The notes under the pieces were generated by a model that was given only the letters and a program-made list of their open reading frames with translations, searched no databases and was not told the DNA's origin. The translations under genes were made by a program, and so were the position numbers. Below are positions 1 through 64,000 of a stretch of DNA of 64,000 nt, piece by piece; within the stretch, counting starts at the first letter, position 1; each line of letters opens with the position of its first letter. This DNA is from Gammaproteobacteria bacterium (GTDB lineage Bacteria; Pseudomonadota; Gammaproteobacteria; SZUA-152): positions 1-64,000 of the forward strand of contig JAOUJW010000024.1 in NCBI GenBank assembly GCA_029882975.1, in the 5' to 3' direction.

Positions 1-36
1 TGCAAGCTGGGAGAGCAGTGCTTTGAAAATTACAAG

Positions 37-130
37 ATCTAACAAAGCAAATACACTCGGACCCAAAAAAGCGGCGCTCCTCGTACCTCGTCGCTCTGCT
101 TTTTTGGCCCGGTGATTTGCGTCGTTAGAA
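37..130 (+). mobile_element. attC-like cassette recombination site
   Basis: Imperfect inverted repeat of about 94 bases. The left end is ATCTAAC (37-43), matching the core RYYYAAC; the right end is GTTAGAA (124-130), close to GTTRRRY. Inside these, GCAAAT (left) pairs with ATTTGC (right) and CCAAAAAAGC pairs with GCTTTTTTGG, leaving a few unpaired bases as in integron attC sites. It closes a cassette whose gene lies outside the window to the left. The structure is read directly; its activity is inferred. Confidence 0.75.
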
Positions 131-395
131 ACCCAAAATAAATATAAGAAGAATAAAAACGGTTTCACTTTTCACTTGCCATGAGTTCGGCAAGTAACGA
201 GCAGGAATGAAAATGGATTTAGGCTTTTTCAAAGCCTAAAAGCAAACCACCCAAGGTGGTTTAAAAACAATCAAAAATGAACATTGGTGGGGGCAAGGCC
301 AGTGGATCGTCTAGTTTTTCACCACTTTTCCCTCCCCAGGGCGGTAGCGTGCCAAAAGGTTGTTTTCTCGTCCTTTGGTCAGTGCTAGCATCAGT
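131..395. other. Cassette body without a convincing gene; three tandem hairpins
   Basis: This stretch lies between two attC-like sites. It holds three hairpins in a row: CTTGCC/GGCAAG (175-194), a perfect 10-base stem TTTAGGCTTT/AAAGCCTAAA (218-240) and a perfect 8-base stem AAACCACC/GGTGGTTT (244-262). Short open frames exist on both strands (277-468 plus, 261-452 minus), but both run into the attC at 396-460 and have no recognisable domain or good ribosome site. It may encode a structured RNA, carry a promoter or terminator, or be a gene-less cassette of the kind common in chromosomal integrons. Confidence 0.45.
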
Positions 396-460
396 TTCTA
401 ACAATTCGTTCGTGTGTGACAGGCGCAGAGAACGCGCCTGCCCACAACTCAACGTTAGCT
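396..460 (+). mobile_element. attC-like cassette recombination site
   Basis: A 65-base imperfect palindrome with TTCTAAC (396-402) at the left and GTTAGCT (454-460) at the right. The flanking pieces (AACAATTCGTTC on the left, ACTCAACGTTAG on the right) closely resemble the attC of aadA-type cassettes, and ACAGGCGC/GCGCCTG forms the central stem. The next gene begins within about 10 bases of its right end, the normal spacing of a cassette gene. Confidence 0.8.
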
Positions 461-470
461 ATAAGTGATT

Positions 471-1121
471 ATGAGTCATAACTACGAAAATATTTTACGC
501 GCAGACGGTTGGGTGGAATTTAATGACATCCCTTCAATACAGTCCGTTGTGTGCCTCGCTAGAGAATTCGGTGAGATCATTCCTCATCCGGATGGGAAGG
601 ATTTCAATATTGTTACTCCAAAGCAAAAAAATGCTGCTTACCCCGGAACGTTAAGCAATCTACACGGTTTCGACGAATTCCCCCTCCATACTGATACTGC
701 TTTCTGGCCTGTGCCCGCCAGATATCTTGTTTTAGCTATGCTCAATAAGAATAGTTATAGCAGTAATGTTGTAAACGCGAACAAAGTTTTTGAATCGCTT
801 GACCACGATGTTCGGAAAGCGGCGCGAGACGCAGTGTTTAAGGTCCATACCCCGTTAGGGGATTTTGATGCGTCCGCAATCTTTGAAGAATCGGGGGAAA
901 TTGGGTTTCGCTTCAATGCATGTTGCATGACGCCAGCCAATGTAACCGCCAAAAGTTTCTTAGTAGCGTTTGACCATGCTTTAAGGTGTACAACACCCAA
1001 CACATTACAATGGACAGGCAGCAAAGCAGTAATCATAGATAACTGGAAAGTCTTACATGGTCGTAGTGCAATAAGAGATTTTTTAACAGAAAGAAAGTTG
1101 ATACGAATTTATGTAAAATAA
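471..1121 (+). CDS. TauD/TfdA-like Fe(II)/2-oxoglutarate dioxygenase
   Basis: Predicted non-haem iron oxygenase of about 216 residues, shorter than TauD (about 280). Counting from an upstream GTG at 465, the iron ligands are visible as HTD (His75, Asp77) and the distal His198 in DNWKVLHGR; a downstream Arg (210 or 214 in ERKLIRIYV) would bind the 2-oxoglutarate carboxylate. I prefer ATG 471 over GTG 465, but neither has a strong ribosome site. The gene starts directly after an attC site. The substrate is unknown. It lies 216 bases upstream of a small peptide gene that is followed by a second 2-oxoglutarate oxygenase, so a role in modifying that peptide is possible but not shown. Confidence 0.8.
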   Translation: MSHNYENILRADGWVEFNDIPSIQSVVCLAREFGEIIPHPDGKDFNIVTPKQKNAAYPGTLSNLHGFDEFPLHTDTAFWPVPARYLVLAMLNKNSYSSNVVNANKVFESLDHDVRKAARDAVFKVHTPLGDFDASAIFEESGEIGFRFNACCMTPANVTAKSFLVAFDHALRCTTPNTLQWTGSKAVIIDNWKVLHGRSAIRDFLTERKLIRIYVK

Positions 1122-1279
1122 GGGGAATGTAAGACAACGTTCGGCTTATTAATGTTGGGCTTTCTAACGAAAGACCAACAACACAATTCGGAATATGAGT
1201 GTGAATTATGTCGCGTAACACCGATATGTCTACAAATGCAATATTTTTATTCCACTTTTTTCTGAATGGCAGGAAGTGC

Positions 1280-1307
1280 TTCACGAAAACATGGAGGCTT
1301 TTATTAT
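1280..1307 (+). promoter_or_regulatory. Possible sigma-70 promoter for the peptide gene
   Basis: TTCACG (1280-1285) and TATTAT (1302-1307) are separated by 16 bases and lie about 30 bases before the peptide start. Both hexamers deviate from consensus, so this is only suggestive. If real, the peptide and the oxygenase downstream would be transcribed separately from the TauD-like gene. Confidence 0.3.
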
Positions 1308-1337
1308 GTTAGTTCTTAAGTCCAAAGGAGGATTGAT

Positions 1338-1508
1338 ATGACCAATGAAAAAGACGAGCCTGAGAAGATCGAAGTAGAAGAGAAGGATGCGAAAGTTTCC
1401 GAAGAACGGCCTCGTGATTCTCTATATCGAGAGCCTAATTCAAAAGGCAGTTCAGAATCACATGGCACTAATACGTCTCATTGTCCTGATAACTGGGGCG
1501 ATGGCTAA
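1338..1508 (+). CDS. Small peptide, candidate RiPP precursor (56 aa)
   Basis: The open frame runs from ATG 1338 to TAA 1506-1508 and has one of the best ribosome sites in the window (AAAGGAGGAT, 1325-1334). The first half is very rich in Glu, Lys and Asp, with a few hydrophobic residues (MTNEKDEPEKIEVEEKDAKV). The second half is rich in Ser, Gly and Asn and ends SHGTNTSHCPDNWGDG, with one Cys, one Trp and two His. A charged leader plus a short tail holding modifiable residues, just before a peptide- or protein-type oxygenase gene, is the layout of many RiPP precursors. I recognise no known precursor family. It could instead be a small acidic protein of another kind. Confidence 0.55.
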   Translation: MTNEKDEPEKIEVEEKDAKVSEERPRDSLYREPNSKGSSESHGTNTSHCPDNWGDG

Positions 1509-1538
1509 CTTAGCGTCAATGTAGTCTATATATATTGC

Positions 1539-1567
1539 GCGACAGTGCTCGTTTCGAGCCCTGTCGC
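1539..1567 (+). promoter_or_regulatory. Stable hairpin between peptide and oxygenase genes
   Basis: GCGACAG-TGCTCG and CGAGC-C-CTGTCGC form a stem of about 12 pairs with one mismatch and a three-base loop. No T-tract follows, so it is not a clear Rho-independent terminator. Its place, 30 bases after the peptide stop and before the enzyme gene, fits a partial terminator or mRNA-stabilising element that gives more peptide than enzyme. It could also be a relic of an attC core. Confidence 0.5.
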
Positions 1568-1611
1568 TCAACCCGTTTATTGGAGTCTAACCCACGGCTT
1601 TAACAAGCAAT

Positions 1612-2832
1612 TTGAGCACAAATTCATCAAAGATATATTGTATGAAACAGAAAATTGAGAATGTCATTCTGGGGGGAATCCCTGAAGATCAGTTTGCAGA
1701 ACAAATCTGGGGGGCTACCCCATTCCATTCAAAAGACTGTTTCTCTCCGAAGGATTATTTTTCAATTAGGGAGCTAACTGACATCCTTAGAGAAAGCGGA
1801 GTAATTCGATATGGAGCGACAAGTGTAGGAAAAGAAAAGAGTGACTTATTTCAACCTTATGTATCAAGTTTTGATGTTAGTAAACTTAAAGAATTGGAAA
1901 AACTTCATATCATAGAAAGCCTGTACGATGCAAAGTCCTGTTTTGATGACGGAAGAGGCATCTTGGCTCATAGGTTGGAAAGGTTTTTACCATTAAAGCA
2001 TAAGCTTAGAATTATCTATAATTATTTATTAGAATTAACCGGATGCGTAAGAGAAGAGTTAGTGGTTGCAGCATTCCTTACACCTCCTTATAGCAAAACT
2101 TTCGACTGGCACACAGACTCTGACCATGTGTTTACTATGCAAATCGAAGGAGAAAAGAAGTGGGAGATCAAGGAACTTGATGGCAGAATTAATATATTTC
2201 AGATCACTCCGGGAGATGTATTATATATTCCAGCAGACCTCCCCCATCGTGTAGTTTCGGAAGGCTCTACAAGCCTTTCAGTATCATATGTGGTGATTCC
2301 TAAAACATACTCCCAGATATTTACAACCGCTTTATTGAAGAAGCTCGAAAAGGATCTTTATGGCGAATTAAAAAACAGAATTCCTTTGCCTTTCCGGTGG
2401 AGGAAAAATCTGAATAGTATGTCTATCGATAAAGTAACGGCTACGGTATTCCGTAAATATGGTTTAGAAGATCAGGACTTTCGTGATGCTCTAATTGATG
2501 AGTACGCTTCCGATTCGATTTCTTACCTTGATGAAGCGTGGAACCCAAATTTCAATTATGCGGACAGAAAACTAGAACTTCATACAAAATTACAAAGATC
2601 GTCAAGCAATCCCATAAATATAGTTCGAAGAAGTTCAAGCGATGAAGTTGTCATTATTATGAATGGCAGGCCATCTTTGTGCGTGTCATCAAAATTGATC
2701 ATGGCGATAGACTATATTAGCGAGGCCGACACGCACTTTAGTTGCGATGACTTGCCGGATTGTTACACTGATGAATCAAAAATATTTATTTGCGCGAAAT
2801 TGCTTCAAGCTGGAATGGTCGATTTTTTGTAA
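1612..2832 (+). CDS. JmjC/cupin 2-oxoglutarate oxygenase, ribosomal-oxygenase-like
   Basis: A 406-residue protein with a JmjC-type double-stranded beta-helix. HTD (His167, Asp169) and His212 in ADLPHRV are the expected Fe(II) ligands; GEKKWEI and TPGDVLYIP are typical of cupin_8/JmjC enzymes. The last 70 residues (INIVRR, a VVIIMNGRPS strand, GMVDFL at the end) resemble the C-terminal winged helix of the bacterial ribosomal oxygenase RoxA/YcfD, which hydroxylates an arginine of uL16. Translation begins at TTG 1612 or ATG 1642; neither has a strong ribosome site. A 56-residue peptide gene lies just upstream and an attC site just downstream. I infer a peptide or protein hydroxylase; the local peptide is the obvious candidate substrate. 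Confidence 0.75.
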   Translation: MSTNSSKIYCMKQKIENVILGGIPEDQFAEQIWGATPFHSKDCFSPKDYFSIRELTDILRESGVIRYGATSVGKEKSDLFQPYVSSFDVSKLKELEKLHIIESLYDAKSCFDDGRGILAHRLERFLPLKHKLRIIYNYLLELTGCVREELVVAAFLTPPYSKTFDWHTDSDHVFTMQIEGEKKWEIKELDGRINIFQITPGDVLYIPADLPHRVVSEGSTSLSVSYVVIPKTYSQIFTTALLKKLEKDLYGELKNRIPLPFRWRKNLNSMSIDKVTATVFRKYGLEDQDFRDALIDEYASDSISYLDEAWNPNFNYADRKLELHTKLQRSSSNPINIVRRSSSDEVVIIMNGRPSLCVSSKLIMAIDYISEADTHFSCDDLPDCYTDESKIFICAKLLQAGMVDFL

Positions 2833-2861
2833 GAATATGGTCGAAGTAAACGTTATAAATA

Positions 2862-3171
<310 letters not shown>

Positions 3172-3264
3172 AATGGGTGTCAATTATTTCGGGGTAAGGT
3201 CAGGCGCTTGCTTCGCTGCGCGCCCCACATCTTATAAGTAATATGTATGTTCAAGGATAAATAC

Positions 3265-3618
3265 ATGTCAACTAGCATAATAGAATTTAGAGCAGAATTT
3301 AGTGATGAAGCCGCTGCGCGAAAAGTTAAATCAATTTTAGATAGAGCTTTAGAGTTTATTAACAATTCTTCAGAAGAAGCAGCTCTTCATCACGCGCTAA
3401 AAGAATTTGGGGAAACGAAGGGGATAAACTTTGACTCATGGTGGTATCCTGAAATAGCAGGGTTGAATGACAATGTAATAACTGCTGAGTTTGCTGGCTC
3501 ACCATCAGGAACAGAGGAGCAGGATGTAATAACATGGATTAAGTTGTATGGCGCAACAAAAGTAAGTGGGAAAGTCGATGTCGATAGTGGCGGAGATGCA
3601 TTTACAATTGAGTTTTAA
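3265..3618 (+). CDS. Hypothetical cassette protein
   Basis: A 117-residue soluble protein that I do not recognise. ATG 3265 is chosen because AAGGA (3253-3257) sits 7 bases upstream; ATG 3247 in the same frame has no such site. It has an amphipathic first half (DEAAARKVKSILDRALEFIN) and a beta-rich second half ending DAFTIEF. There is no signal peptide or membrane segment. It is followed 4 bases after the stop by an attC-like site, so it is a typical single-gene cassette. Function unknown. Confidence 0.65.
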   Translation: MSTSIIEFRAEFSDEAAARKVKSILDRALEFINNSSEEAALHHALKEFGETKGINFDSWWYPEIAGLNDNVITAEFAGSPSGTEEQDVITWIKLYGATKVSGKVDVDSGGDAFTIEF

Positions 3619-3622
3619 AATC

Positions 3623-3697
3623 ATATAACACAATCGTGTGTGACCACCAACCCGCAGCTTCGCTCTGGGCTGCCACACACACATCGCAACGTTATCG
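3623..3697 (+). mobile_element. attC-like cassette recombination site
   Basis: ATATAAC (3623-3629) and GTTATCG (3691-3697) are the end cores. CGTGTGTG on the left pairs with CACACACA on the right, and CCCGCAGC pairs with GCTGCC around a TTCGCT centre. It separates the gene ending at 3618 from the one starting at 3710, both in the same orientation. Confidence 0.75.
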
Positions 3698-3709
3698 GTA
3701 GCATGGAAA

Positions 3710-3955
3710 ATGAATAGTTGGCATGAAAGCAGAGCAAGGGAATCCTTAAGGAAAAGAAAAAATCAAACTACGTGTGCACGGTGCAGACTACTGTATGACA
3801 AGTCAAATAACGACTGCCCGCACTGTACCGGCATCGGTGACGAAGAACTACGGCGAGGCCTTGCTATAAGGATCAAAAAACGCGTAAGAGTCGGTAAAGC
3901 TATGATAATGGCAGCGTTTATTATATTCGTGCTTATGTTTTTCTTATATATATGA
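3710..3955 (+). CDS. Small zinc-ribbon membrane protein
   Basis: 81 residues. Residues 22-39 contain two CxxC pairs (CARC and CPHC) that would form a zinc ribbon. The C-terminus is a single membrane helix (about 62-81, GKAMIMAAFIIFVLMFFLYI) after a basic stretch, so the ribbon should face the cytoplasm. It starts 13 bases after an attC site. Family and function are not recognised. Confidence 0.6.
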   Translation: MNSWHESRARESLRKRKNQTTCARCRLLYDKSNNDCPHCTGIGDEELRRGLAIRIKKRVRVGKAMIMAAFIIFVLMFFLYI

Positions 3956-4176
3956 ATAAATGTATTCGGATTATAACCAGCTGCTCAACTCGGACGGACA
4001 ACTGCAGCGCTTTGGAGCCCTAGTATAGAAAGTGAACTTGATATGTACAAGCTCAATAGTGGCGGTGCGCAAAACTCTAAAATTGGTAATAATTGATGTT
4101 TATGGTTTCCTATAATAATACGCTCAACAATGGGCCTGTAAAGAGCTCCTTTAGCTATTCGTTATGTGAAGACAAT

Positions 4177-4522
4177 ATGATGCACAAAAAGATACTCTCG
4201 GCAACATTATTAGTGACTGTTTTAACTTCGCTACTGTATTATTTATTTTTAATAGATCTAGGAAAAACATATGAAGATATAGGAGAATCATTAAATGTTA
4301 CCGAAAAACCAATTAAAACTTTAATACTTAGATGGAAATGTATACACATTATTCTACTCACCTGGCACATCATTTACTGCACGTGAGTGGTGGGTCAATA
4401 AAAATGGAAATTATATTTATTCTATAAATTCTCATGATGGGCAAGTAGAGGATATGACCATCAAGGATGGAAAGGTGTATTTGGTTGGCTTGGGCATTGG
4501 TAATGTGGTTCTATCCAAATAA
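4177..4522 (+). pseudogene. Frameshifted single-pass membrane protein gene
   Basis: Frame one begins MMHKKILSATLLVTVLTSLL with a membrane anchor (residues 4-24) and runs to about 4325. A different frame then reads LDGNVYTLFYSPGTSFTARE and ends ...GNVVLSK at TAA 4520-4522. Together they give one coherent protein of about 115 residues with a single-base frameshift near 4320-4335, where the local sequence is AT-rich. The gene starts 10 bases after GTTATGT (4161-4167), a possible attC end. Either the gene is dead or the base call is wrong. No family recognised. Confidence 0.6.
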
Positions 4523-4544
4523 GGTGGAATAGGCATTTAACTAG

Positions 4545-5000
4545 ATGAATATGAACAATAGCTACACGCGCGAGATCACTGTTTCAAACACACCAAGCGA
4601 GGCATATCGTGCTTTGACGGCTGGCTTTAGTAAGTGGTGGACTACCGGCTGTAATCCCATATCTCAAACTGGTGATCGAATTACATTTCGTTTTGGTTCT
4701 ACTAGCTGGGTGATGCGCGCCAATAGGCTGGTTCCTGACAGTCTTGTCGAATTGGAATGCATCGAAGCTCATCATGTACATGAGGGGCTCCCATCAACAA
4801 TTCTCGGTGAATGGGAAGGAACCAAACTACAATGGAAAATCAAAAAGCAAGGACGCGAAACCCAGATAGTTTTCGTCCATCAGGGTCTTGTACCTTCGTT
4901 AGATTGCTATGACGTCTGCGGGCAAGGATGGGACTACTTTTTTGCCAACAGTCTGAAACAGTATCTAGATACTGGAAAAGGCTCACCATTTGAACATTGA
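4545..5000 (+). CDS. SRPBCC / AHSA1-like domain protein
   Basis: 151 residues with the layout of the START/SRPBCC fold of the AHSA1 (Hsp90 ATPase activator-like) group: an N-terminal strand YTREITVSNTPSEAYRALT, a W-W helix (FSKWWTT), a middle G-T-x-L-x-W strand (WEGTKLQWKI), a strand with VFVHQGL and a C-terminal helix (GWDYFFANSLKQYLDTGKG). Such proteins bind hydrophobic ligands in a cavity; the ligand is unknown. Its isolated position among cassette genes suggests a mobile accessory gene. Confidence 0.75.
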   Translation: MNMNNSYTREITVSNTPSEAYRALTAGFSKWWTTGCNPISQTGDRITFRFGSTSWVMRANRLVPDSLVELECIEAHHVHEGLPSTILGEWEGTKLQWKIKKQGRETQIVFVHQGLVPSLDCYDVCGQGWDYFFANSLKQYLDTGKGSPFEH

Positions 5001-5080
5001 AATCAAGAATATGCTTAGCAAGGCGATCGTTAGGGCGCAAACTACGCTGATCTTCGTTTTCGCCGCTATATATACGTTAT

Positions 5081-5608
5081 CTGTGCCTAGAGAAAGCGTT
5101 CTCAACTCTGCTTTCCATCATCGATACAAGCAATCTTAGGGTTCTTGATTTCGGTTGCCGTACAGGACTATTATCAGAAAAGATTTCCCGGTTTGCGAAT
5201 GAGGTTGTTGCTCTCGATACCTCTGAAAGAATGGCAGCCATTTTGAATAGCAAAGAACTACCGAATGTTATCAGTGTATCCGAGGAATTGTCAGAGGCAT
5301 TGGTCAAAGATAATTCGGTATTTACTAATCAATTTTATCTTATTGTGTCTTCATCCGTATGTGGTTTTTTACCGAATTGTGAAAGATCTCTATCGGTATT
5401 AAAGTCGGCATTGAAACCTGGGGGTATTTTTTTGCAGTGGGACTGGTTGTCTAATACAGACGAAAGCGACTTTGGTTTCAGTCATACCAAGATAGAGAGT
5501 GTATATAGAAAAATTGGCTTAACTCCTAGTTTGATTGAGGAGACGTTCTCTGTGCAAACCCTGGAGGGTGATATGCCTGTAATAAGAGGTGTGGCCGTCG
5601 ATGCTTAG
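5081..5608 (+). pseudogene. Class I SAM methyltransferase, N-terminally truncated
   Basis: The frame is open from 5051 but has no ATG until 5231, which is inside the domain. Motif I is visible upstream of that ATG as VLDFGCRTGLLSEKIS (normally GCGTG; here Arg replaces Gly), followed by the acidic loop ALDTSERM. Motif IV (FYLIVSSSVCGFLPN) and post-motif LKPGGIFLQWDW follow. The usual N-terminal helices are missing and the sequence begins near GTTATCT (about 5076), a possible attC end. It may start at CTG 5081, but I think it is a truncated, probably inactive, gene. Confidence 0.65.
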
Positions 5609-6012
5609 GGAGGCCACTTCATCAGAGCTCATTCCGCGGTGTTTTTGTTGGGCGCGTGCAGCACAAAAGCACGCCTCACAGGCCCGCTTATTAGTAGCGT
5701 TGTAAAAATGGTGTCTCTGGCCTAGGCTTTTCATGATTAGGCATATAGTGACATTAAGGTATGGCAATCCCCGCTTTGGTTTAGTGTTATCCTTATTATT
5801 GCTCTTCTGTTGGTCGTATATGCAGTCATGCGCCCCAGCTTAGAGGTTGCGTATTTTCAACTAGACTGACATGAACCAATTGAAATATTTTTTGATTACT
5901 GAAAGCTTTATCAGCGGCAAGGAGCGTGCCCGTCAGGGCCAAGACTCCTCTAGTAACTTGGCCTGCTCTCACAGAGCCTTATCACCTCATATTGTCCCAA
6001 GGAGGGTGTCAC
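5609..6012. other. 404-base spacer without a convincing gene
   Basis: Contains an inverted repeat GCGCGTGC/GCACGCC (5652-5675) just after GTTGGGC (5647-5653), a possible attC fragment. A short hydrophobic frame (5741-5868, VILIIALLLVVYAVMRPSLE) has no usable start codon. It ends with the strong ribosome site of the next gene. Confidence 0.4.
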
Positions 6013-6354
6013 GTGAAAATAGATAAACCATTACCATTTATTTACTTTACTTTCGCAGCCGTTGGCTTGTGTGTTACTTGGTACTATAATATTCTTTATT
6101 TTGCCGGAGGAGGCAGCATTGCACCAACCCAATTTTTTGGTACGGCATTTGCCAACAACCTCACAACAGCGATAACCTTTGATATATATATTTCTGCGAT
6201 AGTTTTTTCTATTTGGGTTTTGGTCGATGCAAAAACCAATAGACTCAAATGGCCGGTAATGTATATCGTACTATGTTTTGGTATTGGCCTGGCAGTTGCA
6301 CTCCCATTGTTTCTTGGTGTTCGTGAGCTGTCTCCTTCAAGGCAAACTAAATGA
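6013..6354 (+). CDS. DUF2834 membrane protein
   Basis: 113 residues, three predicted membrane helices. The pattern (Y/FAAVGLCVTWYYN start, G-P/T-QFFGTAFANN loop, then ITFDIYISAIVFSIWVLVDAK) matches DUF2834, a small family of unknown function. GTG 6013 is chosen because AAGGAGGG (5999-6006) lies 6 bases upstream; an upstream ATG at 5926 would add 29 hydrophilic residues without a ribosome site. Confidence 0.75.
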   Translation: MKIDKPLPFIYFTFAAVGLCVTWYYNILYFAGGGSIAPTQFFGTAFANNLTTAITFDIYISAIVFSIWVLVDAKTNRLKWPVMYIVLCFGIGLAVALPLFLGVRELSPSRQTK

Positions 6355-6488
6355 CACTGGTGAAACGAATATTTTAACCATACGAGAAGTTCACCTGGAG
6401 TCACGATGGTGACAAACTGGTGGTTCTTGTAGAGACTGACAAATTATCACAGAGTGATTTTTGTTATTTTGAGGCAGATGCGGGTTAA
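6350..6488 (+). pseudogene. Fragment of a decayed gene
   Basis: One frame reads NDTGETNILTIRE and a second reads KFTWSHDGDKLVVLVETDKL and ends EADAG at TAA 6486-6488. The two join naturally with one frameshift near 6385 and look like the beta-rich end of an unknown protein. There is no start codon or ribosome site. The identification as a remnant is weak. Confidence 0.3.
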
Positions 6489-6615
6489 TATTTTGTCGAA
6501 AAACGTGTCTGCCATTCCTGGTCCGGCCCACTGAGTGTACTCATGAATAGAATATTGGCGATCCCCCACTTTTGTTCTATCCAGATATATTGTGAATTGA
6601 AATGATAAAAGGCCA

Positions 6616-6666
6616 GACTAACAAGACACTCCAACTGACGCCAAAAGCCGTCACGGTGTGTTAAAC
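6616..6666 (+). mobile_element. Short attC-like cassette recombination site
   Basis: GACTAAC (6616-6622) and the canonical GTTAAAC (6660-6666) bracket arms GACACT/GGTGTG and TGACGCC/GCCGTCA with an AAAA loop. At 51 bases it is among the smallest attC sizes. The next gene starts 23 bases on. Confidence 0.65.
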
Positions 6667-6688
6667 AGTAGTAGGCAGTAAATTGTCT

Positions 6689-7063
6689 ATGGCATGGACA
6701 GAATCTATTGTTCAAGAACGCGTTCCGGTATGGGATGTATTATCAGAGTTCTGGCTTGATGGAGATTTGGTCGAGACTGATTACGAACGAATAGCAGCGA
6801 CACTAAAAGCGTCACCCTACACAAAAGAACAGTTGCTCAAAATCTGCATATACGAAGTAGCGCCGGCAGTGTCAAGTAACCTCATCAGTATAGCCGGCGA
6901 ATGGGGAGCTTTCGATCCTGAATGGCTCAAACAAGCTATAATGAAAAAATCACCTAATCCAGATGATTACTTAACTCCCGGCATTTGGAAACAAATTAGA
7001 GGGATAGTGCATATATCGCTAGTAAAGTCATCAGGATGGAAAGAAATTACTAAAAGACTATAG
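6689..7063 (+). CDS. DUF7079 family protein
   Basis: About 124 residues. The pattern ERVPVWDVLSEFWLD, then IAATLKASPYTKEQL, ICIYEVAPAV and NLISIAGEWGAFDPEWL matches DUF7079, a small soluble family of unknown function often found singly in accessory regions. ATG 6689 is preferred to the in-frame TTG 6683. It directly follows an attC site, as a cassette gene should. No catalytic motif is visible; the family's role is unknown to me. Confidence 0.7.
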   Translation: MAWTESIVQERVPVWDVLSEFWLDGDLVETDYERIAATLKASPYTKEQLLKICIYEVAPAVSSNLISIAGEWGAFDPEWLKQAIMKKSPNPDDYLTPGIWKQIRGIVHISLVKSSGWKEITKRL

Positions 7064-7174
7064 CACTTCAATTACGCTCATAAATCCGGAGATTTTGTGT
7101 TTACCTTACACTTATACATAAAATCTTCTAAAATAAAAAAGCCGGTTATGTAAAACGCGAGATATTCAACACAT

Positions 7175-7601
7175 ATGAGAATAGTATTGAATATCGCTAT
7201 TATTTTTCTTTTTTCTGTCACACGACACCGTATTGCGTGCCGGGAATTGGTATGGGCAACTGTCGATAGAGCCGAAAAATCTGTAGACGTATATATTGGT
7301 CGAGTGACAAGCATTTCAATTCCAGAACTGGAAACGCGTTTACTTCCAATTGGACAAAAAGGCTTCCTCATTCGTGGCGTTGAAAGAGTAATACGATTAA
7401 AAATATACAAAAGGCTAAAAGGTGATCTATGTTGTCGAAGCAAAATTGGGATGGTATCGTGGAGGCCAGGCTGATGTCGGTAACATGGTTGTATTGTAGC
7501 GCCTTGGTGATGAATGGTGAGTTAGGCAATCTGTGAGTGACATTTCAGAGATTCGACGTGCTTTAACAATAGAACCGGCACATAATACGCACGGCTCATA
7601 A
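7175..7601 (+). pseudogene. Decayed exported-protein gene with frameshift and two stops
   Basis: The first frame has a hydrophobic start (MRIVLNIAIIFLFSV) and reads VDVYIGRVTSISIPELE up to about 7420. A second frame then continues with VIYVVEAKLGWYRGGQADVG, passes through TAG (7497) and TGA (7515) and goes on with VRQSVSDISEIRRALTIEP to TAA 7599-7601. The continuous sense across one frameshift and two stops shows an originally longer protein of about 140 residues. No family recognised. Confidence 0.6.
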
Positions 7602-7625
7602 GCGACGGAAAAACATGGGAAAAAC

Positions 7626-8534
7626 ATGAACAGGACAACACTCTTTATTTTCGTAGTTCTGATTACCTATTGCGGAGTAACTCAAGCAGAAAAACCTGCC
7701 ACCATAGCAACAAATGACATTGTTGCGACGTACTCCTTTGATCCCACTACTATGTCTTTTGACGAACAAGCCAAACGTGCTCCCGAACTCGGTAAGCTCT
7801 GGTCGCGATTTCACAAGTCTCCAGAGTCATACCGGGTTGCCATGCGCGAGCTTCTCGGTAAGGATGGCCAATCGGAAATGCTTTACTGCGACGGTGGCAT
7901 GCTCTTTCTTCAGGAAGCCCGCCTGGAATCAGACAAAAAACTGGGGCTCAAATCAATCATGAAGTGTTCGCTTGTTGAGATCCAACACACTCCATATTTT
8001 TATACTATGCACAGAGAGGCAGTAGCGGGAATGGATACTATGGAACTTCAGTTTCGAATACTGACAAAACCCAAGTATCAGGTGTTTATTCCCCACCACG
8101 CACTCACACTCGGACAGGATTATGCTTTCGTTTATCCGCTACTTGTTCAAGATGAACGCAAATATGTCGAACAAATTATTGATAAGACGAAAGTCGAAAA
8201 AGACGAAACTGCGCTAAAAACACTGCTGCTTGCCCTATACTACGCAGCCACGGCCAGATCTGAATATACAATACGTTCGATTGGAAATAACAAGCAGACA
8301 CCACCAGAAGTACAAAAGCGAGCTAAAGAAATGACAGAGCAGATTGGGGAAATGCGTAAAAACGACCCCACGAAAATACACGACTGGCTGAAACGAAATA
8401 TGGTTGAAATTTCACCCAGTGCTACAGAACCCGATTTGCGTGCCGCACGACGCAAAAGGATGCAAGCCATCAGCGATGAAGCACTGATGGAGCTTGATAT
8501 GTACACCTTGTTGATCTACCAAGTTAGAAAGTAA
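7626..8534 (+). CDS. Hypothetical exported protein
   Basis: 302 residues with a clear signal peptide (MNRTTLFIFVVLITYCGVTQA, cleavage after about 21). The mature protein is mostly helical and charged, with two Cys (in MLYCDGG and IMKCSLVE) that could form a periplasmic disulfide and a middle block TLGQDYAFVYPLLVQDERKY. I recognise no domain. It starts 24 bases after the decayed gene upstream, with a weak ribosome site. It may be a cassette gene, but I find no clear attC site on either side. Confidence 0.65.
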   Translation: MNRTTLFIFVVLITYCGVTQAEKPATIATNDIVATYSFDPTTMSFDEQAKRAPELGKLWSRFHKSPESYRVAMRELLGKDGQSEMLYCDGGMLFLQEARLESDKKLGLKSIMKCSLVEIQHTPYFYTMHREAVAGMDTMELQFRILTKPKYQVFIPHHALTLGQDYAFVYPLLVQDERKYVEQIIDKTKVEKDETALKTLLLALYYAATARSEYTIRSIGNNKQTPPEVQKRAKEMTEQIGEMRKNDPTKIHDWLKRNMVEISPSATEPDLRAARRKRMQAISDEALMELDMYTLLIYQVRK

Positions 8535-8883
8535 CTTACCAACATCCGTTTCTGACGGGCTACGCCGGCGCGCGAAGCAGAACGCAACAATGGAAATGGA
8601 AGAAAACTGGAATAACTTTTGCACTTTAACACTTTCATCGTCTATTCCCAGGGTAATGTCGGTGCATGTAAAGCAGAGTCAGCGGAACACATAGGACATT
8701 CGTGTTTGGCAGGTATCGCAATATTAGTAGTGACTGTGGTTAACCCAAAGTGCATCGCTGTTCATACCAACCGTTTCGGCTACAGGAGGGGACGCACAAA
8801 ACAAAGAGTCGTTGTTGTTTTTGCCATTGCTGCTGACACTAAAAAAAGACATGCGATATTCATTCCTGCATTGAGGATACCAT
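8535..8883. other. 349-base spacer without a convincing gene
   Basis: Open frames here (for example 8619-8951 plus and 8724-8936 minus) lack ribosome sites and family features, and one overlaps the next gene. No attC pair is evident. The region ends with TGAGGATAC, the ribosome site of the following gene. Confidence 0.4.
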
Positions 8884-9288
8884 ATGAAAATAATAAAGCT
8901 GTTTCTTGTAATAGGATTGGCTGGGTATGGGTACAATTATTGGCAGAATAATTATTCTGGCAATCAAACGGGCACCAGCGATTATGGTTTTGTTACTTTA
9001 CCAAAACCTAGCAACCTGGATACTGACACTGTAATAATTTTGGCCGCAAAAAACTGCACTAAAGAGGCTGCTCAAAAAGCGGAGCATTTAGCAGATGAGC
9101 TGAGGCTCCGTAAAATTCCATACACTCGTGCCAGCAGCATAAGTTTTCAAAATTATGATCGTTCCTTAAAGAAAAATCTCGATTCAGTGATGGGCGGCCC
9201 CATGCCTCATGTCTTGATCGATGGCAGGGGTAAAGCAAACCCCACGCTTAATGACGTAGTTGCAGAATATAATTCTATATACGAATAA
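8884..9288 (+). CDS. Glutaredoxin/thioredoxin-fold-like anchored protein
   Basis: 134 residues. The N-terminus is a short membrane anchor or uncleaved signal (MKIIKLFLVIGLAGYGYNYW). The rest has a thioredoxin-like order: strand TVIILAAKNCT, helix KEAAQKAEHLADELRLR, strand IPYTRASS, then PHVLIDGRGKANPTLNDVVAEY, where a proline before a strand resembles the cis-Pro region. Only one Cys lies at the expected active-site place (NCTKE), so a classical CxxC dithiol mechanism is excluded. AGGA lies 7 bases before ATG 8884. The fold assignment is tentative. Confidence 0.55.
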   Translation: MKIIKLFLVIGLAGYGYNYWQNNYSGNQTGTSDYGFVTLPKPSNLDTDTVIILAAKNCTKEAAQKAEHLADELRLRKIPYTRASSISFQNYDRSLKKNLDSVMGGPMPHVLIDGRGKANPTLNDVVAEYNSIYE

Positions 9289-9490
9289 GCGGCATCGAGC
9301 AATAATCCATACGACTCATGGCTAACAATTAATCATTACACTCGCTGCATTGGCTATACTTACCATAGAGCACGATGAGGTACAAATCACCCTTAGAAAA
9401 CTTCTGCAATTACTTTGGAGCCAAAGGATGCGACTGGACAGGGAAAATCTCGTCGTGTCATAAGGTGGCACCTCCGGTGGCAATAGACAA

Positions 9491-10561
9491 ATGAAGAATC
9501 AGCACGAGAATTTGGTTGAATTGGGTTGGAACGACTGGTTTGAACAACGGGCGGTATGCAAGCCGTCAGAATCGATCGCTCGTGTTGTCGCAGTAGACCG
9601 CAGTCATTTACTGTTAGTGGATCAGGCAGGCCATTTTCGGGCAAAGTTGTCCGGCAGCTATTTGCACCACCATCACGATTCCCCGGAACTCCCCTGCGTG
9701 GGAGACTGGGTGTGCGTGGAACGACACAGTGGTGATGACTTTGGATTGATTTACGGTCGCCTGGAGCGCAGGACTTCACTGCGTAGAAAGTCAGCGGGAA
9801 CCGGCATTGAGCACCAAATGATCGCAGCAAATCTAGACTATGTACTGATCGTGCAGTCGTGCCAGTTCGACTTTAATCTGAACCGCTTGGAACGCTATCT
9901 CGTCATGGTGTTGGATGGCGGGGCGGAACCGCATATTTTGCTGACCAAAACTGACCTGGTCGATCCAGACGTGCTGGCTTCGCAGTTAACTGAGATTACG
10001 GCCGCCGGTATCACAGCACCGATATTACCGCTAAGCAACGTCACTCTTGATGGACTGGACAATCTCAAACGACTGCTATTACCAGGAAAAACCTATTGCT
10101 TTGTCGGTTCATCTGGAGTTGGTAAGAGTACATTAATTAACCAACTGATTGGCCGTCACAGGTTGGATACCGGCAGTGTCAGCGGGACGGGTGAAGGACG
10201 TCACACCACAACTCGGCGGGAGCTAATTCGCCTCGAAGGGGGCGCAATGGTTATTGACAATCCTGGAATGCGTGAATTTGGCATCCTCGGCGCGGATTGC
10301 GGTATCGGAGACAGCTATTCCAGGATATCCACCCTTTCATCTCGTTGCCGCTACCGAAACTGCAACCACACCGATGAACCAGGCTGTGCTGTGCTAGCCG
10401 CCATGCAAGCCGGCGAAATCAGTCCGGAGTCCCTTGGAAATTTTCACAAACTCAGGGAGGAATCCAAATTCAATGACATGTCCTATGCCGAGAAAAGAAA
10501 GAAGGATCGGGACTTTGGTCGATACATCAAGTCGGCAAAGAAGGACTTAAAAAAGGGTTAG
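9491..10561 (+). CDS. rsgA: Ribosome small-subunit GTPase RsgA
   Basis: 356 residues, normal for RsgA (YjeQ), a circularly permuted GTPase that acts in late maturation of the 30S subunit. An N-terminal OB-like domain (about 28-98) precedes the permuted GTPase: G4 TKTD at 152-155, G1 GSSGVGKST at 206-214 and G3 DNPG at 256-259, with the switch GEGRHTTT between. The C-terminal zinc site is complete (Cys286, Cys291, His293, Cys299). It stands alone here, between the cassette-like region and a convergent FkbM gene, rather than beside orn or psd as in enteric bacteria. Confidence 0.93.
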   Translation: MKNQHENLVELGWNDWFEQRAVCKPSESIARVVAVDRSHLLLVDQAGHFRAKLSGSYLHHHHDSPELPCVGDWVCVERHSGDDFGLIYGRLERRTSLRRKSAGTGIEHQMIAANLDYVLIVQSCQFDFNLNRLERYLVMVLDGGAEPHILLTKTDLVDPDVLASQLTEITAAGITAPILPLSNVTLDGLDNLKRLLLPGKTYCFVGSSGVGKSTLINQLIGRHRLDTGSVSGTGEGRHTTTRRELIRLEGGAMVIDNPGMREFGILGADCGIGDSYSRISTLSSRCRYRNCNHTDEPGCAVLAAMQAGEISPESLGNFHKLREESKFNDMSYAEKRKKDRDFGRYIKSAKKDLKKG

Positions 10562-10622
10562 AGGGTTTTTTCCAATCGAACAGCGGCAACGTGTATTCCA
10601 TAACATCCGGCTCCTGCCGAAA

Positions 10623-11507
10623 TCACGACGATACCGGGGTATTCTCGTCTGCAGCAAAAACCCAGTTTCCGTGAACAGTATGAACTTTTATATAGCCTAA
10701 ACTCAAAATATTATTACAAAACCATTCACCACCAGGAACCGTACTGTCAGGTAAAACCTCGAGAATGATAACCGGGCGGTGTTTTCTTATAGTGTTTAGT
10801 GCGCCGGCTAGTGCTTCTATTTCAAAACCTTCTACGTCGAGCTGGATGATGGATACGACCCTATTTGAGTTCAGAAAATCATCGATGGAAACAATGGGGA
10901 CTGGCTCCGCACTCGCCTGCGAACTTGTACTTGCAGCTATTATCCGGCTTCCCCCGCCCAGTGACCGTCCATCATCGTCTATTGTCTGCATTAAACGCGT
11001 CTCCTGCCTGGCCCCTAAACCCGCATGGGTCAATACGGTGTTGGTGATATTGTTTAGTGCCATGGTAATGCCGGCGCAGCGATAATTTTCAAGGTTGGGT
11101 TCAAATGCCCAGATTTTGGCATTGGGAGCCACTCCGTTTGATAAGGCCGGTAAAAAATCACCGAAGTAAGTTCCTGCGTGAACGACGTCACCGGTCTTGC
11201 AATGATTCAGAATGTACTCGATTGTTTCGGGCTCGTAGACATCGTTCAGAAGAATTCTTTGTGCTGCCGGCCGATGATGCGACGAGAGTGGAACACAGTA
11301 ACCGCCATACTTGTTGTAGGAGAACTTACATTTTAAAACGTTTAACCCCTGTAACTTCCAATATTCCTCTGACTGCACCCTGCGATCCATACTCTTTAAA
11401 CGCATTTTTCCCAGCAGCTTTCCTATAACTGTCTTCAATAGTATGGTCACGATTCGCACCCTACTTTTATAAAATATGGGACGGCATCCCGATGCCATGT
11501 GCAACAC
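10623..11507 (-). CDS. FkbM-family methyltransferase
   Basis: 294 residues. A SAM-binding motif I (DVVHAGTYFGDF), acidic strand AKIWAFEPNLENY and the FkbM signature IIQLDVEGFEIEALAGA followed by RPVIILEVLP are all present. FkbM enzymes O-methylate sugars or small molecules; the substrate is unknown. The start is GTG 11507 or ATG 11498. It lies 4 bases after the DUF1722 gene on the same strand and is probably co-transcribed with it. Confidence 0.85.
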   Translation of the reverse strand: MLHMASGCRPIFYKSRVRIVTILLKTVIGKLLGKMRLKSMDRRVQSEEYWKLQGLNVLKCKFSYNKYGGYCVPLSSHHRPAAQRILLNDVYEPETIEYILNHCKTGDVVHAGTYFGDFLPALSNGVAPNAKIWAFEPNLENYRCAGITMALNNITNTVLTHAGLGARQETRLMQTIDDDGRSLGGGSRIIAASTSSQASAEPVPIVSIDDFLNSNRVVSIIQLDVEGFEIEALAGALNTIRKHRPVIILEVLPDSTVPGGEWFCNNILSLGYIKVHTVHGNWVFAADENTPVSS

Positions 11508-11511
11508 TGCA

Positions 11512-12204
11512 TTAAAGCCACACCATTAGCTCACTTAGGGCGGTAGAATTAAGAAGATAGGGATCTTTTGATATTTTCACATTTTCCTGCGTCAACGTAA
11601 GCAACTTCTTTAGTGACCAAAATTTAATATTGCCCTTGCAGTTTTCATTGGACACTTGCGATACATAGCCCCACATGTGCTGCAAGGCGTTTCGAATGCC
11701 GCTTGCCTGCGGAGGCGTTCTTAACCAGCTTACCAGATCCATAGACAGGGTATCAAAATCGATAGATTTGCCGGAGACCTTCCGACCGATTTCTTTGTAT
11801 ATCTGCGGGTTTCTCGCCAATACTGAATATTTGTGATGACTCCACAGCTCTTGTATATTCCGCGGAAGCTTTATTCTTCCCGGCTCTTTTTTTTTATATT
11901 TTTCTTTCAACAGATTAAATTGAGCCTGTGGGTTATCGATGTAACCGGCCGGCCATATCCCCAGATTGGATTTCGTTCTTACCGGAGATTTTTCTTGGTA
12001 ACCTCTTAGTTTCATTTCGCAGGCCAACTCAAGATGCCTTTGCTTGAGTGCCCAACCAAAACCCACCCAACGCAAAGTTTCCGGGTGTCTGGAGTAGCCT
12101 TTCTTTCCATTCACTAAAATGGATACTATCCCATGAAGTTCTCGATGTTCACCGAGTAAACTTTGCCGGTTCAGGTAACCTGGATGAATGTCCCAAATCC
12201 TCAC
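11512..12204 (-). CDS. Pyrimidine-dimer glycosylase-like / DUF1722 fusion
   Basis: 230 residues. The N-terminus MRIWDIHPGYLNRQSLLGEH followed by RELHGI is the start of the pyrimidine-dimer DNA glycosylase (endonuclease V-like) family, whose N-terminal region and Glu/Arg residues act on UV-damaged DNA. The middle and end (HHKYSVLARNPQIYKEIG and NALQHMWGYVS) match DUF1722 (YbgA-type). Such fusions occur in bacteria with photolyase genes; here no photolyase is adjacent. A role in UV-damage repair is inferred from the family. Confidence 0.75.
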   Translation of the reverse strand: MRIWDIHPGYLNRQSLLGEHRELHGIVSILVNGKKGYSRHPETLRWVGFGWALKQRHLELACEMKLRGYQEKSPVRTKSNLGIWPAGYIDNPQAQFNLLKEKYKKKEPGRIKLPRNIQELWSHHKYSVLARNPQIYKEIGRKVSGKSIDFDTLSMDLVSWLRTPPQASGIRNALQHMWGYVSQVSNENCKGNIKFWSLKKLLTLTQENVKISKDPYLLNSTALSELMVWL

Positions 12205-12294
12205 TAATTCCTCATATCTGCACGTCTCACACCGGAAAAGCTCAACGAACGGATTCCTTTCATATTAGCAATTAACTTGATTGGACAGCCGATT

Positions 12295-13359
12295 CTATTT
12301 ATTCCTTGTTTCCAAGGCATACCGATTGGCACGAAAAAATGAATCTATATCGTTAAAGCGCACACCCGCCTGTTTCAATACTTCGCAAGCTTGCGCAGAC
12401 CTCATCTCCCTCAAATAGAAGGGTTCTTGTGGGCAAAAATGATGGATTGCATGTGTTTTACCAAAATTAAAGCAGAATACCTGAACTGGCCACAACCACC
12501 AGACATCCAGCACCTGACACTGCTTTCTTAAATCACCACATCCTATATCACCATAGTAATGTATATTCGAAGAAACAAATTGAAGGCAAAAGGTACGAAG
12601 TATATTGGGTGCTATCAGTGTAACAACCAGTAAATTTACCCAGGCAATATCCTCTACGGTAAGCACCAAATGAATATCAAACAGAGAAGTGATGGCGGCA
12701 GCCACGTAATATAGAACAAAGAAGTACCATAGCAAATGTACCGCAATTCCTATAGGGGCATATCCCAGCAATGCAATAGCGATAAAATTTCTAATATCCT
12801 GTTGAGTGATTTCCCCCAACCGGTACAACCTATTCACTTCGCGAAATATCGCCATTGGGCGTAGCAGCATGGTAAGCATATTATCGGTCAACATTAAGAA
12901 ACGCCTAACCCCCCAACGCTCACCATTGGTAATCGCACGTTCTTCAAGGTCGGCTGCCGTTCCCGATAACCTGTGGTGGCGTATATGAACCTTTCTCCTG
13001 AGCCAGGGGTTGATGGTTGTAGGTCGTAACAGGTATCCACCAAGCAACATTAAATGGTGTATGGTCCTATTTTTGTTAAAGTACAATCCATGGAGAAGAT
13101 CGTGCTCCAGCTCATGCAAAATTGACATCCAGATGGCGGACAGTGGAACAACAACCCACGCGGATAATTCACCGTAGAAGTAAAAGTAACTGTTGAGAAA
13201 AACCCCCAAAACGCAGACACTGAATATAGTGAATCCAATAAAATTCTGATGCGCTAACCACGGATGCTTTTGGCGTGCAATCTGATAGATGTTGGCAATT
13301 TTCTTTTGTGCCTGACTTTGAATGTCATGCGGATCTGTGTTTTTCATAACCATACTCAC
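12295..13359 (-). CDS. Membrane fatty-acid desaturase / hydroxylase family
   Basis: 354 residues with several membrane helices and the three histidine boxes of di-iron membrane desaturases: HELEHDLLH (82-90), HIRHH (125-129) and HAIHHF (about 303-308). These coordinate the di-iron centre facing the cytoplasm. Substrate could be a fatty acyl lipid, a sterol-like or an alkane compound; I cannot decide. It is transcribed alone, away from the DUF1722 gene start by 90 bases in the same direction. Confidence 0.85.
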   Translation of the reverse strand: MSMVMKNTDPHDIQSQAQKKIANIYQIARQKHPWLAHQNFIGFTIFSVCVLGVFLNSYFYFYGELSAWVVVPLSAIWMSILHELEHDLLHGLYFNKNRTIHHLMLLGGYLLRPTTINPWLRRKVHIRHHRLSGTAADLEERAITNGERWGVRRFLMLTDNMLTMLLRPMAIFREVNRLYRLGEITQQDIRNFIAIALLGYAPIGIAVHLLWYFFVLYYVAAAITSLFDIHLVLTVEDIAWVNLLVVTLIAPNILRTFCLQFVSSNIHYYGDIGCGDLRKQCQVLDVWWLWPVQVFCFNFGKTHAIHHFCPQEPFYLREMRSAQACEVLKQAGVRFNDIDSFFRANRYALETRNK

Positions 13360-13511
13360 TATAGATTCGTCGCCAATTACGAATTATGTTTATCGCGCGT
13401 TCTTTGGCAGCCAAATCAGATTTGGGATTGAGAAATTTGGCCTCGCTACACTAATTGCTTTATTTGTATTTCCGATCAAATTTTTCTTTCATATTTTTTT
13501 CGGTTTTCAGA

Positions 13512-14270
13512 TCAAAATGATGCTGAACCTCTTATTGGTCGCTTTGCCTGTCCCAACAGATCAGTGACGGTGTTGCCAGATGGTGGTGGCGCGTGAAATA
13601 GAGTCTTCACAACGTTATTCAGCTTCGCATAACATTCAAACGCTGGAAATTCATCGATTTTGCCTTTAAATGTTATGGTGCATTTCGCCGGCCTGGCTGG
13701 GTCAAGCGATAGCTCGAACATACCAGTGTAATCAATGTCTGCTGCTGCTGATACCAGGGGATCTCCAGCGGCGGCTGTTAAGTGTGTCCGGTAGAGCGGA
13801 TGTGGCGGGGGTACAGACGATGGATAGCAAACCGCGGCATATCCGCCCAACGGGACACGATATTGTGTGGCACCACACCGTCTTCCTGCAAGCTCCTGAT
13901 ACATAGTCAAGGGAGAGAACGAGCACCGCCCCATATCCGCATAAGCAAAATCCAGTTGAGCCCCGGTATCCATATTGACCTCTGTGGTTCCCGATGAGGT
14001 ATGCCCCTTACCAACGATCCGCGGTGTACCCGATAACTCAAATTCCACCCAAGATTGCATTCGATGACTCGCCGTTGCAGAAGAACTGAAGCTACGTTGG
14101 TCTGTTAAGTAGCCTGCGTCCAAACTCTTAAAAAGATTCATTGGATTGGCGCGAGCGACCCCAGGCAGCGGGACTGCTGTCTTGCCCCGGTGAGTTCCTG
14201 CCGAAATGGTTTGCGTGTAACCTGCTACGTGACCCGGAATAAATGCATTGATCCATACTCTAAGCCGCAT
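13512..14270 (-). CDS. Hypothetical protein, DUF3238-like start
   Basis: 252 residues, starting MRLRVWINAFIPGHVAGYTQ with a strong ribosome site (AAGGGGGAG, 5 bases before ATG). It has no signal peptide and few helices. The opening is reminiscent of DUF3238 proteins, but this is weak. Several short Pro/Gly-rich loops and a beta pattern (FELSLDPARPAKCTITFKG) suggest an all-beta fold. Function unknown. Confidence 0.6.
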   Translation of the reverse strand: MRLRVWINAFIPGHVAGYTQTISAGTHRGKTAVPLPGVARANPMNLFKSLDAGYLTDQRSFSSSATASHRMQSWVEFELSGTPRIVGKGHTSSGTTEVNMDTGAQLDFAYADMGRCSFSPLTMYQELAGRRCGATQYRVPLGGYAAVCYPSSVPPPHPLYRTHLTAAAGDPLVSAAADIDYTGMFELSLDPARPAKCTITFKGKIDEFPAFECYAKLNNVVKTLFHAPPPSGNTVTDLLGQAKRPIRGSASF

Positions 14271-14550
14271 TACTCCCCCTTAAACAAATAACTTTGGTAA
14301 TCCGTATCAACTTCGTTTAAGACAACCGGTTAGCTACTAAAAACATTTCAGTACTACCGTAACAATATTATATCACTACCATTTCGCCAACATTGGCAGG
14401 CTGTTGATCGACAGGTTTAACCGGTACGGTAAAACCATGCATTGTCGGCAATGTAATGGGAAGTAGCAAGATTTTCAAAAATATTCACTGAAACAAGTTT
14501 TCACTTGTGCAACCAACAAACAACCATTTACAAATCACAAAGTTAAGCCT

Positions 14551-14724
14551 AGGGAACCTCTGATTAATTCCTGGATGAGTAGAGATGAGGACCAAATCGT
14601 CAAGTGCGAGGCGAAAAGCTTCCGCTCCCTGATCACGTTACTTGCTTACATCCATGTAGGCAACGAAGCAATTGACTATTTAGTCCTCATAAATGCCATT
14701 CATGGAGTTAATCAGAGGTTCCCT
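14551..14724. repeat. MITE-like element with 17-base terminal inverted repeats
   Basis: AGGGAACCTCTGATTAA (14551-14567) is repeated inverted at 14708-14724. The 174-base element has no coding capacity and lies in a 527-base gap between genes. A related, decayed copy lies at 30865-30948 with the same start (CTCTGATTAATTC-TGGATGAG) and end (CATAAATGCCATTC). The ends resemble those of IS5-type elements, so a transposase elsewhere in the genome might move it. Confidence 0.7.
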
Positions 14725-14797
14725 GGATATATCCCATTGGGTATGCGTTGAAAAAATAATCCTTTCACCGCTAAGCGAACCATTCGATGCCGAAACT

Positions 14798-15349
14798 TTA
14801 GCAATCCTGCCCCTTAACCAAGGACTCCCCTTGTAGCGCCTCGCGCCGATACCGTGCAAAACCCGCCGGCATGTGTACCAGTAAGATCATGGCATAAGCC
14901 AGAAACCCACCGGCGATCCAATATCCCCATTCAGACTCACTGGGATAAAAAAGAAACATGGTAATGGCCAACAGCATCATAAACGCACCGGGAAGAAAGA
15001 CCAGAAACAGAGTTTCTCTAGGATTGGCCTTACCGGCAGCGGCGACAACAAATTGATGGTATTCCTCTTCTCCCACACTACGGACCAGCCATAGGCGCAG
15101 ACTGTTAGACACAGACAACATCAGAGATGTCACCAATAGCATCACCGCAGCGGGCTGTGAAATATAGGGCACTAAACACAAGGATAAGGACATTAAAGCG
15201 AAGGGCCATTTGCCTTTTCGCATTAGGGCGTTAGCCTCCAGTTTCATATTGGGAGTTAAAATGAAGGTTGTCCCGATATCGCCGATACGGGCAACCAAAA
15301 TTAAAATAGCCAGTAAATGCTGGTAGTCATGGGTAGGCAGTGAACTCAT
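14798..15349 (-). CDS. Hypothetical multi-pass membrane protein
   Basis: 183 residues with about five hydrophobic segments (roughly 10-32, 48-64, 68-86, 113-134, 140-160). The charged loop RSVGEEEYHQFVVAAAGKANP lies between helices three and four. No family recognised. GAGGTGGTTGT precedes the ATG. It is divergent from the TetR gene, with the operator region between them. Confidence 0.6.
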   Translation of the reverse strand: MSSLPTHDYQHLLAILILVARIGDIGTTFILTPNMKLEANALMRKGKWPFALMSLSLCLVPYISQPAAVMLLVTSLMLSVSNSLRLWLVRSVGEEEYHQFVVAAAGKANPRETLFLVFLPGAFMMLLAITMFLFYPSESEWGYWIAGGFLAYAMILLVHMPAGFARYRREALQGESLVKGQDC

Positions 15350-15653
15350 ACAACCACCTCTTCAGTCAGTGGGCCAATTGGCCGGAAAAATGAAATGGGT
15401 AATGGCACCCGTTGCTGAATTACATCTTGAGAAAGCACTGTTTCGGGTTCTGACGATTCGACTTACAAAGACGACTACGCGGGTGCACAGGTTCACCCAG
15501 CTTCTTTTCATTCTAATCGGTTTTACCATTTTATCCATACGCGTTCCGGGTAAATTATTGCGATTTGTCGGTATTTAGTGCAATTTCAAGCACTTTGCAC
15601 CTCACCTTTATTTAACCCATACACTATCTGTTCCAGGAAATAGACTCACAATA

Positions 15654-15694
15654 TTGACAATAACTATACGTCGTATATTATTATACTTCGTATA
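15654..15694 (+). promoter_or_regulatory. Promoter with two palindromic TetR-type operators
   Basis: TATACGTCGTATA (15665-15677) is a perfect palindrome and TATACTTCGTATA (15682-15694) a close copy; centres are 17 bases apart. They overlap a promoter with TTGACA (15654-15659) and TATTAT (15676-15681, spacer 16). The repressor gene starts 17 bases downstream, so it most likely represses itself and the enzyme gene behind it. Confidence 0.7.
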
Positions 15695-15710
15695 CTTTAA
15701 AGGTGTTGAA

Positions 15711-16313
15711 ATGACCCAGGACCGGCGCAGTCGCAAAAAACAGCAAACCCAGGCCCTTATAGTCAGCGTGGCCATGGACTTATTCCGTAAACACGGGATA
15801 GACACCACCACCATGGAGCAAATTGCAGATCGGAGCGATATTGCCAAGGCTACGCTGTATAAATACTTTCCTGTGAAAGAATCCATTATTGCCCGGTATT
15901 GGCAACTGACAACGCAGGAGATGTCCCGATCTCTGGAACAATTGCTGGAGCAACACCCCGATAGCCGTAACCGTTTACGCACACTATTAATTCAATCCAT
16001 GAATGCGGTACTGGATAACCCGGAGCTATACAAAATCTATATTGCCTACCGTATGCAACACATTCACAACCCGGAGATTAACCAATCCCTTCGCAGTGGC
16101 AATGACAAGTTGTTTGCACAAATTATTGAGGCAGGTCAAAAAAACGGTGAGATTCGCAACGATATTCCCCAAGGCATTTTGGTCGCCGATATCGGACTTA
16201 AGTTTTTCATGCAAACCGTCATCTGGATGTACCACCCGGAAGACTTTTCCGCTGAAAGTATCAGCGACACCATTGTGGAGCTGTTCCTGAATGGGGCGGC
16301 GAAAAGAAAATGA
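15711..16313 (+). CDS. TetR-family transcriptional regulator
   Basis: 200 residues. The N-terminal TetR DNA-binding domain is clear: ALIVSVAMDLFRKHGID, TTMEQIADRSDIAKATLYKY and F(PVKESII)ARY. The C-terminal half would bind the ligand and dimerise. ATG 15711 (ribosome site AAAGGTG) is preferred to the upstream TTG 15654, which lies inside the promoter. The stop overlaps the start of the PEP-utilising enzyme by 4 bases, so the two form an operon under the operators at 15665-15694. Confidence 0.9.
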   Translation: MTQDRRSRKKQQTQALIVSVAMDLFRKHGIDTTTMEQIADRSDIAKATLYKYFPVKESIIARYWQLTTQEMSRSLEQLLEQHPDSRNRLRTLLIQSMNAVLDNPELYKIYIAYRMQHIHNPEINQSLRSGNDKLFAQIIEAGQKNGEIRNDIPQGILVADIGLKFFMQTVIWMYHPEDFSAESISDTIVELFLNGAAKRK

Positions 16314-18970
16314 ATCCCACCATGACAAAACAGAACTCAGGCAACACCACAAGCGAATTTTTGCCCTGGGATGCAGTGCTTACCCAAGACAAAGCTCAAA
16401 GCGGCGGTAAAGGTTGGAACCTGGCATTGTTACATCACTTTGGCTTCAATGTCCCAAACGGTGGCGTTGTACCTGTTAGCGTGTACCAGCAGTTTTTACA
16501 ACACAACAGCCTGCAAAACGCGCTTTACACTGAGGCATCGAAGATCACTCTGAACAATGTGCTGGATCACAGCAGCGCACACCAGCTGGAACAATTGCGA
16601 CAACAGATACTGACAGGTTGGTTTCCACCACTATTTACCGAGCAACTCCAACGCGTTTTGCAACAACAGCAATTGCAGCATAAAGCATTGGCCGTACGTT
16701 CCTCAGCATCTGCAGAAGACTCGGACTCCGCCAGCTTTGCCGGGATACATCAATCTTTTCTCAATGTCAGTGGTATTGACGTGGTGATAGATAAAATCAA
16801 ACAATGCTATGCCTCTTTGTGGACGGTTCAAGCGGTGGCTTATCGTCGCAAGATGGGATTCGATGATCAACAAGTATTACCTGCCGTGGTCATTATGGAA
16901 TTGGTTTCAGCAGACGCCGCCGGCGTGGCATTTAGTTGCGACCCCGGAACCGGACGGGAGGATATCTATGTAGTCAGCGCCAATTTCGGCCTGGGGGAAT
17001 CCGTGGTTAACGGTGCTGAGGATGTGGACTGTTATTTTATAGAAAACCAGGGCTTTACCACTCAAAGCCAATGGACAGGTAAAAAAACCACTAAAACCGT
17101 GCCCTCGCTTCTCGGTGGCACCGAAACTCACACGCAAACCGTAGCCCAACAGGCTGTACTCAACGAAACCCAAAGATCACGTCTCGCCATGTTGGTACAA
17201 CGCATCCATGATGCCATTGGCAATACAGAACAACACCAGGACATAGAATGGGCCATGGCAAACGATGAATTCTTTATCTTACAAGCCCGGCCCGTGACCC
17301 GACTGCCGGTCTTAAGACCCGCTCGATTCAACCAAAAGTCCGTTTGGTCCAATGCCAACTACCGTGATGTTATTCCCATGGCGCAAACGCTTATGCAGCA
17401 ACATACCTTATTAGCCATTATTAACCAGACCATACTGATGCCTTTGCGCCTGGTAGGATACCCAATCCCCCAGGGTTTGAGCGTCAACAAATTGTACCAG
17501 GGAAGAGCTTATTTCAACCTGAGCTTGTATCAATGGTTGCTCTACGACATCTTTGGGACAGAACCGGAGTTGGTCAATCTTTTAGCCGGTGGGCATCAAG
17601 CGGAAATTGAGGTTCCACCCGGCTCACCGTTTAAGGGCAAAGCAGGTATAAAACGTATCCTACGCATTTTGAAAAACATGCGTATCATGAACAAAACTAC
17701 GAAGAACCGTCAACAGGCATTTGATCGGTGCCTGAGCTTCTGCCGTGAGGTGGAACAAACTCAATTGCTTAATCTGAGTGACGCTGAACTGCTGCTACAG
17801 TTGCAACGCTTACGTAGTCTCTATATGGAATACGGTCCCATGTATATGATACTCAATGCCAACGTGGGCCCTTTACTCATGGCCATTAACACACTGAACC
17901 GGCTGTTTCCGCAGCGCGGCCTCAGTATGGCCAATGCCTTAATGGCCGGACGTGGTCGTATCACCAGTGCCGACCAGGGCTACAAGTTATTGCAATTGGC
18001 CGCTATAGCGAAAGACGATCCGAACGCTTTGCCTTTTCTCTCAAAACAGGATTTTAACCAAAATCACTGGCAAGAATTACCGGATCATTCACCATTTAAA
18101 CGAGCTTTTGCGCAATACATGCAGGAATACGGTCACCGCGGCGTTTATGAACTGGATACCACCCAAGCCCGGTGGCGGGAAGACCCTGGTTACCTACTGC
18201 AAAACATTACCTCTTTTTTAAAGGTTAATTTGCACGATCAAAAAAACAAACAACAACAAACTTATGATGCTGCTTTACAACAATTAAAGAGCAAAACAGG
18301 AGTCGTACGCAGAAAATTTCTGTTGGGATTGATCGACAAAGGGGTGGTTGCCGCCGAGTTAAGGGAATGGGCCAAATCCGTCTTTGTACACCTGTGCTCT
18401 ACGGAACGCCTGCTTTTGCTGGAATGCGGCCGTCGTTTTAGCCAAGTCGGCATATTGGAGCAATCGCAAGATATATTTCACACCAGTCCGGCAGAAATGT
18501 ATTCTCTGTTACTGCACCACTGGGACGGTAATATGCTGAAGGCATTGGTCCAAACACGCAAAGTCAAATGGCAGAAACAACAGGCCCAAGCGGCCCCGGA
18601 TTTGATTGTGGATGACGAGGCACAGTTTACTGCAGCCAAACCCACTGAAGACGGAAAATCACTGCAGGGTATCGCTGTCTCCTCCGGCGTGTTCCAGGGT
18701 AAGGCGGTTAAGCTTACCAAGCCCGACCCCAGCGCCTTACTTGGGAATAACAGCATACTGATTGCTCCGTCTACCGATCCGTCCTGGACACCCCTGTTCC
18801 TTAAGACCGGCGCCCTGGCTCTGGAAACCGGTGGCTACACCTCCCACGGTTCTATTGTGGCGAGGGAATACGGCATACCGGCTGTGGTCAATGTGGCGGG
18901 ACTACTACATTGGTGTGAAGAAGGTGAAGAACTGATCGTAGATGGGGATTTGGGGAGAATCAGCAAGTAG
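16310..18970 (+). CDS. PEP-utilising enzyme, rifampicin phosphotransferase-like
   Basis: 886 residues. The N-terminal half is an ATP-grasp PEP/pyruvate-binding domain (GGKGWNLALL near residue 30; AVRSSASAEDS, then DIEWAMANDEFFILQARPVTR near 330). A middle region of about 430 residues has no assigned domain. The C-terminus is the swivelling phosphohistidine domain, ETGGYTSHGSIVAREYGIPA, with His846 as the likely phosphoryl carrier. The three-part order and length match rifampicin phosphotransferase (about 865 residues) better than PEP synthase (about 790), whose C-terminal PEP barrel is absent. The acceptor is therefore probably a small molecule bound by the middle region. Control by TetR fits a detoxification role. 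Confidence 0.8.
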   Translation: MNPTMTKQNSGNTTSEFLPWDAVLTQDKAQSGGKGWNLALLHHFGFNVPNGGVVPVSVYQQFLQHNSLQNALYTEASKITLNNVLDHSSAHQLEQLRQQILTGWFPPLFTEQLQRVLQQQQLQHKALAVRSSASAEDSDSASFAGIHQSFLNVSGIDVVIDKIKQCYASLWTVQAVAYRRKMGFDDQQVLPAVVIMELVSADAAGVAFSCDPGTGREDIYVVSANFGLGESVVNGAEDVDCYFIENQGFTTQSQWTGKKTTKTVPSLLGGTETHTQTVAQQAVLNETQRSRLAMLVQRIHDAIGNTEQHQDIEWAMANDEFFILQARPVTRLPVLRPARFNQKSVWSNANYRDVIPMAQTLMQQHTLLAIINQTILMPLRLVGYPIPQGLSVNKLYQGRAYFNLSLYQWLLYDIFGTEPELVNLLAGGHQAEIEVPPGSPFKGKAGIKRILRILKNMRIMNKTTKNRQQAFDRCLSFCREVEQTQLLNLSDAELLLQLQRLRSLYMEYGPMYMILNANVGPLLMAINTLNRLFPQRGLSMANALMAGRGRITSADQGYKLLQLAAIAKDDPNALPFLSKQDFNQNHWQELPDHSPFKRAFAQYMQEYGHRGVYELDTTQARWREDPGYLLQNITSFLKVNLHDQKNKQQQTYDAALQQLKSKTGVVRRKFLLGLIDKGVVAAELREWAKSVFVHLCSTERLLLLECGRRFSQVGILEQSQDIFHTSPAEMYSLLLHHWDGNMLKALVQTRKVKWQKQQAQAAPDLIVDDEAQFTAAKPTEDGKSLQGIAVSSGVFQGKAVKLTKPDPSALLGNNSILIAPSTDPSWTPLFLKTGALALETGGYTSHGSIVAREYGIPAVVNVAGLLHWCEEGEELIVDGDLGRISK

Positions 18971-18990
18971 CGTTTCCAAATGAAAAAATA

Positions 18991-19016
18991 AACCGGAGAC
19001 AACGTTGTCTCCGGTT
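18991..19016. terminator. Perfect 26-base palindrome, bidirectional terminator
   Basis: AACCGGAGACAAC and its exact complement form a 13-pair stem between two convergent genes. AAAAAATA precedes it; a short T-rich run (GGTTAGGTTT) follows. Likely shared by the plus-strand enzyme gene and the minus-strand gene at 19051. Confidence 0.7.
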
Positions 19017-19050
19017 AGGTTTGCCCGATACTATGGACATTTTGGAGGGT

Positions 19051-19596
19051 CTAGCTAAAAATGGGTTCTATGATTTCCTTTGCTCGTTTTAAACCAAGAA
19101 AATTAGCCACATTACGAATACACTCTTCCTCAAACAGCTTGGCATTTTCCTGCGGTGGATAGCCGGCAGCCACTTTCTCCACGATGGTTCTGCCTTTTTC
19201 CCCAAGGATATCAGCCATGGTTGCAGAGACAGCCTGAATCAATTCCTGGCCGCTGAGAACCCAAGGCGCCACCGCTTCATCCCGCTCATGTTTTAAGGTT
19301 GAAATAACTTCGTTAACATCCGGCATAGATGCTTGTTGTTCCAATTCCTTTTCATTGGCCCGAACAAACATCGCTGTACCAATAGTGGTATGAAACAAGG
19401 TCTTAACGGCATCCAAGCCGGTTTGTTTATCGAAACGGCAACCTATTAATTTGCCATGATCGAAAAACAACATCCCTATGTGAATGATCGCCTCGTCCCT
19501 GTAATAAGCGTAGAGTTTACCGGTCTCCTGCTTGTCACGTGCATCGACCATTAGGTTTAAGAATTTCGGTGGAACAGACACCGCTGCCATACTCAT
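19051..19596 (-). CDS. Hypothetical cytoplasmic protein, DUF4388-like start
   Basis: 181 residues, soluble. The first 90 residues (GKLYAYYRDEAIIHIGMLFF, DHGKLIGCRFDKQTGLDAV) resemble the beta-rich DUF4388/PATAN-like domain that reads 'effect of an object on a signal', but this is weak. The second half is helical. It is last in a row of three minus-strand genes with a membrane protein and an outer-membrane-like protein. Function unknown. Confidence 0.55.
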   Translation of the reverse strand: MSMAAVSVPPKFLNLMVDARDKQETGKLYAYYRDEAIIHIGMLFFDHGKLIGCRFDKQTGLDAVKTLFHTTIGTAMFVRANEKELEQQASMPDVNEVISTLKHERDEAVAPWVLSGQELIQAVSATMADILGEKGRTIVEKVAAGYPPQENAKLFEEECIRNVANFLGLKRAKEIIEPIFS

Positions 19597-19639
19597 AATA
19601 ATGACTCCACAAAGTTAAACAAATTCTTTCAACTGCTGC

Positions 19640-20020
19640 CTATACTGCCACATGCGCGATTTTGTTGACGCCTATACCGATGAAAATCAATCCGGCATAA
19701 ATGAACAATTCAAACACCAGTTCAGCACCAAACTCGCTGATAAAACCCACTAACTCGTTAAGACCGTTGGTGGCAATACCCAGTGTGATGGCAATGACAC
19801 CAAACAGTATTTTGCCGAATCCGGCGCCGATCATACCGCCTTTCAGGCCGTTGTAGACTTTTACCACCAAAGCGGAAATCACCAAACCCAGTACAACTCC
19901 ACCCATTTCCAGCATAGGAAACCAAGCCGGTACTTCTTCGCCTTCTTCACCGGCCAACACCAAAGAAACGGGAGCCAACAACAGGACCAACGCATAAAAC
20001 CATTTAGACAAACCACTCAT
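19640..20020 (-). CDS. Hypothetical small membrane protein
   Basis: About 127 residues from ATG 20020 (AGAGGTG ribosome site); an upstream start at 20041 is less likely. The signal-like helix MSGLSKWFYALVLLLAPVSL ends near LAGEEGEE, then three hydrophobic segments follow. No family recognised. It sits between the outer-membrane-like protein and the DUF4388-like protein and is likely co-transcribed with both. Confidence 0.55.
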   Translation of the reverse strand: MSGLSKWFYALVLLLAPVSLVLAGEEGEEVPAWFPMLEMGGVVLGLVISALVVKVYNGLKGGMIGAGFGKILFGVIAITLGIATNGLNELVGFISEFGAELVFELFIYAGLIFIGIGVNKIAHVAV

Positions 20021-20074
20021 GACATCACCTCTAACAAGCACAATATGAAAATTCCTAATTACAACCCATCACTC

Positions 20075-20833
20075 TTAGAACTCCATCCCAAGGTTTAGCT
20101 TCAATACACCATCCACAGCGGCTTCGCTCAAACCCACCATATAACCTAACTGGTACGCCACCCCCGCCTCACCCAGAGGCAGTTCTCCAAACAGTACCGG
20201 ACCGGCATAATGTTCCTTGGCCACGTCGTTCATTTCACCAAAGAGCTCCAATCCTGCAGAAAACCCATCCAGTGCATGTTTGTACTGAATACCGTAAGAA
20301 AACTCCGTTTCGCCCGTAGAGTTACTCCCCACTTGTCTCTCATAAACAGCATTGACCAATACTGAAGAGGCATAGGAGGATTCGTTTTCCTCTTTTTCTT
20401 GTCCGTTGCCGGCCACGCCGTAACCGCGCATGAGATACATACCCAAGGAAACTGTATCAGCCGCCAAATCCTCCTGAGCCAATCCATACCCCAGAACCAC
20501 CGCACTGCTAAACCCTTCACTGCCCTCTTGTTCAGTGAGTCCGCGAATAAATTCCAGCTCCACCATCTCAGTTTCCATCGACATTCCCTTGGGTTGTTCG
20601 TTTTCCAAGGTGAACTCCATACGCCAGTTTTCGCTAAAATGCCATTCAAGCGCCGCCTCCAGGTTTTGACTGCCTTTCTCCAACGCTTCTCCCGCCATCA
20701 CTCGGGCATAACGCAGCTCAACACCAGTCTCGCCTTCCTCAATCATTGGGGAAAACACACTAAAACCAAAGCAGGCAGTGCTCGCCATTCCCAGCACTGT
20801 TGCGCAAACCAAGGAAAACCCTTTCTTGTTCAT
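20075..20833 (-). CDS. Hypothetical exported, outer-membrane-like protein
   Basis: 252 residues. A signal peptide (MNKKGFSLVCATVLGMASTACFG) is followed by a run of alternating polar and hydrophobic strands (GVELRYARVMAGEALEKG, WHFSENWRMEFTLENEQ, FSYGIQYKHALDGFSAGLEL) and the end LKLNLGMEF with a terminal Phe, the pattern of a small outer-membrane beta-barrel. ATG 20833 has a GGTGG site; the TTG at 20848 does not. First gene of the three-gene cluster. Confidence 0.6.
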   Translation of the reverse strand: MNKKGFSLVCATVLGMASTACFGFSVFSPMIEEGETGVELRYARVMAGEALEKGSQNLEAALEWHFSENWRMEFTLENEQPKGMSMETEMVELEFIRGLTEQEGSEGFSSAVVLGYGLAQEDLAADTVSLGMYLMRGYGVAGNGQEKEENESSYASSVLVNAVYERQVGSNSTGETEFSYGIQYKHALDGFSAGLELFGEMNDVAKEHYAGPVLFGELPLGEAGVAYQLGYMVGLSEAAVDGVLKLNLGMEF

Positions 20834-21201
20834 TTTTTCCACCTTCAAATATACGTACCATCTCTACACCTTTTGCATCGTCCATGCGTAAACATTGATT
20901 AGCCATTCCAACATAATTTAAGTATTTCTTAATATACTAATAATAACCCAGTAACTTGATAAACAATTCACTTAACGGGCAATCAAAACCAACCGGGATC
21001 TCCAACTTCACACTGAATCGACATAGCCTATACTGAATGAGATAACGCTTTTAGTGATGTTCATGCATTTCGAATTTTAAGCTCATTTCGTAATCAAAAT
21101 TCAAAAACACGGCATTTATTGCTCATCTAGCAATCATCGTAAGGATACGAGTCGCGCTGTACCCGCTTAGTCCGTACGCCGCCGATAACCAGGGAGGAAA
21201 C
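20834..21201. other. 368-base divergent intergenic region
   Basis: Lies between the minus-strand outer-membrane-like gene and the plus-strand secreted protein, so promoters for both should be here. AT-rich stretches occur at 20910-20945. The ribosome site GGGAGGAAAC precedes 21202. I see no inverted repeat or RNA gene. Confidence 0.4.
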
Positions 21202-23133
21202 ATGAAGAAATATTTACTCATTGTTGCAGTCTATTTGTTAGCCATTACCAGCTCACCGGCATGGTCTGATCGCTTGTACATGCTAAGCCAACCCAGCGAC
21301 TATATTGGCCAGGGCTTGACCACAGATATCAGCTCGGAAACACATTCATTTGCTGCATCGGTGAATTTTGATGCAGGCGTAAGCGTTTCCATCAATGGTA
21401 CGGCATTCTGGAATCTGGACTTTGCCGCTGCGGGTTCTGTGCAACTGACCCCCGGAAATTACGAAAACGCCACCCGCTTTCCTTTTCAAAGCCTCACCGA
21501 TCCCGGCTTGGCCGTGGGCGGTAACGGCCGAGGATGCAACACCCTCACCGGTCGATTTACGGTGCTCGAGGTGGTCTACAACCCGGATAATACCGTGGCC
21601 CAATTTGCCGCGGATTTTGAACAACACTGCGAAGGTTTGGATCCGGCATTATTTGGCGCCATTCGGATCAACAGCCAGATACCGATCAATGTAACTATTC
21701 CGGAAGTTACTGCAGTTGCAGGCAGTGACCGTAGCACCCTGGAAAATAAACTGATTCAATTGGACGGCTCCGGTTCTCACAGTAATGACGGCAGTTTAAT
21801 CGTCAGTTACCTATGGACCCAACTCGCTGGAACTCCCGTCACCATCACCAATGCAGATACTCCATTAGCTTCGTTCACTACACCCACGGTCCCCTTGGGT
21901 GGCGACACCTTGGTCATCCAATTGGAAACCCTAAGCAGCAGCGGAGCCGGCGCCACGGATGAGGTCATGATTCAGGTGCTAAGCAAAAGCGATCCATTAA
22001 CGTATATTCGCATGGACAGTGAACCGGGTGATTATATTGGCCAAGGAATTTCCTATTTTTTCAGCCCCAATGAAGGCGTCATCAGCACCTCATCCACTGA
22101 CCCGGATGTACTTAATGTAAGTTTTAGTGGAAACCATTATTGGTCTTTTGGTTTTGCGGCACCGGATGGCACCGGGTTAAATGCAGGAACCTATTTGGAT
22201 GCGACCCGTTATCCTTTTCATGGAACCGGAGCAGGGCTGAGCGTGAGCGGAGCCGGACGTGGTTGCAACACACTCACCGGTAACTTTACTGTTAGGTATA
22301 TAAGCCGTGACACCACCGGCGTCAATTCCTTTGCCGGCGATTTTGAGCAACACTGCGAGGGAGGCCCGTCCGCTCTCAGGGGAGAGGTGGTTTACCAATT
22401 TCTCGACCCGAGCATACCGGTTGCCAATGCCGGAGCAGATCAGCAAGTGCCCGGCGGCGAGTCGGTTCAACTGGATGCACTGGCCTCTGTTGATAACGAC
22501 GGTACCCTGGTGGCTTATCAATGGGAGCAGGTCAGCGGAACACCTGTAGACTTTCAACCCGTGGACAGCGTAGTGACCGCATTCACTGCGCCACCATTAC
22601 CGGTTGGAACCACGGAGGAATTGGTCTTTAAGGTCACGGTTACCGATGATCAGGGATTCATGGCGGAAGATACCGTGTCTGTATTGGTTACCGGAGTCGG
22701 ACTAACGCCCAACTATTGTAGCGCCTATGGCATTAATACCTATTTTGAATGGATCGAGAAAGTGACTGTTAACGGCTTTGTCCAACTATCGGGAGACAAT
22801 GGCGGTTATGGCGATCATACCGGCGCCACCGTATTTGCCTTGGATAAAACCACAAGCAACAACCTGACACTCACGCCGGGCTACCGCTATGGGGCCTATA
22901 CCGAATATTGGACAGTATGGATTGACAGCAATCAGGACGGAGAATTTTCCGCCATTGAAACTGTATTTAGCGGCACTGCCTTTGCAGCCATTAGTACCTC
23001 TATCACTCTACCCGGCGATAGCCTTAGCGGCGAAACCCGAATGCGGGTGGCGCTGCGCTATGGAAGCCAAGCCTCCGCCTGCGGGAGTTTTTATTGGGGC
23101 GAAGTGGACGACTATACCGTGCAGATTCAGTAA
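21202..23133 (+). CDS. Secreted protein: duplicated domain, two PKD-like domains, GEVED
   Basis: 643 residues with a signal peptide (MKKYLLIVAVYLLAITSSPA). Order: domain A (about 25-155), an REJ/PKD-like domain (160-260, QLDGSGSHSNDGSLIVSYLW), a second copy of domain A (about 268-400), a second PKD-like domain (405-500), then a GEVED domain (WTVWIDSNQDGEF ... GEVDDYTVQI) at the end. Domain A copies share YIGQG, then W-x-(F/L)-x-FAA, G-x-GRGCNTLTG and DFEQHCEG, each with two Cys. All parts are of types used in secreted or surface adhesins and binding proteins. The duplicated domain A is one I do not recognise. Confidence 0.7.
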   Translation: MKKYLLIVAVYLLAITSSPAWSDRLYMLSQPSDYIGQGLTTDISSETHSFAASVNFDAGVSVSINGTAFWNLDFAAAGSVQLTPGNYENATRFPFQSLTDPGLAVGGNGRGCNTLTGRFTVLEVVYNPDNTVAQFAADFEQHCEGLDPALFGAIRINSQIPINVTIPEVTAVAGSDRSTLENKLIQLDGSGSHSNDGSLIVSYLWTQLAGTPVTITNADTPLASFTTPTVPLGGDTLVIQLETLSSSGAGATDEVMIQVLSKSDPLTYIRMDSEPGDYIGQGISYFFSPNEGVISTSSTDPDVLNVSFSGNHYWSFGFAAPDGTGLNAGTYLDATRYPFHGTGAGLSVSGAGRGCNTLTGNFTVRYISRDTTGVNSFAGDFEQHCEGGPSALRGEVVYQFLDPSIPVANAGADQQVPGGESVQLDALASVDNDGTLVAYQWEQVSGTPVDFQPVDSVVTAFTAPPLPVGTTEELVFKVTVTDDQGFMAEDTVSVLVTGVGLTPNYCSAYGINTYFEWIEKVTVNGFVQLSGDNGGYGDHTGATVFALDKTTSNNLTLTPGYRYGAYTEYWTVWIDSNQDGEFSAIETVFSGTAFAAISTSITLPGDSLSGETRMRVALRYGSQASACGSFYWGEVDDYTVQIQ

Positions 23134-23152
23134 ACCCGATTGTGTACAGAAG

Positions 23153-23178
23153 CGGGGGGTTCTGACTAGAGCCCCCCG
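23153..23178 (+). terminator. GC-rich hairpin after the secreted protein gene
   Basis: CGGGGGG (23153-23159) pairs with CCCCCCG (23172-23178), extended inward by TTCT/AGAG including a G-U pair. No T-tract follows; it is a strong structure at the position expected for a terminator. Confidence 0.5.
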
Positions 23179-23369
23179 TCTCCGTGTGCCATTTCCCTCC
23201 CAATACCGCATTCGCCCTATCTTTTTAGTGGCCTTAACATTTGGTTAACAAAAATTCACCCCCAAAAGTGTGACGCAGTTCACAGTTTTCCAATTATGGG
23301 ATCACGGATATTGCACAGTTCTCGATAAAAACGAGAAGAGGTTCCTAATTCAGCAGTGAGGTAGTTCAC

Positions 23370-23693
23370 ATGAATACAGAGGCAGTATCATCAGAGGTCT
23401 ACGATTGCAGCTCTTACGAATTTACCGCAGAACTGGACGACTTGGCCATTTCGCCCGTACCAAATCTGCAGGAGCTCCACTACCAGAACCCGTTTGTTAA
23501 GAAGGAAGCTGACGCAGATGGATATCTTCAGTCCGTACTGGCTGACAACTATCAATGGGGGAAATACGTTTTAACGCTGGTGGTAGGATCCATTGTGGTT
23601 TTAGCGGCGGTTCCCAGCAAGCCCGCTAAAGTGCAAAAAATGGAAATGCCGGCAATGGCCATTCACGGCAATTCTGCCACGCTGAGTAAGTAA
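23370..23693 (+). CDS. Hypothetical single-pass membrane protein
   Basis: 107 residues. The first 60 are acidic and polar, a single helix lies at about 65-82 (YVLTLVVGSIVVLAAVP), and about 25 residues follow it. No signal sequence and no recognised family. GTGAGGTAG lies just before the ATG. Stands alone between the secreted protein and the convergent LysM gene. Confidence 0.5.
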   Translation: MNTEAVSSEVYDCSSYEFTAELDDLAISPVPNLQELHYQNPFVKKEADADGYLQSVLADNYQWGKYVLTLVVGSIVVLAAVPSKPAKVQKMEMPAMAIHGNSATLSK

Positions 23694-23735
23694 TTTTCGG
23701 AATTTGTTGATTCGGTAGCGTTTGTTTAAATAATT

Positions 23736-24323
23736 CTACTGAATAGCCTTGGCTTTGGCAGAGCGGCGACTGTTAAAGTAATCGTACATGACTCGATAAG
23801 CCTTGGTGAGCTCCTCTTTATCCTCCAGAGAAAGTTTGGCCGGCCTGTTTTTCAGGGCCGGGATTTTTATTTGCGCGCCCGCCTCCAGCAAGTTGGGATT
23901 ATTGATTTCATCGCGATTAAAAGAATATATATAAGGCCAGAGGTAAGGATCACCATAATATTTTTGGGCCAACCCCCACAAACTGGCATCTCTGAAAATA
24001 TTGGATTCAGACGCATCAAAAGCTCCGCCTGCCAACACAACAGTATCAATCACCCGGACTGTTTCGATCACCTGAGTCTGCTGTTCCATGGGTTGTGGTA
24101 ACTCAGGAACCATAGGCTCAGCTTCAGTATAAAAGGGTTCGATTTCGATGAGCGTTTCATCCACCACTTCGGTACTTGGTACACTATCCTGCGTCTTCCA
24201 AGGTATGGCTGCAAAAATGAGTAAGGCAGTAAAAACAGCCAGCAACGAGCGGTTGGTCCAAGGCGATTCCCATGGACGCTTGGCCCTGCCCTGGTCTTGC
24301 ATCGTGGGTTCCTGTTGAGCCAT
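23736..24323 (-). CDS. LysM-domain membrane-anchored protein
   Basis: 195 residues. A membrane helix (about 28-41, SLLAVFTALLIFAAI) is followed by an acidic, Pro-rich linker and a LysM-type motif near 125-175 (SLWGLAQKYYGDPYLWPYIY, then NNPNLLEAGAQIKIPAL). LysM binds peptidoglycan or related polysaccharide. The LysM faces the periplasm if the N-terminus is cytoplasmic. Role not assigned further. Confidence 0.8.
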   Translation of the reverse strand: MAQQEPTMQDQGRAKRPWESPWTNRSLLAVFTALLIFAAIPWKTQDSVPSTEVVDETLIEIEPFYTEAEPMVPELPQPMEQQTQVIETVRVIDTVVLAGGAFDASESNIFRDASLWGLAQKYYGDPYLWPYIYSFNRDEINNPNLLEAGAQIKIPALKNRPAKLSLEDKEELTKAYRVMYDYFNSRRSAKAKAIQ

Positions 24324-24478
24324 GGTTTAAACCGGGCCTGATTATGGTTTGCGTTAAAATATGAGGCACAAATGAGTTTCATACTCTATATCGCAGAACC
24401 AGGATGCTTTTTGATAGACTAAATTGGAAAATGTGACCGCCTCGACACATTCCTCCTCGACCCATTCTCGCTTTGATC

Positions 24479-25774
24479 CTATTGATACATACGCCACTCC
24501 AGCGCGATGGAATAAGCACCGGAACCATACTCACTTTGAGGGAACCCCGATTGTGCCCGTCTGCCTCCAGGCAATGCTATTGAAAAAGCCAATTCGGATT
24601 CATTATCCAGGGAGTAAACCGAGTTGGCGGACAGTAAATAGGAGTGATCATCCCGATTAACCAGAACCATCAATTGCCCCAACAGCAGCGGCATAAATTC
24701 GTAGGAAACTCCCACAGCCGCATAACGCCGGGCCAGATACACAGTGTCCACCACCGCGGCAGGATTGTATTGTGACACCTGACCGGCTCCATTACCGTTA
24801 TAAAACAACTCCAGCCGGGCATCCAGACTGTTTTCCCAACGGTGCTCCAACCCCAAGGACACACGGGTAAATCGCTCGGTTTCGTGTCTACGCAGTTGCG
24901 CTTCTGCTCGCAGCCCCAGCCACTGAAACGCCTCTGCTGAAACCGAGCCTGCCACCAGTTCATCACCCCGCACCGAACCGCCGATAAAGCCCCATTCCGC
25001 GGTTCCTCTTACAAAGGTCAACCGGGCCAAATGCGAACTGCGTGACCATTCTGGCGAATCCGACCACCCGGAAGACGAGGAAGTATCCGAGCGATAGGCC
25101 AACACCGAATACCAGGACAGTACCGAAAGCGGATTCACAGCATAGGTTAACTGTAATGCATCTACCCCCGGTTTGTATTCCCGATAAAACGTTTGCGCTC
25201 TGAAAGAACCGAACAAATCATTGGGAGAAAAATAAAAGGTAGTGGCCAGATTTACCGCCTGTCGACCCACGACCACATCCAAGTTGGGGTGTGACCAGCG
25301 CACGCTCATTCTATCCACGGTAGAATGGGCGTAAGCGTTATCACTGTAACTGTAATCCAGTAAGGAACTACGCTCCACATCTGCAACAGGATCTGTCCCC
25401 AGTAATGAAGCGGGAACCTGAGCATGATACATATTGAAATCAAAAGCCCAGTTTTCGCCACGATGCCCCTGAAACAATAACCGTCCGACCGCAGACAGCC
25501 CCGATTGATCTGCTGCGTTATCGCGCGCATACAAAGCGTTACCCATTACCCGCAAAGCCAACCGTACATCGGCGGACGATTGTGCATCGCGCCATTCCCA
25601 CAACGCAAAGGATTGTTGTGGCATAGTGGTTATTAGCAGAACCGCAACAAAAAACTGACAAAAACCTCTATATCCAAGATACCCGCCACCAAGCCGTAAT
25701 CTGCCAAGCCGAGACGTTAAACCCGTTAACACCGCCCTACTCCCGCACCTCATCCGATTCAATACGACCATCAT
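24479..25774 (-). CDS. Outer-membrane beta-barrel protein of ABC operon
   Basis: 431 residues (start at 25774, or at one of the next Met codons). After a hydrophobic signal region (QFFVAVLLITTMPQQSFA), many amphipathic strands follow (for example DVRLALRVMGNALYARD, RLARLTFVRGTAEWGFIGGS) and the last residues are WRMYQ. I recognise no named family; it looks like a porin-like or DUF1302-type barrel. Its start overlaps the ATPase stop by up to 38 bases, so it is the last gene of the ABC operon and probably the outer-membrane end point of the same system. Confidence 0.6.
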   Translation of the reverse strand: MMVVLNRMRCGSRAVLTGLTSRLGRLRLGGGYLGYRGFCQFFVAVLLITTMPQQSFALWEWRDAQSSADVRLALRVMGNALYARDNAADQSGLSAVGRLLFQGHRGENWAFDFNMYHAQVPASLLGTDPVADVERSSLLDYSYSDNAYAHSTVDRMSVRWSHPNLDVVVGRQAVNLATTFYFSPNDLFGSFRAQTFYREYKPGVDALQLTYAVNPLSVLSWYSVLAYRSDTSSSSGWSDSPEWSRSSHLARLTFVRGTAEWGFIGGSVRGDELVAGSVSAEAFQWLGLRAEAQLRRHETERFTRVSLGLEHRWENSLDARLELFYNGNGAGQVSQYNPAAVVDTVYLARRYAAVGVSYEFMPLLLGQLMVLVNRDDHSYLLSANSVYSLDNESELAFSIALPGGRRAQSGFPQSEYGSGAYSIALEWRMYQ

Positions 25775-26450
25775 GCAAGGTAATCAGACGTCGCGCCCTG
25801 TCCATCACTCTTTGGTCATGGGTAGAAAACAGAAACGTCACGCCGCTGTCCCGATTCAACTGTTGCATCAAGTCCAGTAACGCTTCGGCAGTCACAGAAT
25901 CCACGTTTGCCGTAGGTTCGTCGGCCAAAACAATCGCCGGTTGCGTCACAATAGCGCGAGCTATGGCCACCCGCTGTTGTTGACCGCCCGACATCTCATC
26001 GGGACGTCGGTGTTCCATACCCTCCAAACCCACCTGCTTGAGTACCTGCATCACTTTTTCGTGAATCTGGCCTTTTTCCCGATTTTGCAACCGCATCACA
26101 AACTCGGCGTTTTCAAATGCAGTCATGACTGGAATGAGATTATACGCTTGAAACACAAATCCAATACGATCACGCCGTACGGTGGACAACTCCGAGCGAC
26201 TGAGCTGGGCCAGATCGAGCTGTTCCAGAAACACCGATCCCGAACTGGGGCTATCCAGTCCACCAATCAAATTGAGCAACGTGGTTTTCCCCGAACCGGA
26301 TGGGCCGCACAACGCGGCAAAATCCCCTCGCTCGATATTCAAAGAAACCTGATCCAGTGCTTTTACTTTCACCTTGCCCTGTACATAAACTTTGGACACT
26401 GAGTTCAGGCTGACAATATGATCGCTTGCTGACAAAGACTGTGTATCCAT
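25737..26450 (-). CDS. ABC transporter ATPase, LolD/MacB type
   Basis: 237 residues with Walker A GPSGSGKTTLL, the Q-loop FQAYNLIPVMT, the signature SGGQQQRV, Walker B IVLADEPT and the H-loop FSTHD. The pattern belongs to the LolD/FtsE/MacB group. It powers the two FtsX-type permeases encoded upstream in the operon. Rather than pumping drugs, such ATPases drive release of lipids or lipoproteins from the inner membrane. Confidence 0.92.
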   Translation of the reverse strand: MDTQSLSASDHIVSLNSVSKVYVQGKVKVKALDQVSLNIERGDFAALCGPSGSGKTTLLNLIGGLDSPSSGSVFLEQLDLAQLSRSELSTVRRDRIGFVFQAYNLIPVMTAFENAEFVMRLQNREKGQIHEKVMQVLKQVGLEGMEHRRPDEMSGGQQQRVAIARAIVTQPAIVLADEPTANVDSVTAEALLDLMQQLNRDSGVTFLFSTHDQRVMDRARRLITLHDGRIESDEVRE

Positions 26451-26466
26451 GGTTGTCCGTTATCGC

Positions 26467-27705
26467 TCAAATAGTTTTCAAACTTTCCACCGGCGGTACT
26501 CGCCCGGCACGCCAGGCCGGATAAAGCCCGGAAACCAGGGCCAGAGTGAACACCGCAGCCAAAATGGCAATGACACTTTCTTTAAATAGTCGAATTTTAA
26601 ATAAGGGATCGATCAACACACCCCCGGCGACATAATCCCCATCCAAAGCGCCGGATAAATCCAGTCCCACTGTAGCCAAATAAGCATACCAGGGCGCTGT
26701 AATCACACTCCCCATAATCAGACCAATAACAGCCAGATAAAACGACTCCACCATGACCAAACGAAACAAAGTCAATGGCGACATACCTACGGCCATCATG
26801 ACACCAAACTCACGTGTGCGCTCCAGCACGCTCATCAATAAGGTATTGAGAATACCGGCAGCTATCAGTAAGCCGATGAGAATTTGGCTGATGTAGTTTC
26901 CGGCTCGATCCATACCAATAAGTCCGGCCAAATCCGGTTGGCTTTGTTTCCAACTCAATACTTCTGCGCGCGCATTTTGTAGTTTGGACTTAATGGCATC
27001 GCGCATGGGCTCGGCCTGTCGTTGATCAGAGATCACCACCGCTGCTAATGTGGCCTCATCAGCAGCATAGTTCAACACCGCACGAACGCTGTCGATGGGC
27101 AATAAAGCCATGGCTCCGTCCACCTCTGTAACGCCGGTGCGAAAAATACCACTGACCCGAGCGATGGCACTGACGATCTCACCGTTGACATCTGTGGTGG
27201 TGTAGACCATTTTTTTCCCCAATTTGAGTTTGAGTTTTTCCGCCAGTTTTTGGCCAATGACAATCCCCTGACCATCCACACCTTCGAACAAACTTCCCTC
27301 CACCAGGGAGTCCAACAACAGATTGTATTGTGGCAGTTCTGTACGCGGATCGATGGCCATAAACATTCCGCCGATGTTTTTACGAGCGCTGGCGAACATT
27401 GCCTGCCCCATAATGCGTACATCCACATGGTTCACCCCGCTCAGGAACATAATGTGTTGGCGCATTTTATTCACTCCATTAATGCGCTTATCCAGTGCCG
27501 GCGCTTGTTGATATCCGGGAGGTTGGATACTGACATGCCCCAAACCCATGCGAGCTCCCGTATCAATCATTTTGGTGTAAGCGTAATCACCGGTACCGGT
27601 GAAAGTCACCGCCAACATGACACCAAAACCAATAGAAAAAGCCGTAATCAAAGTACGACGTTTGCGCCGCCAGATATTACGCCAGGCGGTTTGGCTTAGA
27701 TTCAT
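26467..27705 (-). CDS. FtsX-type ABC permease (LolCE/MacB-like), second copy
   Basis: 412 residues: one N-terminal helix (RRTLITAFSIGFGVMLAVTF), a periplasmic domain of about 200 residues, then three C-terminal helices (ILIGLLIAAGILNTLLMSVL, with ERTREFGVMMAVGMSP after it, a signature of the FtsX family). AGAGAG lies before the ATG. It pairs with the similar protein of the next gene upstream (27745-28965) to form a heterodimeric permease for the ATPase downstream. Confidence 0.88.
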   Translation of the reverse strand: MNLSQTAWRNIWRRKRRTLITAFSIGFGVMLAVTFTGTGDYAYTKMIDTGARMGLGHVSIQPPGYQQAPALDKRINGVNKMRQHIMFLSGVNHVDVRIMGQAMFASARKNIGGMFMAIDPRTELPQYNLLLDSLVEGSLFEGVDGQGIVIGQKLAEKLKLKLGKKMVYTTTDVNGEIVSAIARVSGIFRTGVTEVDGAMALLPIDSVRAVLNYAADEATLAAVVISDQRQAEPMRDAIKSKLQNARAEVLSWKQSQPDLAGLIGMDRAGNYISQILIGLLIAAGILNTLLMSVLERTREFGVMMAVGMSPLTLFRLVMVESFYLAVIGLIMGSVITAPWYAYLATVGLDLSGALDGDYVAGGVLIDPLFKIRLFKESVIAILAAVFTLALVSGLYPAWRAGRVPPVESLKTI

Positions 27706-27744
27706 GATCGATCTCTCTTTGCTATGAAAATCGTCATTGCTGTT

Positions 27745-28965
27745 TCATCGATGATGTATGGCTTGAACCGGTTGGATCACAGCGGCTTTGATTGCCGGGT
27801 AGAGCACAGCAAGCACCGCCACGAGCGCCAGCACCAAAACAGGCTGCAACAAGGCTTCAGCGCTAACCTGGGCGCGAATCACCGGCTCCAGTGCAACACC
27901 GCCCCAGGAGACACCGCTGCTGAATGCAGTTAAATCTATGCCGTTGTCTTGAAAATACGCCGCCACCGGCCATCCACACACGATGGCTAATGTACCGGCG
28001 ATAAATACCTGGATCAGGCTTTCTGCATAGATGAGCCGCAACAATTGCCAGGGACTTACTCCCACGGCTTTCATCACCCCGAACTCCTGAATACGTTCAA
28101 ACACACTCATCAACATTGCGTTCAACACCACAGTGGCCACCGCCACATAGGTGATTAATAACATCACCAACATCTGGCTATCGGCAATTTCCAGAATATT
28201 GGCTAATACCGGCATGAGTTCGCGCCAACTTAGGGTTTCCTGTTGCGGTGCCAGGGCAAGCACACCGGCCACCGCTGCTTGCAGATCCGTGCTGCGGTCT
28301 GGACGCATCACTGCAATCTCATGTACTCCCTGAGGGAACACCATGAGCTCTCTGTAGCTGCTTTGCAGCATATACACTCCGGCACGATCCACATCATCAG
28401 CGACCGATTTAAGAATGCCTCGCACGAAGTACACATCATTGGCCATAGAACCGTCCGCAGCTTGGCCCACAAACACCACTTCATCCCCCGGCTTCACGCC
28501 CAAGGTTCGGGATAATTTCCGACCCAGCACAATCCCATTGGGCTGTGAGTCGTGCAACCACTCACCCTGCAACACATGACGATGAATCTGTGTGACCGTT
28601 TGCTCGTATTGCGGCTCAATGGCACGAAGTTGCACCCCGGCTGATGCCGTACCTACCGCCGCCAGTCCGAAACCGTACAGGCGGGAACTGGCATACAACC
28701 CTTGGCCACGAATACTTTGCAGCAGAGCTTCATGATCGGTAATGGTGCTGTATAAATCGGGATCGTCGCGATAACCGGGCCGATGGATTTGTATATCCCC
28801 CAGATTCATACTCACGGCATTACGTTCACTGTCCTGCAGCATGCCCTCCATTAAGGCGGCAAACAAAATCATGATTAAGCCTGCAAAAGCCATGGCCAGT
28901 GTAGTCACCAGGGAGCGACGCCAACTGCGAACCACATTACGTAAAGATAGCGAGAGGATATTCAT
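27745..28965 (-). CDS. FtsX-type ABC permease (LolCE/MacB-like), first copy
   Basis: 406 residues with the same layout as its neighbour: an N-terminal helix, a large periplasmic region, and three C-terminal helices with the FtsX signature FERIQEFGVMKAVGVSP. Its ATG overlaps the stop of the LolA-like gene by 4 bases, showing translational coupling. The two permeases are similar but not identical, as in LolC and LolE. Confidence 0.88.
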   Translation of the reverse strand: MNILSLSLRNVVRSWRRSLVTTLAMAFAGLIMILFAALMEGMLQDSERNAVSMNLGDIQIHRPGYRDDPDLYSTITDHEALLQSIRGQGLYASSRLYGFGLAAVGTASAGVQLRAIEPQYEQTVTQIHRHVLQGEWLHDSQPNGIVLGRKLSRTLGVKPGDEVVFVGQAADGSMANDVYFVRGILKSVADDVDRAGVYMLQSSYRELMVFPQGVHEIAVMRPDRSTDLQAAVAGVLALAPQQETLSWRELMPVLANILEIADSQMLVMLLITYVAVATVVLNAMLMSVFERIQEFGVMKAVGVSPWQLLRLIYAESLIQVFIAGTLAIVCGWPVAAYFQDNGIDLTAFSSGVSWGGVALEPVIRAQVSAEALLQPVLVLALVAVLAVLYPAIKAAVIQPVQAIHHR

Positions 28966-29729
28966 TGCCGTTTGAGCCGGCTTAGGGAGAAAAAAGCATC
29001 CTGCAGGGGTATATTCAACTCCAGTTTCTTATACACCAGATGGGTGTACTCTTCGGGTTTATCCGCGGGAACCACGCGCATTTGTACCGGGATTTCCCGA
29101 CCCCCGAGTTTTTGAATATCACTGAAACGGATGGTACGCGCCACCTTCATGTCTTCATCGTAGTAAAGCTGGGTGATGGGCAACAACGTTTTGGCTTGAA
29201 CCGTTACCACCACTTTACCCCACACCACCGCCGCATCGGGCTTGGGCACCAGGGTAAACTCTATAACCGGCACCCCATCGCGCACGCCTTCAAAACTGAT
29301 ATCCGGGTTAAAATCATCTTCCATGCGCGACTCTTTCACTAAGTCATCATTGGTAAAATGACTGCCCATCCAGGAACCCATCATCATGCTGGAGGTCAGA
29401 CGTACCGTGCGATTGGTTTTGGGTAAGTAACTGTAAATACTGTTACCGGATTTGAGACTGGCCGTCCCTTTTTCCTTCAGCGGCTTGAGAATGCGAACCA
29501 GGGTTTTGTCCTTGCCCTTACTCCACCCTTCCATGGTCATATTGCGGGTATAGTGGGCTGTACGTACTTCCATGGTCATGACCGTATGCGATGAATCGCC
29601 ACGCCACATGTCGTCGATTTGCCGCAGGATTTGGCGGGTACGTTCCAGTGATGTCGTGTCCGCCAAGGCTGAATGGGCTCCGGCCAAAAGCAATCCCAGC
29701 AATAGAGACAAACTCAAGCATTCACGCAT
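28962..29729 (-). CDS. LolA-like outer-membrane lipoprotein-sorting protein
   Basis: 255 residues from ATG 29729 (MRECLSLSLLLGLLLAGAHS signal); an upstream in-frame start at 29792 lacks a signal-like order. It shows the LolA-like pattern of this operon type: ILRQIDDMWRGDSSHTVMTM, then KGKDKTLVRILKPLKEKGTA and LPKTNRTVRLTSSMMMGSWM, with the GREIPVQMRVVP strand near the end. LolA-like proteins carry lipid or lipoprotein cargo across the periplasm. It opens the operon and probably loads from the two FtsX permeases. Confidence 0.85.
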   Translation of the reverse strand: MRECLSLSLLLGLLLAGAHSALADTTSLERTRQILRQIDDMWRGDSSHTVMTMEVRTAHYTRNMTMEGWSKGKDKTLVRILKPLKEKGTASLKSGNSIYSYLPKTNRTVRLTSSMMMGSWMGSHFTNDDLVKESRMEDDFNPDISFEGVRDGVPVIEFTLVPKPDAAVVWGKVVVTVQAKTLLPITQLYYDEDMKVARTIRFSDIQKLGGREIPVQMRVVPADKPEEYTHLVYKKLELNIPLQDAFFSLSRLKRQ

Positions 29730-30295
29730 CACCACCCGTCCTTTCCACGAAGTCCATGAATTAAACACCAAATAAACAACTGCCAATACCAAAAAAAAAC
29801 GACAAGAACTCTAATAAGTATAGTAAATACCGTGAACAGGATGATTGCCAAAAGACGCCCGATTACATTTCATCCACTTCGGGGGGAACTTGTCAGTCGT
29901 AACAAATAATCGTGTAAACTAAGGGGGTTTACAGACGAAAGACCCGATTGTCCGCAATCAGAACAATCCGGCCGTTCCTACACAGAAAATTCCAAATGAG
30001 ACCACTTTCACCCGCGGTACTTTCTGTTTATATATCCATACGTCGTTAGGCAGTAACTTTACGGAAATCATCAGGTTTACGAATTTACTCAGTCTCCGAT
30101 GAAAGATCAACGACGTTACTACCGGCAACAAAGCCCTTTATTTGCAAAATATCGACAAACAATTTTTTAGTTTTGCGGCGAATCCACTTACGCGAATCAT
30201 AGCGGTGTGCGTACATCACAAGCCAACGCCCAGCTTATCGTTCTGGATGAGCCTCTCTGCGGATTCTACTAAAAGAAAGTGTTTGAGCTGGAAAC
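29730..30295. other. 566-base intergenic region with one inverted repeat
   Basis: Upstream of the ABC operon. A TGTAAAC/GTTTACA repeat (29913-29933) with a 7-base centre could be an operator about 185 bases before the operon start. There is no other gene candidate; a 23-codon frame starting near 30099 is not supported. I see no riboswitch consensus. Confidence 0.4.
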
Positions 30296-30324
30296 AAAAT
30301 AGCCGCATCTAATGCGGCTATTTT
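30296..30324. terminator. Bidirectional terminator after tRNA-Met
   Basis: AAAATAGCCGCAT (30297-30309) pairs perfectly with ATGCGGCTATTTT (30312-30324), separated by about two to three bases. With A and T tracts on both sides it works in either direction. It lies about 12 bases beyond the 3' end of the minus-strand tRNA. Confidence 0.8.
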
Positions 30325-30335
30325 GCTTGGGAAAA

Positions 30336-30412
30336 TGGTGGCTACACCGGGATTCGAACCTGGGACCCCATCATTATGAGTGATGTGCTCTAACCAGCTG
30401 AGCTATGTAGCC
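30336..30412 (-). tRNA. tRNA-Met (anticodon CAT)
   Basis: On the minus strand the sequence starts GGCTACATAGCTCAGCTGG, has the anticodon loop CTCATAA, the T-loop GGTTCGAATC and the encoded 3' CCA. It matches elongator tRNA-Met rather than the initiator, since the first base pair is G-C. 77 bases including CCA. Confidence 0.95.
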
Positions 30413-31114
30413 TTTCGTTTTTCGGAAAGGGCGCAATTTTGCTGGGAAAGCGTCATGCTGTCAAGTTTTCTATGGATCACAAATAAGAGCCTCTTAGTAT
30501 TACATCTTATTAATCAATTAGTTAGCGATTTTCTCCGGTTTGGAAAAACTCGACCATCATCTGCATATAGAAGCAAACCGACAACTCTAAGCCATTTCGA
30601 TGAAATTTTGACTGGATTCCTGGGTTTTAGCAGTTAAACTGTATCAATATGTTTATAATAAATTTTTTCAGTTCCTTTCTATTTCAGATCCGCGGCACCC
30701 TGGGGATGCTCCCCGAACACTACCCATTTGACCAGTACCACCCCTGCTTGAGCCAACGTAACATGCCCGTTACGAGATTCGCGTTTTCTTATCCTTTTTC
30801 AAACCCTGTTTCAAACAAAGAATTTTTACCGGCGCCTAAGATCATAAATGGGCGTCTGAAACTCGGGGATCTCTGATTAATTCTTGGATGAGCAAAAACG
30901 ATTTGTTTCGCATAAATGCCATTCCTGGAATGAACCAGCGGTTCCCTCGATAAATCAGTATCTTAAAGTCATAATCCGGTGTATGCTCAAGCCTCGCAAA
31001 GCAGGCTATTGTCACGGAAAACAGTATGCGTCCATGGACGGGCGAGAGAGACTGAATAGAGCGGATTAAGACTTTGACTCAACAACAGCTGTCCGGGCCA
31101 GGGGGCGGATTTGC
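30413..31114. other. 702-base intergenic region with a decayed MITE
   Basis: Lies between tRNA-Met and the glycosyltransferase-like gene. Holds the MITE-like copy at 30865-30948 and AT-rich spacer. Short frames (30380-30637, 30649-30876) show no domain and have no ribosome site. I see no other RNA gene. Confidence 0.4.
30865..30948. repeat. Decayed copy of the MITE-like element
   Basis: Starts GGGGATCTCTGATTAATTC and ends AACCAGCGGTTCCCTC; the left and right parts closely match those of the element at 14551-14724, including TTGGATGAG and CATAAATGCCATTC. At 84 bases it has lost about half of the internal part, and its terminal repeats have drifted. Confidence 0.65.
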
Positions 31115-32035
31115 ATGCTTTTATACTATGCACTGGGTGGTGGTTATGGTCATATAACCAGAGCCATGTCTGTGATTCATACACTGGGCATTAAAGAGGA
31201 AGTGCTGCTACTGACTTCTTTGGAACACACCCTGGAAGATACACCGTTTAAAATACTGCCGTCGAACGTCATTCCCTTGGATTGTCCTCACTACGATTTT
31301 TCTCAAAAACTCAAATTACAAGCTTTCATACAAGACATCATTGAGCATCACGACGTCAGTCAGGCTTTTGTTGACACGTTTCCCATGGGAATATTTGGTG
31401 AGCTGGATTTTCTACAGGAACATATTCCACTGACCCATATTGCTCGGATTCTGAAGTGGCAAAATTACACCAAATACATCACGGCAACACAACACCGCTT
31501 CCAAACCACCTATGTCATAGAAACGCTGCATAGTGATCACTTACATTGGCTCAACCGTCACAGCGATCACGTGTTTCCACTGCCTTTGACCCACATGAAA
31601 TACAGTCATGAAAAAGTCGCTCAGGCTCTGAGTCAGGCCCTCAGAAGGGAAATATCGGAGTCATGGTTGGTGGTACACAGCGGCCCGAGACATGAAATCC
31701 ACGAGCTTTTATTGTTTGTCAAAGAAGTGCAGGAAATAGAAAACGCCCGACCACCTATAGTGCTGATCTGCCCGGGCGAGTATGAAACCACCCCCGAACT
31801 GGCTAAACTGGATATATCCCAGTGCAATCTGTACCCGGCCTACCCATTGTTTCCGCTGGCCAAACGCATATTCACCGGCTGTGGATTTAACGTCATGTCG
31901 GAACTGAAAACCTGCAGCAAAAAACATCACTTCATCCCATTTGACCGGGTATTCGACGATCAACATTTTCGTGCCGCCAACTACAACAAACAATACCGCA
32001 ATTCAAAGAAAACCCATAAGCCGGAAACGGCCTGA
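31115..32035 (+). CDS. MurG-like glycosyltransferase-fold protein
   Basis: 306 residues beginning with a GT-B type glycine-rich loop, LLYYALGGGYGHITRAMSVI, followed by a two-lobed layout: FVDTFPMGIFGELDF in the first half and PIVLICPGEYETTPEL with FTGCGFNVMSELKTC in the second. This resembles UDP-glycosyltransferase/MurG proteins of unknown sugar specificity. The second-lobe signature is short and the protein is about 50 residues shorter than MurG. It is isolated from any sugar operon. Confidence 0.65.
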   Translation: MLLYYALGGGYGHITRAMSVIHTLGIKEEVLLLTSLEHTLEDTPFKILPSNVIPLDCPHYDFSQKLKLQAFIQDIIEHHDVSQAFVDTFPMGIFGELDFLQEHIPLTHIARILKWQNYTKYITATQHRFQTTYVIETLHSDHLHWLNRHSDHVFPLPLTHMKYSHEKVAQALSQALRREISESWLVVHSGPRHEIHELLLFVKEVQEIENARPPIVLICPGEYETTPELAKLDISQCNLYPAYPLFPLAKRIFTGCGFNVMSELKTCSKKHHFIPFDRVFDDQHFRAANYNKQYRNSKKTHKPETA

Positions 32036-32057
32036 ACGAATCCCACCCAATGGTTCA

Positions 32058-32819
32058 CTATTTTTGCTGTCGGTAGCGCTTTAAACGAAAGGATTTGTAC
32101 ATACCGGCAGCTGTAAACACCCAAGCACAGACAAAATATGCCATGATGGCTTTCAGTTGACCTATAGCAAAGGGCTGACTGCCGTGTTGCAGCATTTTCT
32201 CAGGGTATAGAGCAAAACTCGGGGCTGCTCCAAACCCGCATAAATTCCATGCTGCCAGCGCAAAACACAAATAACCCATAGCCTGCAAATCAGCCGCCGC
32301 TTTATATGAAGTGGTTAAGGCTGATCGATATTTCATCCAGAACCAAAACGAAATAATGACACATGTGAGAATAATATACCCGCCGGTCCCGAAGTAAGCG
32401 CCGCTGATACTGCGCCCAAATGCATGTGGCACCAACACGGGGAAACTTAGCAGAAACAATGCCGTCACCACATACAAGCCTAAATTGGAAGAGCGCTTGG
32501 CGCTGAACCAAAGAGCGCTGATCACCATCAGCGCAAAACCCAAAGGGGTACCAAACGCGAATACAAAAAACAAACCCATATCCGCCGGCTTGTTTCGCAT
32601 GGCTTCCAGACTGGTATTTTGCAGGGTGTCTTGCACTACATAACCCAGCTGAACACAAGCCACGGCAATGACAACCCCAATAAAAAACAACCAGGGACTT
32701 AACCGGTAGCCGTCCCAGCGATTGCCGGAGCTACCTTTTGCGGTGATTTCCCGATGGTAAACTGCATCTTCTTCGAGCGGATCCGCTTCTTCATCGTGCG
32801 CTGCAATTTCTTTGCTCAT
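32058..32819 (-). CDS. Hypothetical multi-pass membrane protein
   Basis: 253 residues: a charged N-terminal 35 residues rich in Glu and Asp, then about six hydrophobic segments (for example PWLFFIGVVIAVACVQLGYV, YIILTCVIISFWFWM, AYFVCAWVFTAAGMY). No recognised family. The next gene upstream on the same strand starts the block of a lipoprotein and ychF. Confidence 0.55.
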   Translation of the reverse strand: MSKEIAAHDEEADPLEEDAVYHREITAKGSSGNRWDGYRLSPWLFFIGVVIAVACVQLGYVVQDTLQNTSLEAMRNKPADMGLFFVFAFGTPLGFALMVISALWFSAKRSSNLGLYVVTALFLLSFPVLVPHAFGRSISGAYFGTGGYIILTCVIISFWFWMKYRSALTTSYKAAADLQAMGYLCFALAAWNLCGFGAAPSFALYPEKMLQHGSQPFAIGQLKAIMAYFVCAWVFTAAGMYKSFRLKRYRQQK

Positions 32820-32894
32820 ACATCCACCTTGCCTCTACTACCGATTGCTCCCGGCAACCCGCTTTACTCTTTCCCCGGCCATTGAATCCAGCCG

Positions 32895-33746
32895 CTATCC
32901 TTGGGAAAGCTCATCAAAACTGGCTGCGTAATGTTCCAGCTTGTTTGCCAGATGCGCCATTTGCGCTTTACTGATTCCACTGTTCATGGCCAATAGCATG
33001 TTTTGCACCACTAGACGGTTAGCTTGCAACTTGTCCTTATAAGCTTGCGGATACAACCGCTTGGCCTGTGCAAACAGTTCCATCAACTGTTTGCGCATAG
33101 CCTCAGGTTGCGCTTCGTGGTATAGGATCTGCTTCAACTGCTCTTGCCATTGCAAGCGAAACGCATACCGGTCCGCATGGATAGGTACCAATTGTGCCGC
33201 ATATGTGGAAATCATCTTTTCCTGGGCTTCGGATAGATCTCCCAGCCAGTCAGAAAAATTGTCCTGCATTTTTTCGACAATTTTTTCCAGTTTTTCCTCA
33301 TCACTGATAGCAATGTATTTTTCCTGGTATTCTGCATTCAGCGATTTGAGATTCTGGAACAATTCCGTTTTTTGCTCCGACGAAATCGTCAACAACAGGT
33401 CCGCGATAGGCGGGGCTGCGGCTGCCATTAACGCCTCCCACCCTTGATCAAAACCTTGAAATATTTCTTGGATTTTTTCCGCTGACAGACCGTTACTTAC
33501 ATCGGTGCGGGCCTTACGCAACATTTTGGAATACACGCTGAGTTGCGTACTTCTGTGCCAAGCGAGTAGACTATTGAGTTTGTTATGAAGTTTTATTTGC
33601 TGATCTTCGTCCAGGGTGACGAAATCATCAACATAAAATGGCACCACCCAGTCAAGGCGGTTGTAGATCATACTAACACCGCATGCCGAGACACTGAAAC
33701 TCAGCACCAGGATCAACCATAGTGTTCGAAAGGACGGTTTCCGCAT
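32895..33746 (-). CDS. DUF6279 family lipoprotein
   Basis: 283 residues from ATG 33746 (CTGGAG ribosome site). The lipobox VSAC places a lipid on Cys22 of MRKPSFRTLWLILVLSFSVS-AC, and the mature protein begins GVSMIYNRLDWVVPFYVDDF, the DUF6279 signature, followed by LDEDQQIKLHNKL. The rest is helical. Family function unknown; a periplasmic-face lipoprotein. An upstream start at 33833 would hide the signal and is rejected. Confidence 0.8.
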   Translation of the reverse strand: MRKPSFRTLWLILVLSFSVSACGVSMIYNRLDWVVPFYVDDFVTLDEDQQIKLHNKLNSLLAWHRSTQLSVYSKMLRKARTDVSNGLSAEKIQEIFQGFDQGWEALMAAAAPPIADLLLTISSEQKTELFQNLKSLNAEYQEKYIAISDEEKLEKIVEKMQDNFSDWLGDLSEAQEKMISTYAAQLVPIHADRYAFRLQWQEQLKQILYHEAQPEAMRKQLMELFAQAKRLYPQAYKDKLQANRLVVQNMLLAMNSGISKAQMAHLANKLEHYAASFDELSQG

Positions 33747-33841
33747 GAAATCACTCCAGCAGTGAGTGATTAATATAGCATGAGGCTGGGAAAAATTGTA
33801 ACTGGGGGCATCTGGCCAATCCCCCGACACCAAATTCTTAG

Positions 33842-34933
33842 TTAGACGTTAAACCGAAAGTGCATCACATCACCGTCATGAGTTACATACTCCTTACCTT
33901 CCAAACGCCACTTACCGGCTTCTTTAGCACCCTGCTCTCCACCATGAGTGATAAAGTCTGAATAGGCAACAACTTCGGCACGAATAAACCCTTTTTCGAA
34001 ATCCGTATGAATCACACCTGCGGCTTGTGGTGCTGTAGCCCCTACCCGAACCGTCCAGGCCCGCACCTCTTTCACGCCAGCAGTGAAATACGTATGCAAG
34101 TTCAGCAATTTATATCCTGCCCGTATGACCCGATTCAGGCCCGGTTCCTGTAACCCCAATTCGTCCAAGAATTCCTGCCTTTCATCGTCTGCCAACTCCA
34201 CCAACTCCGATTCAATAGCTGCGCAAACCGGCACCACTTCCGCGTCTTCCGTTGCCGCCAGCTGTTTCACCTGTTCCAGGAAGGGATTGTTTTCAAATCC
34301 ACTCTCCGCCACATTAGCAATATACAAAGTCGGTTTCACGGTCAAAAAATGAAACTCTCGCAACTGTTCCAATTCCGCCGCATCCAGCCCCAAGGTGCGC
34401 ACCGGTGCCCCTTGATCCAAGTGGTCACGAATACGTTCCAGCAATTTTTGTAGTGCAATTGCCGCTTTGTCGCCGCTTTTTGCGGCTTTACTTGCTTTGA
34501 TCAAGCCTTTTTCCACGGACTGTAAATCCGCCAATGCCAATTCGGTATTGATGATTTCAATATCATTGATTGGATTTACCTTCCCGGCCACATGCACCAC
34601 ATCGTCATCTTCAAAACAACGCACCACATGTGCTACGGCATCCGTCTCGCGAATGTTAGCCAAAAATTGATTACCCAAGCCTTCACCTTTGGAAGCCCCT
34701 GCCACCAAGCCGGCAATGTCCACAAACTCAATCGTGGTGGGTATCACTTTTTGGGGTTTGACGATTTTTGCTAATTCATCCAAGCGCGGATCAGGCACCG
34801 GCACTACCCCAACATTGGGCTCTATAGTACAGAAAGGATAATTTTCCGCTTGTATTCCGGCTTTGGTCAAAGCGTTAAACAAGGTGGATTTCCCTACATT
34901 GGGCAATCCGACAATTCCACACTTAATACCCAT
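33842..34933 (-). CDS. ychF: Ribosome-binding ATPase YchF (OLA1 family)
   Basis: 363 residues, normal length. The N-terminus [20 protein letters not shown], then [20 protein letters not shown], identify the Obg-related ATPase that prefers ATP and binds ribosomes. The C-terminal TGS-like part ([19 protein letters not shown]) is intact. It ends the operon with pth, 28 bases downstream of it, the usual gammaproteobacterial pair. Confidence 0.95.
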
Positions 34934-34961
34934 ATTCGATCCTCATTGCAAAGCCGAGCGG

Positions 34962-35546
34962 CTAACGTTCTATTTTAATACTGTGCAGATGATTCATGGC
35001 AATCTGCAATTTGCCGTCCAGTAGCTGGGGAAGATAGCGAATCGATTCGTCAATGATGTCTTCAATACGCTCAGCATCCGCTTTGGCCGCTTTGCCCAGC
35101 ACGTAATCCGCTACCTCGCGGCTATTGCCCGGATGTCCAATTCCTATACGTAGACGCAAGAATTCCTTACCCAATTGCGCCGCGATATCCCTAAGACCGT
35201 TATGACCGCCATGGCCACCGCCTTTTTTCAAACGCACCTCTCCAGGCGGAAGATCCAGCTCATCGTGCACCACCAGTATGTTTTCCACCGGAATTTTGTA
35301 AAACCGGGAAATAGCCGCTACGGCAAGACCACTGCGGTTCATATAAGTATGGGGTTTGAGCAGGCGGATTTGATAACCATCAAGGCTCAACAGGCAAACA
35401 TCAGCATGAAATTTACTTTCATTACGAAACAGCACACCTTTTTGCCGAGCCAATTCATCTACCAACCAAAAACCGGCGTTATGCCGCGTGAGCTCATATT
35501 GGGGACCGGGATTTCCCAACCCCACAATGAGATCAATAGTCGACAT
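34962..35546 (-). CDS. pth: Peptidyl-tRNA hydrolase
   Basis: 194 residues. LIVGLGNPGPQYELTRHNAG carries the catalytic His (about residue 22), and VVHDELDLPPGEVRLKKGGG and HGGHNGLRDI carry the Asp and Asn/His of the active site. It frees tRNA from peptidyl-tRNA dropped by stalled ribosomes. It lies between rplY and ychF, a common gamma arrangement. Confidence 0.96.
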   Translation of the reverse strand: MSTIDLIVGLGNPGPQYELTRHNAGFWLVDELARQKGVLFRNESKFHADVCLLSLDGYQIRLLKPHTYMNRSGLAVAAISRFYKIPVENILVVHDELDLPPGEVRLKKGGGHGGHNGLRDIAAQLGKEFLRLRIGIGHPGNSREVADYVLGKAAKADAERIEDIIDESIRYLPQLLDGKLQIAMNHLHSIKIER

Positions 35547-35576
35547 AAACGCCGGTTTTAGGAGAGCTATCCGATT

Positions 35577-36185
35577 TTATTCGGCAGCGGCTTCTTCCGC
35601 AGCACCACCCTTAGGAGCATGACAACTAACTACCGCTGTATCGTGATCCGCTCCGTGGCTTAAAGCAGGAATGGTCACACCGCTGGGCAGTTTAATATCG
35701 GAAAGATGTAAAGCCTGCCCCGTTTCCAATGTGGATAAATCCACTTCGATAAACTCCGGTAAATCCTTGGCCATACACAACACATCCAGGCTGGTCATGG
35801 AATGGGACACGCTGCCACCAGCCTTTACGCCCGGTGAATTGGCTTCACCCACAAAGTGCAGAGGAACATGCATGTGAATTTTGTCCGTTTCGCTAACCCG
35901 TTGGAAATCCATGTGCAGGATTTTCGGCTTACTGGGATCCCGTTGCACATCTTTCAGCACAACTTTCTCGCTGTTCCCACCAACCTTCATGGTAAGGATA
36001 TGAGAATAGAATGCTTCGTGCTCCAGATGATGCAACATTTCATTGTGATTCATCAGTATTGATACTGCATCTTGTCCCGCACCATACATAACACCAGGTA
36101 CTTTATTCGCATGACGCAGGCGGCGGCTCGCACCCTTCCCCACATCCGTACGAACTTCGGCTTCCACCGTAAAACTTATACTCAT
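35577..36185 (-). CDS. rplY: 50S ribosomal protein L25/general stress protein Ctc
   Basis: 202 residues from ATG 36185, the start giving MSISFTVEAEVRTDVGKGAS; longer in-frame sequence upstream has no such family start. L25 binds 5S rRNA. The length (an N-terminal L25 domain plus a TL5-like C-terminal beta domain) is the Ctc form, as in Pseudomonas, rather than the 94-residue E. coli form. The end is Ala/Glu rich (GGAAEEAAAE). Confidence 0.95.
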   Translation of the reverse strand: MSISFTVEAEVRTDVGKGASRRLRHANKVPGVMYGAGQDAVSILMNHNEMLHHLEHEAFYSHILTMKVGGNSEKVVLKDVQRDPSKPKILHMDFQRVSETDKIHMHVPLHFVGEANSPGVKAGGSVSHSMTSLDVLCMAKDLPEFIEVDLSTLETGQALHLSDIKLPSGVTIPALSHGADHDTAVVSCHAPKGGAAEEAAAE

Positions 36186-36331
36186 TGTCAGTCTCCAAGT
36201 CTCAATTAACAACCAGCGAAACCGTGTAAAAAAACATCGGCTTGCGCTCTCATGCAATCCGCAGATTGCCTCTTCAACACCGGATTTCGCGACCAAATCC
36301 CGTGTTGAAAACAGATAATCAGTCCATAAAC

Positions 36332-37285
36332 TCAATCCATGAACAATGAACTGACAGATTCTTCGTTACTGATGCGGCGCATCGTTTCCGCCAGTAAACC
36401 GGCGATACTGAGCTGGCGGATCTTGCCACAAGCCTGGGCCGCATCGGTCAGTGGAATCGTATCCGTAACCACCAACTCATCTAATTCTGATGCAGTGATG
36501 TTTGCCACTGCCTTGCCCGACAAGACAGCATGAGTACAGTAGGCCACCACTTTGTCTGCGCCGTGTTCTTTTAATGCTTGTGCCGCCATGCATAAAGTCC
36601 CGGCGGTATCTACCAAGTCATCAATCAAAACGCATTGTCGCCCTTCTACGTCACCGATGATATTCATCACTTTAGCTTCATTAGGCCGGGGACGTCGTTT
36701 ATCGATGATGGCCAAATCCGCATCGTCCAAACGTTTCGCCAATGCTCTGGCTCGTACCACCCCGCCCACGTCAGGGGATACCACAATCAAATTTGGATAT
36801 TCCTGCCGCCACACATCACCTAACAAGATTGGGGATGCGTAAATATTGTCCATGGGTTTTTCAAAAAAACCCTGAATCTGGTCAGCGTGCAAATCAACCG
36901 TAAGTACCCGATCTGCACCGGTGGTGGTAATCAAGTCCGCCACGACCTTTGCTGTTAACGGCACTCTGGCCGAACGAGGCCGGCGATCTTGACGGGAATA
37001 ACCAAAATAGGGAATAACCGCGGTAATACGATAAGCCGAAGCCCGGCGAACCGCGTCGATAAACACCAACAATTCCATTAAGTTATCGTTGGTAGGCGCG
37101 CAAGTTGGTTGAATAATGAAAACATCCCGACCACGGACATTTTCCATCAACTCCAGCATCACCTCGCCGTCGCTGAAACGGCCGATTTGTACCTTACCCA
37201 GAGAAATGCTCAGGTAATTGGCCACAGCCTGGGCTAAGTTAGAATTGGCGTTTCCGGCAAACACCATCATTCTGCCGTCAGACAC
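36332..37285 (-). CDS. prs: Ribose-phosphate pyrophosphokinase (PRPP synthase)
   Basis: 317 residues from GTG 37285; AAGAGGG lies 7 bases upstream and the resulting start [14 protein letters not shown] aligns with the known start of PRPP synthases, whereas the longer frame adds 34 unrelated residues. Characteristic parts are [12 protein letters not shown], the catalytic flexible loop region ([11 protein letters not shown]) and the PRPP-binding [14 protein letters not shown]. It makes PRPP for nucleotides, His and Trp. It lies between tRNA-Gln and rplY. Confidence 0.95.
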
Positions 37286-37384
37286 GGTTGAAACCCTCTT
37301 AAAAAGTGTGACCTTAAACAAGCTTATCCTAGGCTGAAACAGAATCGGCGCACAGCGCCTTAGGGTCAGCTCCGCTGCGCCGTT

Positions 37385-37411
37385 CAAAATCCCCGCTGCG
37401 CGGGCATTTTG
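37385..37411 (-). terminator. Possible terminator after tRNA-Gln
   Basis: CAAAAT / ATTTTG flanks a CCCGC-TGC-GCGGG hairpin between tRNA-Gln and prs. With AT arms it works as a weak terminator or an attenuator; a second hairpin GAACC/GGTTC lies at 37414-37430. Confidence 0.5.
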
Positions 37412-37486
37412 TCGAACCTTTTGACGGTTCTCATCCAGCGTGCTAATAGCTCGTACTTGTTAAACCTGCCAGCCCAATCAATTATT

Positions 37487-37561
37487 TGGCTGGGGTGCCA
37501 GGATTCGAACCTGGGAATGCAGGGATCAAAACCCTGTGCCTTACCGCTTGGCGACACCCCA
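37487..37561 (-). tRNA. tRNA-Gln (anticodon TTG)
   Basis: The minus strand starts TGGGGTGTCGCCAAGCGG, has the anticodon loop TTTTGAT, the T-loop GGTTCGAATC and ends with an encoded CCA. The placement between ispE and prs is conserved in Pseudomonas and relatives. Confidence 0.95.
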
Positions 37562-37576
37562 ATAAAAGTGTAAAAC

Positions 37577-38476
37577 TCAAAATTTGCCGAACATTTTCCT
37601 GCATTTGGTCTGCAGTGGCGAAACGTTTAAAGCCTTTGCCTTAAATCCGCTCCCCTTAACACCACACCATTGTGTTGGCATTTGTTCGAGCACTTGTTGT
37701 GCCCGCTCCTCGCTCGGAACCGCAACAAATACGCTACTGCCGGTACCGCTCATTTTTGCGGAATCGGTTCCAAGCACCGTATTGAGCCAATCTAATGCCG
37801 CAGCAACTGCAGGGAATTTTCTCCGTACCAGTGGCTCGAAAACATTTCCCCCGGCTCCGCCAAGGTAGTCGCGTATTGTGATGGCTTGCGAATCTCGTGT
37901 CAATTCCGAGTCTGTAAAAAGTTCGGCTGTAGGCACAGAAACCCCTGGGCTGATCACCACAAGCCAAGGCTCCTCCAGGGTCACTTCAGTGAGCTTTTCT
38001 CCCACTCCTTCCGCCCAAGCAGCATGCGCCCGAACAAACACGGGCACATCGGCACCCAGCGACAAACCTATATCCGCCAAAGTATCAATGCTGTAGTTCA
38101 AGCCCCATAATTGATTCAAGGCCACTAGCACAGTGGCTGCATCGGAACTTCCACCGCCCAGACCACCACCCATGGGAATGTGTTTTTCGACTTGAATATC
38201 CACCCCGAAATCGGAGGACGCAACCTGCTGTAGACGGCCGGCAGCCTTGACGACCAGATCGTCTTGGACTGCAACGCCCTCAATTTCACTGAGCCGGTTA
38301 ATCACGCCATCGTCACGAACGTGAAATTGCAATGTATCGCCAAAATCGAGAAACTGAAACAGGGATTGCAGCTCATGATAACCGTCCGGCCTGCGCCCTG
38401 TAATGTGCAAAAACCAGTTGACCTTTGCAGGCGCCGGCCACATCGACACCTCATTAATGCATTGCAGCAGACTCAC
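37577..38476 (-). CDS. ispE: 4-diphosphocytidyl-2-C-methyl-D-erythritol kinase
   Basis: 299 residues of the GHMP kinase family. Motif 1 is PAPAKVNWFLHITGRRPDGY and the glycine-rich ATP site PMGGGLGGGSSDAATVL. It phosphorylates CDP-methylerythritol in the non-mevalonate isoprenoid pathway. Its start overlaps the lolB stop by 4 bases. It may start a few codons later at the second Met (MWPAPAK). Confidence 0.95.
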   Translation of the reverse strand: MSLLQCINEVSMWPAPAKVNWFLHITGRRPDGYHELQSLFQFLDFGDTLQFHVRDDGVINRLSEIEGVAVQDDLVVKAAGRLQQVASSDFGVDIQVEKHIPMGGGLGGGSSDAATVLVALNQLWGLNYSIDTLADIGLSLGADVPVFVRAHAAWAEGVGEKLTEVTLEEPWLVVISPGVSVPTAELFTDSELTRDSQAITIRDYLGGAGGNVFEPLVRRKFPAVAAALDWLNTVLGTDSAKMSGTGSSVFVAVPSEERAQQVLEQMPTQWCGVKGSGFKAKALNVSPLQTKCRKMFGKF

Positions 38477-39081
38477 GCTTCAAGATTCCAGTGATCCACC
38501 ACAACGATAATTTTCAACTTACCGTTTTTCAGTATCAGTTTACGCGGCATGGGAATAGTCCGAGTATCGGTATAGGACTTGTATTGTATCTGCCAATCGC
38601 CCTGTTGTAACAGTGAAACGCGACCCGAATCATCAAGCTCCACGGCCTTAACTCGTCCGGCCATTGGGATGCCACGCAGCCAATATTGCAGACCCGACAT
38701 GGGAATCTGCCAACCGGTAAAATCATACAGTAAAGTTTGCGGGTTATCCGCATAGGACACATGTCCATCGGCCAGGCGCATTTCCACCCCAAACTGCGGG
38801 TTGCTTTTCAACTGCATGGCGCCCTGCCCCAGGGGGGCGTTGATATTGATCAGATAGTCTTCCGCACCTTGTTGCCAGCGCATTTGCCCCGACCAAGCTT
38901 GGGTTTCATACCGTACAGAAAGTCTCGCGCTAACAGACCATTGGGGAATCTGTTCCAGGTGTTGTTGCCGTGCCGACAGTTGCGGCAGGGATTGAACGTC
39001 TACAGAAGAAGATGAAGTTGAACCGGAAAGAGTGGCGCATCCACTGAGCAGGGATGCGCACAACAATAAAACGAATCTCAC
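38473..39081 (-). CDS. lolB: Outer-membrane lipoprotein insertion protein LolB
   Basis: 202 residues with a lipoprotein signal (MRFVLLLCASLLSGC, lipobox LLSGC). LolB receives lipoproteins from LolA and inserts them in the outer membrane. QWSVSARLSVRYETQAWSGQ and the LYDFTGWQIPMSGLQYWLRG stretch are its signature. Stop and start overlaps (4 bases) tie it to the TPR gene before it and ispE after it. Confidence 0.92.
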   Translation of the reverse strand: MRFVLLLCASLLSGCATLSGSTSSSSVDVQSLPQLSARQQHLEQIPQWSVSARLSVRYETQAWSGQMRWQQGAEDYLININAPLGQGAMQLKSNPQFGVEMRLADGHVSYADNPQTLLYDFTGWQIPMSGLQYWLRGIPMAGRVKAVELDDSGRVSLLQQGDWQIQYKSYTDTRTIPMPRKLILKNGKLKIIVVVDHWNLEA

Positions 39082-40853
39082 AAACCAAATCGCTTCATGA
39101 CACTGCGCAAAGCCTCATGATCGGGATTGGTCTTGAGAGAATTTTCCCAAGTTTCCAGAGCCTGACTCTTATTACCCATAACCCACAGAACCTCACCCAA
39201 ATGAGCGGCAATTTCCGGATCTTGGGTTAGTTCATTAGCTCGTTGCAAATGACTCAATGCAGTTTTGTAATTGCCCATTTGATATTGCACCCAACCCATG
39301 CTGTCAATCACAGCAGCATCATTGGGCTGCAACTCAAATGCCCGCTTGATATAGGTCAACGCTTCCTCATAACGACTGGTTCGATCCGCCAGCGTGTATC
39401 CCAGCGCATTCAGAACTTGAGCATTTTCGGGCTCTTCTTTCAAAATCTCTAACAAATCACTTTCAACCAGCGCCAATTCTCCCAGCTTCTCTGCAATCAA
39501 GGCTCGAGCATAGCGGACGCTGGATTCTTTCGGGAACTTGGTCAAGATATCAGAGTAAAACTGCTTGGCTTCCGGATACTTTTTAGTTTCCCGCAGCAAA
39601 TCGCCTTCTACCAGGAATAACTGAATTTGTTGTTTTTCACTCTCAACACGCACAGTGCCGATGTGGTTCCTGGCGGATGCATAGTCTTGTTGTTTGCTCA
39701 TCAGAGAAATAACTCTCAATTGCGCATTGAAATAGTATTCCCCATGCCGAACACCCAGATAATAGTTGATGGCGTCTTTATAATCGTTTAATTGCTCTGC
39801 AGCCTGCCCCAAATAAAAACTGGTTTCCGCTCGGTGCAATCCCAACTCACGCACTTTCAACAAATGCTCGCTAGCCAGTTTGGGCTTTTTCAGCTGCACC
39901 GCCAGTACACCGCTAAAATAGTTTGCATCGGCATGTTTGGGATGCAGTTCGGACAGTCGAATGAACTGCGCCAAGGCAGCGTCATACTTTCGCGCCTCAA
40001 ACAACATACGAGCATAGGACATGCGTACGTCAGCATTCTTTTCCAAATCCCCATCCAGAGAGGTTTTCAGAAAGCTCAATGCCGTATCACCTTCCCCTTG
40101 TAAAGCCAGTACTCTGGCTCGAAGGATAACCGCCTTATCCCAGTTGGCTTTCAATTTCAGAACCTGGTCCAAGGTGGTTAAGGCCAAATCGAAGTTGACA
40201 TGACGCATGGCCAGATGGGCATAGGCAAACAAGGCTTCGTAATTATCGCGATAGTCTTCCACAACCTTTTCCATGACAGTGATAGCCAGGGACCGATCGG
40301 GTTCCCGCGACAAGCGAGAGACAATGGCGCTAAACCCGCGTGCCGTATCGTCTATGTGTTGTAACATTTTTTGATATTGCTCCACTGCTTCGGCTGCTCT
40401 GCCAATTTTGAGTAAAGCTCCCGCATAGGTAGCAAAAGACTGAGGATTCTCCGCATCCAACTCTACCCATAAGCGGGCGGCGGACAACATTTTGCTCACA
40501 TCCTGAGAGTAGCTTGCCACCTGGGCAGCCCGTTCGGCTACTTTGGGATCTTTAGTTTCGGTAGCAACATCCAGATAATTACGAACGGCCACATCCAGAT
40601 GACCTCGCTGCGCGGAAATCTCCGCCAACAGCAGTCGGTATAGATGTTGAGGTGCAATTCTGGTTTCAAGTTTAGGTAGTAAAGCCGGCTCGAACTGCAT
40701 GTCGTCCACTTTCGCTTCACTGGTAATCAAATCCTTTTGATTCAATTGAGCTACATCTTGGTCTTGCCCCGTATCCGGTTGCCGCGCCATGGCGCCACAT
40801 CCAGTCAAAACCGAAATATTGATTAAAAGGATTAGATTTCGACTTAATTTCAT
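39078..40853 (-). CDS. TPR-repeat lipoprotein upstream of lolB
   Basis: 591 residues from ATG 40853 (AGGAG, 7 bases upstream). The lipobox LTGC at about 22 (LINISVLTGCGAM) shows a lipoprotein. Many TPR units follow, the clearest near the C-terminus (AQVLNALGYTLADRTSRYEE, DAAVIDSMGWVQYQMGNYKT). It corresponds in place and size to the TPR protein next to lolB in Pseudomonas (PA4667 type). Likely a scaffold for outer-membrane assembly, which I infer from position only. Confidence 0.85.
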   Translation of the reverse strand: MKLSRNLILLINISVLTGCGAMARQPDTGQDQDVAQLNQKDLITSEAKVDDMQFEPALLPKLETRIAPQHLYRLLLAEISAQRGHLDVAVRNYLDVATETKDPKVAERAAQVASYSQDVSKMLSAARLWVELDAENPQSFATYAGALLKIGRAAEAVEQYQKMLQHIDDTARGFSAIVSRLSREPDRSLAITVMEKVVEDYRDNYEALFAYAHLAMRHVNFDLALTTLDQVLKLKANWDKAVILRARVLALQGEGDTALSFLKTSLDGDLEKNADVRMSYARMLFEARKYDAALAQFIRLSELHPKHADANYFSGVLAVQLKKPKLASEHLLKVRELGLHRAETSFYLGQAAEQLNDYKDAINYYLGVRHGEYYFNAQLRVISLMSKQQDYASARNHIGTVRVESEKQQIQLFLVEGDLLRETKKYPEAKQFYSDILTKFPKESSVRYARALIAEKLGELALVESDLLEILKEEPENAQVLNALGYTLADRTSRYEEALTYIKRAFELQPNDAAVIDSMGWVQYQMGNYKTALSHLQRANELTQDPEIAAHLGEVLWVMGNKSQALETWENSLKTNPDHEALRSVMKRFGL

Positions 40854-41292
40854 CTTGTACTCCTGCCCCCCTACCATTTTTTTATCTACTACAAATTGGA
40901 TGCCAAAACCGGAGGGTATTTTTCATTAGTGCTTAGAGCTTCTTTTATACTACATTCTTTCCCCACTTGTAATAACTATTTGGTGTTTTCTATTGTACAT
41001 ATTACATGTAATATAGGCGCCAATCGTCGGGTATTCTGGTACTTTTTGTTAAATTTCGCCCCCTTACGTAGGAATATACGTAATTAGGATGAAATTTACT
41101 AAGTAGACTATAAAATAACCACTATATTTTTAGTGTAATTGCTAAAAATTGTGCGATTTGGGCGTTCGAAAAGCAACTTCTGGTTACATTTTCCTTTAAA
41201 ATGCCCGATAGTCACAAACAGATTGCATTAGCAACAAACCAGAACCCGGAATTATCATTTCGATCATTTTAGAGTTAGAGATATAGTCAGCA
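40854..41292. other. Divergent promoter region between the TPR gene and hemA
   Basis: 439 bases, AT-rich. It must hold promoters for the minus-strand operon and for hemA. TTAGAGTTAGAGATA precedes the hemA start. I see no RNA gene, no large inverted repeat and no riboswitch consensus that I can support. Confidence 0.4.
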
Positions 41293-42552
41293 ATGTCGAT
41301 TTTAGCATTTGGGATCAACCACAAAACCGCGCCTGTCGCTATTCGCGAAAAAGTGGCTTTTGATCCGGGTCAAGTTGTTGACGCCCTCAAAGATCTGGTA
41401 TCCCGACCGCATATCCAGGAAGCCGCTATTGTATCCACCTGCAATCGTACCGAATTATATTGCGGCATGGACCAGCAAAACCATGACCTGATCACCCGCT
41501 GGCTCAGCGACTACCATAACCTGGGCGAAAACGACATCAACCCCTACATTTACGCGCACCCGGACCAGCTTGCCGTTCGGCATGCGTTGAGAGTTGCCAG
41601 CGGCCTGGACTCACTGGTATTGGGCGAACCCCAAATTCTGGGCCAAATGAAAGATGCCTACAGCACCGCATCCGATGCCGGAACTTTAGGCAGCCTGTTG
41701 GACCGTCTGTTTCAGCACACTTTTTCTGTTGCTAAGCAAGTGCGAACCGATACCGCTATCGGCGCCAGTCCGGTATCTGTCGCCTTTGCTGCAGTCAACC
41801 TGTCCAAACAAATTTTCAGCAATTTCCAGGATCATACCGCCCTGCTTATCGGTGCCGGCGAAACCATAGAACTCACCGCCCGGCATCTGCACGAGAGCGG
41901 CATAGGACGTATGATTATTGCCAATCGGACGGTGGAAAAAGCCCGCTCGGTTGCAGCCGAATTTAATGCTTATGCCATTTCATTGCCGGAAATTCCCAGT
42001 CACTTGGCTGAAGCGGACATGATTATTTCCTCTACCGCCAGTCCTCTACCTATTTTGGGCAAAGGCAGTGTGGAAAGCGCCCTGAAAATACGCAAACACC
42101 GCCCCATGCTCATGGTGGATATTGCGGTTCCCCGGGATATTGAAGCCGAAGTGGGTAATTTGGACGATGTATTTTTGTACACCGTGGATGACCTCCAGGA
42201 AATCATTCAGGAAGGACTCAAATCCCGGCAAGAAGCGGCCGCCCAAGCTGAGGAAATCATCGACACCCAAGTATCCCATTTTATGAACTGGATCCAATCT
42301 TTGGAGTCTGTCAGCACTATTCGCGCAGTGCGGGATCAAGCAGAGATCAAGCGTGACCAGGAATTGCAGCGAGCTTTACAATTGATTCAATCCGGTAAAG
42401 ACCCGGCACAAGTAATGGAACAACTGGCTAATCGCTTAACCAATAAGCTGATCCACGAACCCAGCACGCAATTAAAACAGGCAGGTTATGATGGCCGTTT
42501 TGAGTTGCTGAAAGCGGCTCAGGAACTGTTCAATCTACGCAACTCCGACTAG
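41293..42552 (+). CDS. hemA: Glutamyl-tRNA reductase
   Basis: 419 residues, normal length. The catalytic Cys is in [11 protein letters not shown]-type sequence ([13 protein letters not shown], near residue 50). [14 protein letters not shown] and the NADPH-binding [17 protein letters not shown] follow. It makes glutamate-1-semialdehyde, the first committed step to haem. It opens the hemA-prfA-prmC block. Confidence 0.96.
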
Positions 42553-42599
42553 AATACCGCCTCGATGCACCCGCATCTCGGAACCCAAAGGAAAATAGA

Positions 42600-43688
42600 G
42601 TGAAAGCGTCCATACGCAGCAAGCTGGAAAAGCTTGTTGACCGACTTGAAGAAATCAATGCCCTGTTGGCAGACCCTGAAACTATTAGCAACCAAAATAA
42701 ATTTCGGGACCTCTCCAAAGAACATGCGCAAATCGGCCCGGTGGTCGAGTGTTTTATGCGTTATCAGGAAACCCTGGAAAACATTGAAGAGGCCCAGGGC
42801 ATGCTCAAGGACAGCGATCCGGAAATGCGTAAGCTGGGTGCGGAAGAAATAGAACACGGTAAAACCCGCCAAGCGGAACTGGAATTGGAACTGCAAAAAC
42901 TGCTGCTCCCCCGGGATCCTAACGATGAGCACAATATATTTCTGGAAATTCGTGCCGGGACCGGCGGCGATGAAGCTGCGTTATTTGCCGGCGATTTGTA
43001 TCGAATGTATGCCCGTTTTGCTGAAACCAAACGCTGGCAAGTGGAAACCATCAATGACAATCCCGGCGAACACGGCGGACACAAGGAACTTATTCTCCGT
43101 GTCATTGGCCAGGGCGCCTATTCTCAACTCAAGTTTGAATCCGGCGGACATCGGGTTCAGCGGGTACCGGAAACCGAGTCTCAGGGCCGCATCCATACAT
43201 CCGCCTGCACAGTAGCCGTGATGCCGGAAATCCCTGAAGTGGAACTACCGGACATCAGTCCGGCCGATTTGAAAGTGGACACCTTTCGAGCCAGCGGCGC
43301 CGGCGGTCAACACGTGAATAAAACCGATTCGGCCATCCGCATTACCCACCTGCCCTCCGGCATTGTGGTGGAGTGTCAGGACGAACGCTCTCAACATAAA
43401 AACCGTGCCCGTGCCATGTCGTTGTTACAAGCTCGTATTCATGCGGTCGAACAGGAAAAACAAGCGGCGCAACAAGCCCAAACCCGTAAATCTCTGGTGG
43501 GCTCAGGAGATCGTTCGGAACGTATTCGCACCTATAATTTTCCTCAGGGACGCGTCACCGACCACCGTATTAACCTCACTCTGTACAAACTGGAAGATCT
43601 TATGCACGGTCAGGTGCAAATGCTGATCGACCCTTTGACCGCCGAACATCAGGCGCAACTGCTGGCGTCTATGAGCGATGAAAACTGA
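42600..43688 (+). CDS. prfA: Peptide chain release factor 1
   Basis: 362 residues from GTG 42600 (AAAGGAAA upstream). The GGQ motif is intact ([18 protein letters not shown]), and the stop-codon region (PAT-type loop) is near the middle. It reads UAA and UAG. The stop overlaps the prmC start by 11 bases, coupling it with the enzyme that methylates it. Confidence 0.96.
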
Positions 43689-44574
43689 TGACAACAGCAG
43701 TTGTATTCGCAGCGCCCCTCCCAGTATAGCCACCGCCTTAAACCACGCCGTTGAACAACTGCATCAAACCAGCGCCCGCCTGGAGGCGGAGATTTTGCTG
43801 GCTTTTTGCCTGCAGCAAAGTCGAACGTATTTAAGAACCTGGCCGGAACGACGGCTGGAGCCGCAACAATGGCAACAGTACCAGGGACTGATTCAACAGC
43901 GACACGAAGGTAAACCCATTGCCTATATTGTGGGACGTAAAGAGTTTTGGTCTATGGATTTACAGGTGTCCGAGGCCACCTTAATTCCAAGACCGGAAAC
44001 GGAACGACTGGTAGAATTGGCCCTGGATCGTATCCCCAACGACGCCCACTACACGATTGCTGATCTGGGATGCGGCAGCGGTGCTATTGGCCTGGCCTTG
44101 GCCAAGGAACGTTCCGCTTGCCATATTATTGCTACGGATACGTCTGCCGCCGCACTCAGAATCGCCCAAAGTAATGCCCACAGCTTGGGAATCAAAAATG
44201 TTTCTTTTGTACAAGCCCACTGGCTTAACCCATTTGCATCTCGATGTTTTGACCTGATCGTATCCAACCCCCCCTATATAGCGCCGGACGATCCGCATCT
44301 ACACAGCGGCGATTTAATTTTCGAACCTCCTACCGCGCTTCGATCCGACAATCTTGGCTTACAAGATTTGAGCACCATTATCAGACAAGGGGGGAATCAC
44401 CTAAAACCGGGAGCCTGGCTGTTGCTGGAACACGGTTATAACCAGGCACGCGATGTCTGCGACTGTTTGACCCAACACGGTTTTCAGGCAATCCAATGTG
44501 AACGCGACTACAGCGGCAACGACCGGGTTTGTATGGCGCAGTATTCCGCTCAAGATTCAGGGAACCCGAAATGA
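43678..44574 (+). CDS. prmC: Release factor glutamine methyltransferase
   Basis: 298 residues. The SAM site [18 protein letters not shown] and the catalytic NPPY motif ([14 protein letters not shown]) define PrmC (HemK), which methylates the Gln of the release-factor GGQ loop. The N-terminal helical domain binds the release factor. A later start inside the overlap is possible. Confidence 0.95.
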
Positions 44575-44660
44575 TGTAGAGAGTATTAACAAGCCCACAC
44601 TTTTTGATTCCGTCACGTTTCGGGGCTTGATAATTCCTGCCCGGATAGTATGCTAAATGT

Positions 44661-45071
44661 ATGGGTATACTGAACGATGAATTGTTAAAAAGAAGGGATA
44701 TTCCTTTCTGCCCGATACATCCGGACTCGGACCAGGCCAAGTCAGCGGCAATGTTGCTGCTGGATGTACCCGGAATTACCCAAGTACGCCCTCTCAGTAA
44801 TCGTCTGCTCCATATTGAATACAATATAAAATATGTCACCTTGCGCGCCTTGGAAGAAGCTCTTAGGGAAGTGGGCTACCATCTGGACAACAGCCTTTTC
44901 AATAAAATTCGCCGGGCACTGATTTATTACTGTGAGGAAACCCAACTGGCCAACTTAGGCTATGACCATTCCGATTCCAAATCCACGACAGAAATATTCA
45001 CCAGTAAATACGCCAACCGGGAGCACGGTTGCCGTGACGAACGACCGCCTTATTATAGGAATTACAACTAA
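44661..45071 (+). CDS. Hypothetical protein between prmC and moeB
   Basis: 136 residues. The first half reads like a small alpha/beta domain (HPDSDQAKSAAMLLLDVPGI, then LLHIEYNIKYVTLRALEEAL, with a helix after it), reminiscent of heavy-metal-associated folds but without the Cys pair. The rest includes CEETQL and a Cys- and Arg-rich tail (HGCRDERPPYYRNYN). No recognised family. It has no clear ribosome site. Its place between prmC and a MoeB-like gene suggests co-transcription. Confidence 0.55.
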   Translation: MGILNDELLKRRDIPFCPIHPDSDQAKSAAMLLLDVPGITQVRPLSNRLLHIEYNIKYVTLRALEEALREVGYHLDNSLFNKIRRALIYYCEETQLANLGYDHSDSKSTTEIFTSKYANREHGCRDERPPYYRNYN

Positions 45072-45121
45072 AAGCTTGATACACTGGGCCGCAAGGATGT
45101 AAACCACTTACTCTAATCACT

Positions 45122-45862
45122 ATGAATGACGAACAGCTATTGCGCTATGCGCGCCAGATTATGCTGCCGCAACTGGAATTCCAGGGCCAAACCACCTTGC
45201 TGGAATCCCGTGTGGCCATTATTGGCATGGGCGGCCTGGGCTCTCCGGCTGCTATGTATTTGGCCGCCGCCGGTGTAGGACAGTTGGATTTATGCGATTT
45301 TGATACGGTGGATTTGAGTAATTTGCAACGGCAGCTACTTCACACCAGCGAACGCCTGGGTGAACCCAAAACCCAGTCCGCCGCAAAAACTCTCAAGGCT
45401 TTGAATCCTGAGGTTAAACTGCATTTACACGGACACAAACTCAGCCCGGAGGAATTACACGACCTCATTACCCAGGTGGATGCTGTTGTGGATGCCAGCG
45501 ACAATTTTGAAACCCGTTTTCTGCTGAATCGCCTATGCGTACAAACCCGGACTGCCCTAATCTCCGGTGCGGCTATTCGGATGGAGGGACAGGTAACTGT
45601 ATTTCGAAATGATGGTGAAGGCCCTTGCTATCGTTGTCTGTACAAAGTAGAAGATGCCGAACTAGAACAACGCTGCAGCGAAACAGGCGTTTTAGCGCCG
45701 CTAACCGGAATTATTGGCAGCATCCAAGCCACTGAAACCATTAAAGTATTACTAAATATGGGCCAAGACCTAAACGGTCGTTTATTAGTATTGGACGCGT
45801 TCACCATGGAATGGCGTAGCATTAAACTTCGTAAAGACCCCGCCTGCCCGGTCTGCAAATAA
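45122..45862 (+). CDS. moeB: MoeB/ThiF-family adenylyltransferase
   Basis: 246 residues, the length of MoeB. The Rossmann motif GMGGLGSPAAMYLAAAGVG, the Arg/Asn region DLSNLQRQLLHTSE and DASDNFETRFLLNRLC are E1-like. The zinc Cys pairs are present (CYRCLYK and the C-terminal CPVCK). It adenylates the C-terminal Gly of a ubiquitin-like sulfur carrier (MoaD or ThiS). MoeB rather than ThiF is a choice from length and zinc site. Confidence 0.85.
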   Translation: MNDEQLLRYARQIMLPQLEFQGQTTLLESRVAIIGMGGLGSPAAMYLAAAGVGQLDLCDFDTVDLSNLQRQLLHTSERLGEPKTQSAAKTLKALNPEVKLHLHGHKLSPEELHDLITQVDAVVDASDNFETRFLLNRLCVQTRTALISGAAIRMEGQVTVFRNDGEGPCYRCLYKVEDAELEQRCSETGVLAPLTGIIGSIQATETIKVLLNMGQDLNGRLLVLDAFTMEWRSIKLRKDPACPVCK

Positions 45863-46050
45863 AACGTCGAACCTCCAATCGACTACTGTTTACCGCTTTT
45901 TCCAAGAATTTTGTCTTCAAAAAAATATTGTACATTTCAATAACATAGGATTAAAGGTTTCGCAAATGTGGACCGATAATTCCGTTTATAACACCATCAT
46001 TCAAACACCGCAGTATCAAATAAAATCATTACTGTTAAGGGCACACTAGG

Positions 46051-46938
46051 ATGAAAACCAGGTATTCCTACGTTATCAGTATTATTACTATCTGTGCAGT
46101 CTTACTGTTCACCGGCAGCGCCAATAGCAATACTGATAAAACCCCATTAATGGGGGCCGGAGCACATTTTGCGTGGATCGTGTTTGATGCGTTAAAACCT
46201 GAACTGGAAAAGGCCACTGGCCGAGACATTATTCTCTTTGGCGAAAACTCCATGCTGGGAGTCGGTTGTAATGCAGGCATTAAGGCAGCCAAACAAAATA
46301 GCCCTACCCGGGAAACCTTTGGTTTCGTCTGCTGCCCCTTATCCCCCGAGGAAATCAGCAAAAATAATCTCAAAGTGTATCCCCTGGCATACGAACCTAT
46401 TCTGATTTTAACCAACTCCAATAATCCGGTTAAGAACATCACCAAAAAACAGGTACAAGCCGTATTTCGGGGCGACATTATCAATTGGAAACAAATCGGT
46501 GGCTCGGATACCCCGATTGTTGTGGTCACCCGGTTACATTGCAAAGATCGCCCCGGTCATTGGAAAACCATACTCCCTGATGCCGATCAATTCCGCCAGG
46601 AACGTCTCAATGTGAAAAGCGCTGCCGCCATGGTTCAAAGGGTCAGCGATTTTAAAAGCGCTATCGGCCACACCGGTTCCACCTGGAAATTTAAGAAAAG
46701 CGACAAAATAAAGGTTCTCACTGTGGACGGGATCGCTCCCACCGCCGAGAATCTGCGTAATGGAAAATATCCGTTTTTTCGTCGTTTGTCTGCGGTTACA
46801 GATGCCAAACCATCACCGGATGTAGTAAAGCTGATAAAAAGCGCCCAGACCGGTGCGGCATTCAAACAGGTTGCCAAACAATACAATTTACTACCGTTTA
46901 ATAAAGCTCCGGCAGGGCTGGTAGCTCTGGACCCGTAG
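46051..46938 (+). CDS. PstS-like periplasmic binding protein
   Basis: 295 residues with a signal peptide (to about residue 27). The PBP-like pattern is GAGAHFAWIVFDALKPELE, LILTNSNNPVKNITKKQVQA and FRGDIINWKQIGGSDTPIVV, as in phosphate-type binding proteins (PBP-like domain 2). The ligand is not certain. No ABC permease or ATPase genes are nearby. The membrane diguanylate cyclase 35 bases downstream suggests it feeds a ligand signal to that protein; this is inference. Confidence 0.75.
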   Translation: MKTRYSYVISIITICAVLLFTGSANSNTDKTPLMGAGAHFAWIVFDALKPELEKATGRDIILFGENSMLGVGCNAGIKAAKQNSPTRETFGFVCCPLSPEEISKNNLKVYPLAYEPILILTNSNNPVKNITKKQVQAVFRGDIINWKQIGGSDTPIVVVTRLHCKDRPGHWKTILPDADQFRQERLNVKSAAAMVQRVSDFKSAIGHTGSTWKFKKSDKIKVLTVDGIAPTAENLRNGKYPFFRRLSAVTDAKPSPDVVKLIKSAQTGAAFKQVAKQYNLLPFNKAPAGLVALDP

Positions 46939-46973
46939 GAAAATCCAGGGTCGCTGAGAACCCGTTTAAAGGT

Positions 46974-48545
46974 ATGATTCACACTTATCGATTTCGCCTG
47001 ACCATCTATACCATAGGGCTGTTGGTTTTTCTGACAGGCACCCTATCGTTAACTTATATTTATACACGCGGAGTTATCCTCACACAGGCAGAAGAAAGCG
47101 CAAACGCTACCGCGCAAGTGTTACAAGCCAATCTGGAACTGGAAGAAAAGGAGTTGGTGCACTATACGGAGATTGTGCGAGACGATATTCGAGTTAAAGA
47201 ATATTTGTTCATGATTGCCAAAGTGGGTACAGACTCCTCGGCACTGGAAACGCTCTACAAACGACAGTTCGGATGGTTACCTGTGGAAAACCATCTTATC
47301 ATCAGTAATTCCGGCGAGATCATCTCAGGGAATAAAAACTCCACCCTGGCACCGGCTTTGATCAAACACAGTCAAAACTCCAATGAAGAAGTGTTTTATT
47401 ACAATGGAGCCAACGGTATGGAGTTGGTATCGTGGGCACCGGTCATTTATCAAAATACCAGCCTGGGATTGGTAGCCTTAACCCATTTGTTAAACAACCG
47501 TTGGCTGGAAAATATTCGTGAACGCAGTGGCGGTTTCTTATTCCTGGTGGAACAGGAAAAAGTATTAATCAGCAGTCTAAAGCAAGCAATAAACAAACGC
47601 TTTGTTACAGACGAAAAAGGTAGAGCCCATGTGGATGGCAACGTCTACCGAGTCAATCGTATTGGACCAAGAATGGTCAGTACCGCACCTCAAATCTGGT
47701 ATGGTGTCTCCGAACAAGATTTGTTGGAAGGACTGGGCCGTCTCACTCGATTCGTACTTTTGGTGATTTTCGCCGGTAGTTTGGCAGTGTTTGGTATGGG
47801 CTTGGCCATTTTTAGAAACTTTTCTTCGCCCTTGAATCAACTCATGCGCATGACTAAGGCTGTCGCTAAAGGTGAATTCCCTAATATGGACAAATCTGTC
47901 CTAAAAAACGAAATCGGCGAGCTATCCAATATGTTTGTGGAAATGCTGGCTGCGTTGCGTCACAAACAGGCGGAAATCGATAGAATCCATAAAGAACTGG
48001 AAGAATCCGCCATCACCGATGCGTTGACTTCCTTATATAATCGCCGCTATTTACAGGAGGTGTTCCCCAAGGTATTAAGTCAGGCACAGCGGGAGAAGCA
48101 GTATTTAACCGGTATCCTGCTGGACTTGGATCACTTCAAACAAATCAACGACCGCTATGGCCACTTGGGCGGCGACCAATGCCTGACCCAAGTAGCCCAG
48201 CTGTTACGTGACATATCCCGCGCCAACGACTATGTCTTTCGTATCGGTGGTGAAGAGTTTTTTATTCTGAGTAGTACTGAAATGAACAATGGCGGAATGG
48301 TGCTCGCAGAGAAAATACGAGAATCCATAGAAGCCCACGAGGTACACTATAAAGACCTGATCATTCCTTTGACCGCCAGCATCGGCGTCGCCATCGCCAA
48401 GTTAGACCTTCCCTCTGACAAAGCACTTACCTATTTACTGTTCCATTCCGATAAGGCCATGTATCAAGCAAAAGTGAACGGTAGAAATCAAATTAAAATG
48501 CAATCCGCTGTTGATGCCGGTGATGAAACGCGTGACGCGTCGTAA
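46974..48545 (+). CDS. Membrane diguanylate cyclase with a Cache-like sensor
   Basis: 523 residues: N-terminal helix (YTIGLLVFLTGTLSLTYIY), periplasmic Cache-like domain (about 35-250), a second helix (FVLLVIFAGSLAVFGMGLAI), HAMP (about 280-330) and GGDEF. The active motif is GGEEF, in RIGGEEFFIL, and an RxxD inhibitory site (RAND) lies five residues before it, so the enzyme should make and be inhibited by cyclic-di-GMP. It follows the PstS-like gene by 35 bases in the same direction. Confidence 0.9.
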   Translation: MIHTYRFRLTIYTIGLLVFLTGTLSLTYIYTRGVILTQAEESANATAQVLQANLELEEKELVHYTEIVRDDIRVKEYLFMIAKVGTDSSALETLYKRQFGWLPVENHLIISNSGEIISGNKNSTLAPALIKHSQNSNEEVFYYNGANGMELVSWAPVIYQNTSLGLVALTHLLNNRWLENIRERSGGFLFLVEQEKVLISSLKQAINKRFVTDEKGRAHVDGNVYRVNRIGPRMVSTAPQIWYGVSEQDLLEGLGRLTRFVLLVIFAGSLAVFGMGLAIFRNFSSPLNQLMRMTKAVAKGEFPNMDKSVLKNEIGELSNMFVEMLAALRHKQAEIDRIHKELEESAITDALTSLYNRRYLQEVFPKVLSQAQREKQYLTGILLDLDHFKQINDRYGHLGGDQCLTQVAQLLRDISRANDYVFRIGGEEFFILSSTEMNNGGMVLAEKIRESIEAHEVHYKDLIIPLTASIGVAIAKLDLPSDKALTYLLFHSDKAMYQAKVNGRNQIKMQSAVDAGDETRDAS

Positions 48546-48571
48546 AGACGGGTTTCACCCTGCGTATCCAT

Positions 48572-51283
48572 TCAATCAAGGTGGCGTTCAAATTCCTCCA
48601 ACAAACCCAGGAATTGATCCCAATCCCCCTGCGCCCCCTCCATTTGAGTCGCCAATACCGTCATGCTTTGCAAACCGAAATAACCGGCCACACCTTTTAG
48701 CTGATGCACATAATCCTTTAGCTGCAATGGATCGCGCTTGTCACATGCCGCTCGTAATAATTGCCCCAGTCGCTGCAACTCCGCGGTAAGCTTGTTTTCC
48801 ATACCCTGAGCCACTGCCGCCGATTGAGTGGCAGGAGAACTTTGCGCTTCTTGCTCTGATTGATCAACACCATTGGGGTTCAACCCTTTTTTTATGCCCA
48901 GCAACACATTCCACAACTGCTCTTCTATAATGGGTTTTAACAAAACATCCTCAAAACCCATTTGCGCCAGTTTCTGTTCCGAATCCGCAAATACATCCGC
49001 GGTTAAAGCCACCACCGGGGTTTGTTCGTTAATGCCTTTTCCGGCTTTGATGCGTTTAACAGCTTCCACCCCATCAATGCCCGGTAGGTGGATATCCATA
49101 AAAATAACATCAAATAGCCGGGCTTCAGCAGCATCCACCGCTTTCAAGCCGTTATCCACCAAAACGGGTTCAATACTCTGGCCTCGCAACAAAGTCAGAA
49201 TCAGGTCTCGGTTAAAGGGGTTATCTTCCACCACCAGCACTTTTAAACCATCCAGTGATAGCGTTCCGCCGTCATCCTGAAAACTGACTTGAGGATCCGA
49301 CCTAGTTCCCAGCAATTTGGAGATCACTCTGCGCATGCGGTCCCGACGTACCGGCTTGGACAAACACAACGTTTCTCCACCATAACCCGCACAAGACAAC
49401 AGCTCATCTCCGGAGCGGTTCGCTAACACCACCACCGGACCGGAAAAACCGGCCCGGACTTGTGCAATTAAGCTGTTCGTAGCAGCAACATCATGATTTT
49501 GGTATAACTCCTCTTGATGTAATTCCTCATTACTCAACCCAATCATAGTCAGATCGCATGTCGACCCTTGCATTGCCAGTATTTTTTGCAGATGACTTTG
49601 ATCACGTGCCACGAACACACCGGCCCCTAAAAAGATCAAATTGTTTCTCAGGGTACGACGGGAAAAAGAATGGTCGTCGTAGATGATCACATTCTTACCC
49701 TGCAGAGGCTGGGCCTCTGCGTAACTATCCTCCCGCTCCGGTTGTACCGCCTCAAACGGCAGTGTAAACCAAAACCGACTGCCTTCACCCAGGACGCTGT
49801 CCACCCCCATGGTTCCGTTCATCATTTCAACAAAACGTCGCGCGATAGTTAAGCCTAAACCGGTTCCCCCAAATTTTCTGGAAATGGACGAATCCGCTTG
49901 GGAAAACTCCTTAAACAACTGTTCCAGATTAGCGCTGTCTATGCCAATGCCGGTATCCAATACCGCGATCTTAAAGTTACCCTTTTGCCCATCCGTGCTT
50001 TCTGACTCCAGCTCTGCCTGCACCACAACACTGCCTTGTTCAGTAAACTTAATCGCATTATTCACCAGATTGGTGAGTATTTGGCTTATGCGAGCGGGAT
50101 CACCCAAGATATATCGAGGCACGTCCGAATGTACCAACAACACCAATTCCAGCTTTTTATCGTGCGCGGTAGCGCTGAGCATACTGACAACATCTTCCAA
50201 CACGCCTGTTAGTTCAAAGGGGACGGACTCCAGCTCTATAGCACCGGATTCCAACCGCGAAAAACTCAGTACATCGTCAATAACCGTTAGCAGTTGTAGT
50301 GCCGCTCTTTGAATCGTGCGGGTATATTCCCACTGATCAGGCGTCTGCTGAGTCCTATGCAACAAGCGGGTAAAACCCAACACCGCATTCATGGGCGTGC
50401 GTATTTCGTGACTCATTTTAGCAAGGAAATCCGCTTTGGCTTTACTGGCCGACAAGGCATCGTTCCTGGCGGAGTCCAGTTCCACATTACGTTGCTCCAA
50501 TTGCGCCACGGTATGAGTTAAGGCTTCAGTGGCCTTGGCCACCTGTTGCTGTAAATCCTGGGTTGCCTCTTGCAAGGCGACCGCCAAAGCATTGAAACCG
50601 GATTCCAGAGCGCCCAACTCGCCACCGGAACTCTCTTCCACTCTGACGCAAAAATCACCACTGCGTAAGCGTTTCTCACCAGCGGACAGATTCATGATGG
50701 GACGAATAACACTGTTACCCACCCATAAGGCCAAAAACACGCTGACACCTAAGCCAAATAAAACCAACATGACCGAATTCACCAGGATTTGCCGTTGCTC
50801 CTGATGCACATGCACGGGAGACATCACCACCAATACTTTCCCCAGGGGTTGCCCCGTTTTCGGCGCAACGGCAAACAGGTCCGATTCGTAATCAGTCACA
50901 TCAATTCCCGATTCAAACACGATCTGACTGTAGTGAAATGGACTATCAGATGTACCATTCGAAACCGCCGCCCCCGCCGCTTGTGCCACCACCTTATTGG
51001 CTGCATCAAAGACCACTAACTTTTCCACATCGGCGTCCCGTGCCGAGGAGTCCAGCAAGCTTTGCAGCATTTTATTGTTCCCCGAATACAAACCAAATTC
51101 ACCAGCTGAGGCCAAGTGTTTCACCAATGCCTGGCCCCGCAAGCGTAAGTACCGCTCGGAATCGGAGAAACGTTCTATTGCTGTGTAGTAGGCCATGGAC
51201 ACGGCTATCAATAACACGGGGAATATGGCCAGCGTCAATACTCGGGAACGGATACCCATTTTCTTAAACAGGTATTTATTCAT
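48572..51283 (-). CDS. Hybrid sensor histidine kinase (BarA-like layout)
   Basis: 903 residues. Two membrane helices flank a periplasmic sensor of about 140 residues, then HAMP, coiled coil and a HisKA domain with the H-box FLAKMSHEIRTPMNAVLGF. N box NLVNNAIKFTEQG, G1 DTGIGID and G2 GTGLGLTIA define the ATPase. Next come a degenerate receiver (GKNVIIYDDHSFSRR), a true receiver (VLVVEDNPFNRDL ... IFMDIHLPG) and a C-terminal Hpt domain (HQLKGVAGYFGL). Its start overlaps the preceding binding-protein gene by 8 bases. Confidence 0.92.
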   Translation of the reverse strand: MNKYLFKKMGIRSRVLTLAIFPVLLIAVSMAYYTAIERFSDSERYLRLRGQALVKHLASAGEFGLYSGNNKMLQSLLDSSARDADVEKLVVFDAANKVVAQAAGAAVSNGTSDSPFHYSQIVFESGIDVTDYESDLFAVAPKTGQPLGKVLVVMSPVHVHQEQRQILVNSVMLVLFGLGVSVFLALWVGNSVIRPIMNLSAGEKRLRSGDFCVRVEESSGGELGALESGFNALAVALQEATQDLQQQVAKATEALTHTVAQLEQRNVELDSARNDALSASKAKADFLAKMSHEIRTPMNAVLGFTRLLHRTQQTPDQWEYTRTIQRAALQLLTVIDDVLSFSRLESGAIELESVPFELTGVLEDVVSMLSATAHDKKLELVLLVHSDVPRYILGDPARISQILTNLVNNAIKFTEQGSVVVQAELESESTDGQKGNFKIAVLDTGIGIDSANLEQLFKEFSQADSSISRKFGGTGLGLTIARRFVEMMNGTMGVDSVLGEGSRFWFTLPFEAVQPEREDSYAEAQPLQGKNVIIYDDHSFSRRTLRNNLIFLGAGVFVARDQSHLQKILAMQGSTCDLTMIGLSNEELHQEELYQNHDVAATNSLIAQVRAGFSGPVVVLANRSGDELLSCAGYGGETLCLSKPVRRDRMRRVISKLLGTRSDPQVSFQDDGGTLSLDGLKVLVVEDNPFNRDLILTLLRGQSIEPVLVDNGLKAVDAAEARLFDVIFMDIHLPGIDGVEAVKRIKAGKGINEQTPVVALTADVFADSEQKLAQMGFEDVLLKPIIEEQLWNVLLGIKKGLNPNGVDQSEQEAQSSPATQSAAVAQGMENKLTAELQRLGQLLRAACDKRDPLQLKDYVHQLKGVAGYFGLQSMTVLATQMEGAQGDWDQFLGLLEEFERHLD

Positions 51284-52211
51284 AACTGTTTACCCCCGGC
51301 TCATCTATACCTACGGGTATTTTTATTCCCAGAGACCGAGCGACCGAATGATTTACCTCCACACTGTAGTATTTGGGAAACACGGACTCGGACCAAGATT
51401 CTCCAATGAGAAATGCCTGCGCCAATTCCGCGGAGTGCTTACCAATCTGCTCTGGTGTACTGAATACGGCGGCTAAAGCCCCGGCAGTGACATAGGCTTT
51501 AGAAAACCCCAACACGGGCACCTTTTGCCGATAGGCGGAATAGAGCAACCATTTAGCCTGGCGTGGCGAGTTGACTTGCGGATCGGGTATAGCAAGAAAA
51601 ACATCACTGCTCTTTAACAAAGGCCGAATCTGCTTTACGAAGTTGCCCGGACCAATGTGAACCGACTGTAACTCCAAATTCAATTGACGTGCTGCCTGTG
51701 CTACTTCCGACTGCCGCGCTGAAGAAACAGCACCAAAGGCGACTCCCACCGTTGTCGCCTGAGGCAATAAATGCCGCCCTAAACTTAATTGCCGCTCAAA
51801 CGGTTGGTCGAGGTAGATGGCGGATATACGTTTTGCCGGATCTGCACGTACCAAAGACTCAAAAGCGGTCTTAGGAATAAACACACAAAGAATACCGGCA
51901 GCGGCCAAATCAGAACCCAGCACAACCTCCGCGGCATTAACACCCACTGTAATTACCAGGTCACGCACAGCCAATGACTGACTTAACGACGCCATATCAC
52001 TCAATGTGTAATAGCGAATTTTGGCTGCGCTGCCGTCTTGAACACCCCGAACAAACCCGTCTTTCACTCGCTCATAAGAACTGGAATTGCTGCTAAACAC
52101 CACATGAACGGTTGCGTTGCCCGGCTCCTCTGCGTGCGCAAAAAAAATGGCGCCGGATAAAAACAATCCGGAAACTAAAACGCAACAAGGAATCAGGCGT
52201 GAAAAGACCAT
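51276..52211 (-). CDS. ABC-type periplasmic binding protein (ABC_sub_bind family)
   Basis: 311 residues with a signal peptide (LIPCCVLVSGLFLSGAIFFA, ending near HAEE). The body (FAHAEEP, VVFSSNSSSYERVKDGFVRG, LVITVGVNAAEVVL, and the end FSTPEQIGKHSAELAQAFLI) has the layout of the PF04392-type family of substrate-binding proteins of unknown ligand. There is no transport ATPase or permease here. It lies between a TonB receptor and a histidine kinase, with an 8-base overlap to the latter. It may therefore bind a ligand for the sensor. Confidence 0.75.
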   Translation of the reverse strand: MVFSRLIPCCVLVSGLFLSGAIFFAHAEEPGNATVHVVFSSNSSSYERVKDGFVRGVQDGSAAKIRYYTLSDMASLSQSLAVRDLVITVGVNAAEVVLGSDLAAAGILCVFIPKTAFESLVRADPAKRISAIYLDQPFERQLSLGRHLLPQATTVGVAFGAVSSARQSEVAQAARQLNLELQSVHIGPGNFVKQIRPLLKSSDVFLAIPDPQVNSPRQAKWLLYSAYRQKVPVLGFSKAYVTAGALAAVFSTPEQIGKHSAELAQAFLIGESWSESVFPKYYSVEVNHSVARSLGIKIPVGIDEPGVNSYE

Positions 52212-52231
52212 AGCCGCACCGGCGCTACGAA

Positions 52232-54256
52232 CTAGAAGTCCGCACTGAACTTAATGTAAAAACGTCGGCCAAAGGTATTCTCCTTCCTGAACTCTGCATA
52301 TTCATCATCCAGGACGTTGTGGATAATAAAACGGGCACTTGAGGAATCCAGTCCGAACCGCAGCTTTTTGACGATCTGCGCATCCCAGCGCGAATACCCA
52401 TCTATGTAGTCACCATCTCCTTCCCATTCCATATCGGATACGTGATAAAAACTGAGACTGCCCCACCAGTTTGAATTCAAATCGTGTCTCAGATTGAAAC
52501 TCAAGGTATGCCTAGGTACATTGTCGGCAGCATCAGTGACCACATTCGGGTTTATTTTACTCATCAAAACACCGCGGGTTTTAGCATAGGAATACTGCAA
52601 GCCCACTTTGAACCGTGACCAGGGCTGGTACCCCAGTTGAAACTCCACCCCCTCCGTATCCGCGTAACCATTATTGGACCATACCTTAGTCCCGCCGGAA
52701 TCCTCCGGTGCGAGAATCAGATTACGCAGTTCCTCCTTAAATAACTTCATATCAAAGGTAATATTCCATTGCGGCAGTTCAGCCAGATACGCCGCCTCTA
52801 AAGAAATAATCTTTTCCGGTTGTAAATTGGGATCGCTGGCATAGAGCACATAGGCAGACCCTGCGCTATCTCTGATTACCCAACGATGGTTGGCTTCGAA
52901 TAAAGATGGCGCTCGATGCGCCCGTGAGCCACTCACACGAAACGTATGATTGGAATTCAATTTGTAATTTAATGCCAGACGTGGTGAATTAAAACGACGT
53001 CGATGGTCGGACTGTTCTACCATGTACCCAAAATTCAACAAGACAGGATCCCACAATTGCCACTCACCGTTAAAAAATACATTGGCGCTGCGGGCGCTGA
53101 TATAACCTTCCTTGTCCAAAATATATTGGCCTTTAATGCGATCGCGGCGCATGCTGCCACCCCAGGCAAACCGCATTCCGGCAAAAGGACGAATATTGTG
53201 TTGCGCCTCCAACTCGGTTCGGTCCGCCAAACCATCCTGCTGACCGACATTAACCAGCTCGCTTGGCAAACCCAGAACGGCGGTATCCACGGTGTACTCA
53301 TCCCTTTGCTCATGCCGGTTATAAAACAATTGTACGAAAAACTCATCCGTATTGGATTGAGTTCGAGTCCAACGTAAATGCGCATGAGAACTTCTAACAT
53401 CCTTCTCTCGCGCCGGGTCCAGTGGGTTATTTTCAAACCCCAGACCTAACTGACCATGCACATAGCCCAGACTCCAGTCCAATAAATTCCGTTGACTGCG
53501 AGTATACTGTCCGCGAATATCCACGTCCTTCACGGTTTTATCATCCACCACCGCGTTAAACCCTTCATCGCGCTGCGATCTGACCGTTACTCGATAATCC
53601 AAATCACCCAAACTATCAGAATGACGCATTAACACATTATCGGTCCTCTGGGTTCCGCGGATCACTTTAAACAAACTACCGTGATCCTCAAAGGCCTGAC
53701 GCGTTACAATGTTTATAGAGCCCAAAAAAGCGTTGGAACCATAGGCCGGTGCGTTCGGCCCTCGTACCACCTCAATGCGATCCACGTTTTCCAAGGCCAC
53801 ACCCAAATTGGCCCAGTCCACATTGGATAAAAGGGGTCGATACACGGAACGTCCGTCCACCATGACTTGAAACTTTCGGGGAAAGCCAAATGAAAGACCA
53901 TGATAAGTGACAGCAAAGCTGTTACCACTGACATGTGCCACTTGAAACCCTGGGATTAATCGCAAAATATCCACCAACTCCACCGCACCGGAAGCGTCGA
54001 TGATTTCACGATTGATGATGGTAATCGATGCGGGAGAATCAGACTTAGGTTGCGATAGACGACTGGCCGAAACCACCACGGGTATATCCGCTAAAAAATC
54101 ATCCTCGCTGAATTCGTTGGCTATGGCCCCCTGGGAAAACCCCAGAGTCATTCCCAGCAGCCACCGACTGAACTGGTTTCCTACATAATTTTTCACCGAA
54201 CAACTTGCAGGGCATGAGGTCTTTCTTATGAGGAACATTGATAGGCACCGGCGCAA
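52232..54256 (-). CDS. TonB-dependent outer-membrane receptor
   Basis: 674 residues. A signal region is followed by the plug domain (IPVVVSASRLSQPKSDSPAS, VELVDILRLIPGFQVAHVSG, VMVDGRSVYRPL, GSNAFLGSINIVTRQ) and a barrel of about 22 strands ending RRFYIKFSADF with a terminal aromatic. The plug form is closest to cobalamin/colicin-type receptors, but the substrate is unknown. Start at 54256 or the ATG 18 bases later. It is part of a row with the response regulator before it and the binding protein and kinase after it. Confidence 0.9.
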   Translation of the reverse strand: MRRCLSMFLIRKTSCPASCSVKNYVGNQFSRWLLGMTLGFSQGAIANEFSEDDFLADIPVVVSASRLSQPKSDSPASITIINREIIDASGAVELVDILRLIPGFQVAHVSGNSFAVTYHGLSFGFPRKFQVMVDGRSVYRPLLSNVDWANLGVALENVDRIEVVRGPNAPAYGSNAFLGSINIVTRQAFEDHGSLFKVIRGTQRTDNVLMRHSDSLGDLDYRVTVRSQRDEGFNAVVDDKTVKDVDIRGQYTRSQRNLLDWSLGYVHGQLGLGFENNPLDPAREKDVRSSHAHLRWTRTQSNTDEFFVQLFYNRHEQRDEYTVDTAVLGLPSELVNVGQQDGLADRTELEAQHNIRPFAGMRFAWGGSMRRDRIKGQYILDKEGYISARSANVFFNGEWQLWDPVLLNFGYMVEQSDHRRRFNSPRLALNYKLNSNHTFRVSGSRAHRAPSLFEANHRWVIRDSAGSAYVLYASDPNLQPEKIISLEAAYLAELPQWNITFDMKLFKEELRNLILAPEDSGGTKVWSNNGYADTEGVEFQLGYQPWSRFKVGLQYSYAKTRGVLMSKINPNVVTDAADNVPRHTLSFNLRHDLNSNWWGSLSFYHVSDMEWEGDGDYIDGYSRWDAQIVKKLRFGLDSSSARFIIHNVLDDEYAEFRKENTFGRRFYIKFSADF

Positions 54257-54303
54257 ACCATTATTCGTAAAGGCGCTAAGATAGCATGAAAGCTGAAAAG
54301 CCG

Positions 54304-54954
54304 CTAAACCGCCAAACCCATCTTTTGGGCCGCAATCACCGCCTGAGTTCGATTATTCACTCCCAGTGCTTTAAAAACAGCAGTCACGTGAATTTTTACC
54401 GTATGCTGAGACACCCCCAGCGCGCGAGCGATTTCCTTATTTTGCTTTCCCTTGGCCAACAGTACCAATACGTCAAATTGACGATCCGTGAGCGTTTCTT
54501 TTAATTCGTGGTCATCGATCTTGGTGGCGTTTTCTTCTGCTTCGTCTTCGTCGTCATCGGCTTTCATCAGATCGGGGGGCACATAAACACCACCGGACAT
54601 CACCAACTTGATGGCGTTAAGCATAACATCGTGTGGAGTGGTTTTAGGTATGAAACCGAACGCACCTCGATCCAAGGCACGACGCATATCGGATTTCTTA
54701 TTGGATGCGGATAAAATTACCACCGGCGTATCCGGATAACTCTCTGCAAGCTGACCCAACAGTTCAAAGCCGTCTGTCTCCGGCATGTACAGATCCAGCA
54801 ACACAATATCAAATGCGGGCGACGACTGTAGAGCCTCCAAAACCTCTTTGCCATTACCGGCTTCTGTAATGGCAACGTCTGCGGAGATCTCCTGGAGGGT
54901 GTTGCGAATTCCCTCGCGGATCAATACATGGTCATCGGCAACTAAAATTTTCAA
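54304..54954 (-). CDS. LuxR-type (NarL family) response regulator
   Basis: 216 residues from TTG 54954 (AGAGGAT 8 bases upstream); a GTG at 54993 has no ribosome site. Receiver: LVADDHVLIREG, phosphorylated Asp in VLLDLYMPETDG, VILSASNK and FGFIPK. After a 20-residue acidic linker comes the LuxR HTH LTDRQFDVLVLLAKGKQNKE. It lies first in the row with the TonB receptor, binding protein and hybrid kinase, and is the likely output of that kinase. Confidence 0.9.
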   Translation of the reverse strand: MKILVADDHVLIREGIRNTLQEISADVAITEAGNGKEVLEALQSSPAFDIVLLDLYMPETDGFELLGQLAESYPDTPVVILSASNKKSDMRRALDRGAFGFIPKTTPHDVMLNAIKLVMSGGVYVPPDLMKADDDEDEAEENATKIDDHELKETLTDRQFDVLVLLAKGKQNKEIARALGVSQHTVKIHVTAVFKALGVNNRTQAVIAAQKMGLAV

Positions 54955-55130
54955 CGGTTTATCCTCTTTCGTCTCAGCTACCCAGACAATCACAGGTCAG
55001 AGTTATTCAGCAAGCTCTGCATGGACATTTTAACTGTACACAGAAAAAAGCGGTTTTTATACACAACTAAGGCCCTAGTACAAATGTACTATAGCAAATC
55101 AACAGCATCCCATTGATTTTAGGGCTTTCT

Positions 55131-56564
55131 CTATTCGCCGGAGAGCTTTTTCTTGAGCAACTCGTTAACCTGCTGGGGATCAGCCTGCCCCTTGGTCGCT
55201 TTCATGGCCTGACCCACGAAAAAGCCAAACAGTTTGTCTTTGCCGGATCGATATTGCTCCACCTGGCCGGGATTGGCGGCAATAATATCGTCAATGATTT
55301 TTTCCACCTCTGAGGAATCAGCCACTTTCAAACCGCGTTTTTCAATAATGGTGTCCACATCCCCTTCGCCATCCCAAAGTGCCTGAAATACCTGTTTGGC
55401 CATTTTGCCAGTGATATCGCCTTGCTTGATCTTTAGAATCATACTACTGAGCATAGGCGCACTTACCGGACTGTCCTGAATACTGAGATTATTTTTGTTT
55501 AATGCACCGGTTAAATCACTGATGATCCAGTTGGCCGACAACTTCGGTTCGTCGGTTTCCTTAACCACCGCCTCAAAGTAATTCGCCAGCGCCAGGCCGG
55601 CGGTAATCACCCCGGCGTCATAGGCGCTCAAGCCCAGTTGTTCCATATAACGGTTTTTCTTTTCATCGGGCAACTCGGGCAAGGTTGCTTTGACTTGCTG
55701 TAAATAGTCTTCACTAACCTCTACGGGTAATAGATCCGGGTCGGGAAAGTAACGATAGTCGTTGGCTTCTTCTTTCTCACGCATCTTCCGAGTGACATCC
55801 GCATCCGGATCGTACAGACGGGTTTGTTGCACGACTACGCCGCCACCTTCGATCAGTTCGATCTGACGCTCAATCTCGTAGTTGATGGCTTTTTCAACAA
55901 AGCGAAAGGAGTTGATATTCTTTAACTCGGTTCGGGTACCAAATTCTTTTTGACCTTTGGGTCGAATCGAAACATTGGCATCGCAACGGAATGAGCCTTC
56001 CTGCATATTGCCATCGCAGATTTCCAAATATTGCACCAGGGAATGAATTTTTTTCATGTAGGCTACAGCTTCGGCGGCGGATCGCATGTCCGGCTCGGAA
56101 ACAATTTCCAGTAAGGGAGTGCCGGCCCGGTTTAAATCAATACCCGTCAAGCCATGAAAGTCCTCGTGTAAGGACTTACCCGCGTCTTCTTCCAAATGGG
56201 CTCGTGTGACACCGATGGTTTTGACGCTACCGTCCTCCAGTTCGATATCAATATGACCACCGTCCACAATGGGCAACTCATATTGGCTGATTTGATAGCC
56301 CTTCGGTAAATCGGGATAAAAATAGTTTTTACGTGCAAACACCGACCGCGGCGCCACCTTGGCGCCAATGGCCAGACCAAACTTGGCCGCCATGCGTACC
56401 GCTTCGGTATTTAATACCGGCAACACCCCCGGCAAACCCAGATCCACTGCACAGGCCTGCGTGTTGGGTTGTGCGCCGTAGGCAGTGGACGCACCGGAAA
56501 ATATTTTACTTTTGGTGGCGAGCTGCGCGTGAATTTCCAAGCCAATGACCACTTCCCATTGCAT
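55131..56564 (-). CDS. gatB: Asp/Glu-tRNA amidotransferase subunit B
   Basis: 477 residues, normal length. [20 protein letters not shown], the [10 protein letters not shown] stretch, and [20 protein letters not shown] are GatB signatures; the YqeY-like tail binds tRNA. It catalyses amidation of Glu-tRNA-Gln and Asp-tRNA-Asn with GatA and GatC. AAGAAGGG lies before the ATG. Order gatC-gatA-gatB. Confidence 0.96.
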
Positions 56565-56634
56565 TGTTATACCCTTCTTAGATTCGTTTCGCTTTTCAAT
56601 TGTTGTCGGCTATTGTTTTTGCGGCTAATCGGTT

Positions 56635-58089
56635 TTATTCAAAACCCGCCGGCATGCGTTGATGCCAGTCCGTTTCCAATTGAAACCGATGGGCCACATT
56701 TAAAAGCCTCGCTTCTGAGAAATAATCACCGATGATCTGCAATCCCACCGGGCGTCCGTTGGCGAAGCCGGCAGGAATAGACATACCCGGTAACCCGGCC
56801 ATATTCACTGCAATGGTATATATATCGTTTAAATACATGGTGACCGGGTCATCGGTTTTCTCACCCAGATTAAAGGCCGGTGTGGGCGTGGTGGGCCCCA
56901 TGATTACATCCACATGCTTAAATGCCTGCTTAAAATCTTCACTGATCAAGCGCCGCAGTTTTTGTGCTTTTAGATAATAAGCATCGTAATAACCGGCCGA
57001 TAAAGCATATGTACCTATCATGATACGGCGCTTCACTTCTTCGCCGAATCCTTCACCACGGCTGCGCTTGTAGAAATCTTCCAGATCTTTAGGATTTTCA
57101 CAACGGTAGCCGAACCGAACTCCGTCAAAGCGGGATAGATTGGAGGAACACTCGGCCGGCGCGACCACATAGTAGGTGGGAATGGACAAAGCCGTATTGG
57201 GTAAAGATATCTCCACCACTTTGGCGCCCATGGATTCGTATTGCTTCACTGCAGTTTGCACGGCGTGCTCAACTTGGGAATCCAGACCTTCACCAAAATG
57301 CTCTTTGGGCAGGCCAATGGTTAACCCGTCTATGGAATCGTTCAACGATTGACTGTAGTCCGGCACCGCCTGATCCACACTGGTGGAGTCTCGGGTATCA
57401 AACCCCGCCATCGCCGTTAATAACAAAGCGGCGTCTTCAGCACTGCGTGCCATGGGACCGGCTTGGTCCAGACTGGAAGCAAAAGCAATCATCCCGTAAC
57501 GGGAAACACGCCCGTAGGTCGGTTTCAGGCCCGTTATGCCGCACAGGGCGGCGGGCTGGCGAATGGAGCCACCCGTGTCCGTCCCTGTAGCGATCGGGGC
57601 CAAGCGTGCGGCTACCGCTGCAGCTGAACCACCGGAAGAGCCACCCGGCACTGCGTCCAAATTCCACGGATTTTTCACCGGCCCGTAAAAACTGGTTTCA
57701 TTGGAAGAACCCATGGCAAATTCGTCCATATTGGCCTTGCCCAACATTACCGTGCCCGCTGCGCGACACTTGCTGACCACCGTGGCATCATAAGGCGAAG
57801 TAAAGTTGTCCAGCATGCGCGAACCGCAACTGGTCCGAACACCTTTGGTGCAAAAGATGTCCTTATGGATTAGAGGAATACCTGTTAAAGGACCCGCCTG
57901 ACCATCACGTCGTTGGGCGTCAGCTGCTCTCGCCTGCTCCTTGGCAATATCAGCCGTCACGCTGATGAGGCTATTGAGTTTTGGATCCAAGGCTTCAATG
58001 CGATCCAAAAAATGTTGGCACATTTCTTCGCTGCTCAGGTCTCCTTGAACTAATAGTGAAGAAAGTTCAGCAATTGTTTTATTATGCAT
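56635..58089 (-). CDS. gatA: Asp/Glu-tRNA amidotransferase subunit A
   Basis: 484 residues. The amidase signature is complete: catalytic Lys in [10 protein letters not shown], the Ser-rich [13 protein letters not shown] and the Ser/cis-Ser in [16 protein letters not shown]. It supplies ammonia from glutamine to GatB. It lies 65 bases after the gatC stop. Confidence 0.96.
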
Positions 58090-58153
58090 TTATAATCCGT
58101 TTTTGTGGAATGAAGTGTGTACGCTATTGCTGTATGTTAAATACGCAATTTGA

Positions 58154-58441
58154 TTACTCAATAACCTTTGGCACTAAGTACAAACCTGCTTCAACGGCGG
58201 GTGCTATTGACTGGAACAGATCCCGCTCGTTGGATTCTGTCACTGCATCCTCGCGTAACCGTTGAGTGCTGTCCAAGGGGTGAGCCATAGGCTCCACACT
58301 GTCGGTGTTCACTTGCTGCATCTGCTCTACCAAATCAAGAATACTGGACAGATTTTTTGCGTATTCTGGTATATCCTTTGCATTGATAGCAAGGCGAGCA
58401 AGATGAGCTATATTTACAACGTCATCTTTATCTAGGGACAT
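58154..58441 (-). CDS. gatC: Asp/Glu-tRNA amidotransferase subunit C
   Basis: 95 residues from ATG 58441 (AGGA site); the frame upstream lacks family features. The start [20 protein letters not shown] and the ending ([20 protein letters not shown]) are typical. It stabilises the GatA-GatB complex. Divergent from mreB across 144 bases. Confidence 0.93.
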
Positions 58442-58573
58442 AGATTGATCATCCTGGTGGCAATTTATTCTTTTCCTGAAGGAAAAGTGAGAACTTATCA
58501 TAAATGGTGCCTTGCCCAAAGCCCTAGGCATTGATAAATTAGCGCAACCTTGTTTTTATTATTAATTTACTAA

Positions 58574-59644
<1,071 letters not shown>

Positions 59645-59742
59645 GTGGGTTCTCGGAAACGCGATGCGTATAGACAACTCAGACAGATTATTATGTGGTT
59701 TTACAATAGCGCACCGATTAACCATTTGTTTGGAGGTTTACA

Positions 59743-60636
59743 ATAAAATCTCTATTTGTACAGGGACCGTCTATTACCAGCCGCCTGGTGATTGTGACGG
59801 TGGTTTCCGTCATTCTTATGGTAATGGATCATAGACAACATCACCTGGAAACCATCCGCAGCGCCCTATCCGTTTTTGTCTACCCTATACAATACTTGGT
59901 CAATATACCCACTTCCGCCGGCGAGTGGGCCACAGATCAATTGGCCTCCAGAGAAACCTTACTGGAAGAAAACGCGCGCCTGCGCGTGCAGCACACCTTG
60001 TTACTGGCGCGCTTGCAAAAATTATCCGCACTCAAGGTCGAAAACATTCGTCTGCGCGAATTGCTCCAATCGTCTAAGAAAGTAAATGAGAATGTCTTAA
60101 TCGGGGAACTATTGGCCGTGGATCCGGATCCGTTTACTCGCAAAATCGTCATCAATAAGGGCAGTCGCCAAGATGTTTACCGTGGCCAACCCTTGCTGGA
60201 TGCGGAAGGTGTGATGGGTCAGGTCATTCACGTGGGCCCGTTTTCCAGTACGGCCATGTTAATTACCGATCCCAACCATGCTATTCCGGTACATATTAAC
60301 CGCAACGGTTTACGTGCCATTGCGGTAGGCAATGGCAGCCCGGATGTGCTGGAAATTCCCTATTTGGCCAACAGCTCTGATATAGAAGTAGGTGATTTGT
60401 TAACCAGCTCCGGCCTGGGGGGGCGCTACCCCAGAGACTACCCAGTTGCCAAAGTCACCTCGGTACAAAAAGACCCGTCACAATCCTATGCGGTAGTCAC
60501 TGCGAAACCAACTGCCAAACTGGAAACCAGCCGGGAGGTACTGCTGGTCTGGACTGACGAGTTCTTGCAAATTCAAGCCAATGAACAAGCCAAAACTACA
60601 AGCGGCAACGAAGCGACTGAAAAGGAAGATCAATAA
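59743..60636 (+). CDS. mreC: Rod-shape protein MreC, probable ATA start
   Basis: 297 residues if begun at ATA 59743: the residues there (KSLFVQGPSITSRLVI) are the normal MreC beginning, and GGAGG (59732-59736) is 6 bases before that codon. The nearest standard start, GTG 59788, would remove this conserved part. A membrane helix (VIVTVVSVILMVMD), a coiled coil (about 55-95) and two beta domains follow (VIGELLAVDPDPFTRKIVIN; GLGGRYPRDYPVAKVTS). It joins MreB to the periplasmic synthases. ATA could be a real rare start or an ATG with one base changed. Confidence 0.88.
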   Translation: MKSLFVQGPSITSRLVIVTVVSVILMVMDHRQHHLETIRSALSVFVYPIQYLVNIPTSAGEWATDQLASRETLLEENARLRVQHTLLLARLQKLSALKVENIRLRELLQSSKKVNENVLIGELLAVDPDPFTRKIVINKGSRQDVYRGQPLLDAEGVMGQVIHVGPFSSTAMLITDPNHAIPVHINRNGLRAIAVGNGSPDVLEIPYLANSSDIEVGDLLTSSGLGGRYPRDYPVAKVTSVQKDPSQSYAVVTAKPTAKLETSREVLLVWTDEFLQIQANEQAKTTSGNEATEKEDQ

Positions 60637-61124
60637 TGGCCCTGGTGAAACATCAAGGCGGTTTTTTGATTTTATTGACCTTTATTGCGTCTTTAATTCT
60701 GTCCATGATCCCCATGCCCTCCTGGCTGGAATCTTTCCGCCCCTTGTGGGTTGTTATCGTGCTGATCTACTGGGTCATCGCCTTACCGGACCGGGTTGGG
60801 GTTTTTGCCGCTTGGGTGGTGGGCCTGATGTATGACGTGGCCAGTGGCGCTTTGTTGGGCCAAAATGCTCTGGCAATGGCGTTTATAGCCTATTTAGGCA
60901 TTAAACTGCATCTGCGCATTCGTATTTTTCCATTATGGCAACAAGCGATGAGTATTCTTGTGCTGGTAGCACTGTACCAGATGCTCTCTCTTTGGATTAA
61001 AGGCATGACCGGTGTTACCGCTCAAGGCATGTCGTACTGGCTTCCTTCCTTAAGTAGCATGTTGGTGTGGCCTCTCACCTACATGATACTACGCGCTTAC
61101 CGCCGCCATTATAAAATTCGCTAA
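60636..61124 (+). CDS. mreD: Rod-shape protein MreD
   Basis: 162 residues with about five membrane helices (LILLTFIASLILSMIPMP, LWVVIVLIYWVIALP, FAAWVVGLMYDVASGALLGQ, MAFIAYLGIKLHL, SILVLVALYQMLSLWI). GLMYDVASGALLGQNALAM is the MreD signature. The ATG overlaps the mreC stop (TAATG). Confidence 0.93.
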   Translation: MALVKHQGGFLILLTFIASLILSMIPMPSWLESFRPLWVVIVLIYWVIALPDRVGVFAAWVVGLMYDVASGALLGQNALAMAFIAYLGIKLHLRIRIFPLWQQAMSILVLVALYQMLSLWIKGMTGVTAQGMSYWLPSLSSMLVWPLTYMILRAYRRHYKIR

Positions 61125-61129
61125 CTCCC

Positions 61130-62998
61130 ATGTCCGGAATCACGCTAAAAGACCATTTTCGTGAAACGCAAATGTTTAATGTGCGTTCCGTGGTCATGGT
61201 GGTTTTTGCGGTGATACTAACCATTGTCCTTATTTCGCGACTTATCTACTTACAGGTGGTGGACCATGAGCTGTATGCCACTTTATCCGAAGACAACCGC
61301 TTTAAAATTTCGGCCGTCGCCCCCACTCGCGGCCTGATTTATGATCGCAACGGCATTTTATTGGCGCAAAACCTCCCCACCTATTCCCTGGTGGTCACAC
61401 CCGAGCGAGTGAAAAATCTGGATGAGACCATCGAATCGCTGAGTCAGCTCATCGAAATCAGTGAAGGTGACATCAGTCAGTTCAAACGGGAAGTACGACG
61501 CAATCGCCCCTTTAAAACCCTACCCTTGCGAACCCGTTTGAATGACGAGGAAATCGCCAAAATTGCCGTTAATCGACATCTTTATTCCGGAGTGGACATT
61601 GCCGCCACCTTGATCCGCCATTATCCCCAAGGAGGTTTAGGGGTACACGCTTTGGGCTATGTTGGGCGAATCAACGAAAAAGAACAACAGTTGGTAGACA
61701 AAACCGATTACGAAGGTACGGACTACATTGGTAAAACCGGAATAGAAAAATACTACGAAACTGAACTCCACGGACATGTAGGTGTTGCCCAAGAGGAAAT
61801 CAACGCATCCGGCAGACGACTAAGGGTCATCCCCCAGGTTGCCGCGGAACCCGGCAAGGATTTGCATTTAACCCTGGACGCCAAGTTACAACGCGTCGCG
61901 GAAAAAGCCCTGGGGAACCATCGAGGCGCCATTGTTGCCATCGACCCCGCTAACGGCAATATACTGACACTGGCCAGCACCCCGATCTATGATCCCAATT
62001 TGTTCGTTACCGGCATCGACAAAACCACCTACACGGAACTTCGTAATGACGACGACTTACCCCTGTTCAATCGTGCCCTACGCGGACGCTACCCACCCGG
62101 CTCAACGGTGAAACCCTTTATTTCCCTGGCCGCATTGGAAGGCAACGTCATCGCAAAAAACCATGAAACCAACTGCAAAGGCTGGTTCAGCCTGCCGGGG
62201 GATACGCACCGCTATCGCGATTGGAAAAAAACCGGCCACGGAAGTGTCAATGTAGAAAAGTCCATTGTTCAATCTTGTGACGTTTTTTACTACGAACTGG
62301 CCGTTAAAATCGGCGTGGATCGTCTCGCCAGTTTTATGTTTCCTTTTGGTTTCAACAGCTTGACTGACACTGACATTAGCGGAGAATTGGCCGGCTTGTG
62401 GCCTACCACGGAATGGAAGCGGCAAAGCCGCAATCTACCTTGGTATCTGGGAGAAACGGTCAGTGTGGGTATCGGCCAAGGCAGCACCTTAGTCACCCCT
62501 CTGCAACTGGCTTCGTCTACTGCCACGTTATCTATGTATGGCCAAGCCATGCGGCCGCGAATCGTTGCAGCAATGGTAACGGCAGGGGAAAGGGTAGACC
62601 AACCCATCCAAACGGGCCCGGCTGTAGAGGTTAAGAATGTGGACAATTGGAAACAAGTGATTAAAGCGATGGAAAAAGTGGTGCATGACTGGCGTGGCAC
62701 CGCGTTTCGCATCAGCAAGGGAGCCCATTACAAAATTGCAGGTAAAACGGGAACTGCCCAGGTATTTTCGGTCAAACAAGATGAAGAGTACGACGAAACC
62801 AAGATATCGGCGCGTAACCGCGATCACGCTTTGTTTATCGCCTTTGCACCGGTGGAATCACCTCGCATCGCTGTTGCTGTAATAGTGGAAAACGGCGGCC
62901 ACGGTGGCTCCACAGCCGCCCCCATTGCCCGCAAGATAATGGACTATTATTTAAACACTGAAAATGTAGCAGAAACGACTCCTCCTAAAAAATCATGA
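61130..62998 (+). CDS. mrdA: Penicillin-binding protein 2 (elongasome transpeptidase)
   Basis: 622 residues: N-terminal helix (VVMVVFAVILTIVLISRLIYLQV), dimerisation domain (about 60-230), and transpeptidase domain with the catalytic PPGSTVKPF (Ser-x-x-Lys), SCDVFYYE (Ser-x-Asp) and KTGTAQ. It crosslinks peptidoglycan for elongation with RodA. Separated from mreD by 5 bases; its stop overlaps rodA by 4 bases. The length is typical for gammaproteobacterial PBP2. Confidence 0.96.
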   Translation: MSGITLKDHFRETQMFNVRSVVMVVFAVILTIVLISRLIYLQVVDHELYATLSEDNRFKISAVAPTRGLIYDRNGILLAQNLPTYSLVVTPERVKNLDETIESLSQLIEISEGDISQFKREVRRNRPFKTLPLRTRLNDEEIAKIAVNRHLYSGVDIAATLIRHYPQGGLGVHALGYVGRINEKEQQLVDKTDYEGTDYIGKTGIEKYYETELHGHVGVAQEEINASGRRLRVIPQVAAEPGKDLHLTLDAKLQRVAEKALGNHRGAIVAIDPANGNILTLASTPIYDPNLFVTGIDKTTYTELRNDDDLPLFNRALRGRYPPGSTVKPFISLAALEGNVIAKNHETNCKGWFSLPGDTHRYRDWKKTGHGSVNVEKSIVQSCDVFYYELAVKIGVDRLASFMFPFGFNSLTDTDISGELAGLWPTTEWKRQSRNLPWYLGETVSVGIGQGSTLVTPLQLASSTATLSMYGQAMRPRIVAAMVTAGERVDQPIQTGPAVEVKNVDNWKQVIKAMEKVVHDWRGTAFRISKGAHYKIAGKTGTAQVFSVKQDEEYDETKISARNRDHALFIAFAPVESPRIAVAVIVENGGHGGSTAAPIARKIMDYYLNTENVAETTPPKKS

Positions 62999-64000
62999 GC
63001 ATACTAGACGGATCATTTGGTGATTTTAACCGGCAACGCAGAACCAGCGCCGAAAGCTGGCACATTGACTTGCCCTTACTACTGGGTATCTTGACCCTGG
63101 TAGTCATCAGTATGTTTACTCTCTACAGTTCCAGCAGCCAGAATATTGACTTGGTATGGCGACAAATTCTTCGTTTTATCATCGCGTTCGGCTTTTTGTT
63201 CGTCCTGGCGCAAATAGAGCCGAATACCCTTAAACGCTGGGTGCCGTGGGTTTATATCCTTGGCGTCACCCTGCTACTCATTGTCATGTTTTTTGGTGAC
63301 GTGGGCAAGGGAGCGCAGCGATGGCTGGACCTGGGTCTGTTTCGATTCCAGCCTTCGGAGATCATGAAATTAGCAGTGCCGCTCATGGTGGCCTGGTATT
63401 TATCGGAGCAACACTCCCTGCCCCCCAATGGTAAAAGCCTGTTGATGGCAGCTTTGATCATCGGTACACCCGTCATACTTATTGCCAAGCAACCGGATTT
63501 GGGAACAGCGATTTTAGTTGCCTCTTCCGGGATTTTTGTGTTGTTTTTTGCAGGCATTAGCTGGCGCCTGGTCACGGCTCTGGGTACGCTGGCTGCCGCC
63601 TGCGCCCCCATAGTCTGGTATTTTATGATGCACGATTACCAGCGTCGCCGGGTTATCACACTGCTCAATCCGGAATCGGACCCATTGGGTGCGGGCTACC
63701 ATATTATCCAATCCAAGATAGCCATTGGTTCCGGAGGGATATATGGCAAAGGCTGGCTCAACGGCTCCCAATCACAGTTGAATTTTCTTCCAGAGCATTC
63801 CACCGATTTTATTTTTGCAGCTTTTTCCGAAGAATTTGGACTGTTGGGGATTTCCATACTGTTAACCATTTACCTTTTTCTGGTGGTTCGCGGAATACTA
63901 ATTGCAGTTCAAGCCCAGGACACGTTTACCCGTCTTACCGCGGGTAGCTTAACTATGACTTTTTTCATTTATGTTTTTGTAAATATTGGCATGGTGATCG
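62995..64000 (+). CDS. rodA: Rod-shape glycosyltransferase RodA (cut by window end)
   Basis: At least 335 residues are visible, about 90% of a normal RodA (370). SEDS-family features: multi-pass helices, GDVGKGAQRWLDLGLFRFQP, SEIMKLAVP, IAKQPDLGTAILVASSGI and LNFLPEHSTDFIFAAFSEEF. It polymerises lipid II into glycan strands with PBP2. The ATG overlaps the mrdA stop (ATGA). The C-terminal end lies beyond the window. Confidence 0.95.
   Translation, partial: MSILDGSFGDFNRQRRTSAESWHIDLPLLLGILTLVVISMFTLYSSSSQNIDLVWRQILRFIIAFGFLFVLAQIEPNTLKRWVPWVYILGVTLLLIVMFFGDVGKGAQRWLDLGLFRFQPSEIMKLAVPLMVAWYLSEQHSLPPNGKSLLMAALIIGTPVILIAKQPDLGTAILVASSGIFVLFFAGISWRLVTALGTLAAACAPIVWYFMMHDYQRRRVITLLNPESDPLGAGYHIIQSKIAIGSGGIYGKGWLNGSQSQLNFLPEHSTDFIFAAFSEEFGLLGISILLTIYLFLVVRGILIAVQAQDTFTRLTAGSLTMTFFIYVFVNIGMVI

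Follow-up and report, generated by a model that had tools for sequence, protein, structure and literature searches.

Between two attC-like sites of the analysed window (64,000 nt of contig JAOUJW010000024.1 from a Gammaproteobacteria bacterium), the cassette at positions 461-2861 probably carries a minimal RiPP-type pair, with a 56-aa peptide, P0002, as the precursor and a JmjC oxygenase, P0003, as the enzyme. This is the best explanation that we can offer, and we give it a probability of about 0.6. The grounds for it are the gene order, the intact iron ligands, the fold of the enzyme model, the kinship of P0003 with JmjC proteins of RiPP clusters and a C-terminal end of the form [DE]NWGxx that is shared with another precursor; from these we infer that P0002 and P0003 belong together and that P0002 is modified by P0003. 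A cassette-borne JmjC-peptide system of this probable kind is new in its context; none of the integron cassettes listed in literature searches held a system of RiPP type. The features of the region are as follows.

396-460, plus strand: attC-like site by the strict criterion, closing the preceding cassette (left border); bottom-strand fold z -3.1
471-1121, plus strand: TauD/TfdA-type 2OG oxygenase P0001, 216 aa; PF02668 at 43.3 bits (cut-off 27)
1324-1331, plus strand: Shine-Dalgarno sequence AAAGGAGG of the peptide gene; -11.6 kcal/mol
1338-1508, plus strand: candidate precursor peptide P0002, 56 aa, with an acidic N-terminal half and a Ser/Gly/Asn/His C-terminal part
1482-1505, plus strand: codons of the C-terminal CPDNWGDG, the proposed modified end; end-anchored match to a Paracoccus precursor
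1539-1567, plus strand: strong hairpin in the gap that separates the peptide gene from the JmjC gene; z -4.0 for the fold of 1500-1615
1642-2832, plus strand: JmjC_2 2OG oxygenase with a C-terminal winged helix, P0003, 396 aa; PF08007
2563-2829, plus strand: C-terminal winged-helix domain of P0003 (residues 308-396), as modelled; ROX-type and RRE-like
2862-2940, plus strand: attC-like site by the strict criterion, closing the cassette at 461-2861 (right border); bottom-strand fold z -1.8

An earlier note on this DNA had placed a TauD oxygenase, a 56-aa peptide frame and a JmjC oxygenase on the plus strand between the two attC-like sites, and these positions were borne out. A strict attC criterion (TAACA ... 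CGTTA, at least 70% palindromic), drawn up after the sites had been seen, returned four plus-strand sites in positions 1-9490 (37-130, 396-460, 2862-2940 and 3623-3697), none on the plus strand from 9491 to 64000 and none on the entire minus strand; there is thus a site on either side of the cassette and none inside it. The bottom-strand folds of the two outer sites had z values of -6.2 (37-130) and -2.0 (3623-3697). A looser criterion did not discriminate (four sites in 9.5 kb vs 15 in a 40 kb control). An integron integrase (TIGR02249, 446.7 bits) is encoded elsewhere in the genome, at G000:C32:2469-3410, on a different contig whose attC-like sites are of another, 105-bp type. A division of the TauD and peptide genes into separate cassettes was rejected because no strict-criterion attC lies between them. 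Between these two genes there is a 26-nt hairpin at about 1153-1178 with GTTGGGC and TCTAAC boxes; it could be an attC relic and would then point to a possible old cassette fusion. Rfam at gathering scores returned two tRNAs and nothing else, no promoter excess was present in 1-4200 (10 found vs 10.9 expected), and PADLOC matched none of seven proteins. Among the cassette ORFs, neither a protease nor an exporter was recognised, and there was no lanthionine synthetase to place the cassette among lanthipeptide systems.

The peptide gene lies 133 nt upstream of the JmjC gene on the same strand, and the strong ribosome site ascribed to it holds: its Shine-Dalgarno duplex ranks first among the 1,019 plus-strand ATG triplets of the window. 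The hairpin that follows it may be an attenuator or a partial terminator, as far as its sequence indicates; it has no T run and is absent from the predicted terminator-like sites. P0002 had no sequence homologues in plasmids or viral contigs and matched only itself in its own genome. In 369 genomes of the class, it matched itself and one further sequence (E 0.005), which contains three in-frame stops and was taken as chance. With no sequence homologue, there is no sign of selection on the peptide frame, and the absence of peptide homologues, which the earlier note had named as a point against its proposal, is in part what we found, namely by sequence in the collections searched. When the leader was compared with 18 other precursors, the best two comparisons were equalled in 25 and 37 of 1,000 shuffles, a likeness of composition only; kinship with the precursors from Opitutaceae or Streptomyces cadmiisoli did not exceed chance after 18 comparisons and was rejected.

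P0003 matches PF08007 (JmjC_2) with 48.3 bits (cut-off 22), and its iron ligands H157, D159 and H202 are invariant in a 23-row alignment, in agreement with the earlier reading of an intact site. Both candidate starts, 1642 and 1612, were tested and have no good Shine-Dalgarno sequence. The model of the whole protein, which is weak at residues 55-90 and 240-310, has NO66 and MINA53 as its top structural matches, as does a PDB profile search, and P0003 is predicted to have the JmjC, helical and winged-helix architecture of the ribosomal oxygenases NO66, MINA53 and YcfD. For the C-terminal domain (pLDDT 90.9), Z scores were 10-12 against MINA53/NO66, 6.5-8 against chains known to hold RREs, with McbB, MccB, TbiB1 and PqqD at 7.0-7.9, and 5.7-6.4 against winged helices of other functions; by the alignment tool's own caution, any value below 8 may reflect no more than a common arrangement. 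The RoxA/YcfD-like winged helix that had been proposed is therefore modelled as a winged helix, but one nearer to MINA53/NO66 than to YcfD/RoxA. Pfam had no match for this domain (ROXA-like_wH was found in 1 of the 23 alignment rows), and a PDB profile search with it gave nothing better than E 0.5. The modelled order is strands at 9-12, 18-22, 28-33 and 39-42, a helix at 43-54, a three-residue helix at 61-63 and a helix at 70-82; the strict definition of an RRE, in the accessible part of PMC12710340, is a beta-beta-beta then alpha-alpha-alpha order. As modelled, the domain is similar to RREs and also to winged helices of other kinds.

These data raise the question of whether P0003 is simply an oxygenase of the ribosomal type, acting on a ribosomal or other cell protein next to a small ORF that is there by chance or is unrelated. 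The known substrates of NO66, MINA53 and YcfD/RoxA are ribosomal proteins, P0003 shares their overall fold including the winged helix, NO66 and MINA53 are its best matches by structure and by profile, and the peptide has no homologue. However, P0003 differs from these proteins in being encoded in a cassette, next to a peptide ORF whose Shine-Dalgarno sequence is near perfect and whose NWG end is shared; its closest relatives lie in RiPP clusters, and the host has another JmjC protein of the superfamily (G000:C4:185801-186334), which we read from its match as YcfD-type. We consider this alternative unlikely. Bacillus subtilis YxbC (7zcc, 1vrb), a putative asparaginyl hydroxylase by annotation, also shares the JmjC core (Foldseek E 2e-13), with an alignment confined to residues 1-275.

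Close homologues of P0003 were found neither in genome_contigs (exact peptide patterns) nor in viral contigs or phages. Among 96 relatives, P0003 itself was recovered together with a single partial match (E 5.6e-4), and 369 genomes of the class gave its own copy only. With a two-row profile, the 24 genomes searched in the order again yielded no more than P0003 itself, and viral contigs contained one partial relative with 33% identity over residues 151-205. A set of 385 genomes from another class had no hit at 1e-25, an empty result that carries no weight in the absence of a known positive. The viral-contig relative (L143) stands among several other oxygenase-like ORFs.

The closest relative of P0003 in genome_contigs belongs to Paracoccus benzoatiresistens EF6 (L060:6959-8098; 159 bits, 26% over 383 columns). 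In a 33-row tree it is sister to P0003 with support of 99/97, and without it P0003 still groups with RiPP-cluster JmjC proteins (91/93), with long branches meeting in both trees. Besides two JmjC proteins, the Paracoccus operon encodes a precursor ending in ENWGSE and a dehydratase domain of LanM type (DUF4135, 168.8 bits). It is like the cassette in pairing a winged-helix JmjC protein with a precursor that ends in [DE]NWGxx (...RYENWGSE there, ...CPDNWGDG in P0002), and unlike it in having the dehydratase domain and the second JmjC; its precursor also differs from P0002 in its length of 118 aa, its long leader and the presence of the motif twice. Anchored at the ends, the match between the two peptides was rare (119 of 200,000 shuffles; 1 of 11,463 control ORFs), for a likeness that was spotted prior to testing and concerns a single pair from one relative. 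A free local comparison gave a weaker result (28 of 2,000 shuffles), and BLASTP found nothing. A plasmid match of the Paracoccus precursor (E 0.3) lies inside a helicase gene and was taken as chance. Since the nearest relative found for P0003 lies in a modified-peptide cluster, the cassette may well make a small modified peptide.

If so, the acidic N-terminal half of P0002 would serve as a leader that P0003 binds through its RRE-like winged helix. The JmjC domain, using Fe(II), O2 and 2-oxoglutarate, would oxidise, most likely hydroxylate, a side chain of P0002. The target would lie in the C-terminal ...CPDNWGDG and would probably be Asn, Asp or Trp.

Another important question is how often such neighbours accompany the wider family. 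We compared 43 loci, comprising 27 in which a profile recognised a full-length JmjC (10 from a first set of 18 loci and 17 from a second set of 80), the other 8 of the first set and 8 plasmid loci drawn from sets of 13 and 16 plasmid records; the remaining 63 of the second set, for the most part partial matches from Actinomycetota, were excluded. The family of P0003 occurs in RiPP clusters: a RiPP enzyme or a bacteriocin-type exporter stood close to the JmjC gene at 11 of the 43 loci, with LanM, YcaO or radical SAM proteins beside some, a figure that is a tally and not an independent test because seven of the 43 loci had also supplied the RiPP enzyme queries. An ORF with at least three SDxD-type motifs lay within 2.5 kb of the JmjC gene at 12 other loci of the 43, vs none of 21 control regions, 13 of which were stretches of about 3.5 kb, shorter than those tested. 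These Asp-rich repeat peptides occur in three phyla (Pseudomonadota, Gemmatimonadota and Verrucomicrobiota), beside JmjC proteins mostly of a separate clade. By eye, peptides are also present at L042, L065, L084 and L095, below the motif threshold and outside the 12. At 20 of the 43 loci, these tests picked up no RiPP enzyme and no repeat peptide of the SD type.

P0002 is very acidic and polar, with few hydrophobic residues, and this composition would also suit a role other than that of substrate, as an intrinsically disordered partner, inhibitor or antitoxin directed at the JmjC protein or at a neighbouring gene. We hold this most improbable, given that short precursor-like ORFs adjoin many members of the JmjC family and that the feature shared with the Paracoccus precursor is C-terminal.

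The TauD protein remains to be placed. Its HTD motif and distal His are present as read in the sequence, as the earlier note had stated. Homologues were found neither in phages nor in viral contigs, and 274 genomes of the class gave only the self-match; plasmids gave 44 records, and the 20 of them listed have 26-32% identity. In the four of these 44 that were opened, the next gene encodes not a peptide but a conserved protein of 310-325 aa, which carries Cys pairs and an RNxELH motif. The earlier proposal that the peptide is the substrate of one or both oxygenases thus stands, by indirect support, for the JmjC pairing; for TauD, where the four relatives opened pair with another conserved gene, it lacks support. 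That TauD and JmjC both act on the peptide, in sequence, would agree with their position in one cassette on one strand and with their intact ligands; the 216-nt gap between the TauD and peptide genes, the other partner of the four relatives opened and the Paracoccus locus, whose ORFs showed no TauD on inspection by eye, argue against it, and we regard it as very unlikely. A link of TauD to the peptide is unsupported, and unless shown otherwise TauD is a passenger or has a separate function.

For the pair of P0002 and P0003, precedents exist in part. JmjC proteins that hydroxylate a RiPP precursor are established in biphenomycin-type pathways, where the accessible parts of PMC12707348 and PMC12257519 describe BipG and PbsQ as JmjC/cupin Orn hydroxylases; by this description, they are like the proposed P0003 in acting on a residue of a RiPP precursor. 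These pathways, however, further involve an MNIO, a B12 radical SAM enzyme and an arginase, and no gene for any of the three was recognised in 461-2861. Their cores hold FRF (FHAFRF precursor), whereas P0002 has no Phe; the cassette does not fall into the biphenomycin-type class. Fusions of RRE domains to JmjC_2 (PF08007) resemble P0003 in joining JmjC_2 to a winged helix of the beta3-alpha3 kind, with bacterial homologues in RiPP-like contexts; in the accessible part of PMC12710340, the examples are from fish and algae, no substrate is given and integrons are unmentioned.

Integrons shuffle resistance genes. We suggest tentatively, at somewhat less than even odds, that an integron cassette here carries a complete RiPP-type unit, in which one JmjC-RRE oxygenase modifies its precursor at a [DE]NWG C-terminus, and that integrons can shuffle such systems. 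If this is true, modified-peptide systems would have integrons as a vehicle, the cassette would hold a very small two-gene unit that is directly testable, and JmjC_2 proteins with a winged helix, which are known chiefly as ribosomal oxygenases, may be a broader peptide-modifying class.

The first 9 kb of the window is a cassette zone at the start of contig C24 of the host genome (5.18 Mb, 59 contigs); genes in the window also include rsgA, hemA, prfA and those of mreB-type proteins, a content that we read as gammaproteobacterial. The features concerned are as follows, with z denoting the DNA fold score.

37-130, plus strand: attC-like site (strict criterion; z = -6.2)
396-460, plus strand: attC-like site (strict criterion; z = -3.1)
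471-1121, plus strand: TauD-type 2-oxoglutarate oxygenase
1338-1508, plus strand: 56-aa candidate precursor peptide
1642-2832, plus strand: JmjC_2 (PF08007) oxygenase with a C-terminal winged helix
2862-2940, plus strand: attC-like site (strict criterion; z = -1.8)
3623-3697, plus strand: attC-like site (strict criterion; z = -2.0)

The strict criterion, drawn up post hoc with the sites already in view, found no further site over the remaining 54.5 kb on the plus strand, none beyond 3697, and none on the whole minus strand of the 64-kb window; a loose criterion did not discriminate between the cassette zone and the control. An integron integrase (446.7 bits) is present on another contig, C32, where the adjoining attC-like sites are of a different, 105-bp type. 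Because strict attC-like sites flank the stretch and the genome harbors an integrase, 461-2861 reads as one cassette of three plus-strand genes, encoding the TauD-type oxygenase, the 56-aa peptide and the JmjC_2 oxygenase, in agreement with the earlier note. Just past the right site, a C-terminal fragment of an IS3-type transposase (2962-3171) is found, which leaves the following cassette disrupted where it begins. More cassette-like plus-strand ORFs occupy 3247-8534, including AHSA1-like (4545), DUF2834 (5926) and DUF7079 (6683, 95.6 bits) ORFs and several of no recognised family.

A key question is whether the peptide gene is real. The reality of the gene is disfavored by the absence of sequence homologues of the peptide, a check proposed in the earlier note, from plasmids, its own genome, viral contigs and 369 genomes of the class. 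The strong ribosome site claimed for it was borne out: the Shine-Dalgarno sequence AAAGGAGG lies six bases upstream of the ATG, and its computed duplex ranks strongest among the 1,019 ATG triplets of the window plus strand. The JmjC gene has no good Shine-Dalgarno sequence at either start candidate tested, and a hairpin between the two genes (z = -4.0 for the stretch) is placed as an attenuator separating precursor and enzyme genes would be.

Within its own genome, the JmjC protein has no second copy detectable by single-sequence search; a profile search revealed a second JmjC (C4:185801-186334), which we read as the host's YcfD-type protein. The closest relative in the genome collection (26% identity, 159 bits) is that of Paracoccus benzoatiresistens (L060:6959-8098), the final gene of an operon that also encodes a precursor, a second JmjC and a dehydratase domain of LanM type (DUF4135, 168.8 bits). 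The two proteins are sisters in a 33-row tree (support 99/97), and when the Paracoccus protein is left out, the window JmjC groups with JmjCs of RiPP clusters (91/93), namely the second Paracoccus JmjC, two from Streptomyces YcaO-TfuA clusters and an alphaproteobacterial-type JmjC from a LanM-Nif11 cluster; both trees contain long branches, on which the tree tool itself cautions.

The Paracoccus precursor (118 aa, 4129-4485) carries ARYENWGSE twice, one copy at its extreme C-terminus, so that RYENWGSE can be set against the CPDNWGDG end of the window peptide. Anchored at the last residue, this single pair, whose likeness was spotted ahead of testing, scores 23 (BLOSUM62), a value attained by 119 of 200,000 shuffles of the window peptide and by 1 of 11,463 small ORFs from the other loci. 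Free local comparison of the two peptides is weak (28/2,000 shuffles), and BLASTP detected nothing. The shared NWG end is the most specific peptide-enzyme link in this analysis and suggests that this end is the site of enzyme action.

In the AlphaFold model of the JmjC protein (23 rows; mean pLDDT 79, with weak stretches at 55-90 and 240-310), the JmjC core matches NO66, MINA53 and YcfD; for the first two the match continues as far as the C-terminus. Modelled alone (pLDDT 90.9), the C-terminal domain forms strands followed by helices. The winged helix described earlier has those of MINA53/NO66 (structural alignment score Z 10-12), rather than RoxA/YcfD, as its closest matches. Next, at Z 7.0-8.0, come TigE, McbB, MccB, leader-bound TbiB1 and PqqD, whose aligned stretches are RiPP recognition elements (RREs), in some cases so named in the entry title; winged helices that serve different functions come to Z 5.7-6.4, and the alignment tool cautions on Z < 8. 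The strict RRE definition calls for a second helix that here spans just three residues, and the domain is therefore called a candidate RRE. A substrate-holding winged helix, RRE or not, is a plausible role for the modelled domain.

Among 43 loci picked around relatives, seven of which were also the source of the RiPP-enzyme queries, 11 carry, close to the JmjC, a gene for a bacteriocin-type exporter or for a LanM, YcaO or radical SAM protein. Instances of these come from Pseudanabaena (LanM-Nif11), Streptomyces and Paraburkholderia (both YcaO-TfuA) and Mycetohabitans (radical SAM). Twelve others (L043, L044, L046, L048, L049, L081, L085, L102, L110, L119, L130 and L136) have an ORF at most 2.5 kb from the JmjC with at least three SDxD-type motifs (control regions, 0/21), most behind a twin-arginine-like leader as judged by eye; the remaining 20 showed neither by these tests. 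A JmjC_2 winged-helix clade lies beside TDSD/SDSDG-repeat peptides in Alphaproteobacteria, Gemmatimonadota and Verrucomicrobiota; the peptides look to be a class that is secreted and modified at Asp/Asn by a single enzyme. Repeat peptides beside JmjC genes were also seen by eye at L042, L065 and L084, the recurring [ED]D[IV]....RR.FL occurs in several repeat-peptide leaders, and a Paenarthrobacter JmjC outside the clade (L095) adjoins GADGG repeats. A genome from the same class as the window encodes a bacteriocin-like peptide, rich in glycine and with a leader of double-glycine-like type (L058:3600-3935), whose neighbours are a JmjC (4418-5569) and an exporter gene. Plasmids of Mycolicibacterium and Streptomyces (L005:6773-9703, L010:7382-12026) carry 45-60 aa peptides that resemble one another (MGIRD...), next to paired short JmjC/cupin proteins and a gene of the AAC(3) family.

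The TauD oxygenase has relatives in 44 plasmid records (26-32% identity among the 20 matches listed). In all four neighbourhoods examined (A. wuhouensis, P. aeruginosa, A. vitis and Bradyrhizobium; gene pairs at L040:5965-7553, L041:5968-7615, L158:3893-5510 and L159:3932-5553), a homologous 310-325 aa protein comes directly after it, with Cys pairs and an RNxELH motif that is presumably HEPN-like. These partners share 25-45% identity with protein P0005, and a TrlF (ATPase) or SIR2 gene is near the pair in three of the four plasmids; PADLOC recognised neither of the two pairs given to it. The two genes together are a candidate unit for defence, or one resembling a toxin-antitoxin system. No such partner accompanies the window TauD, and the shared cassette is its sole tie to the peptide. 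Of the two oxygenases, one or both of which were proposed earlier to act on the peptide, the JmjC is retained, given its relatives in RiPP clusters and the shared NWG end, while a part for the TauD is improbable.

JmjC oxygenases in RiPP pathways and integron cassettes are each already known. Biphenomycin-type pathways provide established cases, BipG and PbsQ, in which a JmjC enzyme hydroxylates a RiPP precursor (PMC12707348, PMC12257519), and PMC12710340 notes fusions of JmjC_2 with an RRE whose bacterial homologues occur in RiPP-like contexts. Among the papers listed in searches of the open-licence literature, none dealt with a RiPP-type unit carried by an integron cassette, in line with the novelty tentatively claimed earlier. 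In the proposed mechanism, the peptide leader would be held by the winged helix and the JmjC domain would oxidise one residue within CPDNWGDG, with Asn or Asp ranked first, because related JmjCs adjoin Asp/Asn-rich peptides, and Trp second. That the NWG end is the modification site we rate at slightly under an even chance; that peptide and JmjC protein form a leader-holding and oxidising pair of this kind is the favored reading, with a probability of roughly 0.6.
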